Notes under the pieces: model-generated
What the model saw: the letters and a program-made list of their open reading frames with translations, nothing else
What the model was told of the DNA's origin: nothing
Databases searched by the model: none
Shown: one piece after another, positions 1 to 64,000 of the stretch
How the letters are laid out: every line of letters begins with the position of its first letter
Numbering within the stretch: position 1 is the first letter of the stretch
From: an uncultured Clostridia bacterium
Lineage (GTDB): Bacteria; Bacillota; Clostridia; TANB77; CAG-508
NCBI GenBank assembly: GCA_949482135.1
Contig: CASYFC010000002.1
Span: 124,001-188,000 of the forward strand
DNA: 64,000 nt
Reading direction: 5' to 3'
Program-made: the position numbers and the translations under genes

Positions 1-54
1 GGTGTTGATTATATTATTGTTAGACAAAGTGATATTCTTGCAATTGTTGAATAA
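1..54 (+). CDS. groS: Co-chaperonin GroES, C-terminal fragment
   Basis: The first 17 codons before a TAA stop read GVDYIIVRQSDILAIVE, the usual C-terminal strand of the 10-kDa co-chaperonin. The gene enters from beyond the left edge and lies directly upstream of groL, as in nearly all bacterial groESL operons. GroES caps the GroEL chamber during ATP-driven protein folding in the cytoplasm. Only the tail is visible, so nothing can be said about its promoter or a CIRCE operator. Confidence 0.9.
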   Translation, partial: GVDYIIVRQSDILAIVE

Positions 55-113
55 AATTTGATTGATAGCTTCAAATTGCTTTAAATGAATTTTAATTAAT
101 TAATTGTATATAA

Positions 114-1775
<1,662 letters not shown>

Positions 1776-1783
1776 AATAAAAA

Positions 1784-1807
1784 GGAAGCAGAAATGCTTC
1801 TTTTTTT
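1784..1807 (+). terminator. Rho-independent terminator after groEL
   Basis: A GGAAGCA stem, GAAA loop and TGCTTC stem are followed by seven T residues, 10 bp after the groL stop codon. Confidence 0.9.
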
Positions 1808-1816
1808 GTAGAATCA

Positions 1817-1845
1817 TTGAAAAATTATGTAAAGTATATTATAAT
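1817..1845 (+). promoter_or_regulatory. Promoter of the islet gene at 1925 (ATGTAAAG spacer type)
   Basis: TTGAAA at 1817-1822 and TATAAT at 1840-1845 are separated by 17 bp. The spacer contains ATTATGTAAAG, the element that recurs at the same place in other islet promoters of the window. Between promoter and ribosome site, TATCCAT (about 1865) and ATGGATA (about 1890) with inner GAG/CTC can form a leader stem-loop. Confidence 0.75.
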
Positions 1846-1924
1846 TAATTTGTTACTATTATATTATCCATAGAGTTTATAGTAATCTCAATGGATATGC
1901 CTACTAATACAAGGAGGAATATTT

Positions 1925-2389
1925 ATGATTATTCGGACAGTTTTAAGCGTTATTACAATGGTGGCTATGATTACGTCTCAAAGTACAATGGAATTAAATC
2001 TTCTTTCTCAGCCTCAGCATGAAATGCTTCCAAAAGTTGCCTGCATACAAGAGGAAGAAACAGAGGATTATTGTTGTTTTTGTGACAATCGTGAGCTAAC
2101 TACAAGAGAAAAATGTGAAGAACTTTTGTGGAAATGCTTAACAGATGAAAAGAACTGGTTAGATAACGGCGAAATAACAAATGAAACATACCAGTTGCAG
2201 ATAGAACCATTTAATGCAGCTCTGAACTATTTACCGTTTGCTTCAGATGAAGTGGTAGATTGTATGTATAAAGATTTGCTTTTAGCTAATTTAGATTGGC
2301 TGGAAGAAGATAAGGCAGTTGGTTACGAAATTGATGAGGGCTTTTATGATTATATTGTCGAGGAGCTTTCAAGAATGGAAAAAAACTGA
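1925..2389 (+). CDS. Small Cys-containing, possibly exported protein of unknown function
   Basis: A 154-residue product with an uncharged hydrophobic stretch after two N-terminal residues (TVLSVITMVAMIT, about 5-17), which could be a signal peptide or anchor. An acidic body follows with a CCFC cluster near residue 50 and further Cys residues. I do not recognise a family. It has its own promoter, a leader stem-loop, an AAGGAGG ribosome site and a terminator, so it is monocistronic. Its codons are less AT-biased than those of groL and mutL, suggesting a different origin. Coding status is well supported by the expression signals; the function is unknown. Confidence 0.75.
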   Translation: MIIRTVLSVITMVAMITSQSTMELNLLSQPQHEMLPKVACIQEEETEDYCCFCDNRELTTREKCEELLWKCLTDEKNWLDNGEITNETYQLQIEPFNAALNYLPFASDEVVDCMYKDLLLANLDWLEEDKAVGYEIDEGFYDYIVEELSRMEKN

Positions 2390-2420
2390 ACTGGTAGTGA
2401 GGAAAGAATAAGCATAAATA

Positions 2421-2447
2421 AAAAGGAAGCAATCTTGCTTCCTTTTT
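2421..2447. terminator. Bidirectional terminator between convergent genes
   Basis: GGAAGCAA and TTGCTTCC form an 8-bp stem flanked by an A tract on the left and a T tract on the right, so it can end transcription from both the 1925 gene (+) and the small Cys-rich gene (-). Confidence 0.88.
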
Positions 2448-2459
2448 TGCATATTAATA

Positions 2460-2591
2460 TTAGCAGCATCCTCTACCACTATTATTTCCACAACAGCAGA
2501 ATAAGATTATTATAAGGATTATAATCCATAAACATTCATTATCTCCTCCAAATAATCCGCATCCGCAGCCACAACCTCTATTTTCTGGCAT
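2460..2591 (-). CDS. High-cysteine small membrane peptide (43 aa, HCB-type)
   Basis: This minus-strand ORF runs from ATG at 2591 to TAA at 2460. The ribosome site AAAGGAGG lies 9-10 nt upstream of the ATG. The peptide starts MPENRGCGCGCGLFGG, continues with a hydrophobic CLWIIILIIILFCCC segment and ends GRGCC, so nine of 43 residues are Cys. Small Cys-rich single-helix proteins of this kind occur in clostridia, sometimes under the label chorion class high-cysteine protein HCB. The role is unknown; membrane or spore-coat association is possible. The good ribosome site and a terminator directly behind the stop support a real gene. Confidence 0.72.
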   Translation of the reverse strand: MPENRGCGCGCGLFGGDNECLWIIILIIILFCCCGNNSGRGCC

Positions 2592-2678
2592 AACAAAATT
2601 CCTCCTTTAAAATATGTTTTTGCGATTTCTCAATCGCTTTTATGTTATATACTATGAATTTTTGGAAAATTTGTTACT

Positions 2679-2859
2679 AATTATTTTTTTATATACTTTT
2701 TAAAAATTTATTTTAATACTATATAGATAGTTGCTCCAATTCACACTTACTTAATTCATTTTGTAGTTTATGTTACTATATTAAAACAATATTATATACA
2801 TATATGCATTAAGCAAAACAATAAAAAAATATTTTAAAAAGTATACAAAAAAATAATTT
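2679..2859. repeat. Imperfect inverted repeat with about 35-bp arms, possible MITE remnant
   Basis: The left arm 2679-2714 and right arm 2823-2859 are near-perfect inverted copies sharing a core TTATTTTTTT then TATACTTTTTAAAA. They flank about 108 bp without a convincing ORF. The stretch 2592-2990 otherwise holds only the leader of mutL and the upstream region of the small Cys-rich gene. A degenerate miniature element or a large cruciform are both possible; base composition alone makes chance similarity easier. Confidence 0.45.
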
Positions 2860-2923
2860 AATGATATAATTTTCAAAAAGTATAAAATGTGATAAATAGG
2901 CATTAAAATTTTAATTAATGCTT

Positions 2924-2973
2924 GCTCTTTTATCGTAACTTTTAATATCTTTAAAGTAGCGATTTATAAGAGC
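2924..2973 (+). other. Leader stem-loop upstream of mutL
   Basis: GCTCTTTTATCG at 2924-2935 can pair with CGATTTATAAGAGC at 2960-2973 (one bulge), closing just before the GAAAGGGA ribosome site of mutL. It lies within the 5' leader and has no T tract, so it is not a terminator. A regulatory role is inferred only. Confidence 0.4.
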
Positions 2974-2990
2974 TAGAAAGGGATAAAAGT

Positions 2991-5555
2991 ATGGGAAATA
3001 TTGTTCTCTTAGATGATTTAACAATTAATAAAATTGCAGCAGGAGAAGTTATAGAAAGACCTGCATCAGTTGTAAAAGAAATGGTAGAAAACTCTATAGA
3101 TGCTGGGGCAAAAAATATTACTGTTGAAATAAAAAATGGTGGTATTTCATTAATAAAAATTACAGATGATGGATGTGGAATTGCAGAAGACGATATGGAG
3201 ATTGCATTTGAACGTCATGCAACAAGTAAAATTAGAACAGCAGAGGATTTAACAACAGTTAAATCTATGGGGTTTAGAGGAGAGGCTTTAGCAAGTGTTG
3301 CTGCAATTTCTAAAATAGAAATGATTTCAAAAAAAGCAGATGAACAATTTGCACATAAAATTGTTGTTGAAGGTGGAAAAACCATAGAATTTACAGAAGC
3401 CGCTAGAAGTGTTGGAACAACAATAACAGTACAAAATTTATTTTATAATACACCAGTAAGATATAAATTCTTGAAAAAAGATTATACAGAAGCTGGATAT
3501 ATTGAAGATGCTGTTACAAGAATTGCTTTAGTAAATAAAGATATTTCTATAAAATTAATAAGCAACGGAAAAACTATAGTACAGACAAATGGAAACGGTG
3601 ATTTGAAAACTGTAATTTATAGTGTTTATGGAAAAGATATTGCAGCAGAAATAAATGAAATTGAATATGAATATGAAGGAATTAAAGTAACTGGAGTGGT
3701 AGGAAAACCAGTTATTGCAAGAGCTAATAGAAGTAATCAATTATTTTTCTTAAATGGAAGATATATAAAAGATAAAAATTTAACAGCCGCTGGTGATCAA
3801 GCATATAAAGGTATGATTCCAGTTGGTAGATATGGATTTCTTGTTTTAAATTTAGAAATGGATCCAAGTCTTGTCGATGTTAATGTTCATCCAGCAAAGC
3901 TTGAAGTTAGATTTGAGGAAGAATCAAAAGTATTTAAAGCTGTATATCATGCTATAAAATCTAGTCTAGCTCAATCAGAACTTGTAGAAAATATTGAAAG
4001 AGAGACATTAGAAGAAAAAAAATCAGATGAAAGTGAAAATACAAGTACAACTATAAATATATCTGAAAGTTCAGAAACATATAATAAAGAAAATTCTGAA
4101 ATATTGCAAGAGAATAATGAAGACAGAAATGAAGAAAAGAAAAAAGGTATTGCTGGGTTATTTTCTAAAATTATAAAAGAACCAGAAGAGACAGAAGAAG
4201 AATTAAGTAATAATCACCTAGAAGAAATATTTAAGTATAGACAAGCATTAAAAGAAAAAACAAATATAGAAAAAATTACTAATTTAGATAATATTAATAT
4301 AGATGAAAATAGCAGAAAGGCACAAGAATATATTAGTAAATATAAAGCCAATAAATCTAATGAAGATAATGCTGAATCTGTAATGTCTGATATTAATATT
4401 CAAGTAAATGAAAATATCGAAGAATCAAATATAATAAATGATGATGAAGTATCAAAAAAAGTTACTTTAGGAAATACAATAATATCTAGTGAAACAAAAG
4501 AATTAAATATAAATAATAGTAGTAGTGTAATAAAAGATTCAACAACAGTTATGAATTCTACTAAATTAGCTCAAAAAGAGCCAACTCAATCAGTAAATAT
4601 AAATGATGAGAATAAGGTTCTAGAAGAAAACAAAGAAGAAAACGGATATAAACAAGAAGTAGATCAAGTAGAAAAAAATACATCAGGAGAAGATTTTTCA
4701 AAAATAGCTCAGAAATTAATTGAATCAAAAATTAATTTTGATAATACACAAACTATCGATACTGCAAAAGTTAGAGAAGCAATAAAAGAGGAATATGAAA
4801 GTAATCCGGAATTTGACGAAATGTATAAAAAAACATTTGGGGTAGACCCATTTTCAGTTAGAAAAGAAAAAGAACAAGAGAAAAAAGACAAAGAAAAAAT
4901 TAATGTTTCAAATGAATTTGAGTATGCTGGAAATGAAGAAAATATGACTGTTTTTGAAGATAAAGCAGAATTTCCAGAAATACCATATAAGTTTATAGGA
5001 ATTGTATTTAACACATATATAGTTATTGAAATAAAAGATGAGATGTATATAATAGACCAACATGCTGCACATGAAAGAATATTATATGAAAAAGTAAAAA
5101 ATAATTATTATAATGATGGTGAAAAAGATGAACAAATGCTTTTGTTGCCAGATGTAATTTCATTAACACATAAAGAAATGTCTATAGCAAAAGAAAATAT
5201 AGATATGTTTGCAAGAGCTGGATTTTCTTTTGAAGAATTTGGGGATAACACAATAAAATTAATGTCAGTCCCTAGTATGTGCGAAGACATGAATACAAAA
5301 CAATTATTTTTAGATATATTAGATGAAATAGATACAGTTGCAGTTACAGCAAGACAAGAAAAAGAAGATAAATTTATAGCAACAGTTGCTTGTAAAGCAG
5401 CAGTAAAAGGAAAAATGAAATTGGATGAAAAAGAAGTAAAAGCTTTAATGAAAAAACTTTTGGATCTTCCAAATCCATTTACTTGCCCACATGGAAGACC
5501 AACGGCTATAAAAATGACAAATTATGATTTAGAAAGAAAATTTAGAAGGAGCTAA
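2991..5555 (+). CDS. mutL: DNA mismatch repair protein MutL
   Basis: This is the matchmaker and nicking endonuclease of mismatch repair. The GHKL ATPase domain occupies the first ~330 residues, with ENSIDAGA (N box), DDGCGI and GFRGEAL motifs. The C-terminal dimerisation/endonuclease domain carries DQHAAHERILYE near residue 690 and CPHGRP near 832, the metal-binding motifs of nicking-type MutL. At 854 residues it is about 200 longer than usual. The extra length is an acidic Asn/Glu/Lys-rich linker between about 335 and 640 with no clear fold. No mutS is visible upstream. miaA follows 4 bp after the stop, as in many Firmicutes. Confidence 0.97.
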   Translation: MGNIVLLDDLTINKIAAGEVIERPASVVKEMVENSIDAGAKNITVEIKNGGISLIKITDDGCGIAEDDMEIAFERHATSKIRTAEDLTTVKSMGFRGEALASVAAISKIEMISKKADEQFAHKIVVEGGKTIEFTEAARSVGTTITVQNLFYNTPVRYKFLKKDYTEAGYIEDAVTRIALVNKDISIKLISNGKTIVQTNGNGDLKTVIYSVYGKDIAAEINEIEYEYEGIKVTGVVGKPVIARANRSNQLFFLNGRYIKDKNLTAAGDQAYKGMIPVGRYGFLVLNLEMDPSLVDVNVHPAKLEVRFEEESKVFKAVYHAIKSSLAQSELVENIERETLEEKKSDESENTSTTINISESSETYNKENSEILQENNEDRNEEKKKGIAGLFSKIIKEPEETEEELSNNHLEEIFKYRQALKEKTNIEKITNLDNINIDENSRKAQEYISKYKANKSNEDNAESVMSDINIQVNENIEESNIINDDEVSKKVTLGNTIISSETKELNINNSSSVIKDSTTVMNSTKLAQKEPTQSVNINDENKVLEENKEENGYKQEVDQVEKNTSGEDFSKIAQKLIESKINFDNTQTIDTAKVREAIKEEYESNPEFDEMYKKTFGVDPFSVRKEKEQEKKDKEKINVSNEFEYAGNEENMTVFEDKAEFPEIPYKFIGIVFNTYIVIEIKDEMYIIDQHAAHERILYEKVKNNYYNDGEKDEQMLLLPDVISLTHKEMSIAKENIDMFARAGFSFEEFGDNTIKLMSVPSMCEDMNTKQLFLDILDEIDTVAVTARQEKEDKFIATVACKAAVKGKMKLDEKEVKALMKKLLDLPNPFTCPHGRPTAIKMTNYDLERKFRRS

Positions 5556-5559
5556 ATAA

Positions 5560-6477
5560 ATGAAACCTAAAGTTGTAGTTATAGTAGGACCTACTGCATC
5601 TGGAAAAACAGCTTTATCTATTGAACTTGCAAAAAAAATTAATGGAGAGATTATTTCGTCAGATTCAATGCAAATTTATAAAGATATGGATATAGGAACT
5701 GCTAAAGTTACAAAAGAAGAAATGCAAGGAATAAAACATTACTTAGTAGATTTTGTTTCACCTGATTGCAGATATACTGTGTCTGATTTTAAAAGAGATA
5801 GTGAGAATGCAATAAAAGAAATATTACAAAAAGGTAAAATACCAATAGTTGTTGGAGGGACTGGATTATATGTTAATTCATTAATTTATGGAATTGAATA
5901 CCAAGATATGAAATTAGACGAAGAATATAGAAATAAATTAATGGAAATTGCTGAAACAGAAGAAGGACTAAAAAATCTTTATGAAGAGGCTAATAAAATT
6001 GATCCAGAAGCAACTCAAAAAATTAGCTCAAATGATAAAAAAAGAATTGTAAGAATTCTAGAAATATATAAAGCTACTGGAAAAAATAAAACACAGCAAG
6101 AAATTCTTTCGAGACAAAAAGGCGTAGATTATGATTTTAAAGTTTTTGGAATAGATATGGAAAGAAGTAAGCTTTATGAAAGAATAAACTTAAGAGTAGA
6201 TATAATGCTTAAACAAGGTTTAGAAAATGAAGTTAAAAGTCTTATTTCTAAGTATTCAGAATTTCCTACAGCGATGCAAGGACTTGGATATAAAGAAGTA
6301 GTAGAATTTTTTGAAGGAAAAATTTCCCATGAGGAAATGATAGAAAAAATAAAACAAGAATCAAGAAGATATGCAAAAAGACAATTAACATGGTTTAGAA
6401 AAAATAAAGAAACAATATGGTTGGATAGTCAAAATGGAGTAGATAAAAATATTGAAGTTATTTTAGAGGAGTTATAG
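5560..6477 (+). CDS. miaA: tRNA dimethylallyltransferase MiaA
   Basis: A 305-residue protein with the P-loop GPTASGKTALS at residues 9-19 and the family segments SSDSMQIYKDMDIGTAK and GGTGLYVNSLI. MiaA transfers a dimethylallyl group to A37 of tRNAs that read UNN codons. It is in a tight operon with mutL (4-bp gap), and its stop codon overlaps the GTG start of the next gene by 1 nt. Confidence 0.97.
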   Translation: MKPKVVVIVGPTASGKTALSIELAKKINGEIISSDSMQIYKDMDIGTAKVTKEEMQGIKHYLVDFVSPDCRYTVSDFKRDSENAIKEILQKGKIPIVVGGTGLYVNSLIYGIEYQDMKLDEEYRNKLMEIAETEEGLKNLYEEANKIDPEATQKISSNDKKRIVRILEIYKATGKNKTQQEILSRQKGVDYDFKVFGIDMERSKLYERINLRVDIMLKQGLENEVKSLISKYSEFPTAMQGLGYKEVVEFFEGKISHEEMIEKIKQESRRYAKRQLTWFRKNKETIWLDSQNGVDKNIEVILEEL

Positions 6478-7706
6478 TGAAAGAAACACAAAAAAATGGT
6501 AATTTAATAAAGCTAATAATTACTCTGATTTTTATGGTATTTTTCATAGTATTAGTTACAAATGGAACTAAAATATTACAAAAACCTACAGATGTATTTA
6601 TTGTTGCAAATGGATCATTATCTTATGAAGAATTAGCAGAAGGATATATTATAAGAAATGAGACTATACTTCAAGGTGAAAATTACAAAAATGGTATGGT
6701 TCAAATTTTATCAGATGGAGAACGAGCTGCAAAATCAGAAGAGGTTTTTAGATATTATTCTAATAGTGAGGAAAATATTTTAAAACAAATAGCTGAACTT
6801 GATGAAGAAATTAATGAATTAATAGAAACAAGCAATTTGAGTTTAGTTACTAGTGATATTGCAAGTATAGAATCACAAATAGAAAGTACTATTGATTTAA
6901 TGTATGATGTGAACTATTTACAAAAAAATCAGGAGAATAAAAATAAAATTGAAGCATATATATCTAGAAGGACACAAATTACAGGAGTGGCTAGTCCATC
7001 TGATTCATATGTTAGAATTTTAACTGATAAGAGACGTGAATTAGAAAACAGTTTAAAGGCTGGTTCTGAAACTGTAACAGCGCCAAAAAGTGGACTTGCT
7101 TCATATAGAGTAGATGGTTTAGAAGAAACATTAAAGACTGATAATTTTGATTATTTATCTACTGATTTACTCAATAGCTTTGAATTAAAGGTTGGAGCAA
7201 CAATTCCTTTGAGTAATGAAAAAGGAAAGATTGTTGATAACTTTGTTTCATATATTGCAGTTTCAATGAATACCGAAAAAGCATTGTCTAGTAATGTTAA
7301 TGACAAAGTAACAATTAGATTATCTAACTCTAATGAAATAGAAGCAAAAATTGTTTATATAAAAGATGAAGGAAAAGATAGAATTATTGTTTTTGAGATA
7401 TCAGATGATATTGATGAATTATTAGAATATAGAAAAATATCAATAGATATAATTTGGTGGAAATATTCTGGACTAAAAATTAGTAATTCTGCATTAATTG
7501 AAGAGGATGATAAAGTATATGTAGAAAAAAGTAAAGCAGGGTATACTGAAAAAATTCTAATAAAAGTATTAAGACAAAATGATACGTATTCAATTGTTGA
7601 AAATTATGAAGAAGAAGAATTAGTTGAATTAGGATATAATGAAGAACAAATTTCTGAAATTATGGAAAATAAAATAAATTTATATGATGAAATTGTGTTA
7701 CACTAA
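6477..7706 (+). CDS. HlyD-like membrane-fusion family protein upstream of sepF
   Basis: Starts at a GTG overlapping the miaA stop (TAGTG). The 409-residue product has one N-terminal membrane helix (about 12-32), then a predicted extracytoplasmic region with a barrel-sandwich/lipoyl-like start (SYEELAEGYIIRNE), a helical hairpin (about 100-190) and a second beta half. This is the HlyD/periplasmic-adaptor layout. Related proteins commonly sit between miaA and sepF in Clostridia and presumably act at the cell envelope or division site. No partner transporter is adjacent, so an export role is not supported. Confidence 0.7.
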   Translation: MKETQKNGNLIKLIITLIFMVFFIVLVTNGTKILQKPTDVFIVANGSLSYEELAEGYIIRNETILQGENYKNGMVQILSDGERAAKSEEVFRYYSNSEENILKQIAELDEEINELIETSNLSLVTSDIASIESQIESTIDLMYDVNYLQKNQENKNKIEAYISRRTQITGVASPSDSYVRILTDKRRELENSLKAGSETVTAPKSGLASYRVDGLEETLKTDNFDYLSTDLLNSFELKVGATIPLSNEKGKIVDNFVSYIAVSMNTEKALSSNVNDKVTIRLSNSNEIEAKIVYIKDEGKDRIIVFEISDDIDELLEYRKISIDIIWWKYSGLKISNSALIEEDDKVYVEKSKAGYTEKILIKVLRQNDTYSIVENYEEEELVELGYNEEQISEIMENKINLYDEIVLH

Positions 7707-7709
7707 ATC

Positions 7710-7742
7710 ACAAAAAAATTACAAAAAAATTACAAAAAAATT
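7710..7742. repeat. Three perfect tandem copies of an 11-bp unit
   Basis: ACAAAAAAATT is repeated at 7710, 7721 and 7732, directly after the HlyD-like stop codon and about 50 bp before the sepF promoter. No hairpin forms. It is likely a slippage-prone low-complexity repeat. Confidence 0.85.
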
Positions 7743-7791
7743 ACAATAGAATTATTTTTATATAACAATGACTGTAATTTGGAAAAAACGC

Positions 7792-7820
7792 TTGACAATG
7801 GAAAAAAATAGATAGATACT
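7792..7820 (+). promoter_or_regulatory. Probable promoter of sepF-divIVA
   Basis: TTGACA at 7792-7797 with GATACT at 7815-7820 (17-bp spacer), or TACTAT at 7817 with a 19-bp spacer. It lies about 50 bp before the sepF ribosome site AGGAGG. Confidence 0.55.
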
Positions 7821-7872
7821 ATATGTATGTTAAGCTACGAATGAAGAGAAAAAATTAGGAGGTCTGTATAGA

Positions 7873-8346
7873 ATGGCAGGAGCATCATTTAAAAAACTAA
7901 TGAATTATATATTAGGAGATGAAGATACTCAAGAAGAGTATGATGAAGAAGAATATAATGCTGATTACCAAGACGAGTATGAAGCGGAAGAGGAAAATGA
8001 AGGAGAAGCTTTAAGTATCTTTAAAAGAAAAAATAAAGTTGTATCAATGCCTCAACCACAACAAATAAGAATGAAAATATCAAAACCAACTAATTTTGAT
8101 CAAGCAGATGAAATTGTAACTCAACTAAAAGAGAAAAATGCAGTTGTGTTAAATTTGGAGTATGTAAGTAAAGACGTTGCTAGAAGAATAGTTGACGTTG
8201 TTAGTGGTGCTGTAAAAGCTTTAGATGGAAATATTGAAAAAGTATCTAACTCTATATTTGTTATTGCGCCTTATAATTATGATATTATAAATGAAATTTC
8301 TAAGGAGAAAATTGAAAACAGATTTTCAGCATCTTGGATAAAGTAA
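7873..8346 (+). CDS. sepF: Cell division protein SepF
   Basis: A 157-residue protein with an amphipathic N-terminal membrane-binding peptide, an acidic linker (about 18-50), and the SepF core from about 65. The core includes KPTNFDQADEIVTQLKEKNA, the ISKDVARRIVD-like strand/helix and the GAVKALDGNIEKV segment. SepF anchors and organises FtsZ filaments at the division septum. Its ATG follows AGGAGGTCTGTATAGA and it is followed 20 bp later by divIVA, the common Firmicutes order. Confidence 0.95.
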   Translation: MAGASFKKLMNYILGDEDTQEEYDEEEYNADYQDEYEAEEENEGEALSIFKRKNKVVSMPQPQQIRMKISKPTNFDQADEIVTQLKEKNAVVLNLEYVSKDVARRIVDVVSGAVKALDGNIEKVSNSIFVIAPYNYDIINEISKEKIENRFSASWIK

Positions 8347-8365
8347 GAGTTTAGGAGGAATAAAT

Positions 8366-8818
8366 ATGCTAACACCTTTAGATATTGAAAATAAAAGGTT
8401 TTCTAAAAGTATCAAAGGATATAATTTGGATGAAGTAGATGATTTCTTAGATCAACTTACTATAGATTATGAAAAGTTATATAAAGAAAATAATGGACTA
8501 AAAAATCAAGTAGATGATCTTCAAAAAGATTTAGAACATTATAAAAATGTAGAACAAACTCTACAAAACACCTTAATAATGGCTCAGCAAACAGCTGATG
8601 ATATAAGAACAAATGCACAAAGCCGTGCAGACCAAATTATAAGAGATGCTCAAAGCGAAGCTAGAAGAGCTACAGATGAAATTACAAAAGAGGAATTTGA
8701 AATAAGAAAAAGAATTGAAGAATTAAAAAGACAATTGAGTGTTTATAAAGCAAAAATGGAAGCTTTATTAATATCACAATTAGAAATGTTACAAGATAAT
8801 AAAGAAAGTGAAGAATAA
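8366..8818 (+). CDS. divIVA: DivIVA-domain cell-pole/septum protein
   Basis: 150 residues starting MLTPLDIENKRFSKSIKGYN, the DivIVA membrane-binding turn (FSKSIKGYNLDEVDDFLD). A long coiled coil runs from about 30 to the end with Ala-rich AQSRADQIIRDAQSEARR heptads. DivIVA-type scaffolds bind negatively curved membrane at septa and poles. It shares the operon with sepF and is followed by a terminator. Confidence 0.95.
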   Translation: MLTPLDIENKRFSKSIKGYNLDEVDDFLDQLTIDYEKLYKENNGLKNQVDDLQKDLEHYKNVEQTLQNTLIMAQQTADDIRTNAQSRADQIIRDAQSEARRATDEITKEEFEIRKRIEELKRQLSVYKAKMEALLISQLEMLQDNKESEE

Positions 8819-8820
8819 GA

Positions 8821-8848
8821 AGGACCAAAATAGTTTTGGTCTTTTTTT
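8821..8848 (+). terminator. Terminator after divIVA
   Basis: GACCAAAA, TAG loop and TTTTGGTC are followed by a T tract, 3 bp after the divIVA stop. Confidence 0.9.
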
Positions 8849-8957
8849 ACTTTAATAACAAAAGAATTAAGTATGTATTACATTTGTGTTAATCTTATTG
8901 ACTTATAAAATGTATTTGGAATAAAATGTATTATATAATATAGTAGATAGGTGGCTT

Positions 8958-9527
8958 ATGAGAATTATTAGTGGCAGTATGAGAGGAACAAAACTCTATA
9001 CTTTAGAAGGTGAGAATACAAGACCAACTTTGGATAGAGTAAAAGAAGCCCTTTTTAGTAAAATTAATATGATGCTTGAAGATTCAAATGTTCTTGATTT
9101 ATTTTCTGGAAGTGGTGCTTTAGGATTAGAAGCTTTAAGTAGAGGTGCTAAACAAGCTGTTCTATGTGATTCATCTCGCGAAGCAATGAAAATAATAAAA
9201 CAGAATGTAGAAAAAACTAAAACGTCAGATAGTACGTTGTTACTTAATTACGATTATAAAAGAGCTTTAGAAAATTTGCGAAATGGGCAGTTTGATATAA
9301 TTTTTTTAGATCCACCATATAAAACTAATTTTGCAGAAGATGCGATTAAAATTATTTACAATATGAATTTGTTAAAAGAAGACGGATTAATAGTTCTAGA
9401 AACTGATAACAAAGAAAAAGTAATTAAGAATTTAGATACACAGATTATAGAGATAAAAGATTTAAAGAAATACGGAAGAGTATATCTATTATTTTTAAAA
9501 TTTATTTCTAGGAAAGGAATGGAGTAA
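8958..9527 (+). CDS. rsmD: 16S rRNA (guanine-N2)-methyltransferase RsmD
   Basis: 189 residues with the SAM-binding LDLFSGSGALGLEALSRGA segment (residues 46-64) and the catalytic FLDPPY motif near residue 120, both diagnostic of the RsmD family that methylates G966 of 16S rRNA. The N-terminal MRIISGSMRG is also typical. In many clostridia rsmD is followed by coaD; here coaD lies 47 kb away and a coiled-coil gene follows after 3 bp. Confidence 0.95.
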   Translation: MRIISGSMRGTKLYTLEGENTRPTLDRVKEALFSKINMMLEDSNVLDLFSGSGALGLEALSRGAKQAVLCDSSREAMKIIKQNVEKTKTSDSTLLLNYDYKRALENLRNGQFDIIFLDPPYKTNFAEDAIKIIYNMNLLKEDGLIVLETDNKEKVIKNLDTQIIEIKDLKKYGRVYLLFLKFISRKGME

Positions 9528-9530
9528 AGG

Positions 9531-10010
9531 ATGGAAATCTTTACATTACTAGAAACTTTAGAAGATATATTAGAAAGTGGAAAAAATATACCATTTAGCG
9601 ATAAAATTCTTGTTGAAAAAGAACAATTATTAGATATAATTAAAGAAATAAGACTAAAACTACCAGAAGAATTAAAACAAGCAAAATGGATAAAAGAGGA
9701 AAGAGAAAGAATTATAGCAGAAGCTCAAAAAGATGCAGATGATATAGTTAGAGAAGCTGAAAATAGAATAATTTCTATGATTGATGAACATGAAATTACT
9801 AAAAAAGCTTATGATAAGAAAACAGAAATTATTGCAGATGCAAATGAAATGTATAGAGAAATCACAAAAGGTACAAATGATTATGTAGATGGAATTTTAG
9901 CTAATATTGAAAATAATATGCTTGAACTTGGTAAGAGTTTAAATAATGTTGAAATGACAATTCAAAATGCAGTTGAAACAATACAAAATAATAGAAAAGA
10001 ACTTAAATAG
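9531..10010 (+). CDS. Coiled-coil protein, V-type ATPase subunit-like family
   Basis: A 159-residue, almost entirely helical protein with a heptad-rich central region (REAENRIISMIDEHEITKKA) and no membrane segment. Similar small proteins, often labelled ATPase or V-type ATP synthase subunit-like, sit next to rsmD/coaD in Clostridia. The DDIVREAENRI part also resembles DivIVA-like coiled coils. No enzymatic motif is visible. It is translationally close to rsmD (3-bp gap) and is followed by a large stem-loop. Confidence 0.7.
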   Translation: MEIFTLLETLEDILESGKNIPFSDKILVEKEQLLDIIKEIRLKLPEELKQAKWIKEERERIIAEAQKDADDIVREAENRIISMIDEHEITKKAYDKKTEIIADANEMYREITKGTNDYVDGILANIENNMLELGKSLNNVEMTIQNAVETIQNNRKELK

Positions 10011-10017
10011 CAAAAAA

Positions 10018-10060
10018 GCCAGAATCAAAATCAATTAACATTGATTCTGATTGTGGCTTT
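10018..10060 (+). terminator. Large stem-loop between the coiled-coil gene and ftsK
   Basis: AGCCAGAATCAAAATCAA and TTGATTCTGATTGTGGCT pair over about 16 bp with two mismatches and are followed only by TTTAAATGTTTT. It acts as a weak terminator or attenuator ahead of ftsK, whose ribosome site begins 10 bp later. Confidence 0.65.
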
Positions 10061-10085
10061 AAATGTTTTAGGAGGATGTATAACT

Positions 10086-12596
10086 TTGGGTAGAAAAAAG
10101 AAAAAAAATACAAATAATTCAAATAATAATTATGGTAAAAATAAAAAGAAAAAAATCAATATAGATTTAGCTGTAATAGTAATGTTTGTTGTTAGTATAT
10201 TACTATTTGTTTTGATATATGGTGAAAAAGGAGCTATAGGAGAAATTTTAAGTCCTGCACTTGGTGGCATAATTGGATTTATAAAGTATATTATTCCTAT
10301 AGGTTTTTTGGGTTTAACTGTTTGTATAGCAAAAGATGATAGAAATTATATTACATCAAAACTAATACAATATGCAGTCTTATTATCATGTATTGCTGCT
10401 TCGTTATCTATATACAATATATCTAAAGGTAATATTAGTGCAGATTTAGAATTTAATGAAATTATAGAAGTTGCATATGATTTAGGTGTAAAAAACATAG
10501 GTGGTGGAACTATTGGTGTAGTTATTGCATATCCACTTATTCAGTTATTAGGAATGTTTGGAGCTGCTATTGCAACAATGGGTGTTGTTGTAATTTCATG
10601 TGTTTTCACTTTTGGTTTACATCCATCAGATCTTATGCTTGATATAATTGATGAAATGAATGCTAGAAGAGAAGAAAGAGAAGAAGAATTAAATTATAGA
10701 CGTAAGCAAAGACAAGCTAGAAGAAGGGAATCAAGACCAGAGCATGAACAATTAGAAATTGAAGATAATATAAAAAGAAAAGCAAAAACAGAATTTCAAG
10801 ATACAAGTATTGATGAAGATGAAATTACAATTAATTTAAATAATGGTCATATTGATGAAGTAAAAGAAGAAAGTGCTAAAGGAAAAATAATTAACTTATT
10901 TGGTAAAAAACAAAAAGAAGAAAACTCTAAAGAAGAATTTAATCCAGATGTAATAGAGGCTAATATTTATAAAAATTCTGCAAAAACAAATGAAGAAGAA
11001 AGTATGAAAACACAAAAAGGTGAAGATAATTTATTCACTGTTGAAGAAGAGCAAAAAGAAAGCAAAACAAAAGCTGTATTACAATTAGAACATACAGTTT
11101 CTGTAGAAGATGAAAATTATGAATATCCACCAGTAAGTTTACTTGGAAAGAATTCAAAAAAAGGAGTTAAAGGAGGAGCAAAAGCTGTAACAGAAAAGGC
11201 ACAGCAATTGCAAAGAACTCTTCATAGTTTTGGCGTATCTGCAAAAGTAGTAGATTATTCTGTCGGACCAGCGATAACAAGATTTGAACTTAAACCAGCA
11301 GAAGGTGTTAGAGTTAATAAAATAGCAAATCTTGCAGACGATATAGCACTTAATTTAGCAGCAGAAACAATAAGAATTGAAGCACCAATTCCTGGAAAAC
11401 AGGCAGTAGGTATTGAAATTCCAAATAAAGAAAAGGAATCAGTTCCATTAAGAGATGTAATAGAAAGTGAAGAATTTGAAAATAATACATCTAAATTATC
11501 TGTTGCATTAGGAAAGGATGTTGCAGGTAAGGTAGTACTTGCAGATATTGCAAAAATGCCTCATGTATTAATAGCAGGTTCTACTGGATCTGGTAAATCT
11601 GTTTGTATAAATACAATAATAACAAGTGTTATTTATAATGCTAAACCAAGTGAAGTAAAACTTGTAATGGTAGACCCAAAAGTTGTAGAATTATCTGTTT
11701 ATAATGGAATACCACATTTATTAATTCCAGTTGTAACAGATCCTAGAAAGGCAGCAGGTGCTTTAGCATGGGCTGTACAGGAAATGGATCACAGATATAA
11801 CTTATTTGCTGAAAAAGGTGTTAGAGATTTAAAAGGTTATAATAGTGCATTAGAAAATGGAAGTGAAGATGGAACAACTGGAAAATTACCACAAATAGTA
11901 ATTATTATAGACGAGCTTGCAGATTTAATGATGGTTGCAGCAAAAGAAGTTGAAGATTCAATTTGTAGATTAGCTCAAAAGGCAAGAGCTGCTGGTATGC
12001 ATTTAGTAATTGCGACTCAAAGACCATCAGTAGATGTTATTACAGGTTTAATTAAAGCAAATGTTCCTTCAAGAATTGCATTTGCTGTATCTTCACAAAT
12101 AGATTCAAGAACAATATTAGATCAAGTAGGAGCAGAAAAACTATTAGGAAAAGGAGATATGCTTTTCTATCCAGCTAGTGCTTCAAAGCCAGTCAGAGTA
12201 CAAGGTGCATTTGTTTCAGATGGAGAAGTAGAAAAAATAGTTGATTTTGTAAAATCAAATGGTGTTGCAACATATAATGAAGATATATTAGAAGAAATTG
12301 AAAAATCTAATAAATCTGAAGGTCAAATAGAACAAGATGCAGAAGATGATGATACAGACCCGTTACTAATGGATGCAATAGATACTGTTGTTGAAATAGG
12401 CCAAGCATCAACTTCTTTTATTCAAAGAAGATTTAAAGTGGGATATGCAAGAGCTGGTAGAATTATAGATCAAATGGAAGCAAGAGGAATTATTTCTGGA
12501 TATGAAGGAAGTAAGCCAAGACAAGTACTAATAACACTTGAAAGATTAAATGAACTAAAAATGGGAACACCACCAGTAGAAGAAAACAATGAATAA
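10086..12596 (+). CDS. ftsK: DNA translocase FtsK/SpoIIIE
   Basis: I place the start at TTG 10086, 10 nt after AGGAGG at 10070, giving 836 residues; an ATG at 10041 lies inside the upstream stem-loop and has no ribosome site. The order is a basic N-terminus (GRKKKK), four predicted membrane helices (about 20-180), an acidic linker (190-360), the RecA-like motor with Walker A GSTGSGKSV near 497 and Walker B IIIIDELADLM near 606, and a C-terminal winged-helix gamma domain (QRRFKVGYARAGRIIDQME) that reads polar chromosomal sequences. It pumps chromosome ends through the closing septum; FtsK and SpoIIIE roles cannot be told apart here. Confidence 0.95.
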   Translation: MGRKKKKNTNNSNNNYGKNKKKKINIDLAVIVMFVVSILLFVLIYGEKGAIGEILSPALGGIIGFIKYIIPIGFLGLTVCIAKDDRNYITSKLIQYAVLLSCIAASLSIYNISKGNISADLEFNEIIEVAYDLGVKNIGGGTIGVVIAYPLIQLLGMFGAAIATMGVVVISCVFTFGLHPSDLMLDIIDEMNARREEREEELNYRRKQRQARRRESRPEHEQLEIEDNIKRKAKTEFQDTSIDEDEITINLNNGHIDEVKEESAKGKIINLFGKKQKEENSKEEFNPDVIEANIYKNSAKTNEEESMKTQKGEDNLFTVEEEQKESKTKAVLQLEHTVSVEDENYEYPPVSLLGKNSKKGVKGGAKAVTEKAQQLQRTLHSFGVSAKVVDYSVGPAITRFELKPAEGVRVNKIANLADDIALNLAAETIRIEAPIPGKQAVGIEIPNKEKESVPLRDVIESEEFENNTSKLSVALGKDVAGKVVLADIAKMPHVLIAGSTGSGKSVCINTIITSVIYNAKPSEVKLVMVDPKVVELSVYNGIPHLLIPVVTDPRKAAGALAWAVQEMDHRYNLFAEKGVRDLKGYNSALENGSEDGTTGKLPQIVIIIDELADLMMVAAKEVEDSICRLAQKARAAGMHLVIATQRPSVDVITGLIKANVPSRIAFAVSSQIDSRTILDQVGAEKLLGKGDMLFYPASASKPVRVQGAFVSDGEVEKIVDFVKSNGVATYNEDILEEIEKSNKSEGQIEQDAEDDDTDPLLMDAIDTVVEIGQASTSFIQRRFKVGYARAGRIIDQMEARGIISGYEGSKPRQVLITLERLNELKMGTPPVEENNE

Positions 12597-12619
12597 TTTT
12601 ATATAAGGAGGTTTTAAAT

Positions 12620-14143
12620 TTGAGTTTATTTTCTAAATTAAAAGATTATAATAAACAACTAGAAGAAGTTTTAGATGATAAATACTTTTCTTCAAATATA
12701 AAAAATCTCCTTTTTAATATGATTTATAAAATTGAAATTTTTTATCCTGATTTTTATCAAGTAAAAAGATGTGTTAGAAATAAAGAAGATTTACTTAATG
12801 AACTTGTTGAAACTATTAGATTATATTGTGATAATATAAAAAGTGTAGAGCCTGATTCCGATCAGGCTAAAATGCTTATAAGACATAAGTTACAAGCTTT
12901 AACAAATGAAAAAGAAAGAAGTATATTAACATATCCAACAGAAATTGCTTTATTATATGCTATTTCTGATATTTCACCAAAATACTTTTATATAAATCAA
13001 GAAAATACTTTGAAAAAATTAATTCAAAATACTTTGGTAAATGGATACAACATGAATAATGTTGAAATTTTAAAAGATTTTAATGGTTGGTCATGGGATA
13101 AATCTGATATTGAAAATGAAAATTATATAGATAATTTAATATATCAAAATTTATTAGTAATGCTTGGAGAAAAATTTCTTTATGAATGGAGAATATATGG
13201 TTCAACTAGGAGAGATTTTTTATTAGAGGCAAAAAAATATATAAAATTATTTACAGGAAATGAAAATTATATAAGTTATTTTTATAAATTATTATATTTA
13301 AATTCAAACGCTAAAGATAGACTAATAATTAATGAAGAACTAAAAGTAAAAAAACAGAAATTAAGAAAGATGCTTGATAGAGAAAACTTTTTGCAAGAAT
13401 GTAAATCTAAAAAAGAAAAACTAACTCAAAAGTTGGAAAAAATAGAAAATGCTTTAGAAAATGAAGAAAGATTAGAAAAAGACTTTATAAAAGCTAATTT
13501 AAAGTTATCTCAAGATAAACAAATAAAATCATTTAAAAAATATAAAAATTTAGTTATAAAAGAAAAAGAAAAGTATATAGAAGAGATATATAATTTAGAA
13601 TATATATTACAACCGTCAAATTACACATTTATTAAGAATTTATTACAAGAAGTATTACAAGTATATAATTGTAAAGAAACTGAAGAAGAAGTGCTAATAA
13701 ATTTACAGAAAGAATTTTTAATATTTATTGAAAAAAAATTATCAAAAATAAAAACAAGAGATGAAATAATAGATGTAATTTGTGAACTTAGATATTATAG
13801 TAAATTAAAGATAAGTAAAAATAAAACTACTTTGGATATTTCAGAAATTAATGAAGTTTTTGATAGAGTATTAAAAAAAGCAATAACTATTTTATGCAAA
13901 ATTGGTGCTATGAAAATAATTAGCATGGATATTAATTTGAATTTTGAAATAATAAAATATGCATTAGATACAAAAATTATAAATCTTGAAGAAATAAAAA
14001 TTGCTTTAGTAACTGATGATCAGGGTTTAATTATAAAAGTATTTGATAAAGATATTTTTGAAAAACAAGGAAGAAAGAAAATAGAAATTTCTAAAAATAT
14101 ATTAGAAGTTAAAACTAATCGAAAGATTAAAATTTTTAATTAA
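12620..14143 (+). CDS. Conserved helical protein of unknown function
   Basis: Starts at TTG 12620 behind AAGGAGG. The 507-residue product is soluble, Lys/Glu/Asn-rich and mostly alpha-helical, with a strong coiled coil around residues 235-330. I see no catalytic motif and do not recognise a family. It sits between ftsK and a metallo-beta-lactamase RNase with short gaps (23 and 13 bp), so it is probably cotranscribed with both. A structural or cell-cycle role would be guesswork. Confidence 0.7.
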   Translation: MSLFSKLKDYNKQLEEVLDDKYFSSNIKNLLFNMIYKIEIFYPDFYQVKRCVRNKEDLLNELVETIRLYCDNIKSVEPDSDQAKMLIRHKLQALTNEKERSILTYPTEIALLYAISDISPKYFYINQENTLKKLIQNTLVNGYNMNNVEILKDFNGWSWDKSDIENENYIDNLIYQNLLVMLGEKFLYEWRIYGSTRRDFLLEAKKYIKLFTGNENYISYFYKLLYLNSNAKDRLIINEELKVKKQKLRKMLDRENFLQECKSKKEKLTQKLEKIENALENEERLEKDFIKANLKLSQDKQIKSFKKYKNLVIKEKEKYIEEIYNLEYILQPSNYTFIKNLLQEVLQVYNCKETEEEVLINLQKEFLIFIEKKLSKIKTRDEIIDVICELRYYSKLKISKNKTTLDISEINEVFDRVLKKAITILCKIGAMKIISMDINLNFEIIKYALDTKIINLEEIKIALVTDDQGLIIKVFDKDIFEKQGRKKIEISKNILEVKTNRKIKIFN

Positions 14144-14156
14144 TGGAGGAATACTT

Positions 14157-15809
14157 ATGAAAATTACTTTTTTAGGAGCTACAAGAACTGTAACTGGTTC
14201 AAACTTTTTAGTTGAAGCAGCAGGAAAAAAGTTTTTAGTAGATTGTGGTATGTATCAGGGGAAAATTACAGAAGAGTTAGAAAACTCAGATCCTTTTGCA
14301 TTTAATGTAAATGAGATTGACTTTATGTTATTAACTCATGCGCATATAGATCATTCTGGTAGAATTCCCAAACTATACAATGAAGGGTTTAGAGGAAAAA
14401 TTTATGCAACAAAGGCAACTTGTGATTTATGTGAAATAATGTTGCCAGATAGTGGTCATATTCAAGAGATTGAAATTGGATGGAAAAACAAGAAAAGAAT
14501 GAGAGAATGTTTAGATCCACTTCCACCACTATATACAGCAGAAGAAGCATATAAGTGTTTAGAAATATTTTCACCAGTTCAATATGATGATATTGTAGAA
14601 ATTGATGACAATATTAGTGTTAGATTTAATGATGCAGGACATATGTTAGGCTCAAGTATAATAGAAATATGGGCAACTGAAAATGGAAAAACAACAAAAG
14701 CTGTATTTACAGGAGATTTGGGTAACAACGATTTACCATTATTAGATTCCCCAACAATGATTAGTAATGCAGATTATTTAATAATGGAATCAACATATGG
14801 AAATAGATTGCATATAAGAAATGATGAAAAAGCAAAAATGTTTTTAGATATAGTTTCAGAAACTCTAGATAATGGAGGTAGAGTAATAATTCCATCTTTT
14901 GCAGTTGGAAGAACACAGGAGATATTATATGAACTAGACAAATTGAAAGATGATTTAGGAAAAAATGATCCTGAATTTGCAAGAAAATATGAAAAAATAA
15001 TGAATGTTCCTGTATATGTAGATAGTCCTCTTGCGATTTCTGCAACAGAAGTATTCAAGAAAAATACAGAATTATTTGAAGATGAAATTCAAGAAAAGAT
15101 AAGAAGAGGAGATAATCCATTAGAATTTTCAGGACTACAATTTACACAAACTGCTGATGAGTCAAAAGCTCTAAATGAAGACTTAAGACCAGCAATTATA
15201 TTATCTGCAAGCGGTATGTGCGATGTTGGTAGAATTAAACATCATCTAAAACATAATTTATGGAATCCAAATAGTACGATTTTATTTGTTGGATATCAAG
15301 CGCCAGGTACGCTAGGAAGAAGTATAGTTGAGGGTGCAGAAAAAGTTAAAATATTTGGGGAAGAAATTGCAGTAAATGCAAGAATTGAATATATTGAAGG
15401 ATACTCTGGTCATGCAGACCAAACTTGGCTTTTAAATTTTGTATATTCATTTACAAATCCTCCAAAACATATTTTCCTAGTTCATGGAGAACCTACTGGT
15501 CAAGATGTATTAAAACAAAAGATTGAGGAAACTTCAGAATGTGCAGTAACTATTCCAGAATTTGGAGAAACATATGATTTAGTAGGAAATGAACCAGTGT
15601 TATTATCAGAGACAAAAGAAGTAATAGAATACAAGAAAGAATTTAAACGTTTAGATTTAATAGAAAGAATTGAAAGTTTGAAAGAAGATATTTCTGATTT
15701 TGAAAATGTAATAATGATGAAGAAAATAGAAACTAAAGATGGTGATTTAAAATCTTTAGAAGATAGAGTAAAAGAAATACAAAAACAAATTCAAAATCTA
15801 ATAAAATAG
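14157..15809 (+). CDS. Metallo-beta-lactamase/beta-CASP RNase family protein
   Basis: 550 residues. The MBL fold starts at MKITFLGATRTVTGSNFLVE and carries the zinc motif THAHIDHSGRIP near residue 60 and FTGDLG near 185. The beta-CASP insert includes IIPSFAVGRTQEILYEL and SASGMCDVGRIKHHL, and the late His motif EGYSGHADQTWLL follows near 417. This set is typical of the YSH1/CPSF-like MBL exo/endoribonucleases of bacteria, which process or degrade RNA. A C-terminal coiled-coil tail of about 70 residues is extra to the catalytic core. Confidence 0.9.
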   Translation: MKITFLGATRTVTGSNFLVEAAGKKFLVDCGMYQGKITEELENSDPFAFNVNEIDFMLLTHAHIDHSGRIPKLYNEGFRGKIYATKATCDLCEIMLPDSGHIQEIEIGWKNKKRMRECLDPLPPLYTAEEAYKCLEIFSPVQYDDIVEIDDNISVRFNDAGHMLGSSIIEIWATENGKTTKAVFTGDLGNNDLPLLDSPTMISNADYLIMESTYGNRLHIRNDEKAKMFLDIVSETLDNGGRVIIPSFAVGRTQEILYELDKLKDDLGKNDPEFARKYEKIMNVPVYVDSPLAISATEVFKKNTELFEDEIQEKIRRGDNPLEFSGLQFTQTADESKALNEDLRPAIILSASGMCDVGRIKHHLKHNLWNPNSTILFVGYQAPGTLGRSIVEGAEKVKIFGEEIAVNARIEYIEGYSGHADQTWLLNFVYSFTNPPKHIFLVHGEPTGQDVLKQKIEETSECAVTIPEFGETYDLVGNEPVLLSETKEVIEYKKEFKRLDLIERIESLKEDISDFENVIMMKKIETKDGDLKSLEDRVKEIQKQIQNLIK

Positions 15810-15853
15810 AAAATGAAATTTAGGAATGTTATTAAATTTTCAAAGGAGTACAA

Positions 15854-17752
15854 ATGAAAACAAAGTATTTAAACGAAGGATTAGTTGGAAATAAAATCTT
15901 AAAGGCAAGTTTTACTAGTAAAGGTGAATTATTACGTTTATTATATGGCTGTGCAGATTATAAACAGTTTATAGATACATTTCATACAGGAATAAAAGTG
16001 AATGATTCAGCTTTAATATATTTGCATGAAGATATAAATAATACATATATACAAGAATATATTGAAAATACAAATATATTAAAAACAGAGATTTACAATT
16101 CATATTTTAAAGTAAGAATTACTCAAACAGATTTTGTTCCAATTAATGAAAATGTTTTAATAAAGAAATATGTTATAAAAAATGAGAATGAAACAGATTT
16201 AAATATTAATTTTTTAGCGTATTCAAAAGCTTTAACCAATTTAAATAATGATACAGCAGGATATGTAAAAAACGATGCTCTTATTCAATATAATCACGAT
16301 TACTCAGTATGTACATTCTCAAATAGTGATATTTATAGAAGACAAGTAAATGGAGCTATAAATGATTTTTATAAAGGAGAAATAACAGGAAAAGATTATA
16401 TTGGTATGTCTTGCGATTCTGCTATTAGTTATAAATTAGATAAATTTGCTCCAAATGAAGAAAAAACTATTACACTATTTGTATATGTAAATGAAAATTC
16501 AAAAATTGATGTTTTAAGAGTAGATGATGAAATAGAAAGAATAAAAAACTTAAATGTTGAAGTATTAAAAAATGAAGCAAAAGAATATTGGAATAATTAT
16601 GTTAAAAATCATGATATTTTAAATATTAGTGAAAAAGATTTAAGTAGTGATGTTAAAAAAATTTACTATAGAAGTATCCTACTTTTTGCATTACTAATTA
16701 ATGAAAAAACAGGTGGCATATCTGCAGGTATTGAGATAGATGAAGATAAAACAAAATGTGGAAGATATTCTTATTGTTGGCCAAGAGATGCTGCATTTAT
16801 AACAGAAGCTTTTGATATTGTTGGAATGAAAGAATATGCAGATAAATTCTATTCTGAATTTTGTAGAAATACTCAATATGATAATGGAATGTGGGAACAA
16901 CGCTTTTATACAGATGGAAATTTAGCTCCATCTTGGGGATATCAAATTGATGAAACTGCAAGTGTAGTGTTTGGAGCTTATGCTCATTATAAAACTACAA
17001 GAGATAAGATGTTTTTAAATGATAATTTAGATATGTTTGAAAAAGCGATTAATTTTCTAGAAAAATATATTAATGATATTTTTGAAAATAAAAATCAAAT
17101 ACAAAAAAGTTATGATTTATGGGAAGAGTATGAAGGAATTTCATTATACTCATTATCTGCTATATGTGCAGCTTTTAAATCTATGGTAAAAATTTATTTA
17201 GAGCTTAAAACTTTATATGAAAATGATTTAGAAAAAAATGAATTTATGGATTCTCAAATAGAAAAGCTACAACTGAATGTTCAAAAAATAACAGAATATT
17301 GTGAGAATACTTTTTATGATCAAAATAGAAACTCTTATGTTAGAAATCTAGATGATAGAAAAATAGATATGAGTATTATTGGTGCTGTATTTCCATTTAA
17401 AATGTTTTCACCAAATAGCATAAGAGTACAAAATACTATAGAGCAAATAAATAATACTATACGAACATATACTGGTGGATATGTAAGATATGAAAATGAT
17501 GGATATATAGGAGGAAAAAATCCTTGGCCTATTGTAACTTTATGGATATCATGGTATTATTTAAAAACAAATAATATAGGAAAAGCTTTAGAATGTTTTG
17601 ATTTTGTTACGCAATCATCATCAAAACATGGATTTTTAGGGGAACAAGTAGATAATGAAACTATGGAGCCATGTTGGGTTATAGGGCTTACATGGAGTCA
17701 TGCGATGTACTTAATTACATTGAAAAAATTAATAGAAAAGAGAATATTATAA
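15854..17752 (+). CDS. Glycoside hydrolase family 15 (glucoamylase-like)
   Basis: A 632-residue protein with an N-terminal beta-sandwich and a C-terminal alpha/alpha toroid, the GH15 architecture. The toroid shows YCWPRDAAF near residue 307, DLWEEYEG near 421 (with the candidate catalytic Glu), and GEQVDNETMEPCWVIGLTWS near 596 with the second Glu. No signal peptide is present, so it should act on cytoplasmic glucans such as maltodextrin, glycogen or trehalose-type substrates. It lies 2 bp before radA, probably by read-through arrangement rather than a functional link. Confidence 0.9.
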   Translation: MKTKYLNEGLVGNKILKASFTSKGELLRLLYGCADYKQFIDTFHTGIKVNDSALIYLHEDINNTYIQEYIENTNILKTEIYNSYFKVRITQTDFVPINENVLIKKYVIKNENETDLNINFLAYSKALTNLNNDTAGYVKNDALIQYNHDYSVCTFSNSDIYRRQVNGAINDFYKGEITGKDYIGMSCDSAISYKLDKFAPNEEKTITLFVYVNENSKIDVLRVDDEIERIKNLNVEVLKNEAKEYWNNYVKNHDILNISEKDLSSDVKKIYYRSILLFALLINEKTGGISAGIEIDEDKTKCGRYSYCWPRDAAFITEAFDIVGMKEYADKFYSEFCRNTQYDNGMWEQRFYTDGNLAPSWGYQIDETASVVFGAYAHYKTTRDKMFLNDNLDMFEKAINFLEKYINDIFENKNQIQKSYDLWEEYEGISLYSLSAICAAFKSMVKIYLELKTLYENDLEKNEFMDSQIEKLQLNVQKITEYCENTFYDQNRNSYVRNLDDRKIDMSIIGAVFPFKMFSPNSIRVQNTIEQINNTIRTYTGGYVRYENDGYIGGKNPWPIVTLWISWYYLKTNNIGKALECFDFVTQSSSKHGFLGEQVDNETMEPCWVIGLTWSHAMYLITLKKLIEKRIL

Positions 17753-17753
17753 T

Positions 17754-18965
17754 ATGGCAAAAAAAATGGCTACAGTATTTGTTTGCAATAGCTGTGGATA
17801 TGAATCTGGAAAATGGCTAGGTAAATGTCCAGCTTGTAATGAATGGAATACATTTGTTGAGGAAAAATCAATAACAGGTACTAAAACATCTACAAAAGAA
17901 AAAAATAAGCCAAAAGGCGAAATTGTAAAATTAAATGAAGTAGAAAGAAAGCCAACTTCAAGAATTACAACAGGAGTTGAAGAACTAGATAGAGTTTTAG
18001 GTGGAGGATTTGTAAATGGATCATTAACACTTCTTGGTGGAGAACCAGGAATTGGAAAATCAACCTTAATCCTTCAAATTTGTGATAATGTAAAAGTAGA
18101 TGGAAAAATATTATATGTTTCAGGAGAAGAATCTGCTGAACAAATAAAAATAAGAGCTGATAGGCTTGGAATAAAGAATGATAATTTATTATTTTTAGCT
18201 GAAACAGACATAGATAATGTAGAAGTGGCATTAGAAAATACAGGAGCAAAGTTTGTTATTATAGATTCGGTACAAACGATGTATTCTGATGAAATAACAT
18301 CAGCTCCAGGAAGTGTTAGTCAAGTAAGAGAAATTACAGCAAGAGTAATGAAAATGTGTAAACAAACAGGTATTACAACAATTATAATTGGACATGTTAC
18401 AAAAGATGGGAATATAGCAGGACCAAGAGTTTTAGAACATATGGTGGATACTGTTTTATATTTAGAAGGTGAAAGATATTTTTCTTATAGAATTTTAAGA
18501 GGAGTAAAAAATAGATTTGGTTCAACAAATGAAATAGGAATGTTTGAAATGCAAAATGAAGGTTTAGTTGAAATTACCAATCCATCACAATTATTGATTT
18601 CTGAAAGAGATGGAAACCCACCAGGGTCTAGTATAGTTGTAAGTTTGGAAGGAACAAGAGCACTAGTTATTGAACTTCAAGCATTAGCAACACCAACTGT
18701 TTTTGGAATGCCAAGAAGGAATGCAAGTGGAATTGATTATAACAGATTAACATTACTTATGGCTGTTTTAGAAAAACGTGGAGGGATGAATTTAAGTTCG
18801 CAAGATGTATATATAAATTTAGTTGGTGGATTAAAAGTTAATGAGCCTGCATTAGATTTAGGAATAGTACTTGCAACTGCATCAACTTATAAAAATATCA
18901 GTATAAAAGAAGATATTGCAATAATTGGAGAAGTGGGCCTAACTCGGAGAAGTAAGAAGCGTTAA
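17754..18965 (+). CDS. radA: DNA repair protein RadA, truncated by a 1-nt insertion
   Basis: The 403-residue reading frame has the C4 zinc finger (CNSCGYESGKWLGKCPAC, residues 10-27), Walker A GGEPGIGKST near 95, the RadA-specific KNRFG motif near 250, and most of the Lon-like C-terminal domain. It stops just after GEVGLT. Removing the C at 18945 restores GEVRSVNMIEKR and a continuous frame to 19122, giving about 455 residues, the usual RadA length. RadA is a RecA-related helicase that processes recombination intermediates. The break is therefore a real frameshift or a sequencing/assembly error; the remaining protein lacks the last ~52 residues. Confidence 0.93.
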   Translation: MAKKMATVFVCNSCGYESGKWLGKCPACNEWNTFVEEKSITGTKTSTKEKNKPKGEIVKLNEVERKPTSRITTGVEELDRVLGGGFVNGSLTLLGGEPGIGKSTLILQICDNVKVDGKILYVSGEESAEQIKIRADRLGIKNDNLLFLAETDIDNVEVALENTGAKFVIIDSVQTMYSDEITSAPGSVSQVREITARVMKMCKQTGITTIIIGHVTKDGNIAGPRVLEHMVDTVLYLEGERYFSYRILRGVKNRFGSTNEIGMFEMQNEGLVEITNPSQLLISERDGNPPGSSIVVSLEGTRALVIELQALATPTVFGMPRRNASGIDYNRLTLLMAVLEKRGGMNLSSQDVYINLVGGLKVNEPALDLGIVLATASTYKNISIKEDIAIIGEVGLTRRSKKR

Positions 18966-19122
18966 CATGATAGAAAAGCGTATAAAAGAGGCTGAAAAAT
19001 TAGGATATAAAACTTGTATAATTCCAGAAAGTAATAAAAAACTATTGAAAGAAAATTTCAAATTAGATATAATAGGCGTGAAAAATATTAATGACGCAAT
19101 GAAATGTGTTGGCATAAAATAG
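18946..19122 (+). pseudogene. radA: Displaced C-terminal part of radA
   Basis: In the frame +1 to the upstream ORF this stretch reads GEVRSVNMIEKRIKEAEKLG and so on to VGIK and a TAG stop, the normal end of RadA. It has no start codon with a ribosome site of its own. Together with 17754-18944 it makes a full-length radA if one base is removed. Confidence 0.88.
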
Positions 19123-19154
19123 GAATTTTAACAAGAGAAAGGTAAGAAGAGAAG

Positions 19155-19979
19155 ATGAACAAAAAAATACAAATAATTTTATGGGCTATTATAGCTGCAA
19201 TAGTATGTATATTAATTGGAGGTTATATATATGTTACAGTTGATAGATTAACAACTGGAAATATGCATCCGGAAGTTATATTTGAAATACAAGATTATGG
19301 AAAAGTAAAGATGGAATTATATCCAGAATATGCACCAAATACTGTTTCAAATTTTATAAGATTAATAGAAAAAGGATATTATAATAATAAAGTTGTTTAT
19401 GGAAAAGATGATATATGCCTATATGTTGGAAGAAACTCAGAAGGAGAAATTGATAATCCAAAAACAAGTTTAATTTTTGATAATGTTGAAGAAAATTCTG
19501 AATATGATTATGAATATACAATTCCAGGAGAGTTTATTGCAAATGGTTATGATCAGAACACTTTAAAACATGAAAAAGGTGTTATATCATTAATTAGAAA
19601 CGACTATACACAGTACGTAGGAACTCTAACAAAAGAAAGTTATAATTCAGGAAATGCCCAATTAGGAATAATGATGGGGGGAGATGCTAGTAACTTAAAC
19701 GGTTCATATGCTTCTTTTGCAAAAGTTACAGAAGGAATGGATGTTTTAGAAAATATCTATAATAATAGAGAAGTTGCTCCTGCTGAAGTAACAACTAATG
19801 AAAATGGAGAAGAAACAACACAAGAAACAGGAATAGATGCATTTGCAAATTATCCAGTAATCACATCAGCAACAGTAGATACAAAAGGCATTAATTATGG
19901 TGATCCTAATGTAGAAGAAGCTTTTGATTATCAATCATATATGTATAATTTAATGAGTTCATATTATGGAAATAATTAA
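19155..19979 (+). CDS. Membrane-anchored cyclophilin-type peptidyl-prolyl isomerase
   Basis: 274 residues with an N-terminal membrane helix (about 5-27) and an extracytoplasmic cyclophilin fold (VKMELYPEYAPNTVSNFIRL through YASFAKVTEGMDVLENI). The catalytic FHR motif of active cyclophilins is not visible; the corresponding stretch reads KVVYGKDDICLYVG, so isomerase activity may be low or absent. Candidate roles are folding or scaffolding of exported proteins. It follows radA by 32 bp and ends in a terminator. Confidence 0.85.
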   Translation: MNKKIQIILWAIIAAIVCILIGGYIYVTVDRLTTGNMHPEVIFEIQDYGKVKMELYPEYAPNTVSNFIRLIEKGYYNNKVVYGKDDICLYVGRNSEGEIDNPKTSLIFDNVEENSEYDYEYTIPGEFIANGYDQNTLKHEKGVISLIRNDYTQYVGTLTKESYNSGNAQLGIMMGGDASNLNGSYASFAKVTEGMDVLENIYNNREVAPAEVTTNENGEETTQETGIDAFANYPVITSATVDTKGINYGDPNVEEAFDYQSYMYNLMSSYYGNN

Positions 19980-19994
19980 AATCATTTGAATTTG

Positions 19995-20022
19995 AAAGAG
20001 GCAAACCAATTGCCTCTTTATT
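19995..20022 (+). terminator. Terminator after the cyclophilin gene
   Basis: AAAGAGGCAA and TTGCCTCTTT form a 10-bp stem with a 5-nt loop, followed by ATTTG. Confidence 0.85.
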
Positions 20023-20035
20023 TGTATGAGGTATT

Positions 20036-20446
20036 ATGAAAAATTTTAAGATTACAATTTATAATTTAATACTTATAATTATAATTTTATTAATTACACT
20101 TTCTGTTTTTATTGGAATTATAGTAAATACCAATAAAAAAACAAACTTAAAAAAATATGTTGCAGAAATGGAATTAATACAGGAAAAAGTAAATCAAGTA
20201 AGAAAACAATATATTGCTTGGGAAAATTATAATGCAAACGAACCTGGAAATTTCTTATTTTATATTCAAAATTTAGGATATGTAAATGCAAATTCTGCTT
20301 CTAATATTTATATAAAGGAATTTAATGAAATACTAAATAGTTTAAATAATGAAAATACAAAATATTGGGATATGAATATTGATTCAATTTTAACAAATTA
20401 TTGCTATTTTAATCCTGAAAATTTAAAACGACATTTTCGGAATTAA
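20036..20446 (+). CDS. Pilin-like/FGE-like protein, N-terminal part (frameshifted)
   Basis: A 136-residue frame with one hydrophobic N-terminal helix (IYNLILIIIILLITLSVFIG) and then a helical segment (KKYVAEMELIQEKVNQVRKQ), the layout of prepilin-like or pseudopilin proteins. After FNPENLK the frame changes to KRHFRN and stops. If the C at 20429 is removed, the frame continues DIFGINTKMNVIINF directly into the next ORF. The two ORFs are thus most likely one gene of about 504 codons, interrupted by a single-base insertion. Confidence 0.75.
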   Translation: MKNFKITIYNLILIIIILLITLSVFIGIIVNTNKKTNLKKYVAEMELIQEKVNQVRKQYIAWENYNANEPGNFLFYIQNLGYVNANSASNIYIKEFNEILNSLNNENTKYWDMNIDSILTNYCYFNPENLKRHFRN

Positions 20447-20453
20447 TACCAAA

Positions 20454-21551
20454 ATGAATGTAATTATAAATTTTTATACAGGGAATGTTATAGAGAAAAA
20501 TGGGATTAGAGATATAACTAATAAGGTAATACATAGACAATATGATACAAATCTAGGAGATAAACTAGTAACAGTATCGCTTAATAATAACTTAGAGACT
20601 GTAGCAGAAATTGTTGAGAATATGGGGTTATCACAAAGAATTAAGATATCATTTAATCAAAATGATGCTACAACCAATATATCAGAGGTATACTATTATA
20701 CTGACGAAATTGAAAATAGTAAATCATGTACAGAATTACAAGATTATATATATTTAAGAGATGAGAATGCTGTGTATTTCACTATAACTAAATCAGGAAG
20801 TTATAATTTTTTTATAAGAGATATAAATCACAGAGAATATAAGGCTGCTCAAATACAGATTTCTCTTTGTAATAAGCCAATTTTATTAGATGAAATGATA
20901 GGTATATATTGGGATGAAGAGGGAAATGAAAAAGTAGTTGAAAATGAAAATAATCCACTTTGGTATAATTATTCTTCATGCCTAAAATTTGCAAATGCTA
21001 AAACTATAGATGGAAACTATTGGGTATGGATACCTAGATTTTTATATAATATTACAGAAGATACAACTAGTATACAATATACTATAGAAACAACTAATAA
21101 AAATACTCAGAATAAAACATTAACAGGATATAAGCTTCAAGAAAGCTTTAAAGAAAATGATAATTTATATGGTTTTTGGGTTTCAAAATTTCAAGCAAAT
21201 GAAGATTATAATGGGAATATTTCATCTAGACCAGGACAAACTCTTACAATAATAACTATGAAAGATGTTGATAAAAAGTTAAAGAATTATAAATTAGATG
21301 TAAATTTAATGTCAAAACAACAAAGAGATGCGATGATACTTATGGCTAATTCTGAAAATATAGATATTTCTAATAATTTAGTTCATTATGCTGGTGGAGG
21401 AGTTACTAAAAATGATTATATTTTAAATACAAGATATTCATCAACAGGAAATGTATATGGTGTTTATGACTTAATAACATCTGAAAATGAACTTTTTTCT
21501 GATAGTAATGTCTCTGATGCTGGAAGATATAGATTAGTATTAAATAAATAA
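20454..21551 (+). CDS. Pilin-like/FGE-like protein, C-terminal part (frameshifted)
   Basis: A 365-residue frame whose ATG at 20454 lacks a ribosome site and lies within a frame that continues upstream to the break at 20429. The body has a beta-rich region (about 40-130) and a C-terminal domain with NYWVWIPRFLYNI, GFWVSKFQANE and TGNVYGVYDL, segments of the formylglycine-generating-enzyme/sulfatase-modifying fold used in many clostridial surface proteins. It is likely the exported portion of the pilin-like protein encoded just upstream. Confidence 0.72.
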   Translation: MNVIINFYTGNVIEKNGIRDITNKVIHRQYDTNLGDKLVTVSLNNNLETVAEIVENMGLSQRIKISFNQNDATTNISEVYYYTDEIENSKSCTELQDYIYLRDENAVYFTITKSGSYNFFIRDINHREYKAAQIQISLCNKPILLDEMIGIYWDEEGNEKVVENENNPLWYNYSSCLKFANAKTIDGNYWVWIPRFLYNITEDTTSIQYTIETTNKNTQNKTLTGYKLQESFKENDNLYGFWVSKFQANEDYNGNISSRPGQTLTIITMKDVDKKLKNYKLDVNLMSKQQRDAMILMANSENIDISNNLVHYAGGGVTKNDYILNTRYSSTGNVYGVYDLITSENELFSDSNVSDAGRYRLVLNK

Positions 21552-21581
21552 AATCACAACAACTTTATAAGGAGAAAATTT

Positions 21582-23384
21582 ATGCTTAATAGCAAGAAAA
21601 AGATGAATTTAAATATACATATGTATATATTTATTATTATTGCAAGTATTGCAATAATAAATGATAATATTATATATTTTTCTAATTTAAGTTATGAAAT
21701 ATCTTTATTAATTTCTGCCATATTGATTATAATACCAGCAATTTATTTAATAAAGAAAAAAATTATTGAAATAAAAACAGATTTTAGTAAATGGGATTTA
21801 ATTGCAATTGTTACTTATATAATTATATATTTTATAATAATAATACATATAGATGATTTTATAGATACAATATCATATCATTTATATAATCAAAAAAACC
21901 CATTTATAGATAGAATTAATTTTGATTTATTACCAAGTTCGACATTCTTTTTTCCGCTAGGAGATAGAATGAACTATATTTTTGTGAGATTTTTAGGATA
22001 TAGATTAGGAAATTTACTTTATTTATATTCTACTATTGTTATTTTTTATCAAATAAAAAGATTTTTATCTGCTATAATACCACAAATTAAAGATAAATTA
22101 AAAATAACATTTTCAAGTATAATTTTATATACATTTTCAGTTAATTTATGCATTGGAGAATATAGTATAGATATATTCTCCAGCGTTATCTTACTGGAAT
22201 TATTTTATATAGCAATAAAAAATATTAATGTTTTAGAAAATAAAAAATATTTATATTGGTCTGCTTTCTTGGTAGGAATTTCAATTGGAATAAAGATATC
22301 TAATATTATATTTGCAAGTATAATACTTATTTATATAATTTTCAAATCATATAAATGCTTAAAAAATGTAAAGATTTATGATATTGTGGTATGTATTATT
22401 TTATTTATTATTCCATTTGGAATATATATGATAAATAATTATATTCAAACACAAAATCCTATTTTTCCTTTCTATAATTCAATTTTCCAATCTAGTTATT
22501 ATGAAGAAAATTCTGCAAAAGATGTAAGACTTGGAGCAAAGAACATTATTGAAACATTTACTTGGCCAATAATTATTAGTATAAATCCTTTAAGAGGAGA
22601 TGATATTAGAGGATTAGTAGATCCAGTATGGGGAATAGGTTTTGCTATTTTAATATATTGTTTAATAAGAAATAAAAAATATAAAGATATACTAAATATA
22701 ACAATTCTAAGCATGGTTATTACTGTTAGTTGGATAATTTTCGCATCTGGATATATAAGATATGGAATGTTTATTCCTATAATATATATTTTAATTGAAA
22801 TATATGTGCTTTATAAAGCTATTAATGAAATATATATAATTTATAAATCTATTATAGGAGATAAGAAAGAAAAAAATAGTATATTGAAATTGATACTGAA
22901 TTTTGTACTAATTTTTGCAATATTAATACAATTAATGTTTTCAGTTTTTTTAGGAGCAGTTTATATACTTGACAAAATAGAAGTTTCTATAAAAGATTTT
23001 TCATATAATGCGGAAGAAAATACAGTTTCAGAAAAATATAATATTGATGGGGTATGGATTGCGTCAAGATATAATACATCATGTATTGATTTAATTAGAA
23101 ATGAAGAAGATCCAATGTATAATGCTGATATAATAACTGAAAAAGATCCAATGATGAATGTAAAGAGTAATTATTCAGAAGTTTCAAAAAAGATGTTTTA
23201 CGAAAAGATTAAAGGAGAAAATTTATATACAGTTATAAATGAAAAGTACTTTGAATATTGTATTTTACTTTTTAAAAATTGTGGATTTGATTCTAAAAGA
23301 ACCTGTGATATTTATTATAATTCTAAAATTCAAAATGCAAATAATTTATGGTATATTATTGAATTAAAATATATAGGAAAATAG
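21582..23384 (+). CDS. Polytopic membrane protein, possible lipid-linked glycosyltransferase type
   Basis: 600 residues with about a dozen hydrophobic segments in the first ~470 and a soluble C-terminal part of about 120. An early extracytoplasmic loop with DDFIDTISYHLYNQKNPFID resembles the first loop of GT-C glycosyltransferases, in which an Asp is catalytic, but I cannot confirm membership. It follows the pilin-like gene by 30 bp with its own ribosome site (AAGGAGAA). Decoration or export of surface structures would fit the neighbourhood. Confidence 0.65.
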   Translation: MLNSKKKMNLNIHMYIFIIIASIAIINDNIIYFSNLSYEISLLISAILIIIPAIYLIKKKIIEIKTDFSKWDLIAIVTYIIIYFIIIIHIDDFIDTISYHLYNQKNPFIDRINFDLLPSSTFFFPLGDRMNYIFVRFLGYRLGNLLYLYSTIVIFYQIKRFLSAIIPQIKDKLKITFSSIILYTFSVNLCIGEYSIDIFSSVILLELFYIAIKNINVLENKKYLYWSAFLVGISIGIKISNIIFASIILIYIIFKSYKCLKNVKIYDIVVCIILFIIPFGIYMINNYIQTQNPIFPFYNSIFQSSYYEENSAKDVRLGAKNIIETFTWPIIISINPLRGDDIRGLVDPVWGIGFAILIYCLIRNKKYKDILNITILSMVITVSWIIFASGYIRYGMFIPIIYILIEIYVLYKAINEIYIIYKSIIGDKKEKNSILKLILNFVLIFAILIQLMFSVFLGAVYILDKIEVSIKDFSYNAEENTVSEKYNIDGVWIASRYNTSCIDLIRNEEDPMYNADIITEKDPMMNVKSNYSEVSKKMFYEKIKGENLYTVINEKYFEYCILLFKNCGFDSKRTCDIYYNSKIQNANNLWYIIELKYIGK

Positions 23385-23393
23385 CAAAAAGTA

Positions 23394-23433
23394 TTGACAA
23401 AATGCTAAAAATGTTGTAAAGTATATTAGCATT
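23394..23433 (+). promoter_or_regulatory. Promoter of ylxM-ffh with an overlapping inverted repeat
   Basis: TTGACA at 23394-23399 with TAAAGT at 23417-23422 gives a 17-bp spacer. AATGCTAA at 23401-23408 and TTAGCATT at 23426-23433 form a perfect 8-bp inverted repeat that brackets the -10 region, a plausible operator or an early transcript hairpin. Confidence 0.5.
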
Positions 23434-23453
23434 ACAAATATAGAGGTGGTCAA

Positions 23454-23804
23454 ATGGAAAAAAATATTAAGATGAGTATTCTTTTAGACATATATGGCAA
23501 GCTTTTAACAGAAAAACAATACAATCTTTTAAATGACTACTATAATAATGATTTTTCTCAATCAGAAATTGCTGAGAACGAAGAAATAACAAGGCAAGCT
23601 GTTAGAGATAATCTAAAAAAGGGTGAAAATAATCTATTAGAATATGAAGAAAAACTAAAGATTATGAAAAAAAATTTAGAGGCAGAAAATAAAATTAATT
23701 CAGTATTAGAATATATAAAAAATTCTAAAAATAAAATATCAGATAAAGAAGTTATAAAACTTTTAAAAAATATTGAAGAAAAATTAAAAGAAGCCAAAAG
23801 ATAA
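23454..23804 (+). CDS. ylxM: YlxM family DNA-binding protein of the SRP operon
   Basis: 116 residues. The first ~70 contain a sigma-70 region-4-like helix-turn-helix (YYNNDFSQSEIAENEEITRQAVRDNL) that matches YlxM/p13. A helical tail follows. YlxM precedes ffh throughout Firmicutes and stimulates or regulates SRP function. It has a GAGGTGG ribosome site and sits 24 bp upstream of ffh. Confidence 0.93.
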   Translation: MEKNIKMSILLDIYGKLLTEKQYNLLNDYYNNDFSQSEIAENEEITRQAVRDNLKKGENNLLEYEEKLKIMKKNLEAENKINSVLEYIKNSKNKISDKEVIKLLKNIEEKLKEAKR

Positions 23805-23828
23805 AATTATATATAGGGAGGAAAAGTA

Positions 23829-25190
23829 ATGGCTTTTGAAGGACTTTCATCTAGATTACAAGAAATAACTAGAAAGCTAAAAGGAAAAGCTAGAATAACT
23901 GAAGACGACTTAAAAGAAGTTTTAAGAGAAGTTAAACTTGCATTACTTGAAGCTGATGTTAACTACAAAATTGTTAAAGAATTTGTAGCAACAATTCAGG
24001 AAAAAGCTTTAGGTCAAGACGTTTTAAAATCTCTTACACCAGGTCAACAAGTTATAAAAATAGTAAAAGATGAAATGGTTTCATTACTTGGAGGAGAAGA
24101 AACAAGAATTAATTTTACTCCAAATCCACCTACAGTCATAATGTTAGTTGGTCTTCAAGGTTCTGGTAAAACAACAACAGCCGGAAAACTTGCGAATATT
24201 ATAAGAAAACAAGGTAAAAAACCTTTATTAGTTGCTTGTGATGTTTACAGACCAGCTGCTATAAAGCAATTAGAGGTTGTTGGTAAGCAATTAGATATTC
24301 CTGTGTATACAAATGAAAATACAAAGGATGTAAATCTAATAGCAAAACAAGCTATAAATGTTGCAATATCAAAGCTAAATGATGTTATTATTATAGATAC
24401 TGCAGGACGTCTTCAAATAGATGAAGCACTAATGCAAGAACTTAAAGATTTAAAATCAAATGTTAAACCGCATGAAATACTGTTGGTAGTAGACTCAATG
24501 ACAGGTCAAGATGCAGTAAACATTGCAGATACATTTAATAAAGAACTAGGAATTGATGGTATAGTTCTTACAAAGTTAGATGGTGATACAAGAGGTGGTG
24601 CTGCATTATCAGTTAAGAAAATTACAGGAAGACCAATAAAATTTGCAGCAACAGGTGAAAAATTGTCAGATATTGAAGTTTTTCATCCAGAAAGAATGGC
24701 ATCAAGAATTTTGGGGATGGGTGATGTACTTTCAATCATTGAAAAAGCAGAAGAAACATTTGATCTAGAAGAAGCTCAAAAATTAGAACAAAAATTGAAA
24801 AAACAAAGTTTTGATTTAGATGATTACTTAGGTCAATTAAGACAAATGAAAAAGATGGGATCTTTTTCATCAATCTTAAAAATGATACCTGGGCTTGGAA
24901 GCAAATTGAAGGATGTTGAAGTAGATGATAAAGAGTTCTTAAGGATTGAGGCTATTATTTGTTCAATGACAAAAGAAGAAAGAAGAAACCCAAAAGTACT
25001 AAATGGAAGTAGACGTTTAAGAATTGCAAAAGGTAGTGGAACTTCAGTTGAACAAATAAATAAATTTATGAAATCATTTGAAATGACTCAAAAAATGATG
25101 AAAGAAATGACTTCAAATAAAGGTATGATGAAAAGAATGATGAAAAACATGAACATGAATATGGATGACTTAAATAATTTCAAGTTTTAA
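23829..25190 (+). CDS. ffh: Signal recognition particle protein Ffh
   Basis: A 453-residue GTPase, normal length. The N domain, the G domain with GLQGSGKTTTAGK near residue 108, DTAGR near 190 and TKLDGD near 247, and a Met-rich M domain (MMKEMTSNKGMMKRMMKNMN) that binds SRP RNA and signal peptides are all present. It targets membrane and secreted proteins to FtsY and SecYEG. No SRP RNA gene was seen in this window. Confidence 0.98.
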   Translation: MAFEGLSSRLQEITRKLKGKARITEDDLKEVLREVKLALLEADVNYKIVKEFVATIQEKALGQDVLKSLTPGQQVIKIVKDEMVSLLGGEETRINFTPNPPTVIMLVGLQGSGKTTTAGKLANIIRKQGKKPLLVACDVYRPAAIKQLEVVGKQLDIPVYTNENTKDVNLIAKQAINVAISKLNDVIIIDTAGRLQIDEALMQELKDLKSNVKPHEILLVVDSMTGQDAVNIADTFNKELGIDGIVLTKLDGDTRGGAALSVKKITGRPIKFAATGEKLSDIEVFHPERMASRILGMGDVLSIIEKAEETFDLEEAQKLEQKLKKQSFDLDDYLGQLRQMKKMGSFSSILKMIPGLGSKLKDVEVDDKEFLRIEAIICSMTKEERRNPKVLNGSRRLRIAKGSGTSVEQINKFMKSFEMTQKMMKEMTSNKGMMKRMMKNMNMNMDDLNNFKF

Positions 25191-25251
25191 TTAATTAGTT
25201 TTTAAATTTTTAAATTTATATATTTATATATTTTCAGGAGGTGAATTTATA

Positions 25252-25488
25252 ATGGTAAAAATAAGATTACAAAGAGTTGGAAAGAAAAAAGCTCCTTTCT
25301 ATCATATAGTAGTAGCTGATTCTAAATCTCCAAGAGATGGAAAAATCGTTGAAAAAATAGGAACATACAATCCTATGACAGATCCAGCAACAATAGTTTT
25401 AGATAACGAAAAAGTTGCTACATGGATTAAAAACGGTGCAAAACCAACAGATACAGTTAAAGCATTAATCGAAAAAGCATCTAAATAA
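25252..25488 (+). CDS. rpsP: 30S ribosomal protein S16
   Basis: 78 residues beginning [20 protein letters not shown], with [20 protein letters not shown], the S16 signature. S16 is an early-assembling 30S protein. It has a strong AGGAGGTGAAT ribosome site and sits in the standard ffh-rpsP-khpA-rimM-trmD-rplS order. Confidence 0.98.
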
Positions 25489-25565
25489 GTAAAAGATATT
25501 TTTATGTAAAATCGCAAAATTATTCTTGTTAGAATAAATAAAAAGCGAAGAAAGGATTTGAGAAA

Positions 25566-25796
25566 ATGAAAGATGTACTTGAAGTATTAATTAAAAATTT
25601 AGTAGATAATCCTGATGAAGTATCTATTACAGAAAAAACAGAAGCTAAATCAATTTGCTATGAAGTAAAAGTAGCAAAAAATGATATGGGCAAAGTTATT
25701 GGAAGACAAGGAAAGATGGCTAAAGCTATAAGATCAATAATTAAAGCAGTAGCAACAAAAGAACATAAAAAAGTAAATGTTGAATTTCTTGATTAG
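25566..25796 (+). CDS. khpA: KH-domain RNA-binding protein KhpA
   Basis: 76 residues with a single type-II KH domain and the GxxG loop GRQGKMAKAIRSIIKA. KhpA (YlqC) is an RNA-binding protein that partners with KhpB/Jag and influences cell division and envelope gene expression. The position between rpsP and rimM is the usual one. An AAGCGAAGAAAGGA ribosome site precedes the ATG. Confidence 0.95.
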   Translation: MKDVLEVLIKNLVDNPDEVSITEKTEAKSICYEVKVAKNDMGKVIGRQGKMAKAIRSIIKAVATKEHKKVNVEFLD

Positions 25797-25808
25797 GTGT
25801 TGATAAAT

Positions 25809-26312
25809 ATGAATAAATATTTAGAATTAGGTCAAATTGTAAATGTTAAAGGTCTAAAAGGTGAAGTAAAAGTTAATTCTTTTACAGATGACAATACTAA
25901 GTTTGAAAGAATACCTAAAGTTTTTGTAAAACACAAAAATGATTTAACTGAATATGAAATAGAAAAAGTTGGATACAATAAAAATCAAGTTATTATTAAA
26001 TTTAAAAATATAGATACGGTAGAAGAAGCAGAAAAACTTAGAAATTCGTATATTGTTGTAGATAGAGCAATTTTTGGTGAGCTTCCAGATGGTGTATATT
26101 ATATTGCAGATTTAATTGGTTTGGATGTATTTACAGAATCTAATGAGTATTTAGGAAAAGTTGATGACATTTTTTCAACTGGTAGTAATGATGTTTATGT
26201 TGTAAAAGATGAGCTTGGAAAACAAAAACTTTTACCAGGAATTGATGAAGTAATTAAAATTATAGATATTGAATCTGGTAAAATAATAGTTAACCTAATA
26301 GAAGGATTATAA
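25809..26312 (+). CDS. rimM: Ribosome maturation factor RimM
   Basis: I prefer ATG 25809, 9 nt after AGGTG at 25795, over GTG 25797, which lies inside that ribosome site; this gives 167 residues starting MNKYLELGQIVNVKGLKGEV. The N-terminal RimM beta-barrel and the C-terminal PRC-barrel (DGVYYIADLIGLDVFTE, LLPGIDEVIKIID) are both present. RimM binds S19 and assists 30S head assembly. Confidence 0.95.
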   Translation: MNKYLELGQIVNVKGLKGEVKVNSFTDDNTKFERIPKVFVKHKNDLTEYEIEKVGYNKNQVIIKFKNIDTVEEAEKLRNSYIVVDRAIFGELPDGVYYIADLIGLDVFTESNEYLGKVDDIFSTGSNDVYVVKDELGKQKLLPGIDEVIKIIDIESGKIIVNLIEGL

Positions 26313-26316
26313 TATT

Positions 26317-27042
26317 ATGAAATTTGATGTGTTAACTCTTTTTCCAGATATGTTTGAGCCTATAAAACAAAGTATTATAGGTAGAGCTGTTGGGAAAGAT
26401 TTATTAGAAATAAATTTAATAAATATTAGAGATTTCTCAAAGGACAAACATAAAAAAGTTGATGATACAGTATATGGTGGAGGAGCAGGAATGTTAATTC
26501 GACCAGATGTTGTATATGACAGTTTTAAATCTGTAAAAGATGAAAATGCTAAAGTTATTTATTTATCACCACAAGGTAAAAAACTTTGTCAAAGTAAAGT
26601 TGAAGAATTAGCTAAAGAAAAACATCTAATACTTTTATGTGGGCACTATGAAGGAATAGACCAAAGAGTTATAGACAAAATCGTTGATGAAGAAATTTCA
26701 ATTGGAGATTATGTTTTAACTGGAGGGGAAATACCAGCAATGGTATTAATAGATAGTGTGTCAAGGTATGTAGATGGTGTTCTAACCCAAGGTTCTACTC
26801 ATGAAGAAAGCTTTTCCAGCGGACTTTTAGAGTATCCTCAATATACAAGACCAGAAGAATTTGAAGGAATGAAAGTTCCAGAAGTGTTACAATCTGGTCA
26901 TCATGAAAATATTGACAAATGGCGTAGAAAGAAAGCTATAGAAACAACTTACATAAAAAGACCAGAACTTATAGAAAAAGTTCAATTGACAAACGAAGAA
27001 AAGAAATATTTAGAAGAATTAAAAAATAAAAGTGAGAATTAA
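26317..27042 (+). CDS. trmD: tRNA (guanine-N1)-methyltransferase TrmD
   Basis: 241 residues with the SPOUT trefoil-knot motifs LLCGHYEGIDQRVID and SIGDYVLTGGEIPAM, and the N-terminal MKFDVLTLFPDMF. TrmD makes m1G37 in tRNAs with G36, preventing +1 frameshifts. It follows rimM by 4 bp. Confidence 0.98.
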   Translation: MKFDVLTLFPDMFEPIKQSIIGRAVGKDLLEINLINIRDFSKDKHKKVDDTVYGGGAGMLIRPDVVYDSFKSVKDENAKVIYLSPQGKKLCQSKVEELAKEKHLILLCGHYEGIDQRVIDKIVDEEISIGDYVLTGGEIPAMVLIDSVSRYVDGVLTQGSTHEESFSSGLLEYPQYTRPEEFEGMKVPEVLQSGHHENIDKWRRKKAIETTYIKRPELIEKVQLTNEEKKYLEELKNKSEN

Positions 27043-27075
27043 TCACATCCATTATTGAAAGAAGGAGGAAAGAAA

Positions 27076-27582
27076 ATGGATATTTTAAAATCTATTGAGC
27101 ATGAACAATTAAAAAATAAAATACCTGAATTACGTATTGGTAATACAGTAAGAGTTCATGTTAGAATAAAAGAAGGAAACAAAGAAAGAATCCAAGTTTT
27201 CGAAGGAATTATTATAAAGAAACAAGGTGGAGGAGTAAATGCAACATTCACAGTAAGAAGAATCTCTTATGGTGTTGGTGTTGAAAAAACATTCTTAGTA
27301 CATTCACCAATGGTTGAAAAAGTTGAAGTAGTTAGAGTTGGTAAAGCAAGACGTGCTAAACTTTATTATTTAAGAGATAGAGTTGGTAAAGCTGCTAAAA
27401 CTAAAGAAAAAATAGGAGCAAGAATTGAAGATAGAGAAATCATTATTAAAGAAGAAGTTGTTCCAGGTGAATCAGTAGCTGAAGAAACAGCAACAGAGGC
27501 TGATGTTGCAGAAGCTGTTGAAGCAGTTAAAGCAGAAGAAGCTACAAAGGCTGAAGAAGTAAAAAAAGAAGATAAAGAATAA
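27076..27582 (+). CDS. rplS: 50S ribosomal protein L19
   Basis: The start is ATG 27076 behind AAGGAGG; an upstream in-frame TTG at 27055 lies before the ribosome site. The first ~115 residues are standard L19 ([34 protein letters not shown]). About 50 additional residues form an acidic Ala/Glu/Val-rich tail ([19 protein letters not shown]), an extension seen in some clostridial L19 proteins. L19 sits at the 30S-50S interface. Confidence 0.96.
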
Positions 27583-27598
27583 TATTTATTATTTTATA

Positions 27599-27636
27599 GA
27601 AAGTTTAGATATTTTAAATTCTAAACTTTCTTTTTT
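27599..27636 (+). terminator. Terminator of the ffh-rplS operon
   Basis: GAAAGTTTAGA and TCTAAACTTTC form an 11-bp stem followed by six T residues. Confidence 0.92.
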
Positions 27637-27752
27637 ATATTATTGGAAATTCTTATAATATAAAGTTTTAAGTAAACTGAGGAAATTTAGGGAAATTTAG
27701 GGACGCACGAAAAGTTTCATATTTTTTTATGATGAATAAAGTGTTGTAACAA

Positions 27753-27781
27753 TTGACATTTTATGTAAAGTTGTATATAAT
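27753..27781 (+). promoter_or_regulatory. Promoter of the first repeat-protein gene (TTTTATGTAAAG type)
   Basis: TTGACA at 27753 and TATAAT at 27776 are consensus boxes 17 bp apart. The spacer reads TTTTATGTAAAGTTGTA. Downstream, AACTGG and CCAGTT around 27820-27838 form a short leader hairpin, and ATATTAACAAAATGGAGG precedes the start, almost identical to the leader of the paralog at 29120. The rest of 27637-27873 holds only a short direct repeat of GGAAATTTAG near 27681. Confidence 0.85.
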
Positions 27782-27873
27782 AACAAAGTATTATATTAAT
27801 TAGAAGTAATTCCTTATAAACTGGGTGACTCCAGTTGATACATGAAAATATTAACAAAATGGAGGAAATATGC

Positions 27874-28932
27874 ATGAAAATCTTAATACCAGTAGTTTTG
27901 AGCTATTTATTGATAGTGCTATTACTAAATTTATTCTCAAAAAAGCGGAATAAATATGAAGCAGATAATTTAGAGGATAATCAAAAGGAGGAAGAAAATC
28001 CGGATAATATAACAGATAAAGAAGACGAAAAAGCAGAATATCTAATGGCTAATGAAGAAGCTTGCATCATTGCCAAAAAAGTAGAAAGTGAATTAGAAGC
28101 CCAATATGTAATGTCACAAAATTCATCAGAAGCAGTACAAATTGCCATGGCTCAGACGAAAAATTTTGAGGCTCAAAAATATCTGTTGAAATTTCCAGAT
28201 TTAAGTGCTGAAGCACTTGTTACAATTTGTGAGAAACCATCTAATTTTAATTTCGAAAATGATATAGTTGAAAGATGGTTTATGGATGCGCTAAATCGTA
28301 CCAAGCTTACACCAAAACAAGAAATAAGAATTTCTCAAAAAGGAAAAAACTTTGTAATTTCAAAAGCACTGATTCTTAAGAATGATTTGAGTGCTGATGG
28401 ATTGGTTGAGCTTTGTAGAAATCCAGGACATATGAATTTGGACAGTGATACTGTAAGAAAATGGTATCTTGACGCATTGGATAGGATTGTACCATCTGAA
28501 GAACATCAACTGAAAATGGTTGCTACAGGAAATTTTGCAATTTTGAGAGCATTGATGCTAAGCAAGAATCTAAAAGGTGCAACTCTTGCAACAATTTCAG
28601 AATCTCCTGGAAGCATGAACCTAGATAGCGAAATTATTTGGAACTGGTTTGAAAAGGCTGTAAAAAGAACAGACCTTACTACTAGTCAGCAAGTTAGAAT
28701 GGCAGAAGCCAAGAATTTTGCTTCAAACAGAGCTATTATTCTGAATCCAAATATTGTATATGAGGCATTTTTAGCAATTTGTAAAGATACTAAAAGCTTC
28801 AATATGAAAAATGATATGGTTCAGCGATATTTCAGAGATGCTACTCGTAGACTTCTTCCGAGTCTTAGTGATAAACAAAAGGTTGAACTTGCTCAAACTA
28901 AGATAGAGGGAGTACTTAAGGGACTCATGTAA
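27874..28932 (+). CDS. Membrane-anchored tandem-repeat protein, paralog 1
   Basis: Start at ATG 27874 (8 nt after GGAGG), 352 residues. An N-terminal membrane helix (ILIPVVLSYLLIVLLLNLF) and a basic stop (KKRNK) are followed by an acidic linker and about four helical repeats of 65-70 residues. Each repeat resembles AxxxLVxICexPxxFNxDxxxVxxWFxxAxxRxxLxPxQexRIA. The repeats recall alpha-solenoid units, but I do not recognise a named family. The protein should sit at the membrane with its repeats in the cytoplasm, as a binding scaffold. It has its own promoter and terminator, and codon use is less AT-rich than in flanking genes. Confidence 0.75.
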   Translation: MKILIPVVLSYLLIVLLLNLFSKKRNKYEADNLEDNQKEEENPDNITDKEDEKAEYLMANEEACIIAKKVESELEAQYVMSQNSSEAVQIAMAQTKNFEAQKYLLKFPDLSAEALVTICEKPSNFNFENDIVERWFMDALNRTKLTPKQEIRISQKGKNFVISKALILKNDLSADGLVELCRNPGHMNLDSDTVRKWYLDALDRIVPSEEHQLKMVATGNFAILRALMLSKNLKGATLATISESPGSMNLDSEIIWNWFEKAVKRTDLTTSQQVRMAEAKNFASNRAIILNPNIVYEAFLAICKDTKSFNMKNDMVQRYFRDATRRLLPSLSDKQKVELAQTKIEGVLKGLM

Positions 28933-28939
28933 TGTCATA

Positions 28940-28974
28940 AAATGACACTTGGAAGATTTCCAGGTGTCATTTTT
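28940..28974 (+). terminator. Terminator after repeat-protein paralog 1
   Basis: AATGACACTTGG and CCAGGTGTCATT pair, followed by a T tract. Confidence 0.9.
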
Positions 28975-28990
28975 ACTTGTTATAGGATAT

Positions 28991-29019
28991 TTGACATTTT
29001 ATGTAAAGTCGGATATAAT
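28991..29019 (+). promoter_or_regulatory. Promoter of the second repeat-protein gene (TTTTATGTAAAG type)
   Basis: TTGACA at 28991 and TATAAT at 29014 are 17 bp apart, with the spacer TTTTATGTAAAGTCGGA. The first 12 spacer bases are identical to those at 27759. The leader contains CTGG-GAATA-CCAG and ends ATATTAACAAAATAGGAGG. Confidence 0.85.
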
Positions 29020-29119
29020 ATATAAGTAAATTTTTTAGTAGGCGAAAGCCAGTTTCCTTTTTTATATCTGGGAATACCAGTTAGCATTAAAAATATTAAC
29101 AAAATAGGAGGAAAATTAT

Positions 29120-30037
29120 ATGACCATCGTTGTACTATCCATTGTTGCTTATTTAATTGCTGCATTCATATTCAGTAATTATTTAAAAAAACGGCAACCA
29201 ACTGAAGAATGGAGTCCGGATTTTGAAACCATTGAAGAGGACAAAGAAAACAATGAAGATGAAAGTGAGGATGCAGAAGTTTTAGACAAGCCAAAAGAAA
29301 AAAATAAAACAACATGGAAAAACAATGAAATCGAAGCATCTGAACTTGTTCCTTTTGCCAAAACAGCCAAAACAGCAACAGAAGCAAAATATGCATTAGA
29401 GCAAAATAATTCGGGAAAAATACAGGCAGTACTTGCGAAGACCAAGGTATTTGCAGTACAGGAATATTTGCTACAATATCCAGCTCTTAGAGGCTGTGCA
29501 TTAGTTGAAATCTGTGAGAATCCATCTAATTTCAATTATGACAATTCATTAGTTCAAGACGATTTTAATAAGGCTATGGAAAGAGTCAAATTAAAACCTG
29601 AGCAGGAAGTAAGAATTGCCAAATGCAAAAGCTATACAATCAAATTAGCTCTTTTAAGAAGAAGCAAACTAACAGGAGAGGGACTTGTTGCTTTTTGTCA
29701 GAATACAGGAGAAGTAAATTTAGAAAGTGAAGCAGTAAGAAGTTGGATTGATAAAGCTATGAAAAGAACAAAGCTTACTCCAAAGCAAGAGGCTCAAATT
29801 GCAAAAACAGGATTTTATGAAATGCAAAGAGCACTTATGCTCATGAGACCGGATCTTTCTTACGAAGGATTCCTTGAAATTTGCAAAAATCCCAAAGAAC
29901 TCAGAATGAGTAGCAACACAGTTCAAGAATGGTTCAAAAAAATAACCAAACGACTTGCTCCAACACTTGACAGTGACCAAAAGTTCAAGCTTGCAAAAAC
30001 GAAAATTGAAGGGGTACTTAAAGGTCTGACTGAATAA
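29120..30037 (+). CDS. Membrane-anchored tandem-repeat protein, paralog 2
   Basis: 305 residues with the same plan as the gene 1.2 kb upstream: an N-terminal helix (VVLSIVAYLIAAFIFSNYL), a Lys-rich stop, an acidic Glu-rich linker (about 30-75) and about three helical repeats (ALVEICENPSNFNYDNSLV, then GLVAFCQNTGEVNLES and GFLEICKNPKELRMSS). Both paralogs end in near-identical K(I/T)EGVLKGL tails. They arose by local duplication including the promoter and leader. Function unknown. Confidence 0.75.
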   Translation: MTIVVLSIVAYLIAAFIFSNYLKKRQPTEEWSPDFETIEEDKENNEDESEDAEVLDKPKEKNKTTWKNNEIEASELVPFAKTAKTATEAKYALEQNNSGKIQAVLAKTKVFAVQEYLLQYPALRGCALVEICENPSNFNYDNSLVQDDFNKAMERVKLKPEQEVRIAKCKSYTIKLALLRRSKLTGEGLVAFCQNTGEVNLESEAVRSWIDKAMKRTKLTPKQEAQIAKTGFYEMQRALMLMRPDLSYEGFLEICKNPKELRMSSNTVQEWFKKITKRLAPTLDSDQKFKLAKTKIEGVLKGLTE

Positions 30038-30082
30038 AGCAAAAAGCACTCGGAGAATTCTCTGGGTGCTTTTTGCTTTATT
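30038..30082 (+). terminator. Strong terminator after repeat-protein paralog 2
   Basis: AGCAAAAAGCAC and GTGCTTTTTGCT with inner GGAGAATTCTCT pairing give a stem of about 18 bp, followed by TTTATTTG. Confidence 0.92.
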
Positions 30083-30174
30083 TGTAATGTAAAAAGAATT
30101 AAGTTAAAACATTGTGAATAAAATATATAGAGAAAAATAATACAACAATAGATATAAAAAATTTAATTTAAGGG

Positions 30175-30203
30175 TTGACAAAGTAAAAAGAATGCATTAT
30201 AAT
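30175..30203 (+). promoter_or_regulatory. Promoter of the first tRNA-Gly gene
   Basis: TTGACA at 30175-30180 and TATAAT at 30198-30203 have perfect consensus and a 17-bp spacer, 23 bp before the tRNA. Confidence 0.9.
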
Positions 30204-30226
30204 TTATACTTGTCAGAGGAAATAAT

Positions 30227-30300
<74 letters not shown>

Positions 30301-30307
30301 ATAAATT

Positions 30308-30348
30308 GTCATTGTATTAGAAATAGTCTAGTATGATGGCTTTTTTCT
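30308..30348 (+). terminator. Weak terminator after the first tRNA-Gly
   Basis: GTCAT and ATGAT with a long loop precede GGCTTTTTTC. The stem is short, so this is a tentative call. Confidence 0.45.
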
Positions 30349-30376
30349 TGCAAAATAACATACAATTGTGTATAAT
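30348..30376 (+). promoter_or_regulatory. Promoter of the second tRNA-Gly gene
   Basis: TTGCAA at 30348 and TATAAT at 30371 with a 17-bp spacer, 19 bp before the tRNA. Confidence 0.75.
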
Positions 30377-30395
30377 ATATTTATATTAAATATGT

Positions 30396-30470
<75 letters not shown>

Positions 30471-30592
30471 TAAAGGCGTTTTATGGCGTCTTTTTTTGTT
30501 TCACTGTGTCCTTGTAAACCGCATAAAATAAGCATTTTACAAAATGAAAGTGAAATATTAAAACACTTTAAAATGCAAAATTGTCTACAATA

Positions 30593-30631
30593 TTGTCAAC
30601 ACAAAAAATCGTGTTGACAAGTTGTTGACAA
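30593..30631. promoter_or_regulatory. Candidate integrase arm-type sites, element 1 left end
   Basis: TTGTCAACA at 30593 and two inverted copies TGTTGACAA at 30612 and 30623, with a weaker TTGTCTACAA at 30581. Matching copies occur at the other end of the element at 37163 and 37176. Confidence 0.6.
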
Positions 30632-30792
30632 AATAGCTTTGTATTCTTACAGTATTAGGTGATACAGAAGTTGATGATTTGTTTGATTTACATAAAAATA
30701 TTAAAAAGTGGAGCATAAGTGGTGATTTTTTCAAAAAATATTATTTAACATTTTATAAAAGTATTGAAAAATATATAAAAATATACAATGGG

Positions 30793-30826
30793 AAAAGCAG
30801 TACTCATAAAAATGAATACTGCTTTT
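30793..30826. terminator. Terminator downstream of element 1 integrase
   Basis: AAAAGCAGTA and TACTGCTTTT form a 10-bp stem immediately behind the minus-strand integrase stop. Between the att core and here (30470-30792) there is no convincing gene. Confidence 0.7.
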
Positions 30827-30830
30827 AAAG

Positions 30831-32045
30831 CTATCTTGTTAAATCATTATTATCGTCTAATAGTTTATAATTTATTGTGTTTAATTCTCTTGCTTTATTA
30901 AATATATCGTTGCTTAAATAATAGTCGTTTAGTTTTTCCATTTCTTTTTCTTTATACTTATTCAAAACAGATGTGTAAGTATTTAATGTTACATTTATAT
31001 CTGTATGACCTAGTAATCTTTGAAGTGCAACAGCTCTCATACCAGATTCAATACAACGAGTACCATAAGTATGTCTTAATGTGTGTGTAGAAATAGGGTG
31101 TGTAATATTAACCTTTTTAGCAATGCTTTTGAGTTGGTTGTTAATAGTAGAGTGTAAAACTAATTTTTTATTAGGTGTTAAAAATAGCATATTGTCTTTA
31201 TTATCTTTTGAAATTTCTAATTGTTCAAGAATATAAGGTAGTATAAAATCAGGTATTGGCAAATCTCTTTTTCCAGCATAAGTTTTAGTTGTTTTTCCTA
31301 TACATACTTTATCGTTTTTGTCTGTTGTGAGTGTTCTGCTTATTTTTAATATATTTCTATTAAAATCAAAATCACTAGCTTGTAATGCAAGTGTTTCGCC
31401 TACACGAAGTCCCATATATAATTGAATTAGAAATACATTTCTATATGGCACATTTTTTGTATCAACATTTAATAAATAATCAGTTAATCTTTGTTGTTCT
31501 TCAACTTCTAATGCACTACATATTTTATCTTCTTTTTTGCTTTTAGGTTTTATTGTTTCATACATAGGGTTTTCGTGTATGTAACCTTTGTTTAGAGCAT
31601 ATTCAAAAGCACTTTTAAATTGAAAATAGTTTTTTTGAATTGAGGAGTTGCTATAAATTTCAGTTAAAGAATTAAAATATGCTTGAAGTTCATCTGTTGT
31701 TATTTCATTTATATTTTTGTTTGCTAAATAAGATTTTTCAATTGTTCGTATAGTGTCCATAGTTCTTGCATAAGCTCTATCAGTAATTAAGTTAGAATCA
31801 ACTTTTTTCTGTAATAACATTTTGATAAGTTTAATTAGAGGAATACCGTTATTTTGAATAAATATAGCACTATTTTTTTGTAAATTTATGTCTTTTAAAA
31901 ATTCTTTTGCTAGTTTTTCTGTTGCAAATGATTTTCTTATTCTTTTTGGTTTGCCAGTAGTTAAGTCTTGTACAACATAAGAAGCTATCCAATTTTTTCT
32001 ATCTTTATTATAGAAAACACTACCTTGAGCTTGTTTAGTTGCCAT
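30831..32045 (-). CDS. int: Tyrosine integrase of element 1 (Tn916 Int-like)
   Basis: The start is placed at ATG 32045, 7 nt after AGGAGG, giving 404 residues from MATKQAQGSVFYNKDRKNW. There is an N-terminal arm-binding domain (about 5-55), a SAM-like core-binding domain (about 60-165), and a catalytic domain with Arg in GLRVGETLALQ, HTLRHTYGTR, LLGHTDINVT and the Tyr nucleophile in LNTYTSVL. It inserts and excises the element at the tRNA-Gly core. It is closely similar to the integrase at 39723 in the catalytic half, consistent with the shared core site. Confidence 0.95.
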   Translation of the reverse strand: MATKQAQGSVFYNKDRKNWIASYVVQDLTTGKPKRIRKSFATEKLAKEFLKDINLQKNSAIFIQNNGIPLIKLIKMLLQKKVDSNLITDRAYARTMDTIRTIEKSYLANKNINEITTDELQAYFNSLTEIYSNSSIQKNYFQFKSAFEYALNKGYIHENPMYETIKPKSKKEDKICSALEVEEQQRLTDYLLNVDTKNVPYRNVFLIQLYMGLRVGETLALQASDFDFNRNILKISRTLTTDKNDKVCIGKTTKTYAGKRDLPIPDFILPYILEQLEISKDNKDNMLFLTPNKKLVLHSTINNQLKSIAKKVNITHPISTHTLRHTYGTRCIESGMRAVALQRLLGHTDINVTLNTYTSVLNKYKEKEMEKLNDYYLSNDIFNKARELNTINYKLLDDNNDLTR

Positions 32046-32056
32046 AAGCATACCTC

Positions 32057-32317
32057 CTAAACTCTTCTTTGCATTTTCCATATAGTATAAGCAATAAGTG
32101 TTATGTGCCAAGACTGACCTAAATTTACAGAGGGAAAATCATTTCTTTTAAAAATTTTATAACTAGCATTTTTACCTATATTCAAATCTTTTGCTACATC
32201 TTTTACAGTTAAGATAGTAAATGGATTTTCTAATTTATCTATTGCAACTTTTGCAAGTATTTCTTCAAATGATAGGTTTTCTTTTGTATCAATTATATTA
32301 TTATCTAGTTCGTTCAT
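32057..32317 (-). CDS. xis: Excisionase-like helix-turn-helix protein (Xis)
   Basis: 86 residues with a winged-helix/MerR-like excisionase segment (FTILTVKDVAKDLNIGKNASYKIFKRNDFP and following), preceded by an acidic N-terminus. It sits directly upstream of the integrase, 11 bp away, and overlaps the relaxase reading frame by 17 bp. It likely directs the integrase towards excision. Element 2 has no equivalent. Confidence 0.82.
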   Translation of the reverse strand: MNELDNNIIDTKENLSFEEILAKVAIDKLENPFTILTVKDVAKDLNIGKNASYKIFKRNDFPSVNLGQSWHITLIAYTIWKMQRRV

Positions 32318-33284
32318 TATCTCTAATTCCTTTCAAATAATCTTTTACAAGTTTTCTTAATCTTTCTTTTGGAAAATCAAATAGTAAACTGGTATATTCA
32401 AAAGCCTTGTCTAAATAATATTTAAGATAATTGATATATTTATTTAAGTGTAAATTTTCTTTGTTTAATTGTTCGTAGTTTTGCTGTAATTGTTCTAAAT
32501 TTTCCAAAGTTTTATCACTTGTAACTTTTATTTTTGTGTACTGTTTTGTTAGAGTATTACATTTTTTTATTATTCTTCTATAATCTTCTCTTAATAAATC
32601 TATATTATTTGTGTTAAGTTCCTGTTCAATATTAAGCGATTTTAGCTCAAATTCTTGTACTTCGTGATTAGTTATTGCTTTTAACTCTTTAATAGGAATA
32701 TGGGCATTTTCACGAGTTTTACCCCTATCTAAATCAAAGCCAGCTTTAGTCATATATGAATAAAATCTATCTTGAAGTTGTTTATAGCTATTTTTGCCTT
32801 TCCAAAATTCTGTGCAAGATATTTTATCAATAGATTTATTAGTCTTTTTATCTTTAGTATGAACAACTGGAATAAATACTAAATGCAAATGAGGAGTTTT
32901 CTCGTCCATATGTACTTTACTTGAAATAATATATTGTTCTCCCAAGTCTTTATATGAACATACAAATTTATGTGCAGTTTCAAAATATCTTTTAGTTTCA
33001 GTTTCTCCAATTTCTTCAAAAAACTCTTTATCAGATGTGATTATATATTCGCATACAACATTACTTGTTTTCTTAATTTGTCCTTTTAAATGATATTGTT
33101 TTTTTATTTCATTAAATCGTTTTGAGTATGGAACATTACAAGATTTTATAGAGTAGTTTCTTATAGAGTTAATTTTATTGATATCTTTATTAGAGTAATT
33201 TGTATTTTTCCTTTCATTATGCCTAAAGATTATATTCAAGTTATTCATTGTATATTTAGCATTTCTTATTATTGCATAACTCAT
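32301..33284 (-). CDS. mobV: MobV-family relaxase of element 1
   Basis: 327 residues matching the Mob/Pre family. It begins MSYAIIRNAKY, has the early NIIFRHNERKN segment and the metal-binding HMDEKTPHLHLVFIPV motif near residue 125, with a coiled-coil C-terminus (about 215-300). MobV enzymes nick oriT and lead single-stranded transfer using a His or Tyr in the N-terminal region. A matching pMV158-type oriT lies about 120 bp upstream. It is cotranscribed with xis and int. Confidence 0.93.
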   Translation of the reverse strand: MSYAIIRNAKYTMNNLNIIFRHNERKNTNYSNKDINKINSIRNYSIKSCNVPYSKRFNEIKKQYHLKGQIKKTSNVVCEYIITSDKEFFEEIGETETKRYFETAHKFVCSYKDLGEQYIISSKVHMDEKTPHLHLVFIPVVHTKDKKTNKSIDKISCTEFWKGKNSYKQLQDRFYSYMTKAGFDLDRGKTRENAHIPIKELKAITNHEVQEFELKSLNIEQELNTNNIDLLREDYRRIIKKCNTLTKQYTKIKVTSDKTLENLEQLQQNYEQLNKENLHLNKYINYLKYYLDKAFEYTSLLFDFPKERLRKLVKDYLKGIRDNERTR

Positions 33285-33403
33285 AGATTTGCTGTTCCTT
33301 TCATATTAAATTGTAAAAGTGCACTTTTATTTGAGTAATGTTTCGAAGCTTTGCTAAAATTTTAGCTTTATCTTTTGACTTAAATTACATAAGCAATTTT
33401 TTT

Positions 33404-33463
33404 GCTATAACATACTAGAGGACTTTTTCAAAGTCCTCTGTATGATTAGGGGATACCCCTAAT
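33404..33463 (-). promoter_or_regulatory. oriT: oriT of element 1 (pMV158/MobV type)
   Basis: On the minus strand it reads hairpin GAGGACTTT-GAA-AAAGTCCTC (33438-33418), then TAGTATG|TTATAGC. The TAGTRTG|TTATA box matches the MobM nick region of pMV158, so the predicted nick is between 33411 and 33410. A second perfect hairpin, ATTAGGGG/CCCCTAAT (33445-33463), flanks it. The same three-part layout recurs in element 2 at 42095, with different hairpin sequence. Confidence 0.8.
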
Positions 33464-33470
33464 AACCCCT

Positions 33471-33526
33471 AGCATAATCAATTTAAGTTCTCTATATAGA
33501 GGAATAGTAGAGAACTTGATTATGCT
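33471..33526. other. Long hairpin next to oriT, candidate single-strand origin
   Basis: AGCATAATCAATTTAAGTTC and following at 33471-33494 pairs with TAGAGAACTTGATTATGCT at 33508-33526 with a 5-nt bulge. A further hairpin CAAAAGTCCT/AGGACTTTTG lies near 33596-33621. Similar large hairpins follow the oriT of element 2. They may serve second-strand priming after transfer; this is inferred from position only. The remaining stretch to 34103 holds the GTGC-N6-ACGCA repeats and a promoter. Confidence 0.45.
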
Positions 33527-33814
33527 AATTAAAATAAATTCCAAAACATATATAAGTTGCAACATTATATAGTTTTATCATTTATTTTAATATCAAAAGT
33601 CCTTTAAGTATAGGACTTTTGATGTTAGAAAAATTGTCTAGCCAATTTTTCTTTTAAGTATCTCGTTGTAAGTTATCTAATAATCACGCGTATATTATTA
33701 AATAAGTTACATATCTTTTGTATTTTCTTATAAGAAATTTATATAAATTTGAATTGTTTTCGCCTTACAATACAAGAATATCATTTTTATGTAAACAATG
33801 CAAAAATGGCAAAT

Positions 33815-33953
33815 GTGCGTCCTACGCAACAAAATGTGCACTGTACGCACATTTCTAGGTAAAAAATACCATTTTTGAGGTGATTTTTGATAAAAAAGTA
33901 GTGAAAATCAAAGAAAAATGCCAAAAAGCACAAAATTGTGCATCTGACGCAAC
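33815..33953. repeat. Three GTGC-N6-7-ACGCA repeats upstream of element 1 cargo
   Basis: GTGCGTCCTACGCAAC (33815), GTGCACTGTACGCAC (33836) and GTGCATCTGACGCAAC (33938) share a hyphenated inverted GTGC/ACGCA pattern that stands out in AT-rich DNA. They look like binding sites for a regulator or initiator and lie about 90-230 bp upstream of the cargo promoter. Confidence 0.6.
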
Positions 33954-34044
33954 ATTTGACTAAAAACACTGAAATATCAAGGAAAAATTGATGTAAAAAA
34001 ATAAATTTTTTTTGAAATTTGTTAATTTATATTAAAATAATAAG

Positions 34045-34073
34045 TTGAAAATAAGTTTTATTTTTGATATTAT
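34045..34073 (+). promoter_or_regulatory. Promoter of the element 1 membrane-protein gene
   Basis: TTGAAA at 34045 and TATTAT at 34068 with a 17-bp spacer. Confidence 0.6.
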
Positions 34074-34103
34074 TATAGAAGATAAAACATTGGCGAGGTA
34101 AAA

Positions 34104-34568
34104 TTGTCTATGAAAAAGATATTAGAAAAAAGTTTATTTGTTATATTTATATATTCTGTTATTGTTACATTATTATATATAGATACAAATAATAATTTAA
34201 AACAAGCTAATAATAATTTAAAAGAGATTAATGAGCAAAATAGTATTATTGCCAACACAGAGGCTCCACCAATTATGCATACATTTTATGCACAAATAGA
34301 AAATGTAAGTTTAGAAAATAATACAATATTAGTAAAAGGTTTAGATTTTGATACGGTTTATAACAAGAAATATTTACTAAAAATATCAGATGAAACTTGG
34401 TTAGTAGGTAATGGAAATACAGGTGGAAGTAATGTGTTAACTCTTTCTTGTTTTGAAAATAATCAGTATATAGCAATAACTTATTATGGTGTAATAGATG
34501 TTTCAACAGATTATGATATTATTGAAAAAATAGATAAAATACAATTATTGGAAGAAAGAAATAAGTAA
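34104..34568 (+). CDS. Small membrane-anchored protein of unknown function (element 1 cargo)
   Basis: 154 residues from TTG 34104, or 152 from ATG 34110; GAGG at 34095 fits the TTG better (5 nt) but both are possible. One N-terminal membrane helix (SLFVIFIYSVIVTLLYI) and a short coiled coil (NNNLKQANNNLKEINEQN) are followed by an extracytoplasmic beta-rich domain of about 95 residues (TFYAQIENVSLENNTILVKG). I do not recognise the domain. It is monocistronic and sits just before the type III toxin-antitoxin locus. Confidence 0.72.
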   Translation: MSMKKILEKSLFVIFIYSVIVTLLYIDTNNNLKQANNNLKEINEQNSIIANTEAPPIMHTFYAQIENVSLENNTILVKGLDFDTVYNKKYLLKISDETWLVGNGNTGGSNVLTLSCFENNQYIAITYYGVIDVSTDYDIIEKIDKIQLLEERNK

Positions 34569-34630
34569 CATTACAATTAATCGAGTAGATAAAATAACAT
34601 TTCAATAAATATGGAAAAACAATTCACGTA

Positions 34631-34660
34631 TTGACATTATTCATAAAAACATAGTATAAT
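34631..34660 (+). promoter_or_regulatory. Promoter of the type III antitoxin RNA
   Basis: TTGACA at 34631 and TATAAT at 34655 with an 18-bp spacer, 42 bp before the first repeat. Confidence 0.8.
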
Positions 34661-34702
34661 GAATATAATAATATAGATACTTTTATGTATCTTGTCCAAA
34701 TC

Positions 34703-34806
34703 AAATGTTAACCGCAACCCTATTTGCGGAATATAAATGCATAGGTGTACAAATGTTACTCGGAGCCCTACCTCCGACAAATAAATGCGTAGGTGGACAA
34801 ATGTAT
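34703..34806 (+). ncRNA. Type III antitoxin RNA (CptI/ToxI-like), two 48-nt pseudoknot repeats
   Basis: Two full 48-nt units start with AAATGTTA at 34703 and 34751, followed by AAATGT of a third. Each unit has a 6-bp stem (CCGCAA/TTGCGG in unit 1, TCGGAG/CTCCGA in unit 2). The loop, CCCTAT or CCCTAC, is complementary to a downstream ATAGG or GTAGG, an H-type pseudoknot. The pairing covaries between units and with the copy in element 2. This is the architecture of type III antitoxins, which are cut by and inhibit the toxin. A terminator and a toxin gene follow. Confidence 0.88.
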
Positions 34807-34838
34807 AAAAAATCTACCTTTTCGGAGGTAGATTTTTT
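34807..34838 (+). terminator. Terminator between type III antitoxin RNA and toxin gene
   Basis: AAAAAATCTACC and GGTAGATTTTTT form a 12-bp stem with an 8-nt loop. In type III systems a leaky terminator here sets the excess of antitoxin RNA over toxin mRNA. Confidence 0.92.
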
Positions 34839-34856
34839 GTTAGAAATGAGGTAATA

Positions 34857-35333
34857 ATGAAAGTAGAAAACGGAAAATTTTATTTTATAAAAGATACTTT
34901 TTTTGAAATATTTAAAGGCTATAAACTAATGGAAAATAAAGAAAATGGAAATAAAAGACCTTGCTATTTTTGTTTTAGTGACCCAGAAAATCAAAAAATA
35001 ATATGGTTTGTTCCTATATCAAGTAAAGTAGATAAGTATAAAATTATATATGAAAATAAGAAAAAGAAACAAAAGAAAGTTTATAACTTTGTTTTTGGTA
35101 AAGTTTTAGGAAAAGAGAAAACATTTTTAATACAAAATATTTTTCCTACTACTGAAAAATATATAGAAAGCAAATACCAAAATAAAATGCAAGATGTTGA
35201 AATTACAGAAAGTTTGAAAAAAGAAATAATTGAAACTTCTATGAATGTTATAAAACTAGCCAAAAAAGGAATAAACATACCTTTTTATGATATTTTAGAA
35301 ATGAAAGAAATTTTACTTAATTCAAATAAGTAA
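34857..35333 (+). CDS. Type III toxin, CptN/ToxN-like endoribonuclease
   Basis: 158 residues with segments of the CptN/TenpN/ToxN superfamily: KFYFIKDTFFEIF at the start, RPCYFCF near residue 36, IWFVPISSKVDKYKIIYE near 50, and FGKVLGKEKTFLIQNIFPTT near 82. These toxins are RNases that process their own repeat RNA and cleave host mRNA when freed. The GAGGT ribosome site is 4 nt from the ATG, 18 bp after the terminator hairpin. It should act in element maintenance and/or abortive phage defence. The CptIN assignment rests on recognition of segments plus context. Confidence 0.87.
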   Translation: MKVENGKFYFIKDTFFEIFKGYKLMENKENGNKRPCYFCFSDPENQKIIWFVPISSKVDKYKIIYENKKKKQKKVYNFVFGKVLGKEKTFLIQNIFPTTEKYIESKYQNKMQDVEITESLKKEIIETSMNVIKLAKKGINIPFYDILEMKEILLNSNK

Positions 35334-35350
35334 ATAACAAGGAGATATAA

Positions 35351-36094
35351 ATGGAGCAATTTATAAATCAACTTATTATTGGATTTTTACCAATATATTT
35401 GCCAATTATTATATTAGGAATATTAAGTGCAATATTTTATAAAAAAATTGTTGGTAAAGCAGGAGAATTTCATGTAAAGAATGAATTAAAGAAATTATCA
35501 AATGAAAAATATTTAGTGCTAAATGATGTCATGATAGAAAGTAATAGTATGACTTATCAAATAGACCATATAGTTGTATCAGAGTTTGGAATATTTGTTA
35601 TTGAAACAAAGCAATATAATGGTTATATAGTTGGAAATGAGTATGATAAGAAATGGAAACAAAATAATAAGTTTTATATAAATAATCCAATACATCAAAA
35701 TTATGGACATATTAAATCTTTGGAGAATGTATTGAATTTAGATAATAATAAATTTATTCCAATTGTATGTATTCCAAGTACAGCTAATATAAAAGTAACT
35801 TCTAAAAGTCATGTTTTACATATATATGAATTGAATAAAACAATATTGTCTTATAAGGAAACAATACTAGATAATTATAATGAAATATATAAAATTATTG
35901 ATAATTTAAATATAGTAGATAAAGATAAACGAAAAGAACATATAAAATATGCTAAAGAAATAAAAAATAATAAGGAAATAAATAGTAAAAATACTTGTCC
36001 AAAATGTGGTGGGAATTTAGTTAAAAGAAATGGAAAATATGGAGAGTTTATTGGTTGTTCAAATTATCCAAAATGTAATTTTACTAAAAAATAA
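35351..36094 (+). CDS. NERD-domain protein with topoisomerase-type zinc finger
   Basis: 247 residues. A membrane helix (about 10-32) is followed by a NERD nuclease-related domain with GKAGEFHVKNEL, MTYQIDHIVVSEFGIFVIETKQ and YIVGNEYDKKWKQ, which supply the E...D...E-x-K residues of the PD-(D/E)XK-like fold. The C-terminus has a C4 topoisomerase-I-type zinc ribbon (CPKCGGNLVKRNGKYGEFIG then CSNYPKC). NERD proteins are common on mobile elements and in defence islands; a DNA-processing role is likely. It follows the type III toxin by 17 bp with its own ribosome site. Confidence 0.88.
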   Translation: MEQFINQLIIGFLPIYLPIIILGILSAIFYKKIVGKAGEFHVKNELKKLSNEKYLVLNDVMIESNSMTYQIDHIVVSEFGIFVIETKQYNGYIVGNEYDKKWKQNNKFYINNPIHQNYGHIKSLENVLNLDNNKFIPIVCIPSTANIKVTSKSHVLHIYELNKTILSYKETILDNYNEIYKIIDNLNIVDKDKRKEHIKYAKEIKNNKEINSKNTCPKCGGNLVKRNGKYGEFIGCSNYPKCNFTKK

Positions 36095-36236
36095 ATATTA
36101 CATAGAATAAAAATAAGATAATGAAAAAATAGTAACAGTAAGAAATATGAATTTTATATTGTGTAAATAATTTGGGGATAAAAAGTATAAGGCTTTTTAT
36201 GATAGAATGTTATATAAATAGAAAGAGCTTAATAAT

Positions 36237-36297
36237 TAAAGTGATAATACGAATACTAGTGTTAAGAATTCATTATATTATCACTTAATTTTTTTGA
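36237..36297. terminator. Terminator between convergent NERD and DUF5677-like genes
   Basis: TTAAAGTGATAATA pairs with TATTATCACTTAA, followed by a T tract on the plus strand, about 10 bp from the minus-strand stop. The rest of 36095-36306 shows no gene. Confidence 0.7.
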
Positions 36298-36306
36298 TAT
36301 AAATTC

Positions 36307-37068
36307 TTAAAAACAAATATCGGAAAGTTTTTTGTTGGAATATACTTTGCTAAATTCATCATAAAAAAGTTCCGCTAAACTATTAGTTTGTCTCATTAAA
36401 ACAAAATTATCTTGTTTATATTTTTTTTGATAGTCCACATCAATACTATTATTTTCATATGTTCCATACTGTGTTATAGTTTCGGCATAGTTATGCACAT
36501 AATCACAATTTTGTAAATATATATTATAATATATATTAGTAATTTCAGGAATTTTTTTGGCAACAATATCTACTCTATTTTTAATTGAATTTCCACTCCA
36601 TGTAAATAAAGGTTTTTTGTTTTTTTTATCATCAATAGTATACTTTTTTAGAAAATTCTTATAATTAGGTAGAATATTTTTATTATAGGCTTCCTGATTT
36701 ATTTGACTTTGCATTTCTTTAGTAAGTGATTCATATTTCAAAACTATATTTACATCTTTATATTCACCAAATCTTAAATATAAATTTTTTCTATCAGTTT
36801 CACAATATAAAAAATCTAACAATATTTCAAACATTGTTCTAAGGACAATATTTCCAGCAGAAATCATATGATTATTATCTAAAATAGCAATGCTACGTAA
36901 TAAATCAATAAAAGTAAATAACATAAAACAAGGTGCTATTCTATATTGTTCATAAGTTCCTTTAATTATAACACTCTTAAAAGCGTTTTCTAGTTTAGTT
37001 ATATGGCTATTATATTTATTTAATTTTGCAGAATCAGTCAAGGACTCAACTATATTATCGTAATTCAT
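36307..37068 (-). CDS. DUF5677-like protein (element 1 cargo)
   Basis: 253 residues, mostly helical, with the segment FIDLLRSIAILDNNHMISAG and RTMFEILLDFLYCE in the first 100 residues, which resembles the DUF5677 family (Arg and Glu spaced along two helices, HEPN-like in character). The second half has YVHNYAETITQYGTYEN. No enzymatic role is established. Similar genes occur on mobile elements next to toxin-antitoxin or defence genes. It sits at the right end of element 1, just inside the integrase arm sites. Confidence 0.6.
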   Translation of the reverse strand: MNYDNIVESLTDSAKLNKYNSHITKLENAFKSVIIKGTYEQYRIAPCFMLFTFIDLLRSIAILDNNHMISAGNIVLRTMFEILLDFLYCETDRKNLYLRFGEYKDVNIVLKYESLTKEMQSQINQEAYNKNILPNYKNFLKKYTIDDKKNKKPLFTWSGNSIKNRVDIVAKKIPEITNIYYNIYLQNCDYVHNYAETITQYGTYENNSIDVDYQKKYKQDNFVLMRQTNSLAELFYDEFSKVYSNKKLSDICF

Positions 37069-37162
37069 AAAAAAATCCTTTCACAAATTATATCTTTTAC
37101 TATTATACTATAAAAAAATAATAAAATATATAAATTTGTAAAATTGTACAAAATAAATAATT

Positions 37163-37183
37163 TTGTCAACAAATCTGTCAACA
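37163..37183. promoter_or_regulatory. Candidate integrase arm-type sites, element 1 right end
   Basis: TTGTCAACA at 37163 and TGTCAACA at 37176 match the sites at 30593-30631 and lie 64-84 bp from the right att core. Confidence 0.6.
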
Positions 37184-37246
37184 GCTCACACAAAAACATA
37201 AGCAAAACTAAATAAATAGTGGATAACCAGAAAGTTCACTTCCGGT

Positions 37247-37258
37247 TACCCGCTCCAA
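37247..37258. repeat. att core, middle (junction of elements 1 and 2)
   Basis: TACCCGCTCCAA, identical to 30459 and 45334, lies at the junction with no chromosomal gene between the elements. Confidence 0.9.
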
Positions 37259-37261
37259 TCT

Positions 37262-37322
37262 GGCTGATTTTCAGTGGTTTTCAATATTTTTGAATGGTTT
37301 TGAAAGTACTGAAAAATCAGCT
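37262..37322. repeat. Large hairpin and TTTTGAA-type repeats at element 2 left end
   Basis: GCTGATTTTCAGT near 37263 pairs with ACTGAAAAATCAGC near 37309, with nested TTTTCAA/TTTTGAA copies inside. More TTTTTGAATG-like copies run on to about 37370, and GTTGAAAA-like copies recur at 42490-42530. The stretch 37259-37707 has no ORF and otherwise holds arm sites and a promoter. Confidence 0.55.
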
Positions 37323-37379
37323 TGTTATCTTTTAATGTTTTTGAATGTTTCTCAATGATTTTGAGTGATACACAACAAC

Positions 37380-37409
37380 TTACCCAACAAATAAAAAGTT
37401 GTTGGGTAA
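37380..37409. promoter_or_regulatory. Candidate integrase arm-type sites, element 2 left end
   Basis: TTACCCAACAA at 37380 and its inverse TTGTTGGGTAA at 37399. Direct copies occur at the right end at 44905 and 45284. Confidence 0.62.
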
Positions 37410-37660
37410 AAAAGTATCGTTTTGTTGGGAAACGTCTTTTGTAATTCAGTAATATCAGATGTTATAGATGTTGGAAAATGAGAAAAAGGTGTTTTTTTAA
37501 GAGTAAAATTCAAAAAGTGGAGTATAGGTGGAAGAAAAAATAGTAATGAATAATCTTGAATGGTGTTGAGTGTGAATAAATAAGTGTAAATTAATATACC
37601 ACTACATTGAGAATGCTTTTTATAATTTATAAATGTGGTTTATAAAAATGAAATTTATTA

Positions 37661-37689
37661 TTGGAAATTGGAATAATTTATGATATAAT
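37661..37689 (+). promoter_or_regulatory. Promoter of the ATPase-STAS operon
   Basis: TTGGAA at 37661 and TATAAT at 37684 with a 17-bp spacer; the transcript would start about 10-12 nt before the GTG start codon. Confidence 0.6.
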
Positions 37690-37707
37690 TTTAAAACTGG
37701 AAAAGAG

Positions 37708-38772
37708 GTGAGCAATATTCGTAAAAACAATCCTAAATATATACTATGGAAAAAAAGAAATGATGAAAAAAGATTAAGAAATAGAATTAAAAAAACTGGA
37801 AAAAAAGTAAAAAGAAAAGAAATAAGTGAAGAAAAAAAGAATATAGCTCATTCAAAAGAATTTTATATTCCTCAAGTGTTTAGTATTATAAAGAATCCAG
37901 AAGAGACAATAAAATTTTTAAATGGTATGATTGATGATGTGGAAAAAGTTCGTAAAAAATATTTAAACAAAGATAAAAATGTAAAAACATTTTATTTAAA
38001 AATGAAAAATACTATAGAAATAACAGGCGATGCTTTAATGTATTTATTAACTATAATAAAGAATACTAGAGGTGATAAATTTGTGCCAATTAATTGGGTG
38101 GGCGATTTTCCTAAAGATGAAAAAAACAAAAAATTTTTACAAAACTCTGGTTATTTAAAGTATATGAAAACTGCTAAAGAAAATTTATTACAAACAAATG
38201 ATCATATACAAATAAAAAATGGACAAGGTTATGAATATAAAAGCGATGGGAAAATTATAGATATAAGACAAGAAATAATAGATTTTACTTGTGAAAAGTT
38301 AAAAAAAGATAAAACACAAATTAATTTTCTAATGACAATGTTGATTGAAATGATAACAAATATAAAAGACCATGCGTATGATAGAGAAAGTTTGTTTGAA
38401 CACAATTGGTATATTTTTGTTGAAAATTCTGATGATAAAATATTATATACTTTTATGGATAATGGATTAGGAATTCCTACAACTATTAAAAAAAGTAATT
38501 TTGAATTAATAAAAGAGAAACTATTGTTAGATAAAGAATATAAATATATAGAGGCTGGTGTAAGTGGAATAGAGAAAAGAAGTAAAACAGGATTGCTAGA
38601 AAGAGGTAATGGCTTACCTTCAATATATGAACAATATACTAGTAATAAAATAGATAATTTGGTTATAATATCAAATAAAGCTTATTACAAAAAAGAATGT
38701 CCTAGAGATTTAGAAAATAATTTAAATGGTACAATTTTCTACTGGGAAATAAACAAGGAGGAAAGTATATAG
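37708..38772 (+). CDS. Histidine-kinase-like ATPase (GHKL fold) of a three-gene cargo operon
   Basis: 354 residues from GTG 37708. The N-terminus is basic (about 1-40), then a region of unknown fold, then a GHKL ATPase with N-box MLIEMITNIKDHAYD near residue 213, FMDNGLGIP near 250 and the glycine-rich ERGNGLPSIYEQ near 305. No phospho-acceptor His domain or membrane segment is present, so it is more like an anti-sigma-type kinase or a stand-alone switch ATPase than a sensor kinase. The next gene, 1 bp away, is a STAS-like protein, the natural partner type. Confidence 0.8.
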   Translation: MSNIRKNNPKYILWKKRNDEKRLRNRIKKTGKKVKRKEISEEKKNIAHSKEFYIPQVFSIIKNPEETIKFLNGMIDDVEKVRKKYLNKDKNVKTFYLKMKNTIEITGDALMYLLTIIKNTRGDKFVPINWVGDFPKDEKNKKFLQNSGYLKYMKTAKENLLQTNDHIQIKNGQGYEYKSDGKIIDIRQEIIDFTCEKLKKDKTQINFLMTMLIEMITNIKDHAYDRESLFEHNWYIFVENSDDKILYTFMDNGLGIPTTIKKSNFELIKEKLLLDKEYKYIEAGVSGIEKRSKTGLLERGNGLPSIYEQYTSNKIDNLVIISNKAYYKKECPRDLENNLNGTIFYWEINKEESI

Positions 38773-38773
38773 T

Positions 38774-39127
38774 ATGGAAATTAATATTGTAAAAGAATAT
38801 ACAGATAAACCTGGTGCAAGGTATGAAAGCCAAGGGTCAAATTCTGGAGAAAAATTTAGAGATACAATTTTATATCCTAGATTTTTAGAAGCTTTGGAAA
38901 AGAATGAGAGTTTAATTGTTAATTTAGATGGTGGATATGGTTATGGTTCTTCCTTTTTAGAAGAATCGTTTGGTGGTTTAGTAAGAAGATTAAAGAAAGA
39001 AAATAATAATAACTATACTAAGGTTTTAGAAATAGTTATTATTTCTAATGATAATAAAACATGGTTGGAAAAAATAAAAGGATATATAACAGAAGCAATA
39101 AAAAATCCAATAAGAAAGGAGAATTAG
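38774..39127 (+). CDS. STAS-like protein (DUF4325 type)
   Basis: 117 residues. The core reads SLIVNLDGGYGYGSSFLEES, then FGGLVRRLKKEN and LEIVIISND, the beta-alpha pattern of STAS-like DUF4325 domains in which a helix follows the VNLD strand. Such proteins are often paired with GHKL ATPases, as here. It lacks an obvious conserved Ser/Thr phosphorylation site, although the GSS turn is a candidate. It probably relays the state of the ATPase to the membrane protein encoded 4 bp downstream. Confidence 0.77.
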   Translation: MEINIVKEYTDKPGARYESQGSNSGEKFRDTILYPRFLEALEKNESLIVNLDGGYGYGSSFLEESFGGLVRRLKKENNNNYTKVLEIVIISNDNKTWLEKIKGYITEAIKNPIRKEN

Positions 39128-39131
39128 TAAT

Positions 39132-39668
39132 ATGAAATTAAAAAATGTAATAATGTGTATAATATTAATAGTTCTTTCTCTTATATTTATTGGATTAGAA
39201 TGTCATTTCTCTGACAATGGATTATTTCAATATAATTTGATGGAGATTATAACAACAGTTGTTTTAGGTTTTGGGATATATTATTTAACCAAAATAAATG
39301 ATGATATAAAAAGTAAAAATGAAAAGATTGAAAATATTGTAGAATGGTTGAAGAGTAGATTTAAAGATACTTTTGATTCAGAAATAGAAACGAATAAATA
39401 TGCAGAATATTTACATACATTTAAATATATAGATAATAAATTAAAAGTTTTGGAAAAATTATCAACACATTTAAATTGTGATTCAGAAATAAAAGAAATA
39501 AAAAATGAAAAACAAAAATTAGATGAATTTATTACAGAAAATATAGGACAAGGAAATGAATATTTTCGAGGAGATTCTGTTAAAGAAAAAATACCTAATA
39601 TATTATGTAATATAGAAACTCATTTAGATAATATAATTCTTTTAATTTATGATATAAAAAATGATTAA
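39132..39668 (+). CDS. Two-TM coiled-coil membrane protein, third gene of the ATPase-STAS operon
   Basis: 178 residues with two membrane helices (about 5-25 and 38-58) and a long cytoplasmic helical part (LTKINDDIKSKNEKIENIVE and beyond). No known domain is recognised. Small two-helix membrane proteins at the end of multi-gene cargo operons are often effectors or sensors. The tight gene spacing argues that all three work together. A bidirectional terminator follows. Confidence 0.7.
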   Translation: MKLKNVIMCIILIVLSLIFIGLECHFSDNGLFQYNLMEIITTVVLGFGIYYLTKINDDIKSKNEKIENIVEWLKSRFKDTFDSEIETNKYAEYLHTFKYIDNKLKVLEKLSTHLNCDSEIKEIKNEKQKLDEFITENIGQGNEYFRGDSVKEKIPNILCNIETHLDNIILLIYDIKND

Positions 39669-39672
39669 TAAT

Positions 39673-39704
39673 AAAAGGGCATTCAAAATTTGAATGCCCT
39701 TTTA
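39673..39704. terminator. Bidirectional terminator between cargo operon and integrase 2
   Basis: AAAAGGGCATTCAAA and TTTGAATGCCCTTTT form a 15-bp perfect stem serving both converging transcription units. Confidence 0.9.
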
Positions 39705-39722
39705 TAGTCAGTTTATTAAAAA

Positions 39723-40949
39723 TTATCTTAGGTATGAAGCATCATCTTCACGAGAGGTATTATCTGCTAATTGGAATTGTGAACTTGTATTTAAAATATT
39801 ATTATTTATAAAGTATTCATTTACTTTTTCCATTTCTTCCATTTTATATTTGTTGAAAATAGAAGTATAGGTATTTAGAGTAATACTAATATCAGTATGT
39901 CCCATTAATCTTTGAAGTGCAACAGCCCTCATACCAGATTCAATACAACGAGTTCCATAAGTATGCCTTAATATATGTGTTGAAATTGGAGATTCAATAT
40001 TAAGTTTTTTTGCAATATTTTTAAGTTGTCTGTTAATTGTTGAGTGATGAACAAGATGTCCTTCGGGAGTTGCAAATAATAAGTTATTTTTCTGCTCTTT
40101 TGCAATTTCAATTTGTTCTATTATAAGATTTCTTAAGAAGTCTGGAATAGGCAATTCACGTTGACCAGCATAGGTTTTTGTAGTTTTACCAATACATACT
40201 TTGTCATCAATATCTGTTGTTAGAGTTTTATCAACAGAAAGAATACCTCTTTGAAGATTTATATCTCCAATTTGTAATGCTAAAGCTTCTCCAACACGAA
40301 GCCCCATATATAATTCAATTAATAAACAATTTTTATAAGGCATTTCACTTGGAGATTTTGAAACAAGATAATCAGTTAATATTTTTTGCTCATCTACTTG
40401 TAGAGCTTCAAAAACTTTATCAGGCTTTTTACTTTTGGGTTTTATAACATCAACCATAGGATTTTCGTGTATGTAACCTTTATTAAGTGAATGTAGAAAA
40501 GCATTTTTTATTTGAAAATAAACTTTTTCCAATGAAGAGTTACTATAAGATTCTGTTAAAGTATTTAAGTAGTTTTGTATTTCATCACTAGTAATTTCAT
40601 TTATTTTCTTTTTAGATAAATAGCATTTATTAATAATTCTAATAGTGTCCATTGTTCGAGCATAACATCTGTCTGTAATTAAGTTAGAGTCATATTTCTT
40701 TTGTAGTAAAAATTCAATTAATTTTCCAAGAGTAATACCTTTATTTTCTATATAAGCTTTTGAATTTTTTTGTAAATAATATTCAGATAAGTATTCTTCA
40801 GCTTTTTCTTTTGTTTTAAAAGATTTTCTAAATCTTTTCTTATCACCAGTTATGGAATTTGTTTCGTAATATTCATAAATCCAATTATCTCTTTGTTTGT
40901 TATAATAAATTGAACCAAAAGTATTATTATTTTTCATAAATTTCACCAT
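39723..40949 (-). CDS. int: Tyrosine integrase of element 2 (Tn916 Int-like)
   Basis: 408 residues with the same three-domain plan as the element 1 integrase and the catalytic segments GLRVGEALALQ, HILRHTYGTR, LMGHTDISIT and Tyr in LNTYTSIF. The catalytic halves of the two integrases are near identical over long stretches (GTRCIESGMRAVALQRL), matching their common core site. The N-terminal arm-binding parts differ more, matching their different arm sites. The start at ATG 40949 has AAAGG 5 nt upstream; the ATG 12 nt further in is an alternative. Confidence 0.95.
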   Translation of the reverse strand: MVKFMKNNNTFGSIYYNKQRDNWIYEYYETNSITGDKKRFRKSFKTKEKAEEYLSEYYLQKNSKAYIENKGITLGKLIEFLLQKKYDSNLITDRCYARTMDTIRIINKCYLSKKKINEITSDEIQNYLNTLTESYSNSSLEKVYFQIKNAFLHSLNKGYIHENPMVDVIKPKSKKPDKVFEALQVDEQKILTDYLVSKSPSEMPYKNCLLIELYMGLRVGEALALQIGDINLQRGILSVDKTLTTDIDDKVCIGKTTKTYAGQRELPIPDFLRNLIIEQIEIAKEQKNNLLFATPEGHLVHHSTINRQLKNIAKKLNIESPISTHILRHTYGTRCIESGMRAVALQRLMGHTDISITLNTYTSIFNKYKMEEMEKVNEYFINNNILNTSSQFQLADNTSREDDASYLR

Positions 40950-40960
40950 TAAAACCTTTC

Positions 40961-42013
40961 TTAAACTCTATATTTTTCATCTTCTGTATCAATTAATAAA
41001 GAATCTTTATCTTGAATTAAATCATCTTGTTTTTGATTCTCATTGATTTCTTTTTGAGTTATGTAATTATCAACAAATGACTTTAATTTTTGAAAAGACC
41101 AGCCTATTAAATGGCTGATACATTCAAATGAGTTTTGAATGTATTGGTTGAGTCTGTTACAATTTTTTTCTATTTTGTGATAATTTTTCTTTAATGTTGA
41201 ATATTTGTGATTCAAATCATCAATAGTTTTTTGATTTATTTCATTAATACTTTTTATCTTTGTGTATTGCTGTGTTAAAGTATTACATTTCGTTATAACT
41301 TTTTTGTAATGCTTTTTGATTTCATCTACATTGTCAGTCTTTAGTTCTTGTTCAATATGTAAAGTAGTTTTATTGAAATATTGTTGTTCCTCGTAGTTAG
41401 TTATTACTTTTAAATCTCTAATGTTTAAATGAGTATTTTCAATATTTTTACTACGTTCTAAATAAAAACCACACTTAATCATATATTTGTAATAGTTATC
41501 TTGTAGAGATTTATAACTATTTTTGCCATACCAAAATTCAGTACAAGATATTTTATCTATATTTTTTCCAGTTTTTTTATCAATTGTATGAACAACTGGT
41601 ATATAGACTAAGTGCATATGCGGATTGGATTCGTCCATATGAACTCTTGCTGATAAAATATACTCGCTACCTAAATTCTTATAGTTAGAGATAAATTGAT
41701 AAGCACATTTAAAATATCTCTTTGTTTCTTCTGCATCAATGTTGATAAAAAATTCAGGACTAGCAGTTATGATATATTCGCAAGCAATATTATTTGTTAC
41801 TTTCATTTGACCTTTTAAGTTATATTTCTTTTTAATATCATTAAATTTGGTATTGTAAGGAGAATTACATTGTTTAAGAGAATAGTTAAGATAGCTTTTA
41901 CTTCTATCAATATTTGTATTAGAATAATTAGTATTTTTTCTTTCATTATGTCTATATATAATGTTTAATTCTTTTCTTTTGTATTTGGAATTACGAATAA
42001 TAGCGAAAGCCAA
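40961..42013 (-). CDS. mobV: MobV-family relaxase of element 2
   Basis: I place the start at TTG 42013 (AGG six to eight nt upstream), giving 350 residues from MAFAIIRNSKYK; the GTG at 42022 lies within the ribosome site. Family motifs are NIIYRHNERKNTNYSN and HMDESNPHMHLVYIPV, with a coiled-coil C-terminus. It is a homolog of the element 1 relaxase at 32301. It lies directly upstream of the integrase (11-bp gap) with no excisionase gene between. Confidence 0.92.
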   Translation of the reverse strand: MAFAIIRNSKYKRKELNIIYRHNERKNTNYSNTNIDRSKSYLNYSLKQCNSPYNTKFNDIKKKYNLKGQMKVTNNIACEYIITASPEFFINIDAEETKRYFKCAYQFISNYKNLGSEYILSARVHMDESNPHMHLVYIPVVHTIDKKTGKNIDKISCTEFWYGKNSYKSLQDNYYKYMIKCGFYLERSKNIENTHLNIRDLKVITNYEEQQYFNKTTLHIEQELKTDNVDEIKKHYKKVITKCNTLTQQYTKIKSINEINQKTIDDLNHKYSTLKKNYHKIEKNCNRLNQYIQNSFECISHLIGWSFQKLKSFVDNYITQKEINENQKQDDLIQDKDSLLIDTEDEKYRV

Positions 42014-42094
42014 GTGCAACACCTCATTTCAATTAATTTTCTTATTAACTTTTCAATGTGCTACTTGGGGTTCTATATAGAGCAGTTTTTAAGT

Positions 42095-42157
42095 GCTATA
42101 ACATACTAAAGTACTTTCTTCGAAAGAACTTTGTATGATTAGGGGATTTCCCCTAAT
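42095..42157 (-). promoter_or_regulatory. oriT: oriT of element 2 (pMV158/MobV type)
   Basis: On the minus strand, hairpin AAAGT-CTTTC-GAA-GAAAG-ACTTT (42132-42108, one mismatch pair) is followed by TAGTATG|TTATAGC; the predicted nick is between 42102 and 42101. The flanking hairpin ATTAGGGG/CCCCTAAT (42138-42157) is conserved with element 1 while the nick-proximal hairpin has changed sequence but kept its stem. Confidence 0.8.
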
Positions 42158-42167
42158 AACCCCTTGG

Positions 42168-42324
42168 ACTTAATTAATTTAGTAATATTTAAGTTTTTTC
42201 AAAACTAAATATTAAAATTAATTAAGTATAAAATAATCTCCGAAATATATTTGAAAATTATTCAAGTATATTCATTCGCTTATTTTATTTACTAAAATTC
42301 AAGTTTGAAACTGAATTTTAGTAA
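42168..42324. other. Two long hairpins next to oriT, candidate single-strand origin
   Basis: ACTTAATTAATTT and following (42168-42197) pairs with the stretch 42201-42227, and TTACTAAAATTCAAGTTT (42289-42306) pairs with AAACTGAATTTTAGTAA (42308-42324) with one bulge. They occupy the same place relative to oriT as the hairpins in element 1. The remainder of 42325-42918 holds GTTGAAAA-like repeats and no gene I can support. Confidence 0.45.
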
Positions 42325-42918
42325 GAGAATAATTATAAATAATTATTCTTTTTTAGCCATACTTCGTTAGTATAATTAAGTAATACATAAGTAGGAGATA
42401 GAGCATAAATAATCGCCGTCCTTTCTATTAAAATTTAGATGCTTACGCCAGAGAAAAAAATTTGCTTTTGCTTAAGAAGTAGTAATGAATAACGTTGAAA
42501 ACGTTTGAAAAGTGTTGAAAAAGGTTGAGAAAAAGCCTTATAAACGCACGAAATACACAAAACATAAAATGTTTTGTGTATTTTCTGATACAAAATTATT
42601 CAATTATTTAAAAATTTCCTGACACATATAAAGACACTTTTGAGCGCAATTATACAATATATATTATATCACAAAATTATGTAAACTTCAACAACTTATC
42701 CCTAACAAAAATCATTAAATAGTGAATTGAAAAAAATCTAACATTTTTATATAATTTAGTCAGATTTTTAAAAAATATATAAATATAAAATAGAAAAAAT
42801 CTTGATATGCTAGTAAAGTTATATATTTAGTTTTTAGAAGAATACAAAATTGCAGTTCGATTATTAATGTGTTTTTTTTAGTATAATATAATCAATTTAA
42901 GGAAAGGAGAAACAATAT

Positions 42919-43824
42919 ATGTCAAATAAAGAAATGTCTAATACATTAGAAAAAGTAATAAACTATATAGAAAGCAAAATTAAAAATGAAGAAATTATAA
43001 GTAATAAGAATATTGCTCAATATATAGGTTATGATGAACAATACTTATCTAAAAAATTTAGAGATACTTTTGGTATGACAATACAAAAATACATTACTAA
43101 AAGGAAAATGGATTTTGCATCAAGAGATTTGCTAAAAACAAGTGATTTAGTTAGGACAATAGCTTCCAAATATGGATACAGTGAAGATGGTTTTATTAAA
43201 GCTTTTACGAAATTTAATAAAATTACGCCAAAACAATTTCGAAAAAATGGAGTAATGCGAAATGAATTTGGTAGAGTAATAACTTATGATGATTATGAAA
43301 AAGAATTAACAGATTTTTTTAGATTTGAGTCATATGAAATAAGAGAAAAAAATGAAATAAAACTTATTGGATTAATTGAAAATTCAGAATTTATGAATAC
43401 TAATTTTTATATGGAATGTATGTATTTTTTAGAAGGTAAATTGAAAGAAGAATTAGGAGAATGTATAAGTGATAACTTTGTTGAATTAAAACAATTTCAA
43501 GAAAATCATTTTGAATATATGCTAGCAACTATATATAATGAATTTGATGAATATTCAAATTCATTAAAAATAAAAATATTACCAAAACAAAAATGGTTGA
43601 TAATTAAAGGAAAAAGCTTTTCCAAAAAAGAAGCTATTGAGTATTCAACTTCTTATGGTATTAATAAAATATTGCCAAATTTAAAAGAATATAAAGAAAA
43701 CTTAAATAGTTACACTATAGCTTTTGACAGATATAATTTTATAGAATATTCTGAAGAATTAACTGAAGAACCAATAAAATTAAATGTAGGAGTTGAAGTA
43801 TGGATACCTATAATAGAAAAATAA
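42919..43824 (+). CDS. AraC-family regulator with GyrI-like effector domain
   Basis: 301 residues. The N-terminal AraC helix-turn-helix pair covers about residues 10-112 (IAQYIGYDEQYLSKKFRDTF and GYSEDGFIKAFTKFNKITP). The C-terminal half is a GyrI/SOUL-type ligand-binding domain (FFRFESYEIREKNEIKLIGL, then IKLNVGVEVWIPI). Proteins of this kind sense small molecules or drugs, like Rob/BmrR types. The ribosome site is GGAAAGGAG. It heads a probable three-gene operon; its last 25 nt overlap the next gene. Confidence 0.88.
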   Translation: MSNKEMSNTLEKVINYIESKIKNEEIISNKNIAQYIGYDEQYLSKKFRDTFGMTIQKYITKRKMDFASRDLLKTSDLVRTIASKYGYSEDGFIKAFTKFNKITPKQFRKNGVMRNEFGRVITYDDYEKELTDFFRFESYEIREKNEIKLIGLIENSEFMNTNFYMECMYFLEGKLKEELGECISDNFVELKQFQENHFEYMLATIYNEFDEYSNSLKIKILPKQKWLIIKGKSFSKKEAIEYSTSYGINKILPNLKEYKENLNSYTIAFDRYNFIEYSEELTEEPIKLNVGVEVWIPIIEK

Positions 43825-44258
43825 TTAATTCAAATTCTATAACAATGTCTGAATTAGGAATGTTGTTTTTAGAATCAAAGTATAAAAATATTTCTATGAT
43901 AAGTTATGGAACATATCAAAATAGGATTCGAATAATTAATGAATACTTTGGAGATGTAAAATTAAATAGTATCACGGAATGTAATATAAAAGAATTTGAA
44001 TATTATTTAATTGAGAAGAAAGAATGGAAATATATAAAAAAACCAAGCAATTATTCTGTAAAAATGATAATAAATACTTTACGAGAAGAATTAAATAAAG
44101 CAATTAGTTGGAACTTAATAAAAGAAATTCCTCAAAATAAAAATACTAATATAGTATTTACGAAAGATGAATCTCAAATAAAAAATATTAATGAGCTACT
44201 AATAGAATTAGAACAAAAAAGAGTTTTAGATAAAATTGAAAGTATATTTAAGTTGTGA
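43800..44258 (+). CDS. Integrase-like core-binding-domain protein lacking the catalytic domain
   Basis: 152 residues from ATG 43800, which has AGGAG 7 nt upstream inside the regulator gene. The sequence LGMLFLESKYKNISMISYGT then RIRIINEYFGDVKLNSITE and FEYYLIEKKEW matches the SAM-like core-binding domain of tyrosine recombinases. It stops before any Arg-His-Arg-Tyr catalytic residues. It is either a decayed recombinase or a DNA-binding accessory factor; preserved start signals and translational overlap favour a functional protein. Confidence 0.65.
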   Translation: MDTYNRKIINSNSITMSELGMLFLESKYKNISMISYGTYQNRIRIINEYFGDVKLNSITECNIKEFEYYLIEKKEWKYIKKPSNYSVKMIINTLREELNKAISWNLIKEIPQNKNTNIVFTKDESQIKNINELLIELEQKRVLDKIESIFKL

Positions 44259-44265
44259 GGTGTAT

Positions 44266-44544
44266 ATGGAAAAAAGAGAAGCATATAATGGTTATAAAGA
44301 AAAATATATGAATGGAAAAGAATTAAAAGAATTTTTATCAGATGCATATGAAACATTTGGAAGGCATCATCAACAAGTACATAGTACAAGAATAAATTTT
44401 AAGTATTTTCCAAAAATAAAAGATGATGAAAATTATAGAGTATTTTTAAATGAATATTTTATTAAAATTCTAACTGCAGATAATGATGAGAGTTTATATT
44501 TTATTGGTTATACAAAAGAGAAACCAAAATGGGCAAAAGATTAA
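44266..44544 (+). CDS. Small protein of unknown function in the AraC operon
   Basis: Start chosen at ATG 44266, 5 nt after GAGG, giving 92 residues; an in-frame upstream ATG at 44236 has no ribosome site and overlaps the preceding gene. The product is charged and soluble (ELKEFLSDAYETFGRHHQQV, DNDESLYFIGYTKEKPKWA). I do not recognise it. Confidence 0.6.
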   Translation: MEKREAYNGYKEKYMNGKELKEFLSDAYETFGRHHQQVHSTRINFKYFPKIKDDENYRVFLNEYFIKILTADNDESLYFIGYTKEKPKWAKD

Positions 44545-44562
44545 TTGAATATTTAAAATTAT

Positions 44563-44591
44563 TTGACATATAATAAAAAATAAGCTATAAT
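44563..44591 (+). promoter_or_regulatory. Promoter of the type I antitoxin RNA
   Basis: TTGACA at 44563 and TATAAT at 44586: perfect consensus with a 17-bp spacer and no ORF downstream on this strand. Confidence 0.88.
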
Positions 44592-44597
44592 ATATAT

Positions 44598-44671
44598 AGC
44601 TTAAGCAAGAGAATAAATCAAAAGAACTTAAGTGTTCACAGAGATATGTTGACCGCATATCTCATTTTTTT
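44598..44671 (+). ncRNA. Type I antitoxin RNA (par RNA II-like)
   Basis: A predicted transcript of about 74 nt ends in a terminator hairpin GAGATATG-TTGACCG-CATATCTC (44641-44663) with a T tract. Two parts are complementary to the convergently transcribed toxin mRNA. TAAATCAAAAGAACT and TGTTCAC at 44614-44639 match the complement of the toxin ribosome-site/start region (44791-44817). The loop TTGACC is complementary to GGTCAA in the loop of the toxin terminator. This is the two-contact logic of the par (Fst/RNA II) locus of pAD1. Confidence 0.78.
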
Positions 44672-44680
44672 GTAAAAAAT

Positions 44681-44705
44681 AAAGGCAGTTGACCAGACTG
44701 CCTTT
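44681..44705 (-). terminator. Terminator of the type I toxin mRNA
   Basis: AAAGGCAGT and ACTGCCTTT form a 9-bp stem; on the minus strand the hairpin is followed by ATTTTTT. Its 7-nt loop, with the closing pair, contains GGTCAA, complementary to the antitoxin loop. Confidence 0.88.
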
Positions 44706-44718
44706 GATTAGTTTTGCA

Positions 44719-44808
44719 CTAATCTTGAGAATTTTGGTTTTCATCATCTTTACTATTACTTAATAATAATAATATGATTAATCTCCAAATTAAATCAAAA
44801 GAACTCAA
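44719..44808 (-). CDS. Small hydrophobic type I toxin peptide (29 aa, Fst-like plan)
   Basis: The ORF starts at TTG 44808, 8 nt after AGGAGG, and ends at TAG 44719. The 29-residue peptide has a short hydrophobic helix (FDLIWRLIILLLL) and a charged tail (SNSKDDENQNSQD), the plan of Fst/Ldr-type membrane toxins, though the sequence is not a clear match to a named one. It has its own promoter and terminator. A convergent RNA is complementary to its ribosome site, which strongly supports a type I toxin. Confidence 0.75.
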   Translation of the reverse strand: MSSFDLIWRLIILLLLSNSKDDENQNSQD

Positions 44809-44856
44809 AATGTTCACCTCCTTCCATAAAGATTTCCTTATGAAAAGGATGTTATA

Positions 44857-44891
44857 ATTATAATCTAAAAGTTCAGTAATATCAAGGTTAA
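44857..44891 (-). promoter_or_regulatory. Promoter of the type I toxin mRNA
   Basis: On the minus strand TTGATA, a 17-bp spacer and TATAAT lie about 50 nt upstream of the toxin start. The leader contains CCTTTTCATAAGG, a small hairpin that could hide the ribosome site, as in par leaders. Confidence 0.65.
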
Positions 44892-44904
44892 AAACATTTT
44901 TTTA

Positions 44905-44915
44905 TTACCCAACAA
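44905..44915. promoter_or_regulatory. Candidate integrase arm-type site, element 2 inner right copy
   Basis: TTACCCAACAA followed by AAA and about 25 bp later ACTATGTTTTTG. The same pattern is repeated at 45284-45331, next to the true att core. Confidence 0.55.
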
Positions 44916-45025
44916 AATGATAAAAAACATTGATAAATGTACTATGTTTTTGGTAAAATAATCGGAAGTAAAAATATTGTAAAAAAATATGTGTTTAGAA
45001 ATGAAAATAAAAATAGATTATTGTA

Positions 45026-45055
45026 TTGACTAAATTTATATAAGTGTATTAATAT
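45026..45055 (+). promoter_or_regulatory. Promoter of the orphan type III antitoxin RNA
   Basis: TTGACT at 45026 and TAATAT at 45050 with an 18-bp spacer, the same spacing as in the element 1 locus. Confidence 0.6.
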
Positions 45056-45071
45056 ATAGTTAGTCCAATAA

Positions 45072-45213
45072 AAATGTTAACCGCAACCCTATTTGCGAAA
45101 TATAAATGTATAGGTGAAAAAATGTTACTCGCAAACCCACTTGCGACAAATAAATGCGTGGGTGGACAAATGAAAAATCTCATTTAGTGTTATCTAGCAT
45201 TATTTGAGATTTT
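45072..45213 (+). ncRNA. Orphan type III antitoxin RNA (CptI-like), no toxin gene
   Basis: Two 48-nt units start with AAATGTTA at 45072 and 45120. Unit 1 is nearly identical to unit 1 of element 1. Unit 2 keeps the fold with changed bases: stem TCGCAA/TTGCGA and loop ACCCAC pairing with a downstream GTGGGT, against TCGGAG/CTCCGA and CCTAC/GTAGG in element 1. The terminator AAAATCTCA/TGAGATTTT (45174-45213) follows. No toxin ORF lies between here and the element end at 45345. Confidence 0.82.
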
Positions 45214-45283
45214 TTGTTTTAATTTCAAATTATTTAACATTATTGATTAGTATTTTTAGAAAATAACTATTATTGCCAACACT

Positions 45284-45294
45284 TTACCCAACAA
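45284..45294. promoter_or_regulatory. Candidate integrase arm-type site, element 2 right end
   Basis: TTACCCAACAA, 40 bp from the right att core. Confidence 0.6.
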
Positions 45295-45333
45295 AACACT
45301 AAAAAGATTTGATATATCAACTATGTTTTTGAA

Positions 45334-45345
45334 TACCCGCTCCAA
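45334..45345. repeat. att core, right (attR of element 2)
   Basis: TACCCGCTCCAA followed by AAAAGGTGTTTTAGCCTTTA and a T tract, evidently the displaced original terminator of the target tRNA-Gly gene. Confidence 0.9.
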
Positions 45346-45392
45346 AAAGGTGTTTTAGCCTTTATTTTTTTGACTGATAGTATACATAAAAT

Positions 45393-45421
45393 TTGACCCA
45401 ACCATTCATGTATGATATAAT
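45393..45421 (+). promoter_or_regulatory. Promoter of the 45509-45900 islet operon
   Basis: TTGACC at 45393 and TATAAT at 45416 with a 17-bp spacer; TACATAAAAT lies immediately upstream of the -35. The leader contains a 7-bp perfect hairpin TTCGAGG/CCTCGAA at 45460-45483, just before the AGGAGG ribosome site. Confidence 0.75.
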
Positions 45422-45508
45422 AGTATGAATTGGAAACTTTTAAATGCTTGAGAAATAATTTCGAGGGCATATATGTCCTCGAATAGGAAGTCTAAGGAGG
45501 ACAAACAT

Positions 45509-45832
45509 ATGACATTTTTACGGAGATTAGCACAGGTTATTGAAGATTTGCGAACCATAGGTGTAATATCAAAAGAAGATGAAGTATCTATACCATATAT
45601 TCCTTCAGAAAAACCAAAAGATATTGTGGTTTCTATCAAATTTCGAATTGAAGAACATGATAGGTGGGGATTGTCTAAAGAAAGAATGAATTTGAATAAA
45701 GAGTTAACTAAAAAATTCATTTCAGAAGAGTTTTTCGATTGTAGATATACTGTACTAGAGTGTTTGTGTGAAGAAAATGAAATTAAGTTTTATTTTTTTG
45801 AAACAGAACCAGTTACAAATAAAAACACCTAG
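45509..45832 (+). CDS. Small protein of unknown function upstream of MYG1-like gene
   Basis: Start at ATG 45509, 8-9 nt after AAGGAGG; the longer frame from 45473 begins inside the leader hairpin. The 107-residue product has an N-terminal helix (FLRRLAQVIEDLRTIGVISK), then a beta-rich part (DIVVSIKFRIEEHDRWGLSK, YTVLECLCEENEIKFYFFE). No family recognised. It is the first chromosomal gene after attR, and codon use is less AT-rich than in element 2. Confidence 0.7.
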   Translation: MTFLRRLAQVIEDLRTIGVISKEDEVSIPYIPSEKPKDIVVSIKFRIEEHDRWGLSKERMNLNKELTKKFISEEFFDCRYTVLECLCEENEIKFYFFETEPVTNKNT

Positions 45833-45899
45833 TAACATTATATGAGAAACAAAGTATATTTTGTAACTAATAACCCGAACACAATAAAGGAGAGCTAAA

Positions 45900-46835
45900 A
45901 TGATTAAAGGTATAGGTCAAACAGCAAATTCAAAGTGTGCATTAAACTTTGGAACACATAGTGATGTGTTCCATTGTGATGATGTGACAGGAACGGCAAT
46001 TTTTGAGATGGCTTTTATGGATAAGGATATCTATGTTATCCGGACAAAAGATGCTCAGGAATTAAATAAACTCGATGTCGTAATAGACATTGGAGGAGGA
46101 GAACTTGATCATCATATGGCTGGCTTCAATGTTTGCAGAACTACTGGAGAAAAATATGCCAGTGCGGGTTTGGTGTGGAAAAAGTTTGGAGAACTTGCTA
46201 TTAAAAATGTTATGATCGAAAACGGGATGGATATCACTGAGAAAGAAATAGGAATTGTAAAGGATCAGATTGATAGAGAAATCATCGTTTTTGTGGACAT
46301 GGAAGATAATGGAGAAAAGGTGAGTAATCATGTACTTAGTTTTGTTACTCAATTTCTTCCAACTTGGTTGGAAAATCCGGATTATGATGTGGCTTTTCTG
46401 AGGGTGGAGAAACTTGTGTATGATATTTTGAAGGAATACATTAAAAATAAGATTACACAGTTTCCTACCAAAAAAGAGTTACAAAAAAGGTACAGCAGCA
46501 TTGAGGTCGGAATCTTAGAGATTCCAGCACAGAGAATGCAGTGGCTTGAAGAAATTTTAAACTATAATGAAAGCCATAATAATGCTGTGAAATTTGTGAT
46601 ATTTCCATACCCGGCAGGTGGCTGGGCTGCACATTGTGTTCCACCATCAATGAAGGACAAATTTAAACAACTTGTTCCATTTCCAAAAGAATGGGCGGGT
46701 GGAAACAAAAATACTCTGCCTACAATTTCTGGTATTACTGATGCAATATTTTGCCATAATGGAAGATTTTTTGCAAGAGCAGAAAGCAGACAGTCTGTTA
46801 TAAAAATGTGTAGAATAGCAATGAATTTGATCTAA
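45900..46835 (+). CDS. MYG1-family (DHH-like) metal-dependent hydrolase/exonuclease
   Basis: 311 residues with the MYG1/UPF0160 hallmarks: THSDVFHCDDV near residue 20 (His/Asp metal ligands), VVIDIGGGELDHHMAGF near 60, and GGWAAHCVPPSM near 238. Eukaryotic MYG1 is a 3'-5' RNA exonuclease, and bacterial homologs are expected to act on RNA or nucleotides. It probably shares a transcript with the 45509 gene (67-bp gap) and ends in a strong terminator. Confidence 0.88.
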   Translation: MIKGIGQTANSKCALNFGTHSDVFHCDDVTGTAIFEMAFMDKDIYVIRTKDAQELNKLDVVIDIGGGELDHHMAGFNVCRTTGEKYASAGLVWKKFGELAIKNVMIENGMDITEKEIGIVKDQIDREIIVFVDMEDNGEKVSNHVLSFVTQFLPTWLENPDYDVAFLRVEKLVYDILKEYIKNKITQFPTKKELQKRYSSIEVGILEIPAQRMQWLEEILNYNESHNNAVKFVIFPYPAGGWAAHCVPPSMKDKFKQLVPFPKEWAGGNKNTLPTISGITDAIFCHNGRFFARAESRQSVIKMCRIAMNLI

Positions 46836-46860
46836 ACTATGAAATAATCAATGTAAAATG

Positions 46861-46897
46861 GAAACAAGAGGGTGATATTTTGCCCTCTTGTTTTCTC
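46861..46897. terminator. Terminator between the MYG1-like gene and the convergent gene
   Basis: GAAACAAGAGGG and CCCTCTTGTTTTC pair over 11 bp, with T residues on the plus strand. Confidence 0.87.
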
Positions 46898-47643
46898 TAT
46901 TTTATTTCTTTAAAACCATTTCTACTCCAGAGCCAAAGCGGAGTATGAATATCAATAGGCTTATAATTGGTACTTTCAAGTAATTTATTCCATTTATCTA
47001 TAACAATTAATTGAACATTATTAGAATTAAATTCATTATCATTAATTAGTCCTAGCTTATGAGTTGCTTTACACACATGAGTATCAGGAGCAACTGTTAA
47101 ATTTTCAATATTTTTATATTTTCGATCAGTATATTGATAGATTACATATAGCCAATAATTGCATATTTTAGTTCCAGAAAGATAAGGAAACACTTTTTTG
47201 TTTTCTTTTTGAATAAAAGATTTTATTTTTTCAACATCATTATCTAAATTATCAAATAATTTTCTAATATCTCCATCAAATAAATTTATGAATGTATTAC
47301 ACAGAGAAATCCATATTTCAGTTTGTTTTTGCTTTTGAAGAGCAACTTTGTATTTTGTTAGTGCATATTGAACTTCAACAAAAGTTTTTTCTAAACATAA
47401 TTTGGGATTAAAAACAAATCTTGTTTCATTATCATTATAAGTTTTTAATGCACCTTCCCATAGCTTATAAGAATTTCTTTGATAATTAAGAGCCATTGGT
47501 AATGTAAAATATAAGTAATTTTCTAAAGAACTTTTTTCTAAATTTGGATTGGCGTCTTCAGGCATTATTTCTCCACCAAGCTCACCATTTTTATACATTG
47601 ATATTAGCTTTTTAACATTATTTAAAGTTTTTTCTTTATTCAT
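46897..47643 (-). CDS. Uncharacterised protein with an HhH-GPD-like motif
   Basis: 248 residues, helical and soluble. The segment LTVAPDTHVCKATHKLGLIN (about 178-197) resembles the (V)DTHVxRxxxRLGL motif of HhH-GPD DNA glycosylases, which contains the catalytic Asp, and PYLSGTKICNYWLY before it could be a degenerate hairpin region. The C-terminal PIDIHTPLWLWSRNG resembles no domain I know. A nucleic-acid-related role is tentative. It has AT-rich codons typical of the host. Confidence 0.65.
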   Translation of the reverse strand: MNKEKTLNNVKKLISMYKNGELGGEIMPEDANPNLEKSSLENYLYFTLPMALNYQRNSYKLWEGALKTYNDNETRFVFNPKLCLEKTFVEVQYALTKYKVALQKQKQTEIWISLCNTFINLFDGDIRKLFDNLDNDVEKIKSFIQKENKKVFPYLSGTKICNYWLYVIYQYTDRKYKNIENLTVAPDTHVCKATHKLGLINDNEFNSNNVQLIVIDKWNKLLESTNYKPIDIHTPLWLWSRNGFKEIK

Positions 47644-47756
47644 AATTTAGACTCCATTTAACAATTTATTAGTTACATTATAACATATAAAACCAATAGC
47701 GTTGCTATTAGTTCTCAAAAAATGATATAATATAATTTGTAAAAGGAGTATAAGTA

Positions 47757-49499
47757 ATGAAAGAAACAATCAAAAATATAAAAAAAGTATATGAATATGG
47801 AAAAGAATATAAAAAGAATCTAATTGAAATGATTATTGCAGTTATAAGTAGTACCATAATAGGTATTGTAGTACCTTTATTAACAGCAAAACAAATAATT
47901 TATTTTACATCTAACTTGTGGAAACAATTAATAATTATTTCTCTTGTTATTTTTGGAGTTCAAGCATATATAAGTTTTGCGGCAATGTTTTTTACAAGAA
48001 GAAATAGCCATTATTTTCAAAGAGGAACAATGAAAAATCTTCAAATGAAACTTGGAAAAGAAATTTTGAAAATAAGTCAGAATGATTTGGAAAGTAATTC
48101 ATCAGGTATGTTTATTCAAAGAATTGTTAATGATACAGAAAAAATGTCAAATTTTATTGGTTGGGGGGGATTAGAGCATTTAAGACATATTCTTGCTAAT
48201 GTTGGAGCCTTGTTTGCAACACTTATTATTAATAGAGAAGTTTTCTTGTATTATTTAGTTGTTTCAATTATTTTAACTATTTTATATGATCAAAAAACTA
48301 AACAAAAAGGAAAAAAAGATAAACAATTTCGTAATCAAACAGAAAAAGTGTCAAGCCTTGTGGGAGAACTAGTTCGAGGGGTAAGAGATATAAAAATGTT
48401 AAATGCCAAAGATAGTTTTATGGAAAAGTTAGATGAAAATATAACTGAGCAAAATCAAAAAAGATTTGAAATGGCAAAAGTAAATATGATTTACACATAT
48501 ATAATTGATACTTTAAAATGTGTATTTGAATTAGGGTTAGTTATATTATTAATTTATCTTGTGAAAAATAATACAATTACTATAGCAATTGCAATTGCTT
48601 TATTTAATTATAAATCAGGAATTATGAAACTTGTAATGGAACATATATCTGGTTTTTTAGATCTTGCAAAAGATTTTAATATATCTTGTGATAGAGTATT
48701 TAGTATAATTGATAATGAAAACTTTTCTAAAGAAAAATTTGGAGATAACCATTTAGATAAAGTTTTTGGAAATCTTAAATTTAAAAATGTTAAGTTTGGA
48801 TATAATAAAGATAAATTAATATTGGATAATATAAATTTTAAAATAGATGCAGGAAAAATGATTGGTATTGTTGGAAAAAGTGGTGCTGGAAAAACAACAA
48901 TATTTAATTTGTTGTGTAAAATGTATTCTGCAAAGAATGGTGAAATTTTAATCGAAAATGAGAATATTGAAAATTTAGATGAACAATCTATTAGAGGAAA
49001 TATAACAATTATTAGTCAAAATCCATATATTTTTAATTTAAGTATCAGAGATAATTTAAAACTAGTAAAAGAAAATTTAACGGAAGATGAAATGATTGAA
49101 GCTTGTAAGATTGCTTGCTTAGATGATTTTATCGAGACTTTGCCTAATAAATATGATACAGTTTTAGGAGAAGGTGGCATAATTTTATCAGGTGGACAAA
49201 AACAAAGACTTGCTATTGCGAGAGCTTTTGTTCAAAAAACAAAAATTATTTTATTTGATGAAGCAACAAGTAGCTTAGATAATGAAACACAAGCTGAAAT
49301 TCAAAAAGCTATTAGTAATTTGAAAGATAATTATACAATTTTAATAATAGCTCATAGATTATCTACAATAGTTAATTGTGATAAAATTATGTTACTTGAT
49401 GGCGGAAAAATTGTAGATGAAGGAAATCATAAAGAATTATTGAGTAGAAATATTATATATCAGACATTGTATAAAAAGGAAATTGTTGAACAGAACTAA
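47757..49499 (+). CDS. ABC exporter (fused membrane and ATPase domains)
   Basis: 580 residues. Six membrane helices in the first ~310 form a type-1 exporter domain, followed by the nucleotide-binding domain with Walker A GKSGAGKTT near residue 373, signature LSGGQKQRLAIARAF near 477, Walker B ILFDEATSSLDNE near 498 and the H-loop IIAHRLSTI. It would act as a homodimer exporting lipid, peptide or drug substrates. It is monocistronic, and nothing adjacent indicates the substrate. Confidence 0.94.
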   Translation: MKETIKNIKKVYEYGKEYKKNLIEMIIAVISSTIIGIVVPLLTAKQIIYFTSNLWKQLIIISLVIFGVQAYISFAAMFFTRRNSHYFQRGTMKNLQMKLGKEILKISQNDLESNSSGMFIQRIVNDTEKMSNFIGWGGLEHLRHILANVGALFATLIINREVFLYYLVVSIILTILYDQKTKQKGKKDKQFRNQTEKVSSLVGELVRGVRDIKMLNAKDSFMEKLDENITEQNQKRFEMAKVNMIYTYIIDTLKCVFELGLVILLIYLVKNNTITIAIAIALFNYKSGIMKLVMEHISGFLDLAKDFNISCDRVFSIIDNENFSKEKFGDNHLDKVFGNLKFKNVKFGYNKDKLILDNINFKIDAGKMIGIVGKSGAGKTTIFNLLCKMYSAKNGEILIENENIENLDEQSIRGNITIISQNPYIFNLSIRDNLKLVKENLTEDEMIEACKIACLDDFIETLPNKYDTVLGEGGIILSGGQKQRLAIARAFVQKTKIILFDEATSSLDNETQAEIQKAISNLKDNYTILIIAHRLSTIVNCDKIMLLDGGKIVDEGNHKELLSRNIIYQTLYKKEIVEQN

Positions 49500-49508
49500 G
49501 TTTATAAT

Positions 49509-49538
49509 TTGACAGTTACATAAAATTTATGATAAAAT
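49509..49538 (+). promoter_or_regulatory. Promoter of the islet gene at 49572
   Basis: TTGACA at 49509 and TAAAAT at 49533 with an 18-bp spacer containing TTACATAAAAT, the inverse of the ATTTTATGTAA element. Confidence 0.65.
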
Positions 49539-49571
49539 GCGAAAATCAAAAACCTAAGGAGGTATTACATT

Positions 49572-49901
49572 ATGGAAAAAAGTTGCTTAGAAAGGTATGA
49601 TGAGATTTTTTTTGACAAAGAGCGGATAAGTCTGTTAGTAGACGAATTACTATTGAAAGGAAGTATTTTAACAGTTAAGGCACTTGATGCTGTTATGTGT
49701 GGATACATTCATTTCAGATTTCGTCAATTGTCATGGGATTATCCAATGTCAATTTCTATAACAATAGACTTAGGCACTGTTAAACTTGGAAGTGCTGAAC
49801 CAAGTTATTTTCTTGAAAGAATAAAATATATCGCATCAGAATTGAAATTGACATCTACTATCCAAATGGCTAATAACAAAATATACATTTCTTTGTACTG
49901 A
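49572..49901 (+). CDS. Small protein of unknown function (islet gene)
   Basis: 109 residues with a helical N-terminal half (ERISLLVDELLLKGSILTVK) and a beta-rich second half (MSISITIDLGTVKLGSAEPS). No family recognised. It has its own promoter, an AAGGAGG ribosome site 9 nt from the ATG and its own terminator. Codon use is less AT-rich than in the ABC gene upstream and rex downstream. Confidence 0.7.
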   Translation: MEKSCLERYDEIFFDKERISLLVDELLLKGSILTVKALDAVMCGYIHFRFRQLSWDYPMSISITIDLGTVKLGSAEPSYFLERIKYIASELKLTSTIQMANNKIYISLY

Positions 49902-49972
49902 TGTACTTATTACTAATTAGTGAAAGGAAAAAGGTAATTAAATTTTAAAATAAAAATTGCTGAAAAAACTGC

Positions 49973-50007
49973 TGTAGTTTACTATAGCAGTTTTTTTATT
50001 TTATAAT
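49973..50007 (+). terminator. Terminator after the islet gene at 49572
   Basis: AAAAAACTGCT and AGCAGTTTTTTT enclose a nested TAGTTTACTA. Confidence 0.9.
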
Positions 50008-50039
50008 TATAAAAAAATTAAAATTAATTAAAATAACTA

Positions 50040-50090
50040 TTGAAATTAGAATAAGTATATGGTAATATTTATTCGATAAAAAAATATCGA
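50040..50090 (+). promoter_or_regulatory. Promoter and leader inverted repeat of rex
   Basis: TTGAAA at 50040 and TAATAT at 50063 are 17 bp apart. TCGATA at 50073-50078 and TATCGA at 50085-50090 form an inverted repeat directly before the GAGGTG ribosome site. It does not match the usual Rex operator TTGTTAANNNNTTAACAA, so its role is open. Confidence 0.5.
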
Positions 50091-50099
50091 GGTGACATA

Positions 50100-50720
50100 A
50101 TGAAAAAAGAATATATATCACAAGCAACATTAAAAAGGTTACCACAATATCTTAGAATTATAAAAGACAAGAAAAATGAAGATGTAAAAAATATATCATC
50201 AACTGAAATTGCAACAATTTTAAGATTAAATCCAATTCAGGTAAGAAAAGATTTAGCATTAGTTAGTAGAGCTGATGGAAAACCAGGAGTTGGGTTTAAT
50301 ATCCAGGAACTAATACAAGATTTAGAAGAAGTTTTAAATTTGAATAATATAACAGATGCAGTAATTGTTGGAGCAGGTAAATTAGGGCAAGCATTATTAA
50401 ATTATAATGGTTTTGAAAATAACTTGAATATTTTAAAGGCGTTTGATAATGATAAAAATAAGTGTGATAATAAAAGAATATATTTTATAGACGAAATGGA
50501 AACACAAATAATTGAAAATAATGTTCAAATTGGAATTATAACAGTACCTAAAGAAAATGCACAAAATGTATGTGATATAATGATTAAATCTGGAATAAAG
50601 GCGATATGGAATTTTGCACCAATTAATTTGAAAGTACCAGAAAATATTGCAGTAAAAAATGAAGATTTATCAACTTCATTAGTAATATTATTAAAAAAAT
50701 TAAAAGAAAAAGGTGTATAA
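50100..50720 (+). CDS. rex: Redox-sensing transcriptional repressor Rex
   Basis: 206 residues. The N-terminal winged helix carries the Rex pattern (LKRLPQYLRIIK, SSTEIATILRLNPIQVRKDL) and the Rossmann domain carries VGAGKLGQALLNY. Rex senses NADH/NAD+ and represses fermentation genes. It directly precedes adhE, a classical Rex target, with only 50 bp between, so redox control of this operon is likely. Confidence 0.95.
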   Translation: MKKEYISQATLKRLPQYLRIIKDKKNEDVKNISSTEIATILRLNPIQVRKDLALVSRADGKPGVGFNIQELIQDLEEVLNLNNITDAVIVGAGKLGQALLNYNGFENNLNILKAFDNDKNKCDNKRIYFIDEMETQIIENNVQIGIITVPKENAQNVCDIMIKSGIKAIWNFAPINLKVPENIAVKNEDLSTSLVILLKKLKEKGV

Positions 50721-50770
50721 AAAGTCAATAAATTTATTTAATATAAATAAAAATATCAAGGAGGAAAAAA

Positions 50771-53380
50771 ATGAGTAAAGAATACGAATTCGTTGACAGT
50801 ATGGAGAATTTGCAAAATTTAATTACAAATGTAAAAAAAGCTCAAAAGGAATTTGCTAAGTTCTCACAAGAACAAGTAGACAAAATATTTTTAGCAGCAG
50901 CAATTGCTGCAAACAAGGCTAGAATACCTCTAGCAAAAATGGCAGTAGAAGAAACTGGAATGGGAGTTGTAGAAGATAAAGTAATAAAAAATAATTATGC
51001 AGCAGAATACATCTATAATCAATATAAAGATGTAAAAACTTGTGGAGTTATTGAAGAAGATGAATCTTATGGAATTAAAAAAATTGCAGAACCAATTGGA
51101 TTAATTGCAGCAGTTATACCAACAACAAATCCAACATCAACAGCAATTTTTAAAACTTTAATTTCTTTAAAAACAAGAAATGGAATTATAATAAGTCCAC
51201 ATCCAAGAGCAAAAAAATCAACAATAGAGGCAGCAAAAATAGTATTAGAAGCAGCAGTAGAAGCTGGTGCACCAGAAGGAATTATTGGATGGATTGATGT
51301 ACCATCACTAGAATTTACAAATACATTAATGCAAACAGCAGATACAATTTTAGCAACAGGTGGACCAGGTATGGTAAAATCTGCTTATTCTAGTGGAAAA
51401 CCAGCTCTTGGAGTTGGTGCAGGAAATACACCTGCAATTATAGATGAATCAGCAGACATAATTTTAGCAGTAAATTCTATAATACATTCAAAAACATTTG
51501 ATAATGGTATGATTTGTGCATCTGAACAATCTGTAATTGCTTTAGATTCAGTTTATGATAAAGTAAGAGCAGAATTTGAAAAAAGGGGATGTTATTTCCT
51601 AAATGCAGAAGAAACAGAAAAAGTAAGAAAAACAATAATTATAAATGGTGCATTAAATGCTAAAATAGTAGGACAAAAAGCTCATACTATAGCAAAACTT
51701 GCTGATGTAGAAGTTCCAGAAAATGCAAAAATATTAATAGGTGAAGTTAAATCGGTTGAACTATCTGAAGAATTTGCCCATGAGAAATTATCACCAGTTT
51801 TGGCTATGTATAGAGCAAAAGATTTTGATGATGCAGTTGAAAAAGCAGCACATTTAATTGAAGATGGTGGACTTGGTCATACTTCATCACTTTATATAAA
51901 TACTATTACAGAAAAAGAAAAAATGGAAAAATTTTATAACAATATGAAAACTTGTAGAGTATTAATAAATACACCATCATCACAAGGTGGAATTGGTGAT
52001 TTATATAACTTTAAACTTGCTCCATCTTTAACACTTGGATGTGGTTCTTGGGGTGGAAACTCAGTCTCAGAAAACGTAGGAATTAAACATTTATTAAATA
52101 TAAAAACAGTAGCTGAAAGGAGAGAAAACATGCTATGGTTTAGAGCGCCTGAAAAGGTATATATTAAAAGAGGATGTTTACCAGTTGCCTTAGAAGAATT
52201 AAAAAATGTAATTGGTAAAAAGAAAGTATTTATAGTAACAGATACATTTTTATTTGAAAATGGATACACAAAAGTTGTAACAGATAAATTAGATGAAATG
52301 GGAATTGCACATACAACATTCTCAAATGTTGCTCCAGATCCAACACTTGCATGTGCGATAGAAGGAACAAAAGCAATGAATAGTTTTAAACCAGATTGCA
52401 TTATAGCAATTGGTGGTGGTTCAGCAATGGATGCTGCTAAAATTATGTGGGTAATGTATGAACATCCAGAAGTAGACTTTATGGATATGGCAATGAGATT
52501 TATGGATATTAGAAAAAGAGTTTACACATTCCCTAAGATGGGAGAAAAAGCATATTTTATAGCTGTTCCAACTTCAGCAGGTACAGGTTCAGAAGTAACA
52601 CCTTTTGCAGTTATTACAGATGAAAAAACAGGAACAAAATATCCTTTAGCAGACTATGAGTTATTACCTAAAATGGCAATAGTAGATGCAAATATGATGA
52701 TGAATGCTCCAAAAGGATTAACATCAGCTTCTGGTATAGATGCTGTAACACACGCATTAGAAGCAGTAGCTTCAATGATGGCAACAGAATATACAGATGC
52801 TTTAGCAATAGAAAGTTTAAAAAATATATTTAAGTATTTACCAAGAGCTTATGATAATGGTGCAAATGATCCTGAAGCAAGAGAAAAAATGGCAAATGCA
52901 GCAACAATGGCTGGTATGGCTTTTGCAAATGCATTTTTAGGAGTATGTCACTCAATGGCTCATAAATTAGGTTCATTCCATCACTTACCACATGGTGTAG
53001 CAAATGCCTTAATGATAAATATAGTATTAAGATTTAACTCAGCAGAAGTTCCAGTAAAAATGGGAACATTTCCACAATATGATCACCCACACACATTAGA
53101 AAGATATGCTAAGGTTTCAAGAGCTTTAGGATTTGGTGGAAATACAGATGAGGAAGCATTAGAAAATTTAATAAAAGCAATTGAAGAATTAAAAGAAAAA
53201 ATCGGAATCAAGAAAACAATTAAAGATTATGGTGTTGATGAAAAAGATTTCTTAGATAGATTAGATGAAATGACAGAGCAAGCATTTGATGATCAATGTA
53301 CAGGAGCTAATCCAAGATTACCACTTATGAGTGAAATTAAAGATATGTATTTAGAAGCATATTATGGAGGTGAAAGATAA
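50771..53380 (+). CDS. adhE: Bifunctional acetaldehyde-CoA/alcohol dehydrogenase AdhE
   Basis: 869 residues, full length. The N-terminal aldehyde dehydrogenase half has the catalytic Cys in NGMICASEQSVIAL near residue 246. The C-terminal iron-dependent alcohol dehydrogenase half has GGGSAMDAAKIMW near 548 and the metal-binding FLGVCHSMAHKLGSFHHLPH near 725. It converts acetyl-CoA to ethanol while reoxidising two NADH and often forms spirosomes. Presence next to rex indicates ethanol fermentation. The stop overlaps the ATG of the next gene by 1 nt. Confidence 0.97.
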   Translation: MSKEYEFVDSMENLQNLITNVKKAQKEFAKFSQEQVDKIFLAAAIAANKARIPLAKMAVEETGMGVVEDKVIKNNYAAEYIYNQYKDVKTCGVIEEDESYGIKKIAEPIGLIAAVIPTTNPTSTAIFKTLISLKTRNGIIISPHPRAKKSTIEAAKIVLEAAVEAGAPEGIIGWIDVPSLEFTNTLMQTADTILATGGPGMVKSAYSSGKPALGVGAGNTPAIIDESADIILAVNSIIHSKTFDNGMICASEQSVIALDSVYDKVRAEFEKRGCYFLNAEETEKVRKTIIINGALNAKIVGQKAHTIAKLADVEVPENAKILIGEVKSVELSEEFAHEKLSPVLAMYRAKDFDDAVEKAAHLIEDGGLGHTSSLYINTITEKEKMEKFYNNMKTCRVLINTPSSQGGIGDLYNFKLAPSLTLGCGSWGGNSVSENVGIKHLLNIKTVAERRENMLWFRAPEKVYIKRGCLPVALEELKNVIGKKKVFIVTDTFLFENGYTKVVTDKLDEMGIAHTTFSNVAPDPTLACAIEGTKAMNSFKPDCIIAIGGGSAMDAAKIMWVMYEHPEVDFMDMAMRFMDIRKRVYTFPKMGEKAYFIAVPTSAGTGSEVTPFAVITDEKTGTKYPLADYELLPKMAIVDANMMMNAPKGLTSASGIDAVTHALEAVASMMATEYTDALAIESLKNIFKYLPRAYDNGANDPEAREKMANAATMAGMAFANAFLGVCHSMAHKLGSFHHLPHGVANALMINIVLRFNSAEVPVKMGTFPQYDHPHTLERYAKVSRALGFGGNTDEEALENLIKAIEELKEKIGIKKTIKDYGVDEKDFLDRLDEMTEQAFDDQCTGANPRLPLMSEIKDMYLEAYYGGER

Positions 53381-54132
53381 TGGAATTAAATTTAGAAAAC
53401 CCAATAATGGAAAGAAAAACTAAAACAGTTTATAGAGATAATGATAAAACAATAAAATTATTTGTTGAAAATTATTCAAAAGGAAATATTTTAAACGAAG
53501 CTTTAAATCAAGCAAGAGTAGAAGAAGGTACTTCTTTAAATATTCCCAAACTTATTGCTGTAACTAAAGTGGGAAATAGATGGGCATTAGTTTCAGAACA
53601 TATTGAAGGTACACCTCTAGATAAATTAATGGCAGAACATCCAGAAAAAGAAGAAGAATATTTAACTAGATTTGTAGACATTCAACTTGAAATATTATCA
53701 AATAATGTTCCATTATTAAATAGAATGAAAGAAAAATATAGAAGAAAAATAAATGAAACAGATATTCATGATAATATAAAATATGAATTGTTACAAAGAT
53801 TAGAAGGAATGAAAAATCATACAAAATTATGTCATGGTGATTTTAATCCAAGTAATGTAATTATTAAAGATGATGGAACTGCATATATTATTGACTGGGC
53901 TCATGTTACAGTTGGAAATGCTTCAGCAGATAGTGCAAGAACATTTTTATTATTCTCAATGGATGGAAAAGATGATTTAGCTGAAAAATACTTAAATTTA
54001 TTTTCAGAAAAAAGTGGAATTGCAAAATCAAATATTCAAAGATGGGTTTCAATAGTTGCTGCTGCACAACTTTCTAGTAGTGAAAATAAGGAATTATTAA
54101 ATAAATGGATTGATGTGGTAGATTACGAATAA
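53380..54132 (+). CDS. Aminoglycoside/choline-type phosphotransferase family protein
   Basis: 250 residues with the kinase catalytic loop LCHGDFNPSNVIIKDDGT near residue 148 and the metal-binding IIDWAHVTVGNASAD near 168, typical of the APH/choline kinase fold. The substrate is not evident; such proteins phosphorylate aminoglycosides, choline, homoserine or other small molecules. Translational coupling to adhE (1-nt overlap) suggests a metabolic rather than a resistance role. Confidence 0.82.
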   Translation: MELNLENPIMERKTKTVYRDNDKTIKLFVENYSKGNILNEALNQARVEEGTSLNIPKLIAVTKVGNRWALVSEHIEGTPLDKLMAEHPEKEEEYLTRFVDIQLEILSNNVPLLNRMKEKYRRKINETDIHDNIKYELLQRLEGMKNHTKLCHGDFNPSNVIIKDDGTAYIIDWAHVTVGNASADSARTFLLFSMDGKDDLAEKYLNLFSEKSGIAKSNIQRWVSIVAAAQLSSSENKELLNKWIDVVDYE

Positions 54133-54133
54133 A

Positions 54134-54175
54134 AACAAAGAGAGCCTCCTAGGAACTAGGAGGCTCTCTTGTTTT
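54134..54175. terminator. Strong bidirectional terminator
   Basis: AGAGAGCCTCCTAG and CTAGGAGGCTCTCTT form a 14-bp stem with flanking A and T tracts. It ends the rex-adhE operon and the convergent minus-strand gene. Confidence 0.94.
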
Positions 54176-54203
54176 GCTTAAAAGCAGAAGATAGATTTTT
54201 TAT

Positions 54204-55085
54204 TTAAGCCAATCTATAAGCAATTGTCATTGCTTTTTCAAGCTGCTCAGCATATTTAGCAAGGGTTTCAGAGAAAACAATCTTTTCGACGGTTGACTCA
54301 ACCAGTTGATTTGCATCAAAGGTTGCCATTGCTTCTGCCATAGTGATATCATCCTCTATGGCTTTTGCTAAAATAGTAGAGAAAATTGACTGAATAGGAA
54401 ATGTTTCAGATGCAGCCTCAGCAGTAGCTTCAATTGCCTGCTGAATTTCGGCTTTGTCGTCAGCTTCCATTTCTTCCTCTGTAAGGTTTTCCTCTTTGAG
54501 AATGGTATTGATAATCGAGTTGAACACAGGATCAATCATATTTACCCGAATTGCAGTGGATACTTTCTCCATACTGGAGATTTTTTCTCCAAGAGCAGTT
54601 ACACCGAGTTTCTCAAGAGCAGTGCAGAATTCAGAAGATATTTCCTTAATCTGAAAGCTGAAATTACTTATTTCAGAAGGCTCGGGATTTTGAATATCCA
54701 TGTCAGACAAAGCATTAATTACTTCGCCAATAACGGATTCGAACATTTCAGAAGCACCAGGGATGATGCTCATCATGCTGAAGATAGCACTCATCTGAAT
54801 GCAATTCGTGGTAATCTCAAACCGGGAAGCCTCCAAGCTATCAGTGAAGTTCAGGTCCTGCTCGATCATGTTGGTGATAAGTATGGGCAAAAATGCAGCA
54901 TTAGCAAGGTATGGCTTATATTCTGCAATTTGCTTTTTTTGCTCATCTGTCATGGAAGGTTCTATCCGTACCAGTAATTTCTCAAAAAATTCCTGGATGC
55001 CGTCAGAGCCTTCGATGTGTCCAATTTTCTTTAGGGCAGTGATAGGTGCGCTTACAGACAGGTTTTTTCCAACTAAGTTTAACAT
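54204..55085 (-). CDS. Helical protein of unknown function (islet gene)
   Basis: Start chosen at ATG 55085, 7 nt after GGAGG; the ATG at 55091 is only 1 nt from it. The 293-residue product is acidic and almost all helical, with segments such as LGVTALGEKISSMEKVSTAI and EMEADDKAEIQQAIEATAEA and no membrane signature beyond moderate hydrophobic patches. No family recognised. The codon use (G+C about 42%) is far from its AT-rich neighbours, suggesting transfer. It has its own promoter and a leader stem GATGT-ACT/AGT-ACATC. Confidence 0.72.
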   Translation of the reverse strand: MLNLVGKNLSVSAPITALKKIGHIEGSDGIQEFFEKLLVRIEPSMTDEQKKQIAEYKPYLANAAFLPILITNMIEQDLNFTDSLEASRFEITTNCIQMSAIFSMMSIIPGASEMFESVIGEVINALSDMDIQNPEPSEISNFSFQIKEISSEFCTALEKLGVTALGEKISSMEKVSTAIRVNMIDPVFNSIINTILKEENLTEEEMEADDKAEIQQAIEATAEAASETFPIQSIFSTILAKAIEDDITMAEAMATFDANQLVESTVEKIVFSETLAKYAEQLEKAMTIAYRLA

Positions 55086-55174
55086 ATTCATTCCTCCATA
55101 ATTTTGAAAATTCTTCTTGTTATCCCTATGATGTCACTAAAAGGAATGCTAAGAAGTAAATTAGTAACATCAAA

Positions 55175-55203
55175 ATTATATCATACTTTACATAAAATTA
55201 CAA
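55175..55203 (-). promoter_or_regulatory. Promoter of the minus-strand islet gene (TTTTATGTAAAG type)
   Basis: On the minus strand TTGTAA (55203-55198), the spacer TTTTATGTAAAGTATGA and TATAAT (55180-55175). The first 13 spacer bases are identical to those at 27759 and 28997. Confidence 0.82.
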
Positions 55204-55210
55204 GTTTGTG

Positions 55211-55239
55211 TTGAAATTTACATAAAATAATGATAATAT
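55211..55239 (+). promoter_or_regulatory. Promoter of the extra coaD (inverse TTTACATAAAA spacer)
   Basis: TTGAAA at 55211 and TAATAT at 55234 with a 17-bp spacer beginning TTTACATAAAA. It lies back to back with the divergent promoter at 55175-55203, 7 bp away. Confidence 0.68.
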
Positions 55240-55324
55240 ATATAAGTATTTAAATAATTGTATACCCAAAAAGAACAAAATCTTGGAGGGTAAAACCTCT
55301 GGGAAAATAAAAGGAGGCTTTATA

Positions 55325-55789
55325 ATGACAAAAGGTTTTTATGCAGGAAGCTTTGATCCGTTTACAATTGGACATCTAAGTGTAGTACAAAGGTCTGCAA
55401 AGATGTTTGATGAGGTAGTTGTAGGAATCGGAGTTAATCCTCAGAAAAAGCGGAGATTTGATGTTCAAAAAATGAAAGAGGCGATGCAGCAGATAATGAA
55501 ACGCTATAATTTGACAAATGTGTCAATTATAACTTATGAAAATATGACAGCTGATGTTGCTGAGGAAAATGGTGCTACATTCCTAATCAGAGGTCTTCGA
55601 AATGGAATGGATTATGAGCAGGAGGAAAATTTGGCTCTAATTAATGAAGAGGTTTCTGGTTATGACACAGTTTTCGTAAGAGCAGGAAAATTTGGATACA
55701 TTAGTTCAAGCATGGTAATGGAACTTCTGAAATATGGAAAAGATGTTTCTAAGTACTTGCCAGAAGAAGTGTATCAGATTGTAATCTGA
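55325..55789 (+). CDS. coaD: Phosphopantetheine adenylyltransferase paralog (islet copy)
   Basis: Start at ATG 55325, 8-9 nt after AAGGAGG, 154 residues. The nucleotidyltransferase motifs are GSFDPFTIGH near residue 9 and IRGLRNGMDYEQEENLALIN near 85, then ISSSMVMELLKYGKDVSKYL near 126. CoaD catalyses the penultimate step of coenzyme A synthesis. A second copy lies at 56798 with about two thirds identical residues. This copy has less AT-biased codons, an islet-type promoter and a private terminator, so it is probably acquired or specially regulated. Confidence 0.88.
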   Translation: MTKGFYAGSFDPFTIGHLSVVQRSAKMFDEVVVGIGVNPQKKRRFDVQKMKEAMQQIMKRYNLTNVSIITYENMTADVAEENGATFLIRGLRNGMDYEQEENLALINEEVSGYDTVFVRAGKFGYISSSMVMELLKYGKDVSKYLPEEVYQIVI

Positions 55790-55800
55790 ATAAAAACCAA

Positions 55801-55846
55801 ATCAAAGGCGTGGGGCTTTGTTCCCACGCCTTTGATATTTTTAAAA
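55801..55846. terminator. Terminator between extra coaD and the convergent MBL gene
   Basis: ATCAAAGGCGTGGG and CCCACGCCTTTGAT form a 14-bp stem followed by ATTTTT. Confidence 0.93.
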
Positions 55847-56623
55847 ATCTCGTTCTAATTCACGTTCTTTATGAATAACTGGTATATCAATAGATAATCC
55901 TTCAACTGCTGGAATTACATTTGGAAATATTTCTTTTGCTTCTTGAACATATTTTTCTACAGGCTCTTCAGGCCAAAAATGAGTTAAAATTAGACCTTTT
56001 ATTCCAGCTTCTTTAGCAATTGTTCCTGCTTGATAAGCTGTTAAATGAGAGTTGATTTCTGGAAAACCATGTTCTTTTAATAAACTTGCTTCACAAATTA
56101 ATATATCAGCTCCTTTGGAAAATTCTACTAATCTATTTTTGGCAGAATAAGATGTATCTGATGTGTATACAATTGTTCTATTTCCACATTTTACTTTAAC
56201 TGAATATGTCTCAACAGGATGATCTGTGGGACAAAAGCTAACATTCATACTACCAATTTGCATATCTGAAGAAGAATCTATTGTTTCATAAGTTGCAAAT
56301 GAATTATCTTCACTTAAAATATCATCATGTATAGAAACAGGAGTTGCAGGTAAAATAATATCTATAGGTTTTACAAGTCTTTTTTGATTATGAAAAACAA
56401 AAGAAGAATATTGAAGATTATAAATATCATTATAATGATCTCTGTGTAGGTGACTTAGAATTACAGACAGATTTTCTAAATCATTTGGATAACTTAGCAG
56501 ACTGTGACTTCCACTTCCAGAATCTAATAAAAGTCTAGTATTACCTTCTTGAATTAGATATCCAGGACAATTGTGACCAGGTGTATTATATGGTGATTGA
56601 CTTCCTAATATTTTTAATTTCAT
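55841..56623 (-). CDS. MBL-fold metallohydrolase (RNase Z-like)
   Basis: 260 residues with the metal motif LSHLHRDHYNDI near residue 58, GNRTIVYTSDTSYS near 148, LICEASLLKEHGFPEINSHL near 175 with the T-x-x-QAG helix (LTAYQAGTIAKEAG), and LTHFWP near 218. This arrangement matches the RNase Z/ElaC-like and arylsulfatase-like branch of the MBL superfamily. The exact substrate is unclear; it lacks the long exosite arm of true RNase Z. Confidence 0.87.
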   Translation of the reverse strand: MKLKILGSQSPYNTPGHNCPGYLIQEGNTRLLLDSGSGSHSLLSYPNDLENLSVILSHLHRDHYNDIYNLQYSSFVFHNQKRLVKPIDIILPATPVSIHDDILSEDNSFATYETIDSSSDMQIGSMNVSFCPTDHPVETYSVKVKCGNRTIVYTSDTSYSAKNRLVEFSKGADILICEASLLKEHGFPEINSHLTAYQAGTIAKEAGIKGLILTHFWPEEPVEKYVQEAKEIFPNVIPAVEGLSIDIPVIHKERELERDF

Positions 56624-56797
56624 ATTTCCTCCAAAATTTTATTATATAAACATTAATATTATAGCATAGAATACCATAATATTAAAGTATTTTAAAGTTT
56701 TTTAATAAGATTACATAAAAAAGATTATAAAACAGTATAAATTTTTAGTAAAATATGTTATACTCAAATTTGTAAATAATAGATAAGAGGTTTTTAT

Positions 56798-57259
56798 ATG
56801 AAAATAGGTTTTTATGCAGGAAGCTTTGATCCATTTACATATGGTCATTTGCATATTATAAAAAAATCGGCAAAACTTTTTGATAAAGTTGTTGTTGGAA
56901 TAGGTGTTAATCCAAAAAAGGTAAGATGCTTTAATCAAGAAAAAATGAAAGAAGCTATGGAAAAAGTATTAATTAGAGAAAATATAACTAATGTAAATGT
57001 AATAACTTATGATAATTTATCTGTTGATGTGGCTACTAGTCATAATGCAACATATTTAATAAGAGGAATTAGAAATGGTATGGATTATCAATATGAAGAA
57101 AATATTGCGTTAGTGAATGAAGAAATTTCAGGATTAGATACAGTTTATATTAGATCTGGATATTTAGGCTATATAAGTTCTAGTTTAGTTATGGATTTAA
57201 TCAATAATGGAAAAGATGTTTCAAAATACTTACCACAAGAAATAATAGATATTATTTAG
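56798..57259 (+). CDS. coaD: Phosphopantetheine adenylyltransferase (host-like copy)
   Basis: 153 residues with GSFDPFTYGHLHIIKKSAKL, IRGIRNGMDYQYEENIALVN and ISSSLVMDLINNGKDVSKYL. In both copies here the (T/H)xGH motif reads TIGH or TYGH, and the C-terminal motif is SSSxVM rather than the usual SSTxVR/K, so the two share a distinct subfamily. The AT-rich codons match the host. tsaE follows 11 bp downstream, suggesting one operon. Confidence 0.92.
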   Translation: MKIGFYAGSFDPFTYGHLHIIKKSAKLFDKVVVGIGVNPKKVRCFNQEKMKEAMEKVLIRENITNVNVITYDNLSVDVATSHNATYLIRGIRNGMDYQYEENIALVNEEISGLDTVYIRSGYLGYISSSLVMDLINNGKDVSKYLPQEIIDII

Positions 57260-57270
57260 AAAGGCAAATT

Positions 57271-57705
57271 ATGAGAGTTATATCAAAATCAGAACAAGAT
57301 ACAATAGCACTTGGAAAAAAGATTGCAGAAAAATTAGAAAAAGGCACAGTAATAGTACTAACAGGAGATTTAGGATCTGGTAAAACAAAATTAACAGAAG
57401 GAATCTTAACTTATTTTGGGTTAGAAAACGAAATTTCTAGTCCTACATTTACTATTGTTAATGAATATAATACAGAAAAATTAAACATATATCATTTTGA
57501 TGTTTATAGATTAGAAGATGTAGATGAATTTTATGCAATTGGTGGAGAAGAATATTTTGAAAAAGGTGCTAGTATAATAGAATGGGGAGAAATGATAGAA
57601 GATGCTTTACCAAAAGAATACATAAAAATCAATTTTTCAAGAGATTTATCAAATGAGAATTTAAGAAATATAGATATAAAATATGTAGGAAAGGAATATA
57701 TATGA
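57271..57705 (+). CDS. tsaE: tRNA threonylcarbamoyladenosine biosynthesis ATPase TsaE
   Basis: 144 residues with Walker A GDLGSGKTKLTEG near residue 31, SSPTFTIVNEY near 57 and YHFDVYRLEDVDEF near 74. TsaE is the ATPase that resets the TsaBD complex making t6A37 in ANN-decoding tRNAs. The stop overlaps tsaB by 4 nt. Confidence 0.96.
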   Translation: MRVISKSEQDTIALGKKIAEKLEKGTVIVLTGDLGSGKTKLTEGILTYFGLENEISSPTFTIVNEYNTEKLNIYHFDVYRLEDVDEFYAIGGEEYFEKGASIIEWGEMIEDALPKEYIKINFSRDLSNENLRNIDIKYVGKEYI

Positions 57706-58367
57706 AAAATTTAGCAATAGATACTTCAAGTGCAATAGGTTCAGTTGCAATTTTAGAAGATGATAATGTAATTGATCAAATAAATTTAGATGATGGAAAA
57801 ACACATTCTGAAAACTTAATGCCTTTAGTAGACGATATTTTAAAAAGAAATTCATTAGATATAAAAGATATAGAAATGATTTCATGTTGTACAGGTCCAG
57901 GTTCTTTTACAGGAATTAGAATAGGTGTTGCAACAGTAAAACCTATAGCAGAAGTTCTAAATGTAAAAGTAGCATCAGTAACATCTTTAGAAATTTTGGC
58001 AAGAAATATTGAAAATCAAGAAACAATAGTGTCATTAATTGACGCAAGAAATAATCAAGTATATTGTGGAATTTTTGATAAAGAGTATAATAAAAAACAA
58101 GAATATCTAGCAGATGATATAAATAATATAATTGAAGTTCTAAAAAAGTATGGAAATATTACTTTTGTTGGAAATGGTGCTATTTTACACAAAGAATTAT
58201 TAACTAATAGTTTAAAAACTGTGAATTTTGCAGAGGAAAATATACAATCAGCTACAAATTGTGGAAAAATAGGGTATAAGAAATTTATAGAAAATGAATT
58301 ATATAATGCAGATACAATAGTCCCAATTTATTTAAGAAAATCTCAAGCAGAGAGGTTAAAAAAATGA
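57702..58367 (+). CDS. tsaB: tRNA threonylcarbamoyladenosine biosynthesis protein TsaB
   Basis: 221 residues beginning MKNLAIDTSSAIGSVAILED with CTGPGSFTGIRIGVATVKPI near residue 64. TsaB is the inactive ASKHA partner that stabilises TsaD. It overlaps tsaE and rimI by 4 nt each, so the three are translationally coupled. tsaD is not in the window. Confidence 0.96.
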   Translation: MKNLAIDTSSAIGSVAILEDDNVIDQINLDDGKTHSENLMPLVDDILKRNSLDIKDIEMISCCTGPGSFTGIRIGVATVKPIAEVLNVKVASVTSLEILARNIENQETIVSLIDARNNQVYCGIFDKEYNKKQEYLADDINNIIEVLKKYGNITFVGNGAILHKELLTNSLKTVNFAEENIQSATNCGKIGYKKFIENELYNADTIVPIYLRKSQAERLKK

Positions 58368-58795
58368 TTATAGAAAAAATGACTTTTTCTGATTTTGAAT
58401 GTATAAAGGATATTCTACAAACAGATTTTGATGAATTTTGGAATTCTAATATTTTAAAAAGTGAGTTGGAAAATGAAAATTCAAAATATATAGTTGCAAA
58501 GGAAAATAATGAAATTGTGGGCTTTGCAGGAATTATCATAACTCCAGTAGATATAGAGATTACCAATATTGTTACTAAGAAAACAAATAGAAAAAAAGGA
58601 ATAGGAAAATTACTTTTAGACAAACTAATAAAAATGGCAAAAGAAATAAATTCTGAATCAATAAGTTTGGAAGTTAATGAGAATAATAGCATTGCAATTC
58701 ATTTATATGAATGTTATGGATTTAAAAAAGTTGGACTAAGAAAAAAATATTATAATGGAAAAGATAATGCAATTATTATGACAAAAGTTTTATAA
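58364..58795 (+). CDS. rimI: GNAT acetyltransferase RimI
   Basis: 143 residues with the acetyl-CoA loop TKKTNRKKGIGKLLLDKLIK and LEVNENNSIAIHLYECYGFK, typical of RimI (N-alpha acetylation of ribosomal protein S18 and others). The position after tsaB is the common tsaE-tsaB-rimI order. Confidence 0.93.
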   Translation: MIIEKMTFSDFECIKDILQTDFDEFWNSNILKSELENENSKYIVAKENNEIVGFAGIIITPVDIEITNIVTKKTNRKKGIGKLLLDKLIKMAKEINSESISLEVNENNSIAIHLYECYGFKKVGLRKKYYNGKDNAIIMTKVL

Positions 58796-58926
58796 AAAAT
58801 GAACAAATTAAATTATTGTTTTTTTGCTCAAAAATAATGTAAAATTTTGTAAAATAGTAATTGCTATTTTATTTTATTTGATATAAAATTAGACTGTAAT
58901 TGAATTTTATTCGGAGGAATGTACTA

Positions 58927-61329
58927 ATGAGAAAGAGAAATGAACTAACGCCAAGAGATTTGAAAGATATTTGTAATCCAAATTTATTCAAATTTGAAAC
59001 AACAAAGGAACTTTTAGTTGAAAATGAATTAATTTATGGACAAGATAGGGCAATCAAAGCACTTGAATTTGGGGCAGATGTAAATATAAAAGGATATAAT
59101 TTATATCTAGAAGGACCTACTGGTGTTGGAAAAACAATGTATACAAAAAGATATTTAACTGAAAAAGCTCAAAAAGGAAAAATTCCTCATGATTGGGTAT
59201 ATATATATAATTTTGAAAATCCTAATGAGCCAGTAGCAGTATCTTTTCCTGCTGGGCAAGGTAGAGTTTTTGCTCAAACAATGGAAAATTTTGTTAAGGA
59301 TATTAGAAGAGATATCAAAAAAACATTTAATAATGATGATTTTGAAAAAGAAAAGCAAATTATTAAACAAGAGTATGAAGAAAAAAGAGAAAACTTACTA
59401 GAAAAACTAAATCAAAAAACTTTAATTCAAGGATTTCAAGTAAAATCTACTGAAAATGGTGTTTATATGATGCCTGTATTGGATGGAAAAACTTTGGCTG
59501 AAGAGGAATTTGAAGAGTTAGATGAAGCAATAAAAAAAGAATTTGAAGAAAGATCTGCTTTAGTTCAAGAACAAATATTTCAAGCATTAGCTGAAATAAA
59601 AAATATTGAAAGAGAATCTGAAAAGAAAGTCGATGAATGGCAAGCTAATATTGCGTTAATGACAATAAATGTTCATATTAATTCAATAAAGGCAAATTAT
59701 AAAAGGAATAAAAAAGTAGGAACATATTTAGATGGGGTTAAAAAGGATATATTAAAAAATATTAATTGCTTCTTAGCACCAGATCCAGATCCTAAAAATC
59801 CACAGCAACCAACAGTGCAACAAATGCAAAGACCTGAACTTAAAGAACCATGGCTTAACTATAGAGTTAATTTATTTATAGATAATAGTAAATTAGAAGG
59901 TGCACCAGTAATTATGGACACTAACTATTCATATTTTAACATTTTTGGTGGTTTAGAATATGAAAACCAATATGGAGCATTAAAAACAGACTATATGATG
60001 ATAAAACCAGGATTATTACATCAAGCAAATGGTGGATATATAATTTTCCAAGCTAAAGATTTGCTTGCTAATGGTGTTTGTTATGAAGCTTTAAAAAAAG
60101 CATTAAAAATTAAAGAATTATCTATAGAAAATTCTTCAGAGCAAAAAGCTGGAATGCTTTTAATTTCTTTAAAACCAGAGCCAATACCATTAGATATTAA
60201 AGTGTTATTAGTTGGAAATTCTAATATCTATCATACATTATTATCTATGGATGATGATTTTAGAAAGTTATTTAAAATCAAAGTAGAATTTGAAGAAGAT
60301 GCACCTAAAGATAAAGATAATATAGAAAGATTAAGCAATTTTGTTAGAAGTTTTTGTGTTCAGGAAAATTTATTAGATTTAGATAAAGAAGCAATGGCAA
60401 AGGTGGTTGAATTTGCTTCAAAATTATCAGGAGATAAAGAAAAGTTATCAACACAATTTAGTGAAATTGGGGAAATTGTTGGTGAAGCTTCAGTTTGGGC
60501 AAAAAAAGAAAGACAAAAAGTAATTACACCAAAATATATACAAAAAGCACTTGATGAAAGAACTGAAAGAATAAGAAAATATGATACAAAATATTTACAA
60601 ATGATTAAAGAAGAATCACTTTTAATAGATACAGATGGATTTGAAGTTGGACAAATAAATGGGTTAACTGTAATTAGTGTTGGAGATTTTTCTTTTGGAA
60701 AACCAGCAAGAATTACTGCAAGCACATATGTTGGAAAAAATGGAATTGTAAATATTGAAAGAGAAGTTGAAATGTCTGGTTCATCACATTCCAAAGGTGT
60801 CTTAATATTAACTGGATATTTAGGTGAACAATTTGCTCAGGATATACCACTTTCATTAACTGCAAATTTGTGTTTTGAACAATTATATGGTGGAGTAGAT
60901 GGGGATAGTGCATCAAGTACAGAAGCATATGCAATTTTATCTAGTTTATCTGGAATTCCAATTAATCAATCTATAGCAGTAACTGGTTCAATAAATCAAA
61001 AAGGATATATTCAACCAATTGGTGGAGTTAATGAAAAAATTGAAGGTTTCTATCAAATCTGCAAATTAAGAGGGTTTAATGGCGAACAGGGAGTTATAAT
61101 ACCAAAGCAAAATGTTAGAAACTTAAGCTTAAATGATGAAATTATAGAATCAGTAAAGAAAGGAAAATTTCATATTTATGCAGTAGGAACAATAGATGAA
61201 GGAATAGAAATTTTAACAGGAGTTCCTGCTGGAAAGAAAGATAAAAATGGAAAATTTCCACTTGGAACAATTAATTATTTAGTATATGAAAAATTAAAAA
61301 AATTTTCTGAAATAAGTGAAGGAAAATAG
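58927..61329 (+). CDS. Lon-type ATP-dependent protease (LonB/AAA_32 family)
   Basis: Start chosen at ATG 58927, 9 nt after GGAGG, giving 800 residues; the frame open from 58900 begins before the ribosome site. The N-terminus is followed by Walker A EGPTGVGKTMYTK near residue 62, a long helical insertion (about 120-250) inside the ATPase module, and a C-terminal Lon protease domain with the catalytic Ser in GVDGDSASST near 660 and Lys in GGVNEKIEGFY near 702. It should degrade damaged or regulatory cytoplasmic proteins and differs from canonical LonA by lacking the LAN domain. Confidence 0.9.
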   Translation: MRKRNELTPRDLKDICNPNLFKFETTKELLVENELIYGQDRAIKALEFGADVNIKGYNLYLEGPTGVGKTMYTKRYLTEKAQKGKIPHDWVYIYNFENPNEPVAVSFPAGQGRVFAQTMENFVKDIRRDIKKTFNNDDFEKEKQIIKQEYEEKRENLLEKLNQKTLIQGFQVKSTENGVYMMPVLDGKTLAEEEFEELDEAIKKEFEERSALVQEQIFQALAEIKNIERESEKKVDEWQANIALMTINVHINSIKANYKRNKKVGTYLDGVKKDILKNINCFLAPDPDPKNPQQPTVQQMQRPELKEPWLNYRVNLFIDNSKLEGAPVIMDTNYSYFNIFGGLEYENQYGALKTDYMMIKPGLLHQANGGYIIFQAKDLLANGVCYEALKKALKIKELSIENSSEQKAGMLLISLKPEPIPLDIKVLLVGNSNIYHTLLSMDDDFRKLFKIKVEFEEDAPKDKDNIERLSNFVRSFCVQENLLDLDKEAMAKVVEFASKLSGDKEKLSTQFSEIGEIVGEASVWAKKERQKVITPKYIQKALDERTERIRKYDTKYLQMIKEESLLIDTDGFEVGQINGLTVISVGDFSFGKPARITASTYVGKNGIVNIEREVEMSGSSHSKGVLILTGYLGEQFAQDIPLSLTANLCFEQLYGGVDGDSASSTEAYAILSSLSGIPINQSIAVTGSINQKGYIQPIGGVNEKIEGFYQICKLRGFNGEQGVIIPKQNVRNLSLNDEIIESVKKGKFHIYAVGTIDEGIEILTGVPAGKKDKNGKFPLGTINYLVYEKLKKFSEISEGK

Positions 61330-61344
61330 AAAAAGGAGCAAAAA

Positions 61345-62760
61345 ATGAAAATTGAATTAATTGGTGGATGTACAAAAGAAGAACTAGAATCAAGAATACA
61401 CTATGTAGCAGGAGCTGGAAAATTATCAAGATTTCCAGGAAATGTAACAGAAGTTTTAGAAAGTTGTAACGACTATGAATCAAATCTAAAACTAATTAAA
61501 AGAATCATAAAAATGGGACATAAATCAATTATAGAACATGATTATTTAGTATTTGCTCTAAATGATGTAACACCTATAGTAGAACAAACTTTAATAGGAT
61601 ATAGATTAACATCTTTTACAGTAAAGTCTAGAAGAGAAGTAGATTTTAGAACTGCAGGTTTTTACACTCCAGAATTTAGAAATAAAGCAGGAGAGTTACA
61701 CGAAAAAAATGAAGAACTAAAAGAAGAATATAATAAACATATGAAAATGTTATTTAACACATATGGAGATATTGTAGATAAAGGTGTCAATGTAGAAGAT
61801 GCAAGATTTTTATTACCATACTCATACCATAGTAATTTTATTATGGGGGTAAATGGTAGAGAATTAGAAAGAATGATTATTGCTTTAAGAAATGGAAAAT
61901 TAAGCAATATTCCAGATTTAAAAGAAGTTGGGGATGCTTTATATGATTTAGTAAAAGCGCATGTACCATATTTAATTCCAAATTTAAAGAAACAAGAAAT
62001 AAATTTAAAAACAGATTTTGAATATTTAGAAAGTATTGAAGAAAGACCAAAAATTAAAATATTAGATAAAACAAAAATGATAAGTTATACTCCAAATAGT
62101 GATGATGTCGTACTTGAAAGTAGTATAATGTATCATTATCAATGCTCAAAAGAAATGGCAAAAGAAATATTAAATAACATGATAAAAAAAGATGAAAAAG
62201 CAAAAGAAAAAATGATGTATGATATTCTTCACAAAGAAGAAAGAAGAGAATTAGAACAAGTAAGCTTTACTTTCCAAATTCCAATATCACTTGCTGTTCT
62301 TACTCACTTAACAAGACATAGAATGCATTCATTATTAGTACCAGAGTTTTTACCAATGTGGAATATGGAAAATTATATAACACCAGTAGCTGTTAAAGAA
62401 AAGGCAAATGACATATATCAAGATGCAGTTAGAAAAAATATTGAAATGGTAAAGAAATTTAAATCATTAGATGTAAACGAAGGAGATTTAGTATATTTCT
62501 ATTTAAGTAATCAAATGGTAAATGTTATTACAACAATGAATGCTAGAAATATCCAATGGGTAACAAGACTTCGTTGTTGTAATAAAGCACAATGGCAAAT
62601 TAGATATATTGCAAATGATATAAGAATGCAAGTTTTAGATGTAGCTCCACTTATAGGTAAAGGGCTTGGTGCAACCTGTATGACAGACAGATATTGTGGA
62701 GAAGGTAGAGAATGTTGCGGATTAATAGATAAATTATTAGAAGCAGATAGTAAAAAATAG
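61345..62760 (+). CDS. thyX: Double-domain flavin-dependent thymidylate synthase ThyX
   Basis: 471 residues, about twice the usual ThyX length. Two ThyX-like halves are visible. The first has FALNDVTPIVEQTLIGYRLT with a degenerate motif TSFTVKSRREVDF and FLLPYSYHSNFIMGVNGREL. The second has LTHLTRHRMHSLLVPEFLP near residue 318 and VTRLRCCNKAQWQIRYIAND near 409. The second half retains RHR of the RHRxxS motif and is the probable catalytic part. ThyX makes dTMP from dUMP with FAD and methylenetetrahydrofolate. The C-terminus has a Cys cluster (CMTDRYCGEGRECC), a possible metal site. Confidence 0.88.
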   Translation: MKIELIGGCTKEELESRIHYVAGAGKLSRFPGNVTEVLESCNDYESNLKLIKRIIKMGHKSIIEHDYLVFALNDVTPIVEQTLIGYRLTSFTVKSRREVDFRTAGFYTPEFRNKAGELHEKNEELKEEYNKHMKMLFNTYGDIVDKGVNVEDARFLLPYSYHSNFIMGVNGRELERMIIALRNGKLSNIPDLKEVGDALYDLVKAHVPYLIPNLKKQEINLKTDFEYLESIEERPKIKILDKTKMISYTPNSDDVVLESSIMYHYQCSKEMAKEILNNMIKKDEKAKEKMMYDILHKEERRELEQVSFTFQIPISLAVLTHLTRHRMHSLLVPEFLPMWNMENYITPVAVKEKANDIYQDAVRKNIEMVKKFKSLDVNEGDLVYFYLSNQMVNVITTMNARNIQWVTRLRCCNKAQWQIRYIANDIRMQVLDVAPLIGKGLGATCMTDRYCGEGRECCGLIDKLLEADSKK

Positions 62761-62809
62761 ATAAAATAGACTGCATAAATTTTGCAGTCTTAATTTTTAG
62801 GAGAAAATT

Positions 62810-63685
62810 ATGATAGATTTACATACACATACAAATCATTCTGATGGAACAGATTCGGTGGAAGAAATTTTAAAAAATGCAGAAAAAAATAATATAGAAA
62901 TTCTTTCTATAACAGATCATGATTCTGTTGATGCTTATTTTGAATTAGAAAGAAATCCAAATTTGAGAAAGCTATTTAGTGGAAAATTAATTACTGGAGC
63001 AGAACTAAAGACATTTTATAATAAAGTTTCAATAGAAATTCTAGCTTATGGAATTGATTATAAAAAAATAAGAATTCATAAATATGATGCATCTAAATTA
63101 CAAAATGAAATTCTTGAAAAATATAAAAAAATTGCACAAGAACTTGGTTTAAAATATGATAAAAATGAAATGTATATTGATATAGAAAATCCATGTAAAC
63201 AATGGGCATCATTTGTGCTTGCAACTGAAGTTTTAAAACATGATGAAAATAAAGAAATAATAGAAAAAATAGGAGAATTTAATCCAACATCTTTTTTTAG
63301 AGTACATCAAAGTAATATAAATAGTATATTTTATTATGATGAAACATATAGTTCAATTGACATAAATGAAACGATTTCAAGAATTCATGAAGCAGGTGGT
63401 TTAGCATTTTTAGCACATGGTTTTGTATATCCATTTGAAGATAAAGCGAAAACAATTGAAGAAATTCTAACTACTACAGATATTGATGGTTTAGAATGTA
63501 TATATCCACTTTTTTCAGAAGAAGAAAGAAAAATTGCAATTAATTTATGCAAAAAACATAATAAATATATGTCTGGCGGAACAGATTATCATGCCAAAAA
63601 TAAACCTGATATTATGCTAGGTACAGGTAAAAATAATAATATATTTCTACAAAAGAATTTTGTACAAGACTGGATAAATTTTTAA
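62810..63685 (+). CDS. PHP-domain phosphoesterase
   Basis: 291 residues starting MIDLHTHTNHSDGTDSVEEI with the PHP metal motifs HTHTNHSDG, TDHD near residue 42, GAELKTFYN near 66, LAFLAHGFVYP near 205 and GGTDYHAKN near 261. PHP proteins hydrolyse phosphoesters of nucleotides or histidinol phosphate; the RNase AM/YciV-like branch is the closest type. Substrate is not determinable. Confidence 0.88.
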   Translation: MIDLHTHTNHSDGTDSVEEILKNAEKNNIEILSITDHDSVDAYFELERNPNLRKLFSGKLITGAELKTFYNKVSIEILAYGIDYKKIRIHKYDASKLQNEILEKYKKIAQELGLKYDKNEMYIDIENPCKQWASFVLATEVLKHDENKEIIEKIGEFNPTSFFRVHQSNINSIFYYDETYSSIDINETISRIHEAGGLAFLAHGFVYPFEDKAKTIEEILTTTDIDGLECIYPLFSEEERKIAINLCKKHNKYMSGGTDYHAKNKPDIMLGTGKNNNIFLQKNFVQDWINF

Positions 63686-63703
63686 AAAGTTTACAATAAA
63701 TAG

Positions 63704-63732
63704 TTGACAATAATTAGAAAAAGCTTTATACT
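63704..63732 (+). promoter_or_regulatory. Promoter of the T-box controlled gene
   Basis: TTGACA at 63704 and TATACT at 63727 with a 17-bp spacer, directly before the T-box leader. Confidence 0.85.
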
Positions 63733-63754
63733 GAGAAGTAATATTAATATTAAA

Positions 63755-64000
63755 AACGTTGATTAAGAGAGTAACTTATCTGTAAGCAACAGCGAGATAG
63801 AACAGAGTGAGAGTCTATCAGTGTAAGGATAAGTGAAGAGAACTTATGAGTGCTTATTGGAAATCTACTAAATATGTGGAGAGTATAGTAAGACGTGAAC
63901 CTGCGTTAAAGGAAATGAGTGGCATATAATATAAACATTATATGCAATTTGAGTGGTACCGCGATTTATTCGTCTCTAGATATAATCTAGAGACGTTTTT
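63755..64000 (+). promoter_or_regulatory. T-box riboswitch leader
   Basis: Stem I is formed by AGTAACTTATC near 63770 and GATAAGTGAAG near 63830. The conserved T-box AATTTGAGTGGTACCGCG lies at 63946-63963, and the terminator CGTCTCTAGA/TCTAGAGACG with a T tract at 63971-64000. The T-box UGGU implies a tRNA with discriminator A. T-boxes sense uncharged tRNA and let transcription into an aminoacyl-tRNA synthetase or amino acid gene. The regulated gene lies beyond the window, and the specifier codon (within about 63834-63847) is not resolved. Confidence 0.93.

What the first reader, a model, noticed from the sequence alone, without database searches (positions are those of the whole stretch)
45072..45213. 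Orphan type III antitoxin RNA in element 2 without a toxin
Two 48-nt pseudoknot repeats, an 18-bp-spaced promoter and a terminator are preserved in the same layout as the complete CptIN-like locus of element 1, but no toxin ORF follows before the element ends 130 bp later. Stem and loop pairings have changed compensatorily, so the RNA fold is under selection. It could neutralise the toxin of element 1 and allow loss of that element (anti-addiction), or act as an immunity decoy between elements competing for the same tRNA site.
Basis: partly seen in the sequence, partly recalled or inferred. Interest (0 to 1): 0.78.

Follow-up and report, generated by a model that had tools for sequence, protein, structure and literature searches.

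The report
Toxin-less CptI antitoxin RNA arrays
A gut bacterium's mobile element carries the RNA antidote of a toxin-antitoxin system without the toxin, and relatives and phages carry similar stand-alone antidotes, which suggests they protect cells, mobile elements or viruses from such toxins.

Summary
At 45071-45172 lie two intact 48-nt CptI-type pseudoknot units with a plausible promoter and a stable 3' hairpin. No cptN follows before the att core at 45335. Element 1, next door, carries a complete CptIN (NCBIfam NF047359; PDB 4RMO relative).

In 390 sampled genomes of the family, 44 of 102 listed CptI arrays have no CptN directly downstream: 3 are cut by a contig end, 8 keep a toxin remnant, 33 show none. 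Fourteen start at the stop codon of a PIN-operon gene (ORFX), ahead of a terminator hairpin. Five toxin-less arrays mix units of two toxin specificities; 0 of 108 typed toxin-bearing loci do. Three viral contigs carry one toxin-less unit of Eubacterium rectale type, two beside tRNA genes.

I read the window locus as an antitoxin-only RNA that can neutralise related CptN toxins in trans (anti-addiction or immunity). This is inferred, not tested. Against it: toxin-less arrays carry more broken pairs than toxin-bearing ones, and co-occurrence with CptN is unclear. A neutral relic remains the main rival for this one locus.

The parts
45026..45055 (+). candidate promoter TTGACT-18-TAATAT of the orphan array
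   Evidence: 9 of 12 consensus matches; weak against background
45071..45118 (+). CptI unit a (pseudoknot), toxin-less array
   Evidence: pattern, model R1 79.5 bits, 10/10 pairs
45119..45166 (+). CptI unit b (pseudoknot) with compensated S2 pair U-A to C-G
   Evidence: pattern, 10/10 pairs, differences listed
45167..45172 (+). third copy of the unit-boundary motif CAAATG (presumed 3' processing site)
   Evidence: sequence; processing inferred from CptIN of E. rectale (PMC4627078, passages read)
45168..45219 (+). A+T-rich terminator-like hairpin behind the array
   Evidence: -20.6 kcal/mol, z -7.1
45335..45345 (+). att core at right end of element 2 (tRNA-Gly 3' end copy)
37248..37258 (+). att core between element 1 and element 2
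30396..30469 (+). tRNA-Gly(tcc), integration target, att core 30460-30470
34702..34803 (+). CptI array of element 1 (complete CptIN)
34857..35333 (+). CptN toxin of element 1
   Evidence: NF047359 166.1 bits vs cut-off 90; CptN 4RMO E 5.1e-20
39723..40949 (-). tyrosine integrase of element 2
   Evidence: PF00589
30831..32111 (-). tyrosine integrase of element 1
   Evidence: PF00589

Best explanation
45071-45219 is a stand-alone transcription unit for two CptI pseudoknot RNAs that lost, or never had, its cptN. Shown: intact units, the 3' hairpin, no toxin found, and nearest relatives among antitoxins whose toxins resemble that of element 1. Inferred: the transcript is made; a CptN of this clade (including that of element 1, supplied in trans) cuts it at the AAATG boundaries, binds the units and is held inactive, as in CptIN of E. 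rectale. Its effect would be to let cells tolerate loss or arrival of CptN-bearing elements (anti-addiction or immunity). The same kind of RNA recurs in other elements and in phages.
For: Intact pairs and a compensated pair: chance of no broken pair in either unit with the same number of random changes 0.036, with a compensated pair 0.0015. The 11 arrays closest to the orphan, of 45 compared, belong to toxins 82-100% identical to element 1's CptN. Toxin-less arrays are common: 44 of 102 listed, 33 without any toxin trace. In the PIN-ORFX class the array starts at the ORFX stop and ends before a hairpin; in 7 of 18 ORFX loci read without an array a like hairpin follows ORFX directly. In that class, for 30 pairs with ORFX divergence of 0.20 or more, the array is more conserved than both ORFX and the stretch behind in 27. 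Hetero-arrays: 5 of 33 toxin-less vs 0 of 108 typed toxin-bearing loci, Fisher p 0.0005. Toxin-less E. rectale-type units occur in viral contigs L352, L353 and L354.
Against: Toxin-less arrays have more broken pairs (S1 93.0%, S2 90.2%) than toxin-bearing ones (99.6/98.2% and 97.4/96.4%). Co-occurrence with CptN is unclear: 16 of 39 genomes with an array lacking CptN directly downstream vs 106 of 351 others (p 0.20); for the 30 genomes with no-trace arrays 15 vs 107 of 360 (p 0.025), but 12 of 27 (p 0.13) without G000, G147 and G219. In the closeness ranking some arrays of toxins 83-87% identical to element 1's rank low. In 16 of 25 closer PIN-ORFX pairs the array is not the most conserved part. 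The window array has no sampled ortholog, so its age since toxin loss is unknown. The promoter is weak. CptI antitoxins did not act on non-cognate toxins of 35-44% identity (PMC4627078, passages), so cross-action must be tested. Exact T1 patterns gave no viral hit, and blastn of the array none in phages or plasmids.
Confidence: 0.55

Rival explanations
1. Neutral relic: a full CptIN was trimmed by a recent deletion that joined the array to the element's right end, and the units are intact only because too little time has passed.
For: Eight other arrays keep a decaying or internally deleted cptN beside largely intact units. The array abuts right-end sequence that occurs without CptI in G014. 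A 48-nt end-like repeat (44905-44952 vs 45284-45331, 81%) brackets the orphan, as if it were the tail of a third, mostly lost element.
Against: No toxin trace here. The nearest toxin-bearing arrays differ by about 10%, yet no core stem pair is broken and one is compensated. The PIN-ORFX class of toxin-less arrays looks constrained.
Confidence: 0.3
2. Dosage helper: the array simply adds antitoxin to the neighbouring CptIN of element 1 and damps its toxin, with no role in conflict between elements.
For: Both arrays are alike and 10 kb apart. In G147 and G219 a second array sits directly behind a complete CptIN.
Against: 23 of 39 genomes with an array lacking CptN directly downstream have no CptN match at all; the drafts are incomplete.
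Confidence: 0.1
3. Decoy between integrative elements that compete for the same tRNA-Gly site.
For: Elements 1 and 2 are tandem at one tRNA-Gly.
Against: Of 32 other toxin-less arrays 18 have spoIIID within 3 kb and ARAGORN found no tRNA gene in any of the 39 fetched loci it was run on; nothing links CptI to site choice.
Confidence: 0.05

Closest known systems
CptIN type III toxin-antitoxin (E. rectale, PDB 4RMO; PMC4627078, passages read)
   Same: Repeat length, H-type pseudoknot with one-base L1 and long A-rich L2, unit-boundary motif, hairpin behind the array; relatives carry a unit that, compared by eye with the paper's primer table, equals the E. rectale unit in its core
   Different: No cptN follows; some other toxin-less arrays mix units of two specificities, which none of 108 typed toxin-bearing loci does
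Pseudo-ToxI of phage PhiTE (PMC3475682, passages read)
   Same: Antitoxin-like repeat RNA without toxin on a mobile genome; phage counter-measure to a type III toxin
   Different: There the wild type has 1.5 repeats and does not encode one full RNA; here complete units are present, of the CptI family, and two lie beside phage tRNA genes
Anti-addiction modules (type II examples recalled; PMC12548467 passages)
   Same: Antitoxin that could neutralise an element's toxin in trans
   Different: RNA instead of protein; no published RNA case seen in the listings of my searches
Skin-like elements in sporulation genes (recalled; start of the abstract of PMC5595907 seen)
   Same: Several toxin-less arrays lie beside a large serine recombinase and a split spoIIID
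   Different: Not the context of the window locus

Membership tests
CptIN type III toxin-antitoxin locus | cptN directly downstream of the repeats | tested here: not met
   No CptN within 900 nt downstream, none seen in 45165-45345; nearest CptN is 10 kb upstream
CptIN type III toxin-antitoxin locus | tandem repeats of about 45-48 nt | tested here: met
   two units, period 48
CptI antitoxin RNA | H-type pseudoknot, one-base L1, long A-rich L2 | tested here: met
   covariation, per unit; structure rule from PMC4627078 (passages)
CptI antitoxin RNA | processed by cognate CptN at unit boundaries | not testable with these tools
   boundary motif AAATG kept three times
CptI antitoxin RNA | neutralises its toxin | not testable with these tools
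   only inferred from closeness to cognate arrays
Anti-addiction module | antitoxin encoded without its toxin | tested here: met
Anti-addiction module | protects from loss of the toxin-bearing element | not testable with these tools
   needs a plasmid or element loss assay
Rfam families | match at gathering score | tested here: not met
   only a T-box and two tRNAs in the window

The most novel reading that the evidence does not exclude
Stand-alone CptI RNAs form an RNA-based immunity layer against CptN toxins: antitoxin-only arrays, some with units for two toxin types, travel on integrative elements, in the 3' UTR of a PIN-type operon beside spoIIID, and as single units beside phage tRNA genes. 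They let host, element or phage escape CptIN addiction or abortive infection. The window locus is one simple member.
Probability: 0.45. Interest if true: 0.87.

Novelty: new variant of a known kind. Interest (0 to 1): 0.76.

Why it matters
Antitoxins without toxins are known mainly as proteins and as the pseudo-ToxI repeats of one phage (recalled, and the passages cited). A widespread set of toxin-less, partly multi-specific RNA antitoxins would show that type III toxins drive an arms race in gut Clostridia, and could explain why CptIN fails to hold some elements in place. It makes clear tests possible: each unit type can be scored against each toxin in E. coli, and phages carrying a unit can be tried on CptIN hosts.

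Tried and rejected
Toxin remnant behind the orphan: none by tblastn or by eye in six frames. Ortholog of the orphan in the genus: none at the thresholds used; other CptI arrays and pieces of the element match. Rfam: no CptI family match. Pfam and PADLOC do not name CptN; NCBIfam does. Compensatory types exclusive to toxin-less arrays: rejected, since U18-A44 also occurs in toxin-bearing L313. Co-occurrence with CptN: a first count (14 of 39, tested) rested on a cut list of places; the genome table gives 16 of 39, and the test is inconclusive. T1, T2 and T3/T6 patterns in viral contigs: 0 hits. Array always tied to ORFX: rejected, 12 of the 30 ORFX loci read have a T1-like unit behind (two of them, L331 and L342, decayed; 48 matches existed). 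L138 first looked tRNA-adjacent; it is a T6+T1+T1 hetero-array, and ARAGORN finds no tRNA there. A first T5 pair count was mis-set by one column and redone. My own pattern was miscounted and found nothing.

Limits: the CptI hit list and the CptN list were cut by the tool, so array counts are of listed hits. Genomes are drafts, and the family sample is 390 of a larger group. Hetero-arrays of G072, G083 and G205 share a context and are not independent; that of G240 is weak (19.9 bits). sought CptN with two queries only, and some of its downstream stretches were shorter than 700 nt.

Full report
WHAT IS THERE. The window lies in a 2.0-Mb draft genome whose close relatives include Clostridia assemblies (titles). 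Two elements stand in tandem at tRNA-Gly(tcc): exact att cores ACCCGCTCCAA at 30460, 37248 and 45335, and tyrosine integrases at 30831 and 39723. Element 1 holds a complete CptIN: array 34702-34803, terminator hairpin, CptN 34857-35333 (NF047359 166.1 bits; CptN 4RMO E 5.1e-20). Element 2 ends with a two-unit CptI array at 45071-45166, a third boundary motif, a 3' hairpin and the att core. tblastn finds no CptN within 900 nt downstream, and I saw none in six frames of 45165-45345. The genome has a second CptIN of another type on contig C3 (CptN 54% identical; units).

STRUCTURE. A pattern scan of genome contigs gave 78 loci, 76 titled as Clostridia or their subgroups; the Bacteroidetes and Caldithrix hits (L013, L020) were dropped as chance. 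From these and the window, 49 distinct 54-nt units were aligned. The pseudoknot (S1 columns 11-16/23-28, S2 18-22/40-44, L1 one base) is supported: 95.0% of cells paired against 85.9% in shuffles, 58 cells with double changes against 18.0, slid controls 34.0-42.3%. The scan fixed columns 18, 19, 43 and 44, so two S2 pairs say nothing; the outermost S1 pair is unpaired in 21 of 49. Both orphan units form all 10 core pairs. Unit b differs from the commonest unit at four places, two of which turn U20-A42 into C20-G42. With as many random changes, both units stay unbroken in 3.6% of trials, and with a compensated pair in 0.15%. This cannot say whether the change came before or after the toxin was lost.

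HOW COMMON. A covariance model (R1) was run over 53 genomes of the genus (10 with a match at E 0.1) and 390 sampled from the family (113 with a match at E 0.01); CptN was sought in the same 390 (122 with a match at E 0.001, 104 over the family's cut-off). The listed CptI hits form 102 arrays, 58 with CptN within 400 nt and 44 without, in 39 genomes. Of the 44, three are cut by a contig end, eight keep a CptN fragment within 1.5 kb (one weak, E 0.06) and 33, including the window's, keep none. Seven of the 39 genomes also have a full array of this type. By the genome table, 16 of the 39 have some CptN match, against 106 of 351 others (p 0.20); for the 30 genomes with no-trace arrays it is 15 against 107 of 360 (p 0.025), and 12 of 27 (p 0.13) when the window's genome and two with CptN directly upstream of the array are left out. 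Co-occurrence is thus unsettled.

WHERE THEY SIT. Of 32 no-trace arrays outside the window, 22 have SpoIIID, a large serine recombinase or a 66-aa protein (ORFX) within 3 kb, against 13 of 44 toxin-bearing loci (stretches held differ in length). Fourteen start within 5 nt of the ORFX stop codon (11; L142 by the place; L140 and L173 at contig ends, by sequence). In L150 the gene before ORFX is a PIN-domain protein (PF01850, 24.8 bits, just over its cut-off), and behind the array come a terminator hairpin, the recombinase and the 3' half of spoIIID (PF12116); 9 of the 14 have the recombinase within 300 nt. ORFX occurs in 40 of 390 genomes with 48 matches. I read 30 of the 48: 12 have a T1-like unit at the stop codon and 18 do not; two CptN queries matched none of the 30 downstream stretches. 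In 7 of the 18 (L323, L327, L328, L329, L340, L349, L351) a like hairpin follows ORFX directly. So the array looks like an insert between stop codon and terminator, without promoter or toxin.

CONSTRAINT AND DECAY. In 11 ORFX-array loci (55 pairs), for the 30 pairs with ORFX divergence of 0.20 or more the array differs by a median of 0.125, ORFX by 0.30 and the stretch behind by 0.28; the array is the most conserved in 27 of 30. For the 25 closer pairs it is so in only 9, and several arrays differ more than the genes, so exchange of arrays or fast change up to a ceiling is likely. Across all no-trace arrays pairing is lower (33 arrays, 63 units: S1 93.0%, S2 90.2%) than in toxin-bearing ones (45 arrays: 99.6/98.2%; 20 further, partly the same loci: 97.4/96.4%), and some second units are visibly broken. 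Selection looks weaker than beside a toxin, yet present in the ORFX class.

MIXED ARRAYS. CptN proteins in hand fall into 11 clusters; the one or two arrays printed for clusters 1-10 show one unit type each, two clusters sharing T5. T5 equals the published E. rectale unit by eye. A scan with ten type models found mixed arrays at five places: T1-T1-T5 in G072, G083 and G205 (all behind ORFX), T6-T1-T1 in G031, and a weak T5 behind T1-T1 in G240. None of the five has CptN downstream. Of 116 distinct near-complete toxin-bearing loci 108 could be typed and none is mixed (p 0.0005, or 0.0026 without G240). A T5 model found 14 T5 arrays in 13 of 390 genomes; nine lie upstream of a CptN match (G068 truncated, one of G187 with two stops) and five do not, four of them mixed. 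The fifth, in G273, is a single unit behind an SNF2-type gene (name recalled from its sequence).

PHAGES. T5 patterns hit four viral contigs. L355 has a full CptIN beside a tail tape-measure gene. L352 (150,785 bp) has one unit directly behind tRNA-Asn in a cluster of tRNA genes; L354 (65,779 bp) has one unit before tRNA-Ser and tRNA-Trp; neither record holds a CptN match, though either may be a fragment. L353 (5,347 bp; one recombinase matched by PHROGs, a second by eye) has one unit with promoter-like and terminator-like sequence (by eye). The unit core is almost unchanged in all. T1, T2 and T3/T6 patterns gave no viral hit.

READING. In CptIN of E. rectale a single unit is enough to neutralise the toxin, and CptI RNAs of three systems did not act on each other's toxins, which are 35-44% identical (PMC4627078, passages read). 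The 11 arrays nearest to the window's belong to toxins 82-100% identical to element 1's; two of 45 loci had no toxin value, and some arrays of toxins 83-87% identical rank low in this ungapped comparison. Cross-action on the element 1 toxin is likely but untested. I therefore rate trans-neutralisation (anti-addiction or immunity) at 0.55, neutral relic at 0.30 and dosage helper at 0.10.

PRINT. Searches for orphan or toxin-less type III antitoxins (listings) showed pseudo-ToxI of PhiTE (PMC3475682, passages: the wild type has 1.5 repeats and no full RNA), a type III review (PMC5086642, passages) and a review with anti-addiction (PMC12548467, passages), but I saw no natural toxin-less CptI array or mixed array. 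The library lacks the 2012 survey that defined the family, so prior notice there cannot be ruled out.

Noticed in passing
window 44719-44808 (-) and 44560-44690: Candidate type I toxin-antitoxin: 29-aa hydrophobic peptide (TTG start behind GGAGG) with a convergent short transcript sharing AAATCAAAAGAAC..GTTCAC; the region recurs in the genus (G013 86%, G034, G026, G047).
   Followed up: partly
window 44905-44952 vs 45284-45331: 48-nt end-like repeat, 81% identical, brackets the orphan array, as if it were the tail of a third, mostly lost tandem element.
   Followed up: partly
window 43800-44258: Integrase fragment with only SAM-like domain matches (PF13102, PF14659), probably a remnant.
   Followed up: no
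L352 14652-14702, L354 736-788, L353 4771-4823 (-): Viral contigs with a single toxin-less E. rectale-type CptI unit, two of them beside tRNA genes: possible phage RNA antitoxins.
   Followed up: partly
L150, L141, L154, L160 and others: PIN-domain gene plus 66-aa ORFX beside a large serine recombinase and a split spoIIID; some carry CptI arrays at the ORFX stop codon.
   Followed up: partly
L151 and L152 (G184:C7): Two toxin-less CptI arrays 16 kb apart, each followed by broken HipA-like genes (PF07804 below cut-off, PF13657): perhaps a different toxin behind a CptI array.
   Followed up: partly
L147 (G147) and L161 (G219): Complete CptIN with a second CptI array of another subtype directly behind the toxin gene.
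   Followed up: partly
L170 7437-7485 (-): Single E. rectale-type CptI unit directly behind the stop of an SNF2-type helicase gene; that genome is not in the CptN table.
   Followed up: no
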